Virus record (IMG/VR): IMGVR_UViG_3300042434_001897
Location: 1-25,772 of that record
Length of the DNA stretch: 25,772 nucleotides
Origin: a virus
Direction: 5' to 3' (one strand)
Part shown: positions 1-25,772 of the stretch, piece after piece
How positions within the stretch are numbered: position 1 is the first letter of the stretch
Layout: every line of letters begins with the position of its first letter
Notes under the pieces: model-generated
Databases searched by the model: none
Told to the model about the DNA's origin: nothing
The model's input: the letters and a program-made list of their open reading frames with translations, nothing else
Translations under genes and position numbers: made by a program

Positions 1-14
1 ATCTCCAGGCTCAC
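1..14 (-). CDS. start of next early-operon gene, cut by the window edge
   Basis: A GTG at 14..12 overlaps the stop codon of the WhiB-like gene at 11..13 in the same 4-nt GTGA pattern that joins nearly every gene of this operon. Only the first four codons (V-S-L-E) are visible, so nothing can be said of function. Confidence 0.45.
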
Positions 15-403
15 GCCACCGCCCCTTTCCTGTTCTTCTCTCGCCATTGCCGCTGCCATTCCCTCGTCGCTTCGTTGTGTGCTGCAGCACAGGCCGCACA
101 GGCCGTCTGGCCGTCTCGCCGGTGTCGTTGCCAGCCCCGGTCGGTGCCGCACGCTTCAGAGCCGAACCGCTCCCGGCGCCGCTGCCCCGGTGTCATGCCG
201 CCGACGACCATCACCGGCGACGGGTCGTCCGGCTGGCGCAGCACCCACGCCCGGCACCGGTCGAGGTGCTGGCAGTCGGCGCAGATGGCGAGTGCGTGCC
301 GTTCCTGCCTGGCGCGCTGGTGCTGCGGCCGCCAAGCGTCGACGACCATCTCGTCGCCACGGCCGGTGCAGGCGAGCTGCGCACGCAGTTCGGCAAAGTT
401 CAT
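11..403 (-). CDS. WhiB-like protein with C-terminal Cys module (copy 1)
   Basis: A 130-residue protein with a degenerate WhiB signature. Cys12, Cys41 and Cys44 (CADC) and Cys50 are spaced like the four Fe-S cluster ligands of WhiB proteins, followed by a VVGG turn (about 66-69) where the family has G-[VI]-W-G-G. WhiB proteins are actinobacterial Fe-S transcription factors that bind the sigma factor; phage copies such as TM4 WhiB act on host regulation. After the WhiB part, residues 85-118 hold C-G-T-x-R-G-W-x-x-H and C-A-A-C, a second Cys-rich module also present in the gene at 699-1088. The ATG at 403..401 overlaps the upstream stop (ATGA). The missing Trp in the turn makes this the more divergent of the two copies. 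Family membership is fairly secure; the regulatory target is unknown. Confidence 0.75.
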   Translation of the reverse strand: MNFAELRAQLACTGRGDEMVVDAWRPQHQRARQERHALAICADCQHLDRCRAWVLRQPDDPSPVMVVGGMTPGQRRRERFGSEACGTDRGWQRHRRDGQTACAACAAAHNEATREWQRQWREKNRKGAVA

Positions 404-702
404 GGCTGGCCCCTTTGCCACCAGCGGTCCTTCGTCCTTCTCGGACCACCAGCCACGGCACCGGGCGGTGACGGCCACACCGACCGCTCCGCCTGCGCCA
501 CGGTTGCCGCCTTCATGCTCAACCACTGGGCAGGGGTGAGACGGTGCGGGCCATTCAGGCACGTCACTCGCCCTACCCGGAATTGACGCACGTCGATCTT
601 CGTGCTGACGTCCGACCACTCGACCTTGCCCAATGCGCCGCAGACCGAGCAATGCTCGTCGGCCTCTTCGTAGACCTCGATGTGATGGAAGGTGCCGCTC
701 AT
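400..702 (-). CDS. hypothetical protein with a CxxC motif
   Basis: A 100-residue protein between the two WhiB-like genes, joined to both by ATGA overlaps. Residues 18-21 form C-S-V-C and Cys48 lies in a V-T-C-L-N segment, so a small metal site is possible. The C-terminal third is Arg/Trp/Gly rich. It begins M-S-G-T-F-H-H. I do not recognise a family. Its position between two Fe-S regulators suggests an early host-takeover or regulatory role, which is inference only. Confidence 0.65.
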   Translation of the reverse strand: MSGTFHHIEVYEEADEHCSVCGALGKVEWSDVSTKIDVRQFRVGRVTCLNGPHRLTPAQWLSMKAATVAQAERSVWPSPPGAVAGGPRRTKDRWWQRGQP

Positions 703-1088
703 GCCGCCCTGCCCTGTTTCCGTTCGGCCTTGTAGGCGGCTGCCGCTTCACGACATGACTGGCAAGGTCGCTCGCCCCGGTAGCGGTGCGCCGAGTACCC
801 GCTGGTGGTGCCGTGCTTGATCGGCTTGAGCGTCGTGCCCGGCTTCGGCCCCTTGCGGCCACCCGCCCGTCGCTGCCTCTCCTGCCGCAACTGCCGACCG
901 GACAGACCGCCCCAGATGCCCTCTGTCTCGCCGACCTCGATGGCGAACTCCAGGCACTGCTCGGCCACCGGACAGGTGGCGCAGACCGCCTGGGCGTTGC
1001 GAGCGGTGAACGCATCGCCCCGCTCGGGGAAGAACAGTTCCGGGTCGAGCCCACGGCAGGCGGCGAGGGTGCGCCAGTCAGCGCTCAC
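699..1088 (-). CDS. WhiB-family transcriptional regulator with C-terminal Cys module (copy 2)
   Basis: A 129-residue protein with the full WhiB signature: Cys11, then Cys36-x-x-Cys39-x5-Cys45, and G-I-W-G-G at 57-61 followed by a basic helix (R-Q-L-R-Q-E-R-Q-R-R). These are the [4Fe-4S] ligands and the conserved turn of WhiB proteins, which act with the primary sigma factor. Residues from about 85 on form a Lys/Pro-rich linker and then H-G-T-T-S-G-Y-x-x-H and C-Q-S-C-R-E, matching the extra module of the gene at 11-403. The GTG start (1088) lies inside copy A of the start-associated repeat, with GGAGG just upstream, and overlaps the stop of the preceding gene by 4 nt. Assignment to WhiB is secure; the role of the extra module is unknown. 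Confidence 0.9.
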   Translation of the reverse strand: MSADWRTLAACRGLDPELFFPERGDAFTARNAQAVCATCPVAEQCLEFAIEVGETEGIWGGLSGRQLRQERQRRAGGRKGPKPGTTLKPIKHGTTSGYSAHRYRGERPCQSCREAAAAYKAERKQGRAA

Positions 1089-1102
1089 GACGGGCCTCCT
1101 TG
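1084..1102 (-). repeat. start-associated repeat, copy A
   Basis: Minus-strand core GGAGGCCCGTCGTGAGC. It contains the RBS and GTG start of the WhiB gene at 699-1088 and the stop of the gene at 1085-1345. Confidence 0.85.
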
Positions 1103-1345
1103 CATGGGGGCGACGTTGAAGCCCTCCAACATCTGCCGCATCCTGGCTTGGTGATCCACGTCGTAGGCGTCTGACTGTGCGGCCAATCCATCGACCCAGG
1201 CAGGGAGCATGGCGGCGATCTGGTCGACCACCATCTTGAAGTAGGCCGACGATGTGTAGCGGTGGCGGTGCTTGTCGCCCACCAGGCCAGCGACCAGATG
1301 GCGAAGTGCTGGGCACTCGGAACTAACGTGCGGGTCACCGCTCAC
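1085..1345 (-). CDS. small early protein started by repeat copy B
   Basis: An 86-residue protein beginning V-S-G-D-P-H-V, read from the GTG inside repeat copy B. It ends Q-G-G-P-S because its last codons and stop lie inside repeat copy A. An overlapping frame (1078-1338) lacks this start signal and was not chosen. The middle is mixed helical with His residues (D-K-H-R-H-R-Y); no family is recognised. It belongs to the run of repeat-started genes and is presumably a non-essential early phage protein. Confidence 0.7.
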   Translation of the reverse strand: MSGDPHVSSECPALRHLVAGLVGDKHRHRYTSSAYFKMVVDQIAAMLPAWVDGLAAQSDAYDVDHQARMRQMLEGFNVAPMQGGPS

Positions 1346-1361
1346 GACGGGCCTCCTCCCA
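1335..1361 (-). repeat. start-associated repeat, copy B
   Basis: Longest form of the repeat: core GGAGGCCCGTCGTGAGC with an extra GGA before it and GGTGACC after it. It holds the start of the gene at 1085-1345 and the stop of the gene at 1335-1592. Confidence 0.85.
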
Positions 1362-1592
1362 TGCGCTCAGAGACTCTCGGCCATCGTTCACGCCACATGC
1401 CGTGACATGGCGGCGAAAGTTGTCAGCCATCGCATCGCCAGCGGCCCGCAGCCGCTCGATCTCGTCCAGCATCGCAATGGTCGATTCCTCGGCAACAGCG
1501 ATGAAGCCCCTCATCAAGGTGTTGGGTTGCATCATCCAGACGCCGCCCATCTTGCGGTACTTGCGGTCAGCAAAGATCAGGTCACCGCTCAC
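1335..1592 (-). CDS. small coiled-coil early protein started by repeat copy C
   Basis: An 85-residue protein starting V-S-G-D-L-I-F at a GTG in repeat copy C. It contains a helical E-I-E-R-L-R-A segment (44-50) encoded by an 18-bp sequence shared with the genes at 1582 and 1866. It ends W-E-E-A-R-R-E-R: the last seven codons and the stop are repeat copy B read in a second frame, so it overlaps the next gene by 11 nt. Function unknown. Confidence 0.7.
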   Translation of the reverse strand: MSGDLIFADRKYRKMGGVWMMQPNTLMRGFIAVAEESTIAMLDEIERLRAAGDAMADNFRRHVTACGVNDGRESLSAWEEARRER

Positions 1593-1608
1593 GACGGGCC
1601 TCCTCCCA
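1582..1608 (-). repeat. start-associated repeat, copy C
   Basis: Identical to copy B over the whole length of the long form. It starts the gene at 1335-1592 and ends the gene at 1582-1869. Confidence 0.85.
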
Positions 1609-1869
1609 GCCAGCGAGGGTGTCCTGCGCTGCCTTCCAGACACCGATCACTTCGTCGTGCGTTGCATCGCGCAGCGACGGATCGAACATCTCTTGCAACG
1701 CGACAGCCAGCCTGTCGGCCAGGGCACGCTCGGCGGTGCGCTCGTCCCGCAGCCGCTCGTTCTCGGCCAGTGCGCTACGCACCTCAACCTCCATTTGGTC
1801 ACCAAGGAAGCCGGTCAAAGCGCCGCCGTTCGTCCAATGGCGCATTGTCGGGTAATCGTCCTTACTCAC
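1582..1869 (-). CDS. small coiled-coil early protein started by repeat copy D
   Basis: A 95-residue protein starting V-S-K-D-D-Y-P at the GTG of repeat copy D. Residues 33-60 form a charged helix with E-N-E-R-L-R-D, related to the E-I-E-R-L-R helices of its neighbours. It ends W-E-E-A-R-R-E-R inside repeat copy C and overlaps the next gene by 11 nt, exactly as the following gene does with repeat copy B. Function unknown; the shared helix and shared tail suggest that neighbouring genes are related by duplication or recombination. Confidence 0.7.
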   Translation of the reverse strand: MSKDDYPTMRHWTNGGALTGFLGDQMEVEVRSALAENERLRDERTAERALADRLAVALQEMFDPSLRDATHDEVIGVWKAAQDTLAGWEEARRER

Positions 1870-1882
1870 GACGGGCCTCCTA
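1864..1882 (-). repeat. start-associated repeat, copy D
   Basis: Core AGGAGGCCCGTCGTGAGT; starts the gene at 1582-1869 and contains the stop of the gene at 1866-2114. Confidence 0.85.
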
Positions 1883-2114
1883 TGAGGTAGCCAGGGATGA
1901 GGAATGGCAGCGGCGAGAAACGAGAGCAGTGCCCGCACTGATGCTTGTAGATCGTGGGGTCGGCCGACAGCCGCTCCACCTCGGCACGCAGCCGCTCGAT
2001 CTCGGTGCGGGCGGCGGCGAACTGTTCCCGATAGAACTGGGCACCGCCCAAGCCGCCCCACTGCTCAGCATCGGCTTCCTCTTCGGCAAGCCAATCGCAA
2101 ATGTCACCGCTCAC
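1866..2114 (-). CDS. small coiled-coil and CxxC early protein started by repeat copy E
   Basis: An 82-residue protein from the GTG in repeat copy E (V-S-G-D-I-C-D). It has an acidic N-terminus, a helix with E-I-E-R-L-R-A-E-V-E-R-L (39-49), then C-G-H-C at 60-63 which may bind metal. It ends I-G-G-P-S within repeat copy D, overlapping the next start by 4 nt. No family is recognised. Confidence 0.7.
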   Translation of the reverse strand: MSGDICDWLAEEEADAEQWGGLGGAQFYREQFAAARTEIERLRAEVERLSADPTIYKHQCGHCSRFSPLPFLIPGYLIGGPS

Positions 2115-2127
2115 GACGGGCCCCCCT
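2104..2127 (-). repeat. start-associated repeat, copy E
   Basis: Core GGGGGGCCCGTCGTGAGC with the following GGTGAC; the RBS part is changed to a G run. It starts the gene at 1866-2114 and ends the gene at 2111-2317. Confidence 0.8.
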
Positions 2128-2317
2128 CGGGGTATGGCTGGAACGCGATGACGTGCTTACCTAGGGCGAGCCTGTGGCCGAGGCACATTGGCAAAGTGAA
2201 GAATGTCGCTGCTCCGACACCTTCGCTTCGGACTACATCAACAACGGACTCGGCAGTCATGCCGCACAACGTGCCGTCCTTGCGTTCGCTGGGGTACTCG
2301 CACAGAGGTGTACTCAC
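2111..2317 (-). CDS. small Cys-containing early protein started by repeat copy F
   Basis: A 68-residue protein starting V-S-T-P-L-C-E at the GTG inside repeat copy F. Cys6, Cys18 and Cys45 with nearby His could form a small zinc site (L-C-E-Y-P ... T-L-C-G ... P-M-C-L-G-H). It ends E-G-G-P-S inside repeat copy E. Function unknown. Confidence 0.65.
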   Translation of the reverse strand: MSTPLCEYPSERKDGTLCGMTAESVVDVVRSEGVGAATFFTLPMCLGHRLALGKHVIAFQPYPEGGPS

Positions 2318-2328
2318 GACGGCCCTCC
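2312..2328 (-). repeat. start-associated repeat, copy F
   Basis: Core GGGAGGGCCGTCGTGAGT, the most divergent copy. It starts the gene at 2111-2317 and ends the gene at 2314-2496. Confidence 0.8.
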
Positions 2329-2496
2329 CGCCACCCGCTCGACGATGGCGTCGCACAGCGCCTCGGCCAGTTCGTGAATCTTCAACTGGACGTCCCATTC
2401 GACAATGTCGATCCACGCGCTGCCAGCGTTGGTGTGCGGGTGCCAGCGCTGGTGCAGCACCTCGTCGATGATCGGGTACAGCTCATCCTTCGTCAC
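2314..2496 (-). CDS. small acidic early protein
   Basis: A 60-residue acidic protein (M-T-K-D-E-L-Y-P-I-I-D) starting at a GTG that overlaps the upstream stop by 4 nt, with AGGGAGG as ribosome binding site. It is the first gene whose end is formed by the repeat array (A-G-G-P-S in repeat copy F), although its own start does not carry the repeat. It is predicted to be mostly helical. No family is recognised. Confidence 0.65.
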   Translation of the reverse strand: MTKDELYPIIDEVLHQRWHPHTNAGSAWIDIVEWDVQLKIHELAEALCDAIVERVAGGPS

Positions 2497-2705
2497 TCCC
2501 CTACCTCCCTGTTCTTCTCGTTCCTCAGGTGCTCGGCCAGCACGCCGTCGAGCACGGTCATGCCGCCGAGGTCGGCGGCGTCGTCGACCTGGCGTCGCCG
2601 CCTGATCGGTCCCTGGGTGAGCGGCCGACCCTTGGCGGCGACGAGTTTGTCGTGCTCGTCGCGGGTGATTCCGGTCGCCGGGATCGGTGTCGGATCGGGG
2701 GTCAT
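2493..2705 (-). CDS. small hypothetical early protein
   Basis: A 70-residue protein with a Pro-rich start (M-T-P-D-P-T-P-I-P) and a basic I-R-R-R-R-Q-V stretch, coupled by ATGA at its start and GTGA at its end. The C-terminus (R-N-E-K-N-R-E-V) resembles the tail of the WhiB-like protein at 11-403 (R-E-K-N-R-K-G). The middle (L-V-A-A-K-G-R-P-L-T) is unassigned. Confidence 0.65.
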   Translation of the reverse strand: MTPDPTPIPATGITRDEHDKLVAAKGRPLTQGPIRRRRQVDDAADLGGMTVLDGVLAEHLRNEKNREVGE

Positions 2706-2890
2706 GGGGTGACCTCGGCCAGGATTCCCCGCAACTTCGGCGGGTGAGCCATCGACATCGTCGGCCCGATCGGCACGCCCCACCAGAGCAGGTGGAGGTG
2801 CATCGCCACCCTCATCTCAGCGTCGTGTTCGTAGATGGCCTTCATCCACCAGTCCACGAAATGCTCGAGCCGTGCCTGGTCGGGGGTCAT
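2702..2890 (-). CDS. small hypothetical early protein
   Basis: A 62-residue protein starting M-T-P-D-Q-A-R-L-E-H, rich in Trp, His and Met (W-W-M-K-A, M-H-L-H-L-L-W-W). It is coupled on both sides by ATGA overlaps. The aromatic helix could be amphipathic, but it is not a clear membrane segment. Function unknown. Confidence 0.65.
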   Translation of the reverse strand: MTPDQARLEHFVDWWMKAIYEHDAEMRVAMHLHLLWWGVPIGPTMSMAHPPKLRGILAEVTP

Positions 2891-3093
2891 AGCAGCCCCT
2901 CCTGTCGCCGGTTGCGATGCAACTCGGACAGCCATTGCCGGTTGACGCTCGCTCGGTCGAGGCGGTGGGTCAGTTCTGTGCACTCGTATCGAGCGACGGC
3001 CCTGCCCCACAGCGACGAGTAGTAGCGATAGAGCTTCCGGACAGTGATTCGCTCGGCGAGTTGCAGCTGGTAGCGGTCCTGCCTGATGTTCAC
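2887..3093 (-). CDS. small basic hypothetical protein
   Basis: A 68-residue basic protein, starting at a GTG that overlaps the stop of the RuvC-like gene (GTGA). It has many Arg and Tyr residues (K-L-Y-R-Y-Y-S-S-L-W-G-R) and ends R-N-R-R-Q-E-G-L-L. The charge suggests nucleic-acid contact, and the position right after a resolvase is compatible with a recombination accessory, but this is inference. Confidence 0.65.
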   Translation of the reverse strand: MNIRQDRYQLQLAERITVRKLYRYYSSLWGRAVARYECTELTHRLDRASVNRQWLSELHRNRRQEGLL

Positions 3094-3551
3094 CCCAGCC
3101 CCCTCATCCACCAGTGAGCGAGCAGTGCCGCATCGGCGCGCCCGTCGTCCTTCACCCGGTCGAACAGGTCGTCGAGCGGCCACAGCCGCTGCGCCGCCAG
3201 GCGGTGCGCACCCTTGTCGGCGCCGACGCCGAGGTCCTTCGTCCAGCGTTGCGGCGTGACGTAGGTGACGGGCCGGTCGAGCCCGGCGAGCACGCCTTCG
3301 ATGACGCCGCAGCCACGGCCGAACGAGAACGCCGATGTGGCGCCGGAACCCTGCACGCCCTGCACGTCTTCGACGACGACCATGACGGCCGGGCCGATGT
3401 CGACGAGCAGGTCGCGCAGGTGCCGGGCCGAGATGCGCTTCTTGCCACGCACCTCGATCGTCGGCATGTCCCAGACGAGCACCTCGCCGGCGGCGTTGAC
3501 GACAGCGATGGCGCCGGCGACGCCAGGGTCGATGCCGATGGTGAGGGTCAC
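3090..3551 (-). CDS. RuvC-like Holliday junction resolvase
   Basis: A 153-residue RNase H-fold nuclease. The acidic motifs are in order: G-I-D-P-G (Asp8), V-V-V-E-D-V (Glu61), and D-D-G-R-A-D-A-A-L-L-A (Asp136/Asp140), which is the arrangement of RuvC metal ligands. Length is close to typical RuvC (about 160-175). Such phage enzymes cut four-way or branched DNA before packaging. The GTG start overlaps the previous stop by 4 nt. With the RecB-type nuclease and the SSB-like protein upstream it forms the DNA recombination part of the early operon. Some phage RuvC-like proteins prefer other branched structures, so exact substrate is open. Confidence 0.88.
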   Translation of the reverse strand: MTLTIGIDPGVAGAIAVVNAAGEVLVWDMPTIEVRGKKRISARHLRDLLVDIGPAVMVVVEDVQGVQGSGATSAFSFGRGCGVIEGVLAGLDRPVTYVTPQRWTKDLGVGADKGAHRLAAQRLWPLDDLFDRVKDDGRADAALLAHWWMRGLG

Positions 3552-3736
3552 TGCGCCCACTCCACGCCTTCGAGGCTGTCGGGCACGCCGACCAAGCCGT
3601 GCTCGGCGAGCAGGTCGTTGATCCGGTTGGCGGTCGCACGGTCGGGGCAGGCGATCACACCGGTCGGGCCGACGACCACCCATGCACCGAGGTGGTGCAC
3701 GGAGTGGGCGTAGGTCACCGGGTAGTCGCCGGTCAC
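3548..3736 (-). CDS. small hypothetical protein between HTH and RuvC genes
   Basis: A 62-residue protein starting V-T-G-D-Y-P at a GTGA overlap and ending E-W-A-Q at another. It has a beta-rich first half (W-V-V-V-G-P-T-G-V-I-A) followed by a helix (A-T-A-N-R-I-N-D-L-L-A). Strict coupling on both sides supports it as real. Function unknown. Confidence 0.65.
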   Translation of the reverse strand: MTGDYPVTYAHSVHHLGAWVVVGPTGVIACPDRATANRINDLLAEHGLVGVPDSLEGVEWAQ

Positions 3737-4203
3737 AGCGCTGCCGCCGCTGCGTCTCGGGCGGCCTGGTGGTTGACGGCGGGCCGGTCGGCGTCGATGA
3801 GGCCCTGTTCGCGGCAACGCTTCACCATCCACTGAGCGGTGGTGGCGTTGACGTCGAACTTGTCGTTCAGCCACGCCGCTCGCCGCTCGCCCACGGTGTC
3901 GGCACGCCTGATCGCACGGGCGATCACGTCCCAGTCCCAGCGGCCTCCCGGCGTGCGGCCGTAGGGCACTTCCGGGTCGTCCTGCTGCGCAGTTTCGGGA
4001 ACGTCGGCCACGCCGAGCATTTCCCACGCCTCAGCAGTCCTGTTGGCCCGCTCCTCATCGGCGATGAGGTCCATCAGCAGCGAGTCGGCGTCCAGGCCGA
4101 ACGCTTCGATGGCGGCACGGACGAACGCCATGCGGTGCTCGATCTCGCTCGCCTCGGCCTCGAGCAGGCGCAGCGCCTGGCCGAGGTGCTCGGCGGCGGT
4201 CAC
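3733..4203 (-). CDS. probable helix-turn-helix DNA-binding protein
   Basis: A 156-residue protein. Two GTG codons are in tandem at 4206 and 4203; the second gives the usual GTGA overlap with the SSB-like gene and is chosen. The first half is a long helix rich in Glu/Ala/Leu (E-A-E-A-S-E-I-E-H-R). The second half (about 85-140) contains W-D-W-D-V-I-A-R-A-I followed by F-D-V-N-A-T-T-A-Q-W-M-V-K-R-C-R-E-Q-G-L-I, which looks like a winged or simple HTH recognition region. It could be a replication initiator-like or regulatory protein; no closer assignment is possible. Confidence 0.6.
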   Translation of the reverse strand: MTAAEHLGQALRLLEAEASEIEHRMAFVRAAIEAFGLDADSLLMDLIADEERANRTAEAWEMLGVADVPETAQQDDPEVPYGRTPGGRWDWDVIARAIRRADTVGERRAAWLNDKFDVNATTAQWMVKRCREQGLIDADRPAVNHQAARDAAAAAL

Positions 4204-4637
4204 CACGCCTCGTCTGCGGGTGCGGCGGGCTTGGCGGCCTTCACCGGTGCGGGGCCGAACTTGGCCTTGAACAACTTGGCCCGGGCAAAGCCTTTGCGCT
4301 CCTCGCCGAGGTCGTGGTGCTTGATCGTCAGCTCGGAACCGATGACGGTCTTGAGCCCGGCAGCGGCAGCGGCCTCACGGATGGCGGTGACCATGTTGCC
4401 GCGCACCCACAGCGCCTGCGGGCCGTCGTCGGTGTCGAGCGTGAAGATCCACACGGCCATCGGCTTGCCGTCGGGCCAGCGCTTCACCCCGCCGTCGGGC
4501 TTGGTGTCGTCGCGCTGGTCGATGGCGGTGACCACGCCGGTCACGGTGTCGCCGAGGTTCGGGAACTTGATGTCGGTAAGGCTGGAGCCGCCAGCGGCCA
4601 TGAACGGGTCGGACTGGTTGCTGAAGGGGTCGGACAT
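4200..4637 (-). CDS. probable single-stranded-DNA-binding (OB-fold-like) protein
   Basis: A 145-residue protein. The pattern is a disordered start (M-S-D-P-F-S-N), a central beta-rich region with T-V-T-G-V-V-T-A-I and W-I-F-T-L-D-T-D, and a Lys/Pro/Ala tail ending A-D-E-A-W, an acidic tip with a terminal aromatic as in many SSBs. Similar proteins sit next to RecB/Cas4-like nucleases in actinophage early regions. The start has AAGGAG nine bases upstream of the ATG. It is preceded by the only intergenic gap in the operon. The SSB call rests on overall pattern and context, not on a diagnostic motif. Confidence 0.6.
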   Translation of the reverse strand: MSDPFSNQSDPFMAAGGSSLTDIKFPNLGDTVTGVVTAIDQRDDTKPDGGVKRWPDGKPMAVWIFTLDTDDGPQALWVRGNMVTAIREAAAAAGLKTVIGSELTIKHHDLGEERKGFARAKLFKAKFGPAPVKAAKPAAPADEAW

Positions 4638-4682
4638 TGTGGGTATCTCCTTGGTGTGTTTGTTGGTTGTCTTGGTTGGTTG
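4638..4682 (-). promoter_or_regulatory. CA-rich unstructured leader with strong RBS
   Basis: This 45-bp gap is the only non-coding break in the 7.6-kb early operon. On the coding strand it has repeated CAACCAA/CAACAAAC units with almost no G, then AAGGAG. Composition is very unlike the GC-rich surroundings. An unstructured leader of this type would favour high translation of the SSB-like gene; a processing site is also possible. Confidence 0.5.
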
Positions 4683-6218
4683 TCAGGCCCAGGTGCCGCC
4701 GAGTCGCTCGGCGGCCTGGTCTGCGGTGAGCGGCCGGTCAACCAGCCGCATCACTCCGGTGTCGTCGAAGGCGAGCGTCATGCGCCCCTCGACGAAGGTT
4801 TCGCAGGCGGTCTGGAAGGTCAGCGCTTCCGTCCACCCGAGTGCAGCGATCGCCGCACCAGGCGGGATCGACGCCTGCAACGGCTCGTCACTGTCGAGCG
4901 CAAACGCCGCAGCGGCACGGACGAGGTCGTCGTCCATGCAGTCGTTCTGCGCCAGGACGATCAGTCCCCGCACGATGCGAGTGCTGCGGGTCGTCTTGCG
5001 CTCGGCGAGGTGGAACGACGCCACGGCGCGCGACTGGTCGGCAAGCGCAGCGATCCATGCCCGCTGCACGTCGTCGAGCGCAGCGTGCAACTCACGCATC
5101 TGCACCATGCGCCCCTCGCCCGCAGGCTCACCCTCATCGGGCACCACCCGGGCACGCACCTCGGCGACGTCCACGGTGCGCAGCGGCGCAGGCTCGGTCG
5201 GCAGGTCGGCGAACGGTGCCGAGGTGATCGTCTCGGCCTGCTCGACGATCTGCTGGATCCGGTCGAGCTGCTCGGCGGTGTGGCCGCCTTCGGACAACTT
5301 CGGGCAGCCAGCGGGCCACGCCTCGCGCACCCGCTGGGCGACATCGGGCGACAGGGCGGCGACGGTGCGCAACCGGTCGACGAGGTTGGCGGAACGATCC
5401 GACACGGCGGGTGCGGGCGGCGTAAATCTTGGATTGCTCCAACCATCGACCCGCAGGTCGGAGCGTGAACGCCACGCCCACGTCGGCTGGATGACCCGCT
5501 CGAAGCACTGCCGCCCGGCGGCGATGTCGATACCGATGATCGACGCTTCGCCTTCCATCGGCAGGTGCGCAACCAGCGCCACCGACTGACTGACGGCGTG
5601 CATCGGCACAAACTCGGCGACCTCGAAGTCGGCGTCGCCGGTCGGGCCGTCGGCGCACAGCGGCGCCGATGCGTACAGCCACAGTTGCACGGCGTGCGAC
5701 TGCAGGAAGTCGGCGGCCGACTTGCCGGTCTTGGTGTCGAGGATGAAGCACTCGCCGGTCTTGCGGTGCCGCACCACCCGGTCGAACCGGCCGGCGACCA
5801 TCAGGTCGGGGTGCACGATGACCTGCTCGCTGGCGACGATCTCCAGGTCGTGCGAGTCGAGCAGCGTGCGCCACGTCTCACGGATCGCAACGACCTCGGG
5901 CGTCTCCAACACGAACACGCCACCGTCGAGCAGGTCGGTGATCTTGTGCACGGCGGTGCCGTAGTCCCGGCCCGACGACGCACCGGCAGCGGTCATCGCC
6001 TCCTCACAGATGGCGTCGAGTGCCTTCTTGTCGTCGGCGTTGGCGGCGACAGCGGTCAGCAGGTGCGGTTGCAGAGCGAGCCCGATGGCGGTCTGACGGC
6101 GACGCCAGAAGTCGAGCGCCGAAGAGTCGTCGGGCACCTTGGCGATGGCGCTCGGCGACTTGCACCGCTTGCCGTTCAACCAGTAGCCGTGGGCCTTGGC
6201 GGAGTACTTGAGCTTCAC
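4683..6218 (-). CDS. RecB/Cas4-type PD-(D/E)XK nuclease
   Basis: A 511-residue protein. The N-terminal half has the RecB-nuclease motifs in order: G-T-A-V-H-K (His91), S-E-Q at 130-132, A-G-R-F-D-R (Asp146), I-L-D-T-K-T-G-K (Asp161, Lys163) and Q-L-W-L-Y (Gln178, Tyr182). These are the metal and catalytic residues of RecB/AddB/Cas4-family exonucleases, which resect DNA ends for recombination. The C-terminal part (about 290-511) is helical and unassigned. The GTG at 6218 is preferred because it forms the standard GTGA overlap; longer readings lack a start signal. With the SSB-like protein downstream it resembles a phage recombination pair. I see no Cys cluster of the Cas4 or AddB iron-sulphur type. 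Confidence 0.85.
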   Translation of the reverse strand: MKLKYSAKAHGYWLNGKRCKSPSAIAKVPDDSSALDFWRRRQTAIGLALQPHLLTAVAANADDKKALDAICEEAMTAAGASSGRDYGTAVHKITDLLDGGVFVLETPEVVAIRETWRTLLDSHDLEIVASEQVIVHPDLMVAGRFDRVVRHRKTGECFILDTKTGKSAADFLQSHAVQLWLYASAPLCADGPTGDADFEVAEFVPMHAVSQSVALVAHLPMEGEASIIGIDIAAGRQCFERVIQPTWAWRSRSDLRVDGWSNPRFTPPAPAVSDRSANLVDRLRTVAALSPDVAQRVREAWPAGCPKLSEGGHTAEQLDRIQQIVEQAETITSAPFADLPTEPAPLRTVDVAEVRARVVPDEGEPAGEGRMVQMRELHAALDDVQRAWIAALADQSRAVASFHLAERKTTRSTRIVRGLIVLAQNDCMDDDLVRAAAAFALDSDEPLQASIPPGAAIAALGWTEALTFQTACETFVEGRMTLAFDDTGVMRLVDRPLTADQAAERLGGTWA

Positions 6219-6400
6219 CGCCCGCACCCCCCACGCCGCTCGCTGATGACGATGTTCCACAGCCGGTCGAGGTCGGCGGCACGCTCGTCGAGCTGGTCGG
6301 ACCAGTCCTGTAGCGCTTGGCGCTGCTCGCCGAGTCGCCACAGGGTGACGGCCAGGCCGAGCTGCACGCCGGCAGCGAAGGTGAGGACGTACCAGATCAC
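6215..6400 (-). CDS. small membrane protein with coiled-coil tail
   Basis: A 61-residue protein with one N-terminal hydrophobic helix (W-Y-V-L-T-F-A-A-G-V-Q-L-G-L-A-V, about 3-20) followed by a charged helix (E-Q-R-Q-A-L-Q-D-W-S-D-Q-L-D). Starts at GTG by GTGA overlap. The build (single anchor plus helical tail) is like small phage membrane proteins such as inner-membrane spanins or DUF2746-type proteins; its place three genes from a transglycosylase suggests a cell-envelope role. Confidence 0.65.
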   Translation of the reverse strand: MIWYVLTFAAGVQLGLAVTLWRLGEQRQALQDWSDQLDERAADLDRLWNIVISERRGGCGR

Positions 6401-6663
6401 GCCACACCTCCGTCAGGGTCGATAACGCCAGGGCGCTGCAACCGGGACGGACTCCCGGGAACGCCCTGGCGGCCTGCACCGGCTGGGGATGTGCCGGTGC
6501 GGCGAAGGTGGTGGTCGAGACGGTGGCCGGCGTCACGGACGGCCTGCACGTCGGAGGCGGCAAGTGCCGCCAGGATCAGCCGCACATCAAGCGGCGACAG
6601 TTCATCGACCGACCAGTCGTAGGGTCGGCGGCGACGGGGGCGGAGGTTGACAACGTGGCTCAC
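6397..6663 (-). CDS. small basic hypothetical protein
   Basis: An 88-residue protein with an Arg-rich start (L-R-P-R-R-R-R-P), a helical centre (L-D-V-R-L-I-L-A-A-L-A-A) with His residues, and a Pro/Gly-rich, probably disordered end. Start is the GTG overlapping the stop of the lysozyme-like gene. No family is recognised. Confidence 0.6.
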   Translation of the reverse strand: MSHVVNLRPRRRRPYDWSVDELSPLDVRLILAALAASDVQAVRDAGHRLDHHLRRTGTSPAGAGRQGVPGSPSRLQRPGVIDPDGGVA

Positions 6664-7058
6664 GATGCACACCACCGGGTGCGCTTCGTCGTCCACGGCT
6701 GCCAGCCGCAGCCCATCTGCTGCTCGGCCCGGTCGAACAGTTGCCGGGCGACGGCCAGGTTCGTCGCCGGATCGAACAGCCGACCGAAGTCGCCGTCGAC
6801 CAGCGGCCGCACCCACTTGCGGTGTGCCCGCATGTTCAGTTGCATCAGCCCGTAACTGTCATCCCGGCCCCGGCCGTTGTGCGCCGTGGGCGTGCAGCGG
6901 GACTCACGCCAGATGATGGCGTCGAGCCGTGGCCAGTCGGCCTCCGACCAGCCGGCGTCGAGCGCCGTCTGGCGGTACTCGGGGCAGCGGTCGGCGGTGG
7001 TGCTGGTCGGCGCCGAGCAGTGGCCGAGCAGCAAGGCGAGAGCGGCCAGGGCCTTCAT
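6660..7058 (-). CDS. secreted lysozyme-like (SLT-type) transglycosylase in the early operon
   Basis: A 132-residue protein with an N-terminal signal peptide (M-K-A-L-A-A-L-A-L-L-L-G, cleavage probably near residue 16). Residues 45-53 (L-D-A-I-I-W-R-E-S) place Glu52 as the catalytic acid, and D-S-Y-G-L-M-Q-L-N (67-75) is the conserved motif of goose-lysozyme/soluble lytic transglycosylase folds that cleave the MurNAc-GlcNAc bond. Cys14 is not in a proper lipobox (G-H precedes it). The ATG at 7058 gives an ATGA overlap and removes an unlikely basic extension. It lies far from the main lysis genes (12049-13051), beside two small membrane proteins, so it may act early on the wall or periplasm and not at final lysis. 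Confidence 0.8.
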   Translation of the reverse strand: MKALAALALLLGHCSAPTSTTADRCPEYRQTALDAGWSEADWPRLDAIIWRESRCTPTAHNGRGRDDSYGLMQLNMRAHRKWVRPLVDGDFGRLFDPATNLAVARQLFDRAEQQMGCGWQPWTTKRTRWCAS

Positions 7059-7150
7059 CGGTCGCACCAGCGCAGCCAGGCGTAGGTGCCAGCAGCCCAC
7101 ACCGCCAGGCAGGCGATGGCGGCGATGCGGTCGGACCAGGCGGCGATCAC
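7055..7150 (-). CDS. 31-residue membrane peptide gene
   Basis: A very short frame, GTG at 7150 (GTGA overlap with the gene above) to TGA at 7055 (ATGA overlap with the transglycosylase). It encodes a basic/acidic start, one hydrophobic helix (A-A-I-A-C-L-A-V-W-A-A-G-T-Y-A-W) and a charged end R-W-C-D-R. Without it the operon would have an isolated 88-bp gap here, so coupling strongly supports translation. It could help export or act as a small membrane effector; function unknown. Confidence 0.6.
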   Translation of the reverse strand: MIAAWSDRIAAIACLAVWAAGTYAWLRWCDR

Positions 7151-7362
7151 GACGCCACCCCGAGAATCACTCGCACGTCGCGCACCCGCACCTCGCCGAG
7201 CACGTCGAACAACTGGTCGAGGAGATCCGACAGTTCGTCGGTGGTGGCGAAGAGCGCCAGGCTGTCACCGATGGCGACGTGGTGCTGGCCGTTGACCGTG
7301 CGATGCCCGACGAGGCGGACCCGCACCGGCAGCTCGGTAGCGGTGGAGTTGACGTACCTCAC
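7147..7362 (-). CDS. small hypothetical early protein
   Basis: A 71-residue protein with beta-rich first half (L-P-V-R-V-R-L-V-G-H-R-T-V) and an acidic helix (T-T-D-E-L-S-D-L-L-D-Q-L-F). GTG start overlaps the stop of the excisionase-like gene. Its start and that of the next gene share the junction sequence GGTGGCGTCGTGA. Its place right behind the switch region suggests an early regulatory or exclusion role, which is inference. Confidence 0.65.
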   Translation of the reverse strand: MRYVNSTATELPVRVRLVGHRTVNGQHHVAIGDSLALFATTDELSDLLDQLFDVLGEVRVRDVRVILGVAS

Positions 7363-7640
7363 GACGCCACCGCCCGCAGGGTCGTGCCCTGAGCGGCGAA
7401 CCGCTCGAGCTCGCGAACGGCGATCGCCAGCTTGGCGTCGGTCGACAGGTGCGGCACGGTGGCCAGCAGCCCGGCCCGCACGAACTCGCGCACCCGTTGC
7501 TCGGACGTGTTCAGCCGCTTGGCTGCCTCTGCGGCGCCGACCACGATGGCGGTGTCGGCCTGGACGATGACGGTCAGAGCGTCAGCCCCTCCGGTGTGTG
7601 TGTTCCCCACGGAGCGAGACTCAACACCAGATTTGGCCAT
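7359..7640 (-). CDS. excisionase-like / small HTH DNA-binding protein
   Basis: A 93-residue protein. Residues 33-80 (V-V-G-A-A-E-A-A-K-R-L-N-T-S-E-Q-R-V-R-E-F-V) match the winged-helix pattern of excisionase/MerR-type HTH_17 proteins, with a helix-turn-helix followed by L-E-R-F-A. It is the first gene of the leftward early operon and is transcribed divergently from the HTH repressor, the usual place for a Cro- or Xis-like protein. The ATG at 7640 lacks a clear ribosome binding site; a GGAGGGG at about codons 17-19 hints that a shorter form might be made. Whether it acts as Xis (directing excision with the integrase) or as an anti-repressor cannot be decided here. Confidence 0.65.
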   Translation of the reverse strand: MAKSGVESRSVGNTHTGGADALTVIVQADTAIVVGAAEAAKRLNTSEQRVREFVRAGLLATVPHLSTDAKLAIAVRELERFAAQGTTLRAVAS

Positions 7641-7739
7641 TCGTCAAGACGTCTCGGGCCGTGCGGCCTTATTTGACGTCGATGGACTAGGACCATTGAC
7701 CGCTTTGCACTAGATGGCCAATCGGCGCATAATGGCAAC
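7641..7739. promoter_or_regulatory. divergent switch region with candidate operators
   Basis: The 99 bp between the divergent excisionase-like and repressor genes are less GC-rich than the flanks. They contain the inverted repeat GGCCGTGCGGCC (7657-7668), two palindromic GACGTC sites (7648-7653 and 7675-7680) placed nearly symmetrically around it, and the half-site TTGAC at 7673-7677 and 7696-7700 with its complement GTCAA at 7643-7647. These are candidate operators for the repressor. No clear promoter for the leftward operon could be recognised. Confidence 0.5.
7705..7733 (+). promoter_or_regulatory. leaderless promoter of the repressor
   Basis: TTGCAC (7705-7710), a 17-bp spacer and CATAAT (7728-7733). 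The predicted transcription start, seven bases after the -10 box, coincides with the G of the GTG start codon at 7740, so the message would be leaderless, which is common in Actinobacteria. Confidence 0.6.
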
Positions 7740-8090
7740 GTGAATGCGGAAACAGGCGAGATCGTACGAAACGAGAGACTTCGGCGTGGTTGGTCGATGC
7801 GTCGAGCGGCCGAGGCTGCTGGTGTGTCGCACACGTGGTGGGATCTGGTCGAGCGTGGTGCTCAACGTCGCCATGACAAGGCACGCGAGGCAGTGGCCCG
7901 GGCCTTCGACTGGCCGCTCGACTGGCCGGAGAACCCGCCGCCGCCGCCGGTGATCAGCCAGCGTGACGATGCGGTGCTGGCGGCGTTCGAGCGTCTGGCG
8001 TCGACGATGCTGGCGACGATGGCTGCGATGCAGACACAGATCGACGAGCTGCAGCAAGCAGTCGATCGGCTCGCTCCTGCAAAGCGGTGA
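7740..8090 (+). CDS. HTH (XRE-type) repressor, probable immunity protein
   Basis: A 116-residue protein on the plus strand, opposite to the early operon. Residues 8-40 (R-N-E-R-L-R-R-G-W-S-M-R-R-A-A-E-A-A-G-V-S) form an XRE-type helix-turn-helix. A Pro-rich linker (N-P-P-P-P-P-V) then leads to a C-terminal helix with heptad character (M-Q-T-Q-I-D-E-L-Q-Q-A-V), probably for dimerisation. There is no LexA/CI-type protease domain, so it would not be cleaved by RecA. The GTG start has no ribosome binding site but sits at the predicted transcription start. Position and orientation make it the best candidate for the lysogeny repressor. Confidence 0.75.
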   Translation: MNAETGEIVRNERLRRGWSMRRAAEAAGVSHTWWDLVERGAQRRHDKAREAVARAFDWPLDWPENPPPPPVISQRDDAVLAAFERLASTMLATMAAMQTQIDELQQAVDRLAPAKR

Positions 8091-8255
8091 GGACAGTCAG
8101 GATTTCGCTCTCGTCAGGCATGGCCAGACCATAGAGCGAGGGTGCGCGCAAGTGCCCCCCCACGGACAGGCTCGGGCGCATCGTCGGTCATGCCTTAGCG
8201 TCGCGCACAACATGACCACCATGTCAGACCACGTTGCGCGTGTCGCGCGCGACAC
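8091..8255. other. spacer between convergent repressor and integrase genes
   Basis: I see no convincing gene here. It holds a 7-bp inverted repeat TCGCTCT/AGAGCGA (8105-8111 and 8133-8139), a small inverted repeat ACATG-N5-CATGT (8210-8224), and a 16-bp palindrome listed separately. These may act in termination of the two converging transcripts. Confidence 0.4.
8240..8255. repeat. 16-bp perfect palindrome after the integrase stop
   Basis: GTGTCGCGCGCGACAC lies directly next to the integrase stop codon. It can form a short GC hairpin (6-bp stem, 4-nt loop) but has no T run, so it may be a weak terminator or a protein-binding site. Confidence 0.4.
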
Positions 8256-9338
8256 TCAGCCGATCACGTCGGCGATGACGTCGGCAGCGGCAGCATCGGC
8301 GCCGCTGACGACATGCGCGTAGGTGCGCAGCGTCGTGGTCGTCGATGCGTGGCCGAGACGGCCGGCGACGGTCACCGGCGACACGCCACGCTCGAGCAGC
8401 TGCGACGCCATCGCGTGCCGCAGATCGTGCAGCCGCACCCCGTCGACCCCGGCCCGGGCGCAGAGCCGCTGGAACCGTTGCGTCGTGCCGTCGGGTCGCC
8501 ACGGCACGGACGAATCCGGCGAGTTGCTGAGGACGAACGGATCACGGGCGAGCCTTGCGCCGCATGCCAGGGCGCGCTCTCGCTGGCCGTTGCGCCACTG
8601 GCGCAGCAGCGCCACCGTGACGGCGTCGAGGCGCACCACCCGCACCCGGTTCGTCTTCGTGACCTTGGCCGTCCGGTCCTCGTTCAGCGACCGGCCGACG
8701 GTCATCGTCGCCACATCGAGGTCGATGTCCGACCAGCGAAGTGCTAACACCTCGCCACGCCGGGCACCGGTGGTGACGGCCAGACGGAGCCAGGCGTGCG
8801 TCTGCAGGTTCTTCGCTGCTTCGGCGAGGATCTGCTGCACCTGCGCCGCCGACGGCGGCTTCACCTTGCGGTCGGGCAGTGACGGCAGACGTGCGCCGCG
8901 GGCCGGGTGCGCACCAATCCATCCCCACCGCACCGCCTGCGTCAGCGCCGACGACAGCGCCGTGTGCAACTTGTGCACCTGGTGCACCGGTGCCCCGGCC
9001 CGCTCGGCGTCGACGTAGCCCCGGTCGAAGTCGGCGAGCGTCAGCCTGTCGACCCGCTTGCGGCCGAGCGATGTGGGTAGGTGGGCGAGAGCGACGCGGT
9101 AGGTGGCCACGCTCGACGCCTCGAGGCGCGCCGACGCCAGCCAGTGTTCGACGAGTTCGGCGAGCGTCGCATCGGATGAGCCGGTGCGGCCACCGGTGCC
9201 GACGACCATCTGCGCCAACGCCTGCTCGGCCTGCTTCGCCGTGCCCCGCACCGTCTTGGAGCGGCCGGCGGCTCGCAGTTCCCACACCCCCGGCCTGATC
9301 TCCCGCTTGCTGCCCGACCCGTATGCACGCTTCGTCAT
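8256..9338 (-). CDS. int: tyrosine-family integrase
   Basis: A 360-residue site-specific recombinase. An N-terminal arm-binding-like part (1-55), a core-binding domain (55-150) and a catalytic domain carry the family residues: G-A-R-R-G-E (Arg194), T-K-T-N (Lys228, likely), H-D-L-R-H (His304, Arg307), L-G-H (His330) and T-Y-A-H (nucleophile Tyr340). The enzyme would recombine attP at 9427-9470 with a host tRNA-Val gene. The ATG at 9338 is chosen because a promoter ends seven bases before it; the longer reading from 9374 would begin inside the -35 box. It is transcribed apart from the late genes. Length and domain order are normal for actinophage integrases. Confidence 0.93.
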   Translation of the reverse strand: MTKRAYGSGSKREIRPGVWELRAAGRSKTVRGTAKQAEQALAQMVVGTGGRTGSSDATLAELVEHWLASARLEASSVATYRVALAHLPTSLGRKRVDRLTLADFDRGYVDAERAGAPVHQVHKLHTALSSALTQAVRWGWIGAHPARGARLPSLPDRKVKPPSAAQVQQILAEAAKNLQTHAWLRLAVTTGARRGEVLALRWSDIDLDVATMTVGRSLNEDRTAKVTKTNRVRVVRLDAVTVALLRQWRNGQRERALACGARLARDPFVLSNSPDSSVPWRPDGTTQRFQRLCARAGVDGVRLHDLRHAMASQLLERGVSPVTVAGRLGHASTTTTLRTYAHVVSGADAAAADVIADVIG

Positions 9339-9344
9339 GGCGGT

Positions 9345-9363
9345 GATTGTGGGGGATTGTGGG
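9345..9363 (+). repeat. two GATTGTGGG direct repeats, candidate integrase arm sites
   Basis: GATTGTGGG occurs at 9345-9353 and 9355-9363, and once more in the same orientation at 9550-9558 on the far side of the att core. Short direct repeats flanking the core are the usual form of arm-type binding sites for tyrosine integrases. Confidence 0.5.
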
Positions 9364-9374
9364 ATGGCGGTCAA
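9346..9374 (-). promoter_or_regulatory. leaderless integrase promoter
   Basis: On the minus strand, TTGACC (9374-9369), a 17-bp spacer, and CACAAT (9351-9346). The predicted start of transcription falls on the A of the integrase ATG at 9338. Two GATTGTGGG repeats overlap this promoter, so binding there could regulate int. Confidence 0.55.
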
Positions 9375-9407
9375 GTTCCGAAGGTCCCGACCCGCTCGCC
9401 ACCCCGT

Positions 9408-9422
9408 CTGACCTGGGGCTTT
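9408..9422 (+). repeat. direct repeat flanking the att core (left copy)
   Basis: CTGACCTGGGGCTTT at 9408-9422 recurs with one base fewer (CTGACCTGGGCTTT) at 9485-9498. The pair brackets the tRNA-derived core almost evenly and may bind integrase, excisionase or a host factor. Confidence 0.4.
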
Positions 9423-9426
9423 ACGG

Positions 9427-9470
9427 TGGGCGTAGCCGGACTCGAACCGGAGACCTCCACCGTGTCAAGC
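9427..9470 (-). other. attP: attP core: 3' part of a tRNA-Val(GAC) gene
   Basis: Read on the minus strand this is the 3' part of a tRNA: anticodon loop TTGACAC with GAC anticodon (valine), the 3' anticodon stem GGTGG, variable loop AGGTC, a T arm with TTCGAGT loop, the 3' acceptor strand TACGCCC and discriminator A. Beyond the anticodon loop (from 9471) the sequence no longer pairs or resembles a tRNA. Phage genes lie on both sides, so this is attP. Strand exchange would fall near the anticodon loop, and integration would restore the host tRNA gene. CCA is not encoded in full. Confidence 0.8.
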
Positions 9471-9484
9471 TCACTACAGGTGCC

Positions 9485-9498
9485 CTGACCTGGGCTTT
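9485..9498 (+). repeat. direct repeat flanking the att core (right copy)
   Basis: Right-hand copy (CTGACCTGGGCTTT) of the repeat at 9408-9422; same orientation, one G fewer. Confidence 0.4.
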
Positions 9499-9549
9499 CT
9501 CGTTCCGTCTCGCCGCATTTCGCCAGGTGGCGTCGCGCCGTGCCTGGTG

Positions 9550-9558
9550 GATTGTGGG
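9550..9558 (+). repeat. third GATTGTGGG repeat, opposite arm of attP
   Basis: This is the third copy of the 9-bp repeat found at 9345 and 9355, about 80 bp beyond the att core. Its nearest shared context is GGATTGTGGG, also seen at 9354-9363. Confidence 0.5.
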
Positions 9559-9617
9559 GCGAACGTGGGATGGCCTGGTGTCGGTAGGGGCATTGACACG
9601 GACGCCACACTGGGCAC

Positions 9618-10097
9618 ATGCGTATCACCCCCATCATCGCCATCGTCCTTCTCGCCGGCTGCTCGTCGACGACCGAGACAGCCCCGACAACGGTTGCCAC
9701 CACCACGCCACCGCCGACCACGGTGGCGCCCACCACACCGGCCGCGCCGTCGACCACGGCGGCCGTGACGATGAGCCGCGACACCTACCTCGCTGTCGAC
9801 AACTGCATCGATTCGCTCAGCCTGCTCACCAACCTCGACCGCCAGGACGGCAGGCCGATCAGCATCGACGAGGAGAAGGCGGCGTGCGACGCGGCCATCG
9901 ACCAGTTGGAGGCCGACAGGCTCGGCGACACTCCCCTGGCTGAGGCGCTGATGTTCAGGGGGTTGGATGCGTCGCTGCTCGCTCTCAAGATCCTGCAGGG
10001 CACGGCGACCGAAGCGGACACCAAGGAGTTCGACGGGCAGTACCTGGAAACGTCGACGAAGTTGCGCGAGTTGCTCGACGAACTGTACGCCGCCTGA
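9618..10097 (+). CDS. lipoprotein beside attP, candidate lysogenic-conversion gene
   Basis: A 159-residue plus-strand protein with a lipoprotein signal: short basic start (M-R-I), hydrophobic core and lipobox L-A-G-C with Cys15 as lipidated residue. A Thr/Pro-rich linker follows (about 17-50), typical of actinobacterial surface lipoproteins, then a helical acidic domain (about 52-159). It is oriented against all late genes, stands alone, and is closed by a terminator hairpin, the layout of a moron expressed in the lysogen. Small phage lipoproteins near att often block superinfection, but no such function can be proven here. No ribosome binding site is seen; a TTGACA at 9593-9598 is too close to the start to serve as a normal -35. 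Confidence 0.75.
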   Translation: MRITPIIAIVLLAGCSSTTETAPTTVATTTPPPTTVAPTTPAAPSTTAAVTMSRDTYLAVDNCIDSLSLLTNLDRQDGRPISIDEEKAACDAAIDQLEADRLGDTPLAEALMFRGLDASLLALKILQGTATEADTKEFDGQYLETSTKLRELLDELYAA

Positions 10098-10108
10098 AAA
10101 CGCCAACA

Positions 10109-10132
10109 GCCCCCCGCCTTGCGGCGAGGGGC
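10109..10132. terminator. bidirectional hairpin terminator
   Basis: GCCCCCCGCC-TTGC-GGCGAGGGGC forms a strong GC stem (5 bp, one C-A mismatch, 4 bp, 4-nt loop). It lies between the end of the plus-strand lipoprotein gene and the end of the minus-strand late operon, so it can stop both. Confidence 0.65.
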
Positions 10133-10168
10133 GTGGCGTCGCACTGCTCAGGGGGCGCAGCGAACGAA

Positions 10169-10348
10169 TCAGTCAGGCGGTAGCAGGTCGTACACGGCCA
10201 TCAGGTCACGGCGGCGCTGCTCGAGGTGTCGGCGCTGGGCATCGGCACGAACGAGCAGCCGCTCCAGCGACAGCAGGTCGATGCTCGTCAGGCCGTGGCC
10301 TCTCGCATCAGCAACGAGGCGGGCCAACTCGGCGGTGATGTCGATCAC
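10169..10348 (-). CDS. small helical protein, last gene of the late operon
   Basis: A 59-residue protein from a GTG (GTGA overlap with the gene above): V-I-D-I-T-A-E-L-A-R-L-V. It is strongly helical with a basic stretch (R-A-D-A-Q-R-R-H-L-E-Q-R-R-R-D). No family is recognised. Confidence 0.6.
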   Translation of the reverse strand: MIDITAELARLVADARGHGLTSIDLLSLERLLVRADAQRRHLEQRRRDLMAVYDLLPPD

Positions 10349-10578
10349 AGCTCCGTCACCTCCATCACCATGCCGTCGGGGATGTGGATGATGTGGTCGA
10401 GCGCACCGTCGTCGCCGATCGACTGGGCGAGCGAGACGTGGCCGGGCTTCGGCTCGATGCGCCACCCGACGCTGGTGACGCGATAGGGCTCGGCGTCGAT
10501 GTCGGCGGGCAGCACCCAGCCGCCCGCACGGTCAGCGTGAGCGTCGTGCCAGACGACGGCGATGGCGGTGCCGGTCAT
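10345..10578 (-). CDS. small hypothetical protein
   Basis: A 77-residue acidic, beta-rich protein (M-T-G-T-A-I-A-V-V-W-H-D), coupled by ATGA to the metallophosphoesterase gene. It contains V-G-W-R-I-E-P-K-P-G and ends M-V-M-E-V-T-E-L. Function unknown. Confidence 0.6.
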   Translation of the reverse strand: MTGTAIAVVWHDAHADRAGGWVLPADIDAEPYRVTSVGWRIEPKPGHVSLAQSIGDDGALDHIIHIPDGMVMEVTEL

Positions 10579-11735
10579 GCCCGGTACTCCTTGCCGTTGT
10601 GCATCGCCCAGCCGTCGTGAATGGCGACCGACTCGTAGGTGAACATGCCATCACCCTCTTGGTAGCGCACGACAGCGAAGCCCTGCTGCCAGTCCTCGGT
10701 GCGTCGCATCGGGCGGCCGTCGAGGTCGGTGCCGCCGCGGGTCGAGGGCACCACGCCGTCGATGCGGGCGAGACAGCCAGGCGACGCCGCCATCACTTCC
10801 TTCGGGCCGTCACGGTCCTCACGGGTGCGGGCGGCGTACTCGCGCCGATGGATGTGGCCGAAGATGACGCTCGTCTTCTCGGTGGCGAGGTACTTGTGGG
10901 CGGTGCTGCCACCGCTGGCGACCTTGTCGCCGTGGATGACCCGCAGCCGGTCGTTCAGCCAGACGTGCGACGCCGGGTAGCCGGGCACGAACTCGACGCC
11001 GTGGTCGTCGAAATGGCACAGATGCGGCAGCGACATCACCGGCCACGACTCCGGGGCGTTGCCTCGGCGCAGACCGAACGCTGCGCGGGCGTTGTCGAGG
11101 ACGTAGTTGGGCAGGCGTTCCTCGTGGTTGCCTGCCAGCCAGACGATGCGCGCCCGTGGGGCAGCGTTGCGCACCTGGGCGGCGAGCACCGTCAGCCGGT
11201 CGATCGTCGCCTGCGTCGTCTGAGCGAACGCCGGTGAGAGCCGGTACTTGCCGAACTCGGCGAAGTCGGCGTTGTCGCCGACCATCACCACGACGTCGGG
11301 GTCGAGGCGGGCCGTCGCTGCCAGGGCCACGGCTAGGGCGCGCTCGTCGTGCAGCGCATCGAGGTCGCCGCTGGCCGTGCGGAAGTAGCCGACCTGCATG
11401 TCGGGCAGGATCACCGCCGTGCACCAGCCCGACGGCTTGGCGGTGGTCGCCTTCGGCGCGGGCACCTTCACCACCGGACCCGGCTGTACGACCGGCCAGG
11501 CCGGGCCGTCGACCCATGACGGCACCAGCTCGATGCCGTGCATGTCGACAGTGTGCGCCTCGCCCTGGTCGTCCTTGTAGAAGCCCTGCCATGCGCGCAC
11601 CTTCGTCACCCTGGCGACGTCGTCGAGTTCGATGCCGGAACGGTCGAGCAGTTCGGCCAACTTGCCGAGCGTCGCCGACTTCGCTGGCTTGCGTTGCGAA
11701 TCCGCCAGCACGGCGTCGATGTCAGGCGCTGGCAC
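10575..11735 (-). CDS. calcineurin-like metallophosphoesterase
   Basis: A 386-residue protein with the dimetal phosphoesterase motifs: I-L-P-D-M-Q (Asp, near residue 110), V-G-D-N-A-D (near 153), A-G-N-H-E-E (near 202), V-I-H-G-D-K and F-G-H-I-H-R. The first 100 residues are a separate part that starts P-D-I-D-A-V-L-A-D-S-Q-R-K, a motif also found in the neighbouring gene at 11722, followed by a helical stretch and a beta-rich segment. Such enzymes are common in actinophages and may act on DNA ends or nucleotides. Start is a GTG (11735), with a 14-nt overlap with the preceding gene. Confidence 0.88.
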   Translation of the reverse strand: MPAPDIDAVLADSQRKPAKSATLGKLAELLDRSGIELDDVARVTKVRAWQGFYKDDQGEAHTVDMHGIELVPSWVDGPAWPVVQPGPVVKVPAPKATTAKPSGWCTAVILPDMQVGYFRTASGDLDALHDERALAVALAATARLDPDVVVMVGDNADFAEFGKYRLSPAFAQTTQATIDRLTVLAAQVRNAAPRARIVWLAGNHEERLPNYVLDNARAAFGLRRGNAPESWPVMSLPHLCHFDDHGVEFVPGYPASHVWLNDRLRVIHGDKVASGGSTAHKYLATEKTSVIFGHIHRREYAARTREDRDGPKEVMAASPGCLARIDGVVPSTRGGTDLDGRPMRRTEDWQQGFAVVRYQEGDGMFTYESVAIHDGWAMHNGKEYRA

Positions 11736-11994
11736 GACTACCCACGCACTCGCGCCGACGGTGCCGCTCGATCGAGCCTCGCGCCAGGGTCACGTCGATC
11801 CGGTCGAACGCCCCGATCAGCGACGACGCCGAGAACCGTTCGGTGTCGGCGAGGGCTGCCTCGAACTTGTCGCGCCAGTCGTCAGGCATGGCGGCGAGCG
11901 CCGTGCAGACGTTGCACTTGCCGCCGACCCGCTTGCGCTGCGAGTCGGCGAGGATGGCGTCGATGTCGACGCCGGTGGACTTGGCCTTGCTCAC
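11722..11994 (-). CDS. small protein sharing its N-terminal motif with the phosphoesterase
   Basis: A 90-residue basic protein from a GTG with GGGAGG five bases upstream. It has D-I-D-A-I-L-A-D-S-Q-R-K (about 10-21), two Cys (C-N-V-C), a helical middle, and ends with I-E-R-H-R-R-R-E-C-V-G, which looks like the recognition part of small phage DNA-binding proteins. It may be a DNA-binding partner of the metallophosphoesterase. Confidence 0.65.
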   Translation of the reverse strand: MSKAKSTGVDIDAILADSQRKRVGGKCNVCTALAAMPDDWRDKFEAALADTERFSASSLIGAFDRIDVTLARGSIERHRRRECVGSRASA

Positions 11995-12017
11995 TGTTGC
12001 CTCCCTGTGGCAGTTGT

Positions 12018-12061
12018 GCCCGGCGCACACCGGGCGTTGGTGCCCGGCTCAGAGACCGGGC
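12018..12061 (-). terminator. two tandem GCCCGG/CCGGGC hairpins after the holin gene
   Basis: Two hairpins share the same stem: GCCCGG 12018-12023 with CCGGGC 12030-12035 (6-nt loop), and GCCCGG 12042-12047 with CCGGGC 12056-12061 (8-nt loop). The second covers the last holin codons and stop. They may attenuate transcription from the lysis genes into the phosphoesterase genes. Confidence 0.45.
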
Positions 12062-12294
12062 GGCACGACCGAGGCGGGCGACATGCCCGGCACTCGAGCG
12101 GATGCGATCGACGTCAGCAGCGACACCAGCGCCGCCGACGCTGCGAGCGCAGCGACGTTGCCGAGGTTGGCGCCCCACAGATCGGCGCCGACAGCGTCCT
12201 GGCCGATGGCGACGAGAGCGACCTGGGCGGCCGTCTTGATCGCACGCTCAGCAGCGTCGGCCCAGAACGCGCGGGTGAACAGGTGACGGGTCAT
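12049..12294 (-). CDS. holin (r1t-like family)
   Basis: An 81-residue protein beginning with F-T-R-A-F-W-A-D-A-A-E-R-A-I-K-T-A-A-Q, then a hydrophobic segment (about 24-32), and a second one with A-A-L-V-S-L-L-T-S-I-A-S (about 46-65). This arrangement is that of the r1t-type phage holin family frequent in actinophages. Two membrane helices would permeabilise the membrane at the end of infection. It is coupled by ATGA to the membrane coiled-coil protein and lies two genes after the amidase. Confidence 0.82.
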   Translation of the reverse strand: MTRHLFTRAFWADAAERAIKTAAQVALVAIGQDAVGADLWGANLGNVAALAASAALVSLLTSIASARVPGMSPASVVPPGL

Positions 12295-12575
12295 GCGGGC
12301 TTCCTCCGTTGGCGCTTCGGTGGCTCGGCGGGCTCGTCGGCCTCGACGATGCGCAGCCGTTGCGAGTGGTCCCGCAGGTCGGCCTTCACCTCTCTGAGGT
12401 CGGCCTTGATCTCGATCTGATCGGTGCGCATGTCGCCGACGACAGCGGCGATGGTGTCCACCGTCGCGGCCGTCTTGGCGTGGTCGTTGCGGTTGTCGCG
12501 ATGCACCCGTGCCTGCAGCCAGATCGTGGCGAGGCCGAACACACCGCCGATGATGGCGACGATGATGGTGGTCAT
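12291..12575 (-). CDS. membrane-anchored coiled-coil lysis protein (DUF2746-like)
   Basis: A 94-residue protein with one N-terminal membrane helix (I-I-V-A-I-I-G-G-V-F-G-L-A-T-I-W-L, about 4-20), a charged helical middle (I-E-I-K-A-D-L-R-E-V-K-A-D-L-R) and a basic tail (K-R-Q-R-R-K). It resembles the DUF2746-type proteins found beside holins in mycobacteriophages; role probably in timing or regulation of lysis. Coupled by ATGA to both neighbours. Confidence 0.7.
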   Translation of the reverse strand: MTTIIVAIIGGVFGLATIWLQARVHRDNRNDHAKTAATVDTIAAVVGDMRTDQIEIKADLREVKADLRDHSQRLRIVEADEPAEPPKRQRRKPA

Positions 12576-13051
12576 GCCACCAACTCCGCCCAGCGCTCCT
12601 TGACCCGGCCGGGGCACGCCGTGGCGGCGACCTGGCCGTGCTGCACGATCCGCACGCCCGGCGCCACGGCCTGCGTCCACTTGAGGACGTCGACCAGCCA
12701 GCGGAACGAGGCGACCTGCGCATCGGTGCACGGATCGTTGACGCCGTTCAGGAACAGCACGCCGTACGAGGTGGCGTTGCGGCCTGCGCAGTGGGCGGCC
12801 TGGTAGGCGCCGGCGAACTCGGCGATGCGGCCGTCGGCGTGGATCACGTAATTGTACTCGTTCGCCCGCCACCGGTGGATCGACGCGATGGTCTTGGTCA
12901 GGTCGGCGTTGGCGTACGACCGCTTGACGCCGGTGTAGTGGGCGATGACCATGCCGAGCCGTGGCCGCAGCAGCGGCCGTGGCGTGATCCGGTCGATGTT
13001 GGTGACGCGGCCGGGCAGGCCGACGTCGAAGCGGGACAGGATGGCGGTCAT
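12572..13051 (-). CDS. endolysin: N-acetylmuramoyl-L-alanine amidase
   Basis: A 159-residue Amidase_2/PGRP-type enzyme. The zinc ligands are His38 (I-A-H-Y-T-G), His138 (V-Q-H-G-Q) and Cys146 (T-A-C-P-G-R), with Tyr68 (N-Y-V-I-H) as the usual catalytic Tyr. It cuts the bond between MurNAc and the peptide stem. There is no separate cell-wall binding domain, so it is a single-domain endolysin. No LysB-type mycolyl-arabinogalactan esterase is seen nearby, so the host may lack a mycolic acid layer or the gene lies elsewhere. ATG at 13051 overlaps the previous stop (ATGA). Confidence 0.88.
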   Translation of the reverse strand: MTAILSRFDVGLPGRVTNIDRITPRPLLRPRLGMVIAHYTGVKRSYANADLTKTIASIHRWRANEYNYVIHADGRIAEFAGAYQAAHCAGRNATSYGVLFLNGVNDPCTDAQVASFRWLVDVLKWTQAVAPGVRIVQHGQVAATACPGRVKERWAELVA

Positions 13052-13302
13052 CGCTTCACCGCCTGCAGTGCGGTCGCGACAGCGTCGGCGATCTGCTCCT
13101 CGAGCGTCTTCGGCGGCGGCGGCGGCGGAGGCGGATCGACAGCGACGAGCGCCGTGCCGGTCCACTCCGGCACCTTGCCGTCGGGCACCTCGCACTCATG
13201 CCAGGTGTACCCCTTGGCGGCGAGGTCGTCGGCGTCGATGACGGTGCCGGTCGAAACCAGGGTGCCGGTGTCGTCGGTGACTGCGTACCATGTGGTGCTC
13301 AT
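13048..13302 (-). CDS. small protein with a proline run, between fibre and endolysin
   Basis: An 84-residue protein: a beta-rich start (M-S-T-T-W-Y-A-V-T-D-D-T-G), a run of eight Pro at 57-64, and a helical end (L-E-E-Q-I-A-D-A-V-A-T-A-L). The polyproline run separates the two parts as a rigid linker. Coupled by ATGA on both sides; probably a small tail or fibre accessory. Confidence 0.65.
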   Translation of the reverse strand: MSTTWYAVTDDTGTLVSTGTVIDADDLAAKGYTWHECEVPDGKVPEWTGTALVAVDPPPPPPPPKTLEEQIADAVATALQAVKR

Positions 13303-14231
13303 GTGAGTGTCTCCCGCCAGATGATGTCCATGATGTTTGCGGTATGGCTGAGACTGGTTTGTGCTGCCAGTCGCGTCCCGGGCGGCCAGAAGAACGGCGC
13401 AATATGCGAGACGCCGTTGTAAAGGCTCGTGTTGGTGTTGTTGGCGGTGATGTAGCTGGTCACCGCAACTTCGGAACCTGCGGCACCCGTGCCGAAGCGA
13501 AACGTGCCTCCGCTGGCACTGCCCTGGTAGTAGGCATATCCGATCACCCAAACACCAGCAGCGACGGGCGGTGTCGTGGCGATTTCCGTCCATGAGGTCG
13601 AGCCGATGTTGTTGGTGGACTGCAACGCTCGCTGCTGCACTGCGTCGCGAGTTTGATTCGTTGCGAAGATGAACGTCATGTCGGTGCCGACTGTGTTGGT
13701 CGTAATGTTGCGAAGCGCCACACGCTGGCCCGATGCGACGAACACGCCATAGGGAAAATCGCCGTTGCCGGGCCAGTTGGCCATTCTGTTCCCGAGGTCG
13801 AGCCTGAGGACTTCACTGCCAGACGCACCGATGCCGAACTCAAAACGACCCTGCTGCGACGAGGACACCGCTGCGAAAATGACCGAGTCTTGCGGCATGG
13901 ATGCCGTCACCTCGTACCAAACATTTTGCGTCATGTTCTGCGGCCCGAACCGCATCGTCCCCACGTCAAGCGCAGTCGATGCGAGCGTCAGAATGTTCGG
14001 GTAGAGGAACCCGCTCTTTACCAACGTCCACGCGCTGCCGTCCCAGTACCGGGGCGCACCGAGATCGGGTGAAGCGGTGACCGCCGACTGCATCCCGGTC
14101 GACGGTGACGGGATCGCAGCATCTCGGGCCGTCGTGGTGGCGAACACCATCACCGACTGATCGGCAAGGCTGGCGTTCACGTCGGCGGCGGTGACCTTCT
14201 CAAACGCTGTCCACTGTTTGCGTGGCATCAT
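13299..14231 (-). CDS. tail fibre / minor tail protein
   Basis: A 310-residue protein. Residues 30-68 (A-A-I-P-S-P-S-T-G-M-Q ... R-Y-W-D-G-S-A-W) are the short repeat typical of actinophage tail proteins and match the end of the preceding gene. The rest is beta-rich with Gly/Ser/Thr/Asn, like receptor-binding fibre ends. Two adjacent ATG codons follow AGGGGG; the second has better spacing. Likely contacts the host surface. Confidence 0.7.
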   Translation of the reverse strand: MMPRKQWTAFEKVTAADVNASLADQSVMVFATTTARDAAIPSPSTGMQSAVTASPDLGAPRYWDGSAWTLVKSGFLYPNILTLASTALDVGTMRFGPQNMTQNVWYEVTASMPQDSVIFAAVSSSQQGRFEFGIGASGSEVLRLDLGNRMANWPGNGDFPYGVFVASGQRVALRNITTNTVGTDMTFIFATNQTRDAVQQRALQSTNNIGSTSWTEIATTPPVAAGVWVIGYAYYQGSASGGTFRFGTGAAGSEVAVTSYITANNTNTSLYNGVSHIAPFFWPPGTRLAAQTSLSHTANIMDIIWRETLT

Positions 14232-14244
14232 CGACCCCCTGTGG

Positions 14245-15741
14245 TCATGCTCTGCTCCAAGACGTGCCGTTCCAGTAGCGCCGCTCGAAAGGCGACGTGA
14301 TCTGCACCTGCATCCCGGTCGTCGGCGACGGGATCGCCGCCGTCACGGCCGACAGCGTTGGGTAGATCATCACCATCTGATCGGCCAACTTGTTGAGGTC
14401 GCTGCGAGGAACGACGTTCCCGGCAACGGCCACGAACCGGCCACCGGTGAACGTCGCCGCAATGTCGGCCAGCGCCCAGCGATCCAACTGGCCGAGCACT
14501 TCATCGTCAAGCGTGAAGAACCGGTACCTCGCCGCCGACTGCAGCGACAGCGTGCACCGCCACACGCGATCGGCGGTCACCTCGTGGGAGATGCCACGAA
14601 CCCAGCACGACTGGGTGATGGTGCCGCCACCCATTGGGTTGATGATGACCGTGACCTTCGATGCGATCTCCAGCGCCAGCAGCGCAGCGACCATCGACGT
14701 GTCGCCGCGAGGCAGCAGCGTCACCGTGTCGACCCGCAACTCAGGGTCGGCGCCGATATACAGCGCCAGTTGCGCCCACGCATCGGCGGACGCCTGCGTC
14801 GAGAACGGTAGGTCGGTCGCCGTCAGCGTCGCGAACAGCCCCGCCGTGTACTTCCCTGCGGATCCGGTGTCGCTCAGCGTCGTCACCGTCGGCGACCCGG
14901 CCAGGGCATAGATCACCCGGTTCAGCAACTGCTCATCGTCATAGACCATCGCCACGTCGGCGTAGGCGACACCGGTGCCGTCGTCGGCGAACGTCATCGA
15001 CGACGCACCATTCAGCGCCTCGGCGAACGTGCGGAACGCGACGACGCCATCAGCACGCACCCAGCAGTCGCCGACCTCGGCGTCGACAACCGTGCCGACC
15101 TGATCCCACACCGACCCCTCCAGCGTCGTCGCCGCCAGGGCCACGCCACCGCCGGAGATGTCACGGTCGCCGACTGGCCAGCCGGCGGCGTCGAGGATGC
15201 GGGTGATGCGCGCCGACGCCGTCTCACCGGCACCGACAGCGGCGACCGCTGCCAGGTCCATCTGCGACAGCACCGACACCGCATCGGCGGCCGTGACGGT
15301 AACGACCGGGTCCATGCCGTACGAGCGCCACTGCAGCTCGATGTCGACCACTCGGCCGGTGAACACTGGCACCATTGTCGACCCGTTCGACACCGTCAGC
15401 CTGAGCGGCACGCCGGTGTAGAAGTCGGTGTTAGCGGTCGGATCCCACTGGCGCGCACGGTTGAGCAGTTCGACCGTCACGGTGCCCGCCTCGGTGCGGC
15501 GAGTAACGCCGCTCACCGACCGGGAACCACGACTCGTCGACACGCCACGCACGTCGGCGGTGGCGTCGACCCAGCGGCGCAGGAACAACTCGACCCGCCA
15601 CTCGCCGAGGGCGAGCACCGGCAGCGATGCCTCCGGTGGCTGGCCGACGATCGCCGAGCGGGCCACGTCGGCGGCAAGCGTCGCCGGTGCGGTCAGCACG
15701 CCCTGTCCGGTGGACAGCTTCGGCGCCATCACGGCGCGCAT
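14245..15741 (-). CDS. minor tail protein
   Basis: A 498-residue protein after the tape measure. The N-terminal 300 residues (W-R-V-E-L-F-L-R-R-W-V-D, then G-R-V-V-D-I-E-L-Q-W and D-A-V-S-V-L) resemble baseplate/distal-tail components of actinophages; the C-terminus carries A-A-I-P-S-P-T-T-G-M-Q with R-Y-W-N-G-T-S-W, also present in the next gene. GGGAGGAA precedes the ATG at 15741. Exact role (tail tip or fibre base) is inference. Confidence 0.75.
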   Translation of the reverse strand: MRAVMAPKLSTGQGVLTAPATLAADVARSAIVGQPPEASLPVLALGEWRVELFLRRWVDATADVRGVSTSRGSRSVSGVTRRTEAGTVTVELLNRARQWDPTANTDFYTGVPLRLTVSNGSTMVPVFTGRVVDIELQWRSYGMDPVVTVTAADAVSVLSQMDLAAVAAVGAGETASARITRILDAAGWPVGDRDISGGGVALAATTLEGSVWDQVGTVVDAEVGDCWVRADGVVAFRTFAEALNGASSMTFADDGTGVAYADVAMVYDDEQLLNRVIYALAGSPTVTTLSDTGSAGKYTAGLFATLTATDLPFSTQASADAWAQLALYIGADPELRVDTVTLLPRGDTSMVAALLALEIASKVTVIINPMGGGTITQSCWVRGISHEVTADRVWRCTLSLQSAARYRFFTLDDEVLGQLDRWALADIAATFTGGRFVAVAGNVVPRSDLNKLADQMVMIYPTLSAVTAAIPSPTTGMQVQITSPFERRYWNGTSWSRA

Positions 15742-15744
15742 CGG

Positions 15745-16185
15745 CTATTCCTCCCAGACGGCGTAGACGTTCAGTGCGCTACCGGCACCGGAGCCGAAGT
15801 TCCACAGCACCAGGCCGCCGACGCCGGCGGGGCCGACAGCGAACATCGGATCGAACGTCCAGATCACACCCGCCCCGATGGTGGCAGGCAGAGCGATGCG
15901 GCGCAGCGAGTTGGCGATCGTCACCGTCGGCGCCGTCGACCAGGCGGTGTCGACGTTGGCGATCGACGTGGGGTCGCCGGTGTCGAACGGCTGGCCGATG
16001 ATCGACGTGGTCGGGACGAACGTATTCGTCGCACGGATGAGCGCCACGCTCGTTGCGGTCGCAGCGTTGGTGAACACGCCCAACTCGAGCAGCCGCACGC
16101 GCGACGATGCGCCCGCACGGATCGTGGCGAACGCCGCCGAAGCAGCCGCCGCCGGTGTGGTCACCGAGACCTGATACTTGGCCAT
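15745..16185 (-). CDS. small tail protein
   Basis: A 146-residue Ala/Thr-rich beta protein starting M-A-K-Y-Q-V-S-V at 16185, with GGGAGGGG upstream. It lacks charged helices and ends A-V-W-E-E. Position between tape measure and minor tail protein suggests a distal tail or decoration role; no family is recognised. Confidence 0.7.
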   Translation of the reverse strand: MAKYQVSVTTPAAAASAAFATIRAGASSRVRLLELGVFTNAATATSVALIRATNTFVPTTSIIGQPFDTGDPTSIANVDTAWSTAPTVTIANSLRRIALPATIGAGVIWTFDPMFAVGPAGVGGLVLWNFGSGAGSALNVYAVWEE

Positions 16186-16201
16186 GTCGGCCCCTCCCTG
16201 T

Positions 16202-17809
16202 TCACGAGCGCCACGACTTCCCGTTGCGCTTCTCGTACTGCTGGATCGCTGCCACGACGTCATGGCCGTTGCTGCCCGGCGGCATGTTGATGGTGACGTT
16301 CATGCCGCCGCCGACGCCGCCGCCGACGCCGATGCGGTGGTTCGGGATGACGGTGCCGCTCCGGCCGGGCACCACGATCTCGGGGCCACGCTCGCCGACG
16401 ATGTACGGCTGCCCGGCATTGACCGGGCCGCCCATCGCCCGCTTCTCGAAGCCGACACTGCCCTGGCCCTGGAAGCGCACCGGCACATTGACACCCTGGC
16501 GGTAGCGGGCCAGTGCCGCCTCAACGGCCGCAAGGTCGCCCTGTTCAAGCTTCAGCAGTAGGTTCGTCTTCTGCTCGTCGGGCATCTCGGTCAGCGCCAT
16601 CACCATCTCGGCGATGTCTCGGGTGTAGTCGCGAGTCTCCTGGGCGCTGCGGCCCGTCTCAGAATGGTAGACGTACATCTTCTCGAAGAAGCCGTCCCAT
16701 GCGTCCTGCTGGTCAAGGCTGCCGAGGAACGTCTTGTAGGTGTCGTCGAGCGCAGCGGTGGACTCATCGAGGTCTTCGACAAGGCTGGTCGCCTTGTCGA
16801 CGGCTGGGATGACCCGCTCACCGTAGATCCGTGCCATCTCAGCGGTGACGTCGTTGGTTTCCACCGCCGACAACCCGAGATTCACCAGTGCCGCCGAAAC
16901 CTCGTCAGCGGAGTAGCCCATTTCCTTGAGCTGATCGACGGTGATGCCATTCTGCAGGTACATCTCGGCCGACACTTCGGCGGTGTTCTTGACGGCGTTG
17001 CCGACCGTCATCCACGCGTCCGCAACCTTGGCGACGGCCTGAGCGGCGGGGACAGCGTTCTCTGCCATCTGCGCCAGTGCTGGCACCAACGACTCGCCGA
17101 GTTCCATCGCGACCGCACCAAGCCGGTCCTTCAGCTCGTCCATCCGGTCGCGGAAATTGCGAGCCTTCTCCAGTTCCTTCTCGTCGATCACCTGGGCGTC
17201 AGCGACACCAGCGAGCGACGCCTTCAACTCGGCGGACCCCTGGCCGATCAGTTCGGCCATGCCCTGCCAGCCCTTGCCGAGCAACTGCGACGCAACACGC
17301 GCCCGCTCAGCCGGATCCTCGATGGCGTTCAGCCGGTCGACGACGTTCAGGAAGGTGCCGTTCACGTCGGTGGCGCCGGTGTTGGTCTTGGCGATCTCGA
17401 CGCCGAGGTCGGTGAACAACTGCGGCGAAGCGCCGAGCGTCTTGTTCATCTTGCCGAGCGCCGATTCGACGGTTCCGGCCTCGATGCCGATGTCGCCCGC
17501 CACTTCGATGAGGCGGCTGGCCTCATCGACGGCCAGGCCGGTGGCGTCGCTGAACTGACCGGCGGCCAGCGCCGTGTCTTGGAACGCCTTGACCGACTTG
17601 ACGCCGAAGGCGATCAGCGCACCGCCGGCGGCGAGGGCGAATTCGGCGGCGTTTGCCTTCACCGAGTCGAACGCCACGCCGCCTGCGGCCTTCATCTTGC
17701 CGAACGCACCCTCGGCCTTGGCCACCTCGCCGCGCATCTTGCCAAGCCCCGACTGGGCCGGGCCGGTGACGAAGTCGATGACGACTGTGAGCTTGTCGCT
17801 GAACGCCAT
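16202..17809 (-). CDS. tape measure protein
   Basis: A 535-residue protein with long helices (G-L-G-K-M-R-G-E-V-A-K-A-E-G), a hydrophobic stretch (A-L-A-A-G-G-A-L-I-A-F-G), phage tape-measure features such as A-S-Q-L-L-G-K-G-W-Q-G-M, and a Gly-rich end (G-V-G-G-G-V-G-G-G). By the common rule of about 1.5 Angstrom per residue the tail would be roughly 80 nm, fairly short. No lysozyme or peptidase domain is visible in it. Confidence 0.85.
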   Translation of the reverse strand: MAFSDKLTVVIDFVTGPAQSGLGKMRGEVAKAEGAFGKMKAAGGVAFDSVKANAAEFALAAGGALIAFGVKSVKAFQDTALAAGQFSDATGLAVDEASRLIEVAGDIGIEAGTVESALGKMNKTLGASPQLFTDLGVEIAKTNTGATDVNGTFLNVVDRLNAIEDPAERARVASQLLGKGWQGMAELIGQGSAELKASLAGVADAQVIDEKELEKARNFRDRMDELKDRLGAVAMELGESLVPALAQMAENAVPAAQAVAKVADAWMTVGNAVKNTAEVSAEMYLQNGITVDQLKEMGYSADEVSAALVNLGLSAVETNDVTAEMARIYGERVIPAVDKATSLVEDLDESTAALDDTYKTFLGSLDQQDAWDGFFEKMYVYHSETGRSAQETRDYTRDIAEMVMALTEMPDEQKTNLLLKLEQGDLAAVEAALARYRQGVNVPVRFQGQGSVGFEKRAMGGPVNAGQPYIVGERGPEIVVPGRSGTVIPNHRIGVGGGVGGGMNVTINMPPGSNGHDVVAAIQQYEKRNGKSWRS

Positions 17810-17812
17810 CGG

Positions 17813-18325
17813 TCACCCCCTGGTGATGCGTCGGAACTCGGCCTGCAATGCACGCCAAGCGCCATCGGTGCCGCCCTTGCGCTCACGCGCAGCGGCGATC
17901 GTGAACGTCCGCAGGCCACGGGACGGCCCGTACGACGACGACGCCCTCGGGCCTTGCGGTGTCGTCACCACCCGGCCAGCGGTCGGGCGGCGAGCCTTGC
18001 GGCCGTTCGCTCGTGGGTAGATCGACCCCGACGCCTTGCGGCCCCGCTCGGCGAGGAACCACACACCCGACGGGCGGTGATTCATCGACAACTGCCAACC
18101 GGCCTCGTCGTAGCCGAGCCGCAGCGGCACTCGGCCACCCTTGAAGTTCGACATGGCCCGGTCAGCGCCGAGGGTGTCCTCTGCTGCCGACAGGCCGCCC
18201 TTCTTGGCGTCGCCACCAGCCGCACGCATGATGCGCCGCCGGGCGTCGTCGTCGAGCGTCGATTCCAACTTGCGCAAGTACGCCGAGATGGCCGACGCCT
18301 CGAAGCCGACACCGCTGCCTGCCAC
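17813..18325 (-). CDS. neck/tail completion protein (HK97 gp10-like, tentative)
   Basis: A 170-residue basic protein starting at a GTG two bases after the upstream stop. It has a helical start, then G-V-W-F-L-A-E-R-G-R-K-A-S-G, which recalls the phage proteins that carry G-x-W-x-L-x-E-x-G-T-R, and a basic Arg-rich end. It lies between tail tube and tape measure, where tail assembly chaperones are usual. Order and motif suggest a neck/tail assembly protein. Confidence 0.55.
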   Translation of the reverse strand: MAGSGVGFEASAISAYLRKLESTLDDDARRRIMRAAGGDAKKGGLSAAEDTLGADRAMSNFKGGRVPLRLGYDEAGWQLSMNHRPSGVWFLAERGRKASGSIYPRANGRKARRPTAGRVVTTPQGPRASSSYGPSRGLRTFTIAAARERKGGTDGAWRALQAEFRRITRG

Positions 18326-18327
18326 GG

Positions 18328-18816
18328 TCAGGCCGTGAGGCGGGTGACCACGCCGGTCGTCGGGAACGACAGCGACACCGTCGCCAACTCGCCGACGCCG
18401 TTGCTGATCGGCGAGTAGCCGAGGTTCAGGAAGCGCAGCACGTATGACGGGTTCGTCGCTGACCGCACCGCCGAGGTGGGCCGGATGTCCATGAACAGCG
18501 ACGACGCCGAACCGAAGCCGAGCGTGCCACCGAGACCGAAGATCGCGTCGGTCACGCTGGCGTCGAAGTCCTGGTTGAGGGTCAGCGCCACGGTGCCCAT
18601 CTGCAGGCCACCGATCTTCTGACGCCAACCGGCGCTGGCGAAGTTGGTGAAGTCGAGCTCTTCGGCCTCGAGGCTCAGTTCGACCTGGCTCACCAGGGCG
18701 CTGATGTTGACGGCCGAGGTGATCGTGCCCGATGCAGCGGCGACGCCGCCGGGAGCGGTGCCGGTCCATGCGGTGCCGACTTGGATGGTTGCTGAAGTCA
18801 ATGCGAAGACGGCCAT
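18328..18816 (-). CDS. tail tube-like protein, paralogue 2
   Basis: A 162-residue beta-rich protein. Residues 49-94 (L-E-A-E-E-L-D-F-T-N, A-G-W-R-Q-K-I-G-G-L, N-Q-D-F-D, A-I-F-G) match residues 28-74 of the preceding gene product, so the two are paralogues. Major tail proteins form stacked hexameric rings. AAGGAG precedes the ATG. Its size fits a typical tail tube protein. Confidence 0.72.
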   Translation of the reverse strand: MAVFALTSATIQVGTAWTGTAPGGVAAASGTITSAVNISALVSQVELSLEAEELDFTNFASAGWRQKIGGLQMGTVALTLNQDFDASVTDAIFGLGGTLGFGSASSLFMDIRPTSAVRSATNPSYVLRFLNLGYSPISNGVGELATVSLSFPTTGVVTRLTA

Positions 18817-18850
18817 GACGGCTCCTTCTGTGCTGGGGGTGGTGGGGAGG

Positions 18851-19582
18851 TCAGGCCACGGCCGCAGCGGCGACGAAGGTCACCGACGTGAAGCCGGTGA
18901 TCGTCCAGCCGAGGCGGGCATGCGTCTCTGCGGTGATCGGGCCAGCGACGCTCGCCAACTGGTGCCCGATCCCGGTGAAGGTCTGCGAGGTGATCCGAGT
19001 CGTTGCCGACGGAAAGCCGACGGCGTCGTCCGACTGCACCGTGAATACGATCGAGCCGGTGCCCGTCACGCTCAACACGTGGAACGTGGCGTAGAGCCGC
19101 TGCGTCGCGGTCGGGAACGTGAACGCCAGAGCGGTGCCGGTGCTCGAGGTGGTGCGAGCCGCCGACGGGTGCAGCACCTGGCCGCAGGCGACGACATCGG
19201 TGCCCGCCCAGTTCATCGAGAACCCGGCGGCGTCGCCGACAGCGCCACTGAGCGGCGTGTTGCCGAGCAGTCGGCCCTGGCCGATGAAGGCCACATCGCC
19301 GGCCGTTGCGGTCGAGACCGGCGCCACGGTGAACGTGTCGAGCACGGTGAGGCCGCTGGTACCGAACAGCGGATCGACGCCGATCAAGTCGAAGTCCTGG
19401 TAGCCGTCGATGCCGACCGAGAAGGTGCGCAGCCCGGCGATCTTCTGGCGCCAACCTCCGCTGTTGAGGGTCGTGACGTCGATCTCGTCGGCGGTCGCTT
19501 CCATCGTCACGGTTGTGGCGAAGGTGGCGATCTCGAGCGTGTCGACGATCGCCGAGACGCGCGTGTTGGCGTAGACAGGCAT
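18851..19582 (-). CDS. tail tube-like protein, paralogue 1
   Basis: A 243-residue beta-rich protein with A-D-E-I-D-V-T-T-L-N, G-G-W-R-Q-K-I-A-G-L (42-51) and G-Y-Q-D-F-D at 60-65, related to the next gene. A longer C-terminal part (about 80-243) has G-T-G-S-I-V-F-T-V-Q and may form an outer domain. GGAGG lies upstream of the ATG at 19582. One of the two paralogues is likely the main tube protein, the other may be a decorated or terminal ring subunit. Confidence 0.72.
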   Translation of the reverse strand: MPVYANTRVSAIVDTLEIATFATTVTMEATADEIDVTTLNSGGWRQKIAGLRTFSVGIDGYQDFDLIGVDPLFGTSGLTVLDTFTVAPVSTATAGDVAFIGQGRLLGNTPLSGAVGDAAGFSMNWAGTDVVACGQVLHPSAARTTSSTGTALAFTFPTATQRLYATFHVLSVTGTGSIVFTVQSDDAVGFPSATTRITSQTFTGIGHQLASVAGPITAETHARLGWTITGFTSVTFVAAAAVA

Positions 19583-19585
19583 GCC

Positions 19586-20029
19586 CTACCTCCGGAGCTT
19601 GATGCCGACAACGAGCACGGCCATCACCGCCGCCGAGCCGTCATCGGCCCCAGCGCGTGACAGGCCCGACGCAGTGCGGACGATGGTGTCGTGGACGGCG
19701 CCGCCGAGCGTGCGGTCGGCGCTGATGGCGTCGACGATCGAGTTCGACATCCCGGCACCCGCCGAGAGCATGTCGAGAACGGCGATCTGGCTGTCGATGT
19801 CGCTCGTCCCTTGCGCCATCACTGCGACCTCGAGCTGCACATCGACGAGCGGCGCAGCACCGAACGATTCGTGATAGGCGACGAACTGGTCAGCGGGGCG
19901 CACGATGGCGCACGGGAACTGCGGCAACGTTGCGGGCTGCAGGTCGTAGCAGGCGAGCGCCCGAGACGTGTTGGCGTCGATCTGGTTGGCGAGCGCCGTC
20001 ATCACGGCGCGCAGGTTGAGCGTCGCCAT
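19586..20029 (-). CDS. tail terminator-like protein
   Basis: A 147-residue protein with F-P-C-A-I-V-R-P and V-D-V-Q-L-E-V-A-V, an alpha/beta pattern seen in tail terminator/completion proteins that sit before the tail tube gene. It overlaps the connector stop by one base (TGATG). The C-terminus ends V-G-I-K-L-R-R. Assignment depends on gene order more than motifs. Confidence 0.6.
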   Translation of the reverse strand: MATLNLRAVMTALANQIDANTSRALACYDLQPATLPQFPCAIVRPADQFVAYHESFGAAPLVDVQLEVAVMAQGTSDIDSQIAVLDMLSAGAGMSNSIVDAISADRTLGGAVHDTIVRTASGLSRAGADDGSAAVMAVLVVGIKLRR

Positions 20030-20628
20030 CAGAACACTCCGACGGCGTCGACCGGCGTGGCTGATTCCTTCACGAACGGCTTCAGCAGCTCCTCGACGTA
20101 CGGGTTGAGCCGCACCCGCAGCGAGCCGAACTCGCCGAACGCAGCGACACCGTTACGGGTGTCGCGCTGCATGAGGATGTCCTTGGCGAGGATCTTGGTC
20201 GCCTCGATCACCGGGGCGGGCCTGACTGCCCAGCCCCACGCCGCCGTCACGACGATCGTCGCACGGCCCTCATCGGTGGCGTCGATGTACCAGTCGCCGT
20301 GGATGCGTCGGATCTGGTCGTACGGCACCGCCAGGCCGCTCGGCCGACGACCGTTCAGCGGCTCCAACTGGTAGCCGCTGGCAGCGATCGTGTCGCCGTT
20401 CTCGACGACCGACGTGACACTGGTGCAGTCGTCGATGATGACCAGGCGGTACGACTCGGGCACGAACGAACGCGCCGAGGGCGAACCGGCAATGTCGAAG
20501 CTGCGGCCGCAATGCTCGTTCACGGCGATGACGGCGGCGTCGATGCCAGCCTGCAGGATCGAATCCTCGGCAGTACCGAGCTCATTGCGCACCCACGACT
20601 TGAAGTCGGTGAGCGAGACGTAGGCCAC
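20029..20628 (-). CDS. head-tail connector protein (gp6-like)
   Basis: A 199-residue protein. A helical start with L-T-D-F-K-S-W-V, I-D-A-A-V-I-A-V-N-E-H-C-G-R-S-F, a beta middle with S-V-T-S-V-V-E-N-G, and helices with E-A-T-K-I-L-A-K-D are the layout of HK97 gp6-type adaptors that attach to the portal. It follows the capsid genes and precedes tail genes, as expected. Confidence 0.8.
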   Translation of the reverse strand: MAYVSLTDFKSWVRNELGTAEDSILQAGIDAAVIAVNEHCGRSFDIAGSPSARSFVPESYRLVIIDDCTSVTSVVENGDTIAASGYQLEPLNGRRPSGLAVPYDQIRRIHGDWYIDATDEGRATIVVTAAWGWAVRPAPVIEATKILAKDILMQRDTRNGVAAFGEFGSLRVRLNPYVEELLKPFVKESATPVDAVGVF

Positions 20629-20629
20629 G

Positions 20630-20797
20630 TCAGCCCTCGGCCTTCACCTTGGCAGGCTTGGCAGGCTTGGCGGCGACCGGTTCGTCGGCGACGAACAGGT
20701 GCGGCCCGGCCTTCACCAGCGGGTGATCGGCGGCGAGCATCGCGCCCGCCTCGTAGGTGCCCGATGCGTGATGCACGGTCTCGGTCAGACGAGGCAT
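20630..20797 (-). CDS. small Lys/Pro/Ala-tailed head protein
   Basis: A 55-residue protein, ATG at 20797 with GGAGGGG upstream and a 13-nt overlap with the hydroxylase-like gene. It begins M-P-R-L-T-E-T-V-H-H and ends with the repetitive K-P-A-K-P-A-K-V-K-A. Small proteins of this kind after the capsid gene occur in many actinophages; role unknown, perhaps head completion. Confidence 0.65.
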   Translation of the reverse strand: MPRLTETVHHASGTYEAGAMLAADHPLVKAGPHLFVADEPVAAKPAKPAKVKAEG

Positions 20798-21276
20798 CGC
20801 CCCTCCTCGATGTTGCGCACCTGCAGCGGTGCGGACGGAATGGACAGCGGCACGGCACGGTCGATCACCAGCGCCACCCGTTCGGTGTCGTCGGTGTTGA
20901 TCACGCTGTGCCAGTCGTGGTGCGCCACCCGGAACGGCACGCCGACCTCGTGGTGCACCGGGGCGCCGCACTGCAACAGGCAGCCGGCCGTCGTGAACGG
21001 CAACTGCCACCGCTCCCAGTACGGGCCCGCGTCGATGTGTTCGGCGATGAAGCCGCCAGGCGCAAGGCCCGACAGCCACGCCCCATGCACCGGAGCGAAC
21101 TGGGCGAGCACCTCGGCGAAGCCGGGCACCGCCAGGCGACCGGCGTGCACGATGGTCACCTGGCGGTAGCCGTCGTGCACACCGGTCTCGGTGGCGCTCG
21201 ACCTCGCCGACCACAACGGGCCGACGAGGTCGAGCAGGGCAGCGAGTTGGTCGGTGCCGACTCGCTGAGGGGTCAT
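20785..21276 (-). CDS. 2-oxoglutarate/Fe(II) hydroxylase-like protein (Asp/Asn beta-hydroxylase family)
   Basis: A 163-residue protein located directly after the major capsid gene. It holds the family's iron triad: His80-x-Asp82 (A-E-H-I-D-A) and His123 (D-W-H-S-V-I-N), and Arg133 ten residues later (T-E-R-V-A-L-V-I-D-R) placed to bind 2-oxoglutarate. Residues 100-115 (C-G-A-P-V-H-H-E-V-G) and the H-x-V-x-N-x-x-D-x-x-R pattern are as in aspartyl/asparaginyl beta-hydroxylases. It could hydroxylate a capsid or host protein. It is set in the chain of head genes by a 1-bp overlap with the capsid stop and a 13-nt overlap downstream, so it is expressed late with the virion. Confidence 0.78.
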   Translation of the reverse strand: MTPQRVGTDQLAALLDLVGPLWSARSSATETGVHDGYRQVTIVHAGRLAVPGFAEVLAQFAPVHGAWLSGLAPGGFIAEHIDAGPYWERWQLPFTTAGCLLQCGAPVHHEVGVPFRVAHHDWHSVINTDDTERVALVIDRAVPLSIPSAPLQVRNIEEGRCLV

Positions 21277-22676
21277 CAGGTGACGTTGAGGAGGCTGATC
21301 GCCTCGGGAACTACGACCTCACCACCGGTACGCCAGAAGGCGAAGAACCCGGCCTGGCCCGTGGGACGGCGGTTGGCGCCGAGCACGAGGTTGTCGTAGT
21401 AGACCTCGACGCCGACCCGGTCGACGATGATGTAGGCCTGCTGCCAGTCGCCGTAGGCCAAGACGTAGTTGTCGGCCAGGGCGGTGATGGTGCCGTCCAT
21501 GTCGCTGGTCTCGTAGATCGGCTGGCCGAGCAGGTTGGCCGGTGCGGCCGCAGCGAGCTGCGCCCACAGTGCCGAGCCGCCGTTCGTGTCGAACTGACGG
21601 ATGCGGTTCATGATGGACACGTTCGCCATCCACGCCGACCGCGAGTTGCGGAAGCGGGGAGCGAGACCGGCCTGCGTGTTGTACACGTCGGCGACGGCGA
21701 AGGTGTCGGTCGTGGCCGAGGCCACCAGCGAACCGGCGGCAACCTTGCCGGTGATGAAGCCCTGCGGGGCCGAGGTGCCGTTGCCGGTCGTGAAGGCGGT
21801 GCCCTCGAGGCGGTCCTTGGCGTCACCGATCAGCGTCTGCACCTGCGAGGCGAAACCGCTGTCGGCGAGCACCTCGTACGAGCCGAACAGGTAGGCCGCA
21901 CCCTTGAAGGTGGGGATCGCCGGCTGGGCGAACGTCGGCGACGCATCGGCCGCCTCGGCGCCTTCCGCCAGCCACTCAGCCGTGACACCGGCCGAGGTCA
22001 CGCCACGCCACTCGTTGGAGCCGGCGATGGTCTCGACGCGGGCCGCCTGGCGCACCGGGTTGTTCACGCCGGAGTTGGTCAGCATCACCGAGGGGTCGAG
22101 GATGTAGGGCACCATCGCGCCGCCGTTGGCGGTGGTCAGGCTCATCGCCGCACGCTCGAGCAGCGGACCGAACGAGCGGCCCTGCGTCTTGACGAAGGTC
22201 TCGAACTCCTGCTGGTACTGCGGCGAACCGGTCAGCAGGATGTACTCGGCGATCTTCGGCGTGTGCTTGGTGCTGCGCTCCAGCAGACGGGTCGTGGCGT
22301 CGCGCTGCTCGTCGGAGTAGCTCCGCTCGGCGTTGCGCTCCACGGCGGTGATGGCCCGCTCGACGATGTCGTGGGCGTTGGACGAACGGCCCGCACCCTC
22401 GATGTCGTACAGGTCACGGTCGGCGCTGCGCTTCAGCACCGTCGGGGCGACCACGTCGCGGCTGTCGCCGGTGATGGTCTTGATCTCGCCGGAGCGGATC
22501 GCTTCGATCTTGGCGGCGCGCTCGTCGAGCTTGGCCACGTCGGCCTCGATCTCGGAGTAGCGGGCGGCGTCGGCCTCGAAGGCGTCGGCCTGCTCGGTGG
22601 TCAGGTTGTCGGGGTCGATGTCGGCGAGTCGGGCACGGATGGCCTCGGCCTCGGCGACGAGTGCTGCACGGTTCAT
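21276..22676 (-). CDS. major capsid protein (HK97 fold)
   Basis: A 466-residue protein. Residues 1-65 form a charged coiled coil (A-E-A-E-A-I-R-A-R-L-A-D-I, E-I-E-A-D-V-A-K-L-D-E-R), the scaffolding delta domain normally removed by the protease. The rest has HK97-type segments: G-G-A-M-V-P-Y-I-L-D, T-A-E-W-L-A-E-G, S-Y-E-V-L-A-D-S, G-N-G-T-S-A-P-Q-G-F-I and a C-terminal P-E-A-I-S-L-L. It overlaps the protease gene by ATGA. Confidence 0.93.
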   Translation of the reverse strand: MNRAALVAEAEAIRARLADIDPDNLTTEQADAFEADAARYSEIEADVAKLDERAAKIEAIRSGEIKTITGDSRDVVAPTVLKRSADRDLYDIEGAGRSSNAHDIVERAITAVERNAERSYSDEQRDATTRLLERSTKHTPKIAEYILLTGSPQYQQEFETFVKTQGRSFGPLLERAAMSLTTANGGAMVPYILDPSVMLTNSGVNNPVRQAARVETIAGSNEWRGVTSAGVTAEWLAEGAEAADASPTFAQPAIPTFKGAAYLFGSYEVLADSGFASQVQTLIGDAKDRLEGTAFTTGNGTSAPQGFITGKVAAGSLVASATTDTFAVADVYNTQAGLAPRFRNSRSAWMANVSIMNRIRQFDTNGGSALWAQLAAAAPANLLGQPIYETSDMDGTITALADNYVLAYGDWQQAYIIVDRVGVEVYYDNLVLGANRRPTGQAGFFAFWRTGGEVVVPEAISLLNVT

Positions 22677-23416
22677 CGTGCGGTCTCCTTCGTGAGGATC
22701 AGGTCGCGGAGGCGACGCTGGGATGGGGTGAGGACCACGACGTGCCCGGTGTCGGGCGAGGAGGTGGGGGACGACTCGCTGGGCCCGGTGACGGGCGTGA
22801 GCGAGGCGAGCAGGTCGGCGAGACGGGCGCGCATGGCGTCGTCCTCGCCGAGAATCAGGGCGAGTTCGTCGTCGCTGAGCGACGAGAACTCCGAGCGCAC
22901 CGCCACGATGGCGGCGTCTGAGTAGGCCGGGAACGGCGTCGGGCCGTACTCGACCATCGCGATCTCGGTGCGTTCCTTGACGGCCAGGCCGTCGACCTTG
23001 CCGGCAGACTTCGTGGCCCGGAACTGGCCCGAGAACGACATGCCACGCAGCGCACCGCTTTCAGCGAGGGCGAGCACCTCATCGCCGAGCGGGGTGGCAG
23101 CGATGTCGGTCACCGTCCACAGGCCACGCCCGTCGGCGCGCACCTCGGCGGGCACACCGATCGGCATCGAGTACCGCTCGCTGGAGTCGCCGTGAATCGT
23201 GCGGCCGTGATTGAACAGCACCTGGAAGTTCGTGCCGCGCTGGCCGATCGTACGATCGAACGCCGTCGGGGCGATCCGCTCGAGGTAGTGACCTTCCCGG
23301 TCACGGATCTCCTGGTCGCGGCCGAACACGGCCGCGTAGGCGAGCAACTGGCGGCCGGTGGCCGTCGAGCGCACCTCGAGGTCGTCCAGGGGCGCGTAAC
23401 GCTCGAAGGCGAGCAT
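22673..23416 (-). CDS. prohead protease (HK97 / U35 family)
   Basis: A 247-residue protease. Y-A-A-V-F-G (27-32), L-F-N-H-G (His70) and G-M-S-F-S-G (Ser127 or Ser129) are the catalytic signatures, followed by E-I-A-M-V-E-Y-G-P-T-P-F-P-A-Y. It trims the capsid scaffold during prohead maturation. GAGGAGG lies upstream of the ATG at 23416. The C-terminal 60 residues are Asp/Glu-rich then Ser/Thr-rich. Confidence 0.92.
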   Translation of the reverse strand: MLAFERYAPLDDLEVRSTATGRQLLAYAAVFGRDQEIRDREGHYLERIAPTAFDRTIGQRGTNFQVLFNHGRTIHGDSSERYSMPIGVPAEVRADGRGLWTVTDIAATPLGDEVLALAESGALRGMSFSGQFRATKSAGKVDGLAVKERTEIAMVEYGPTPFPAYSDAAIVAVRSEFSSLSDDELALILGEDDAMRARLADLLASLTPVTGPSESSPTSSPDTGHVVVLTPSQRRLRDLILTKETAR

Positions 23417-23445
23417 GGGGCCTCCTCTGTGAGGGTCGGTCGCCG

Positions 23446-23610
23446 TCAGGCGGCGAGCAGGACGAGAGCGAGGGCGATCGCCTCGTCGTCGTCGTTCAGG
23501 TCCGGCAGTCGCTCGGTGAGCAGCCGGAACTTGTTGCCAGGGCCACCACCCGGCGACGGGGGCGGCTCGGGCGGTGTCGATCCCTGTGACTGCAGCAGCG
23601 TGAGCAGCAC
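23446..23610 (-). CDS. small acidic head-module protein
   Basis: A 54-residue protein from a GTG with GAGAGGAG upstream: L-L-T-L-L-Q-S-Q-G, a Pro/Gly-rich centre, then an acidic helix L-N-D-D-D-E-A-I-A-L-A-L-V-L. Too short for a family call; its place before the protease suggests a head-assembly role. Confidence 0.6.
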   Translation of the reverse strand: MLLTLLQSQGSTPPEPPPSPGGGPGNKFRLLTERLPDLNDDDEAIALALVLLAA

Positions 23611-23625
23611 GGCCGCTCCTCTCGA

Positions 23626-23787
23626 CTACAGCGCTTCGAGCGTGGCGATGGTGTCCTCGGTGGTGGCGATCTCGGCGTCGGCAGCGGCGATGGCGGCCGT
23701 GTCGCCGAGGCGCACCGCTTCAGCCCGTAGCACCGTCTGACGAGCGACCCACGTACGGGCCTGGCGGATGAGGTCGTCGACGGTCAT
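23626..23787 (-). CDS. small helical head-module protein
   Basis: A 53-residue almost all-helical protein (M-T-V-D-D-L-I-R-Q-A-R-T-W-V; A-D-A-E-I-A-T-T-E-D-T-I-A-T-L-E-A-L). The ATG shares a base with the previous stop (TGATG). No family is recognised; small coiled-coil proteins here may assist assembly. Confidence 0.65.
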   Translation of the reverse strand: MTVDDLIRQARTWVARQTVLRAEAVRLGDTAAIAAADAEIATTEDTIATLEAL

Positions 23788-25229
23788 CAGATGATCATCG
23801 CCCGCAGCATGACCGTGCTGGTGTTGAGCAGCATGTAGACGTAGTCGATCTCAGTGGAACCGTCGGTGTAGTGGACGTCGAACGCCGTGTCGCCGACCGC
23901 CGCAGCGCCCTGGGTGTAGGTCATCGTCGACCACCCGTCCTGTTCGGAGGTGACCAGGTTCAGCCGCAGCCAGCGGCCGGTCGCCTCTTTCTGCACGTAG
24001 ATGGCATCGTTGAGGTACACGTACTTGCTGCCCGTCGTGAACGTCTCCGCCGCCGGGGCGTAGGTCACGCCGTTGACCCAGGTGTTCGAAGCGATGTCGT
24101 AGTAGTCGAGCACCGCCGAAGCGCCACCACGGAACGAGTAGATGCGGCGACCGGAGATGATCGCCGACTCGTTCGTCCACGCCGAGTCGGTCGACTCCCA
24201 CGCCCAGTGCCCCGACATGCCGGCGCCCGGCGCAGCGGCGCGGGCGACGCCCGGCGTGATCGTCGTCCAGGTGCCAGCACTGATCGAATAGCGGAACAGC
24301 GTGACGGCGTTGCTACCCATGTAGTAGATGAAGTCGTCGTTGCCCTCGATGTTGTAGACGCTCGTGGCGTCCGGGTTCGTCGTCCACGCCGCAGAGGTGG
24401 TCAGCGCCGTCGCCGTGTTGCTGGCGATGGTGCGGATCTGCCCGGCACCGGTGCCCGACACGATGCGCACCTGGTAGTTCGTCCACTGGTTCACGGTCCA
24501 GGTCTTCGCCGAGTTCGTCAGCGTCGATGCGCCGCCAGCCGTGGCGGTGCCGGTGGCGAAGGCCCGGTAGCCGGTGCCCTGCCACGACGGGGTGGCGATG
24601 AGCTTTGAGTCGGTCCCGATTACTGCCGCTGGGGCGATGCCGTCCGTGGCGCCGGTCTCAGCCGAGGCCCAGGTGTTGGTCGCGAAGTCGTAGAAGCGGA
24701 ACACGGCTGCGGTGGTGGTGCCTGCGGCCGTGATGGCGTTCAAGACGTACCACCTCGGCGTGATGAGGCGGTAGGTCGTAGAGGCCGTGAACGCCGACGC
24801 CTGTGCCGGGACGGTGATGACCGAGTTCGTGCCGATCGTGTTCGACGAGATTGCCAGCGTCACGCCAGCGTTCGGGCCGCCGGTGATGTGGATGCTGTAG
24901 CCGCGCAGGTCGCGGGCCAGCGTCAGGTTCGTGATGATCGTCGACGTGCTGCCGCCCGTGGCGGTGCCTGACGGGCCGATCGCCGTGGCCGTGCCGCACG
25001 CACCAGCGGCGAACGTGCCAGCCAGCGCGCCCGACGGGATCTGCACCCACGCATCCTCGAGCGGCGAGTACAGGTGGTGCACGGTTGCGCTCGTGACGTA
25101 GAGCTGCTGCTGGCGGTAATGGCGGCTCGACGAGATGAACGCGCCTGCCGCCGTTGCCACCGGGGCAGGCGTGCAGAACTCCCATCGCTTCAGGTCGAGG
25201 ATCTTGCGGTTGCCGTTGGTGGTGGGCAT
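23787..25229 (-). CDS. kelch-like beta-propeller virion protein
   Basis: A 480-residue protein with blade motifs of aromatic-x-x-x-x-x-x-W form: Y-S-P-L-E-D-A-W (54-61), Y-D-F-A-T-N-T-W (180-187), Y-S-I-S-A-G-T-W (314-321), Y-D-I-A-S-N-T-W (377-384). These are kelch/galactose-oxidase-like propeller repeats. Two inserted segments (about 91-156 and 231-294) are related to each other: T-I-I-T-N...I-A-S-N-T and L-T-N-S...I-A-S-N-T-A-T. Such proteins are often adsorption or decoration proteins that bind sugars, but here it lies upstream of the capsid genes and not among tail fibres. Confidence 0.72.
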   Translation of the reverse strand: MPTTNGNRKILDLKRWEFCTPAPVATAAGAFISSSRHYRQQQLYVTSATVHHLYSPLEDAWVQIPSGALAGTFAAGACGTATAIGPSGTATGGSTSTIITNLTLARDLRGYSIHITGGPNAGVTLAISSNTIGTNSVITVPAQASAFTASTTYRLITPRWYVLNAITAAGTTTAAVFRFYDFATNTWASAETGATDGIAPAAVIGTDSKLIATPSWQGTGYRAFATGTATAGGASTLTNSAKTWTVNQWTNYQVRIVSGTGAGQIRTIASNTATALTTSAAWTTNPDATSVYNIEGNDDFIYYMGSNAVTLFRYSISAGTWTTITPGVARAAAPGAGMSGHWAWESTDSAWTNESAIISGRRIYSFRGGASAVLDYYDIASNTWVNGVTYAPAAETFTTGSKYVYLNDAIYVQKEATGRWLRLNLVTSEQDGWSTMTYTQGAAAVGDTAFDVHYTDGSTEIDYVYMLLNTSTVMLRAMII

Positions 25230-25648
25230 CAGGTCACGCTCACGTTTCGTCGCAGGGAGTCGGCACCGAGGCGCATCAGGGCGGGGATCTGTTCGAAGGC
25301 CGGGTTGCCGCCGACCTGCGTCTGGTTTGTGAGCGTCGCCAACGTCTGCGCCGCAGCCAGCGACGCCGTCAGTGCGCCCGTCTCGACGTTCACGCGCAGA
25401 CGGCCGGCGGTGTCGGGCATCGCCTGACCCATCGAGCGAGTCAGCGACTGGATCGCCAGACGCATTGCCTCGACCGCTTCGATCAGTTCACCGACGGCGT
25501 TGATCGGCATCGGGTTCGACTCCGACACGTCGACGGCGACACCGTCGTCGCCGATGCCGATCTTCACTCGCTGGTGCAGCAGGCCGTCGATCCGGTCGAC
25601 GGCGACGTTCTCCCCGGTGCCCGGGGTGTAGCCGACGAAGTCGGTCAT
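25229..25648 (-). CDS. putative virion-associated protein
   Basis: A 139-residue protein with D-G-V-A-V-D-V-S-E-S-N-P-M-P-I (about 34-48), a motif seen in phage virion proteins, a helical stretch (V-E-A-M-R-L-A-I-Q-S-L-T) and a Gln/Thr/Ala-rich end. The ATG overlaps the upstream stop by one base. Probably a head or fibre-related partner of the propeller protein. Confidence 0.6.
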   Translation of the reverse strand: MTDFVGYTPGTGENVAVDRIDGLLHQRVKIGIGDDGVAVDVSESNPMPINAVGELIEAVEAMRLAIQSLTRSMGQAMPDTAGRLRVNVETGALTASLAAAQTLATLTNQTQVGGNPAFEQIPALMRLGADSLRRNVSVT

Positions 25649-25772
25649 CAGTCCTCCTCGACCATCTCAGCCGAGATGATGCGGCCGTCCTTGTCGCGCT
25701 TGAAGGTGACCTTCTTGCGCTCGGGCCCGTCGGACTCGGCAGCGGGCAGCAGTTCGAGTTGCACCGGGGGCA
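25648..25772 (-). CDS. C-terminal end of a gene cut by the window edge
   Basis: The last 40 codons of a minus-strand gene are visible, ending V-T-F-K-R-D-K-D-G-R-I-I and then S-A-E-M-V-E-E-D before a stop at 25648. The frame is open to the right edge. Position suggests a gene just after portal/terminase, but the piece is too short to name. Confidence 0.55.
   Translation of the reverse strand, partial: PPVQLELLPAAESDGPERKKVTFKRDKDGRIISAEMVEED

Follow-up and report, generated by a model that had tools for sequence, protein, structure and literature searches.

Six near-identical sequences stand at consecutive gene junctions on the minus strand of a viral contig (IMGVR_UViG_3300042434_001897; 25,772 bp, referred to here over its full length as the window), and they raise the question of what such a sequence, holding both a ribosome-binding site (RBS) and a start codon, does at the joints between small genes. 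How phage mosaicism arises has long been argued, with illegitimate recombination set against recombination at short boundary sequences, the latter being rarely found. Here, an array carries an obvious boundary sequence, in about 100 copies and tied to start and stop function, in which sites without a cassette, insertions of one cassette, and transfers from one phage to an unrelated one are directly readable, and the boundary-sequence model becomes testable. Moreover, the repeat shows how frame-independent gene joints can be designed by a simple rule, and it can mark early phage proteins that are still unknown.

The junction repeat in the window

The window has no DNA match among 50,697 phage records, and no tRNA was found in it. 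On its minus strand lie genes for head and tail, lysis, an integrase, a PD-(D/E)XK exonuclease, a RuvC-like resolvase, and WhiB, and because of the WhiB gene and a capsid resembling those of Mycobacterium and Gordonia phages, we infer an actinobacterial host. The array and two genes near it are arranged as follows, all on the minus strand.

4683..6563 (-): PD-(D/E)XK / Cas4-like exonuclease ORF, whose real start is probably further downstream
3090..3683 (-): RuvC-like Holliday junction resolvase, a possible recombination factor upstream of the array
2314..2496 (-): left anchor gene A, 60 aa, ending in GGPS and the stop, in the same place in relatives
2306..2328 (-): junction repeat 6, GGAGGGCCGTC-GTG-AGTACACCT, with the gene A stop in GTGA; starts cassette 1
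2111..2317 (-): cassette 1, an orphan protein of 68 aa
2103..2125 (-): junction repeat 5, GGGGGCCCGTC-GTG-AGCGGTGAC, 4-nt overlap
1866..2114 (-): cassette 2, 82 aa, a mosaic with its N-half like G019_31637/G034_4247 and its C-half like G029_14136
1858..1880 (-): junction repeat 4, GGAGGCCCGTC-GTG-AGTAAGGAC, 4-nt overlap
1582..1869 (-): cassette 3, 95 aa, resembling G001_9759 at its N-terminus
1581..1603 (-): junction repeat 3, exact consensus, 11-nt overlap, upstream gene ending in EARRER and the stop
1335..1592 (-): cassette 4, 85 aa, with 92% identity to G011_35387 over the C-terminal half
1334..1356 (-): junction repeat 2, exact consensus, 11-nt overlap
1085..1345 (-): cassette 5, 86 aa, with a homologue of equal length (G017_2000, 86 aa; 88% identity) in a related contig
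1077..1099 (-): junction repeat 1, GGAGGCCCGTC-GTG-AGCGCTGAC, 4-nt overlap, the site of one extra cassette in G017
699..1088 (-): right anchor, WhiB-like transcription factor, 129 aa

The consensus of the six copies (1077-2328, minus strand) is GGAGGCCCGTC-GTG-AGCGGTGAC, and each copy spans the beginning of one gene (Shine-Dalgarno site, GTG start, and codons 2-4) along with the stop codon of the preceding gene. When aligned on the GTG, the copies are conserved from -11 to about +11 with a pairwise identity of 0.83, as against 0.34-0.38 in the flanks and an average of 0.37 over the same 23 positions at ordinary gene starts in the window. Conservation goes beyond pairing with the 16S rRNA, as it takes in the spacer CCCGTC and codons 2-4. 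That six repeats with an RBS and GTG mark six gene junctions, as originally predicted, was confirmed by a scan with the 16-mer GGAGGCCCGTCGTGAG (up to 3 mismatches), which matched the window exactly six times, always on the minus strand and never outside the array. Four of these matches are exact (1084, 1341, 1588, and 1865) and two have one mismatch each (2110 and 2313), while shuffled windows gave 1.15 matches on average and reached six in 0 of 100 shuffles. The distances from GTG to GTG are 257, 247, 277, 245, and 203 bp, and the six consecutive ORFs so started encode proteins of 68, 82, 95, 85, 86, and 129 aa, the last being WhiB-like. All six junctions overlap, by 4 nt at four of them, with the upstream TGA sitting in GTGA, and by 11 nt at the other two, with the TGA ending GTGAGCGGTGA.

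A hairpin in the RNA that would present the start codon in a GUGA loop (CCG.C-GUGA-GCGG) was considered as a structural element and rejected, its pairs being broken without compensation and its minimum free energy being weaker than that of shuffles. It is the sole plausible hairpin, and no covariation was detected at its pairing positions. Neither close inverted-repeat pairs beside the copies nor promoter matches (in a scan for the sigma-70 consensus) were found. The suggestion that the repeat binds RNA thus gains no support, with covariation and structure both absent.

Copies in other viral contigs and constraint on the nucleotides

A scan of 2.9 million viral contigs with exact and degenerate patterns gave matches mostly in one small contig set. 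About 100 more copies are present in some 25 other viral contigs, spread over several lineages with few other genes in common. With a cutoff of 10 bits, a position model built from the matched contigs found 113 sites, spread over 30 contigs, and the reversed model found 0. The model sites lie at ORF starts, apart from a few (at ORFs of 6 and 16 codons and at one GCG), and the pattern-matched copies are all on one strand within each contig. Copies are thus placed nearly always at gene starts and not inside genes or in random places, which was the outcome that the original prediction had named as refuting it. The G+C content of the repeat-bearing stretches ranges from about 0.53 to 0.69. By gene sharing, which groups the contigs approximately since the ORF lists hold spurious frames and the contigs are partial, the window belongs with G017, G013, G022, G024, G004, G027, G023, and G008, and G011 and G016 have a few more ORFs in common with this group. 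The contigs G001, G006/G002, G007, G019/G034, G020, G021, G032, and G003 have 0-5 ORFs of at least 120 aa in common with most others. Outside the viral contigs, no array was seen in 397 genomes sampled from the phylum of Lentzea (4 lone near matches), the degenerate pattern had one match, a lone copy, in 84,980 species genomes, and isolated phages gave no convincing match (E 0.6 and higher).

Among 100 copies that differ in their flanks, the stop of the upstream gene lies in GTGA (+1) in 38, at +8 (the 11-nt overlap) in 48, and at +5 in 8, and the start frame is avoided by upstream genes, with only one of the 100 looking open there. The two main frame classes agree in their bases almost throughout, yet the upstream proteins end in unlike tails (GGPS vs EARRER). 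Likewise, the codons within the repeat are close to fixed: glycine codon 3 is GGT in 61 copies and GGC in 1, against a background of 22% and 51% (GGC being the usual glycine codon in these genes), and serine codon 2 is AGC in 74 of 77, against a background of 19%. Because of these near-fixed codons, and the bases common to both frame classes, the conserved item is, on the reading of the codons, a DNA or RNA string and not a peptide. The view that the repeat is more than a plain RBS is consequently upheld by this nucleotide-level constraint, by the one consensus serving two upstream frames, and by its spread over several phage lineages.

Cassettes are gained, lost, and transferred at the repeat

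Modular gene exchange between copies, another part of the original prediction, is strongly borne out by evidence that is comparative throughout and comes from metagenome contigs. In relatives too, gene A and WhiB flank the array, and between these same anchors are 0 cassettes in L197, L198, G004/L100/G028, and G027/L193/L194, 1 in G023/G029, 2 in G024 and G013, 3 in L188/G022, 4 in G017 and G008, and 5 in the window, the joints in relatives carrying the repeat or a clear variant (e.g. GGAGCCCAGCC-GTG). The window and G017 share one cassette and WhiB at high DNA identity, and exactly between the two, G017 has one extra cassette and repeat, with the result that the frame in which the upstream gene enters the WhiB junction differs between G017 and the window. 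Closely similar single cassettes also connect contigs with only 1-2 long ORFs in common (G007/G022, G007/G032, G006/G034, and G011/G020), and here, going either way from the cassette, homology ends at the repeat. In G007, the repeat variant GCCTGTCGTGATCG, found downstream of the same cassette in G032, is joined to a cassette known from G022, which puts the crossover within the repeat, near +5/+6. The point of crossover seems not to be fixed, being at the left edge in the window and G017 and at +5/+6 in G007 and G011/G020.

One-sided homology is the rule at the repeat. Within the window group, it was found in 79 of 79 comparisons of repeats but in 336 of 1077 at other starts, and as these pairs are not independent, no p-value is attached. 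When all pairs from different contigs with flank homology were taken, 35 were homologous upstream only, 27 downstream only, and 0 on both sides, these 62 pairs being counted after the removal of six copies with both flanks near-identical, so that near-identical alleles are excluded by construction. The right halves of the repeat tend to follow the downstream gene, though the half-repeat linkage is weak (p about 0.03 and 0.06, for pairs that are not independent). As a side observation from G019 29394, G011, and G008 4061, the variant left half GGTGGTCGTC occurs with the normal right half GTGAGCGGTGAC, and the normal left half is also joined to the other right halves GTGGCTGACGAC and GTGAGCGAACAG, a free combination of halves.

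Many of the cassette proteins are themselves mosaic, as with cassette 2, whose N-half is found in G019 and G034 and its C-half in G029. Here, a second repeated coding segment of about GAGATCGAGCGGCTGCG encodes an EIERLRA coiled-coil linker (repeat family D3; 1442-2009 in the window, minus strand), which recurs inside several cassettes of the window and elsewhere, and the protein halves beside it are exchanged. Internal homology ends near the linker in 33% of cases vs 16% expected, the cases not being independent. Among 25 cassette proteins, the search for known families or defence functions returned only one primase, and the small proteins are presumably early, dispensable, and host-directed.

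Explanations for the repeat and its likeness to known systems

We consider the repeat to be quite probably a frame-tolerant start/stop junction of ~22 bp that doubles as short homology for the swapping of small early genes. As mRNA, it would act as a translation start (GGAGG, a 6-nt spacer, GTG, and MSGD), and since both other frames run into a TGA stop within it (GTGA and GAGCGGTGA), almost any upstream gene would end no more than 11 nt from the next start, with the neighbouring genes being translated in tight succession and presumably coupled. As DNA, it would give small genes that are otherwise unrelated a short stretch of homology. Recombination between copies, either within one genome or between co-infecting phages, could join any cassette to any other, and after a crossover inside the repeat the genes on either side would still have intact ends in any upstream frame. 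Between gene A and WhiB, the array would thereby gain, lose, and swap one-gene cassettes. Such recombination may be carried out by the phage exonuclease and RuvC-like resolvase together with a host or other annealing protein, no annealing protein (RecT, Beta, Erf, or Sak) being recognised in the window. Because the exonuclease and resolvase genes lie near the array, phage-encoded recombination at this site is plausible; 22 bp is short for RecA-type recombination. Separately, the exonuclease ORF (4683-6563) has a long N-terminal part that in relatives is split off by another ORF, so its translation probably begins well downstream of 6563; an intein was considered for these relatives and rejected, the extra sequence being a separate ORF.

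Several other readings were weighed and rated lower. A regulatory site of the start-associated sequence (SAS) type, in which RNA bound by a phage or host factor, or an optimised ribosome site, controls the early genes jointly and shuffling is incidental, would suit the fixed position over the RBS and start, the near confinement to gene starts, and the conservation past rRNA pairing. However, it leaves unexplained both the stops of the two other frames inside the repeat and the switch in homology (79/79 at repeats vs 31% at ordinary starts), and as the repeat lacks a covarying hairpin and its region is less structured than shuffles, we judge it unlikely as the whole account. Even so, a regulatory role of this kind may coexist with exchange, and coordinated translation control by the repeat, as the original prediction had it, is possible. 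The identity of the repeat could also come from selection for expression alone, with gene-end breakpoints merely being the sole tolerated ones. That the peptides are what is kept, with N-terminal MSGD and C-terminal EARRER or GGPS as functional tags encoded by the DNA, would explain why the same peptides recur across cassettes, but the near-fixed codon choice and the reading of the same DNA in two frames to give unrelated tails make this highly improbable.

A similarly low probability goes to the tandem duplication of one ancestral gene with the repeat as its best conserved part; several cassettes do share N-terminal MSGDIVERLR or coiled-coil EIERLRA segments, but most copies have unrelated flanks (a median gapped identity of 50% over 60 nt), and the cassettes are not united by any Pfam or PHROG family. 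Since the data are metagenome contigs throughout, chimeric assembly at short repeats was weighed as well, but is scarcely credible with the same alleles occurring in separate assemblies (G004/L100/G028, G027/L193/L194, L188/G022, G023/G029, and G007/G014). Integron gene cassettes form arrays of one-gene units, each with one copy of a joint sequence, and an integron-like site at which a dedicated recombinase inserts and excises cassettes would fit the unit of one gene plus one repeat and the empty site in several relatives. Yet, unlike in integrons, the repeat contains the start codon, has no attC-like or otherwise supported paired structure, and shows crossover points that appear to vary, and with the only recombinase recognised in the window being an ordinary phage integrase (8256-9374) and not an integron integrase, we regard this as very unlikely.

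The repeat was also compared with described phage elements. The SAS is GGGATAGGAGCCC in Cluster K mycobacteriophages (PMC3203893) and GGGAAAGGACCCC in Microbacterium cluster EF phages (PMC7302621), lying 3-7 bp ahead of starts that are mostly ATG, for the most part after large upstream gaps (>50 bp), and about half with ESAS inverted repeats (PMC3203893, PMC7302621). Like these, the window repeat is short, strictly conserved beyond rRNA pairing, and confined to one strand over the RBS of many non-structural genes of different families. The prediction had noted that its sequence differs from the Cluster K SAS, and in fact the window has 0 matches to GGGATAGGAGCCC with up to 2 deviations. Membership in that class, also proposed, was not supported, as the repeat differs in consensus, extent, and gap/ESAS arrangement: conservation of the Anaya SAS ends before the start, whereas the window repeat extends from -11 to +11 through a GTG, not ATG, into codon 4, holds the upstream stops, and joins genes that overlap by 4 or 11 nt. 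The chain of small, non-essential early genes in the lambda nin region has interlinked ATGA overlaps, with recombination genes among them (PMC8022706), and the six overlapping window junctions are alike in this. Lambda junctions, unlike the repeat, have only ATGA and the Shine-Dalgarno site in common (identity 0.41 vs 0.83).

Closest in role are boundary-sequence exchange and, as far as PMC4503421 describes them, the T4-type PeSLs. Short conserved boundary sequences have been proposed to mediate phage mosaicism, though at most mosaic joints none can reportedly be identified (both discussed in PMC3029335), and Corndog gene 14 is flanked by a 17-bp repeat (PMC4351075). The window repeat resembles these in being a short shared sequence at the joints of unrelated genes, with homology switching there and genes gained or lost between copies, and the few crossovers that map inside it, together with the weak half-repeat linkage, may reflect homologous recombination in the shared sequence. 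In contrast to such single or few cases, the window repeat recurs throughout an array and at about 100 joints in several lineages, and it also serves as the start/stop signal. PeSLs (promoter early stem-loops; Arbiol 2010, Comeau 2014) are promoter-terminator stem-loop motifs that, by the account in PMC4503421, also lie repeated between small early genes and mediate their shuffling, whereas the window repeat is translational, without a promoter match (sigma-70 scan only) or supported stem-loop. On a wider scale, we see an even chance that these (probably actinobacterial) phages have a population-wide cassette system operating without a dedicated recombinase, in which one frame-tolerant stop/start sequence common to several unrelated lineages would make small early genes exchangeable in any order, the EIERLRA linker would shuffle protein halves, and a common pool of small early proteins would result.

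Several further observations concern the surroundings of the array. Among relatives, the N-terminus of WhiB varies exactly at the repeat (1060-1088 in the window, minus strand; G024, G013, and G004), beginning with MSADWR, MSDWR, MSEQ...GTVPADWR, or MADSTMQ..., and the gene looks as if it had been re-joined several times. Downstream of WhiB, a gene at 11-461 (minus strand) has a weak match to WhiB-like PHROGs and is conserved in relatives. Lastly, a lytic transglycosylase (SLT) domain gene (6660-7100, minus strand) is located between the integrase and exonuclease, apart from the lysis genes at 12-13 kb.
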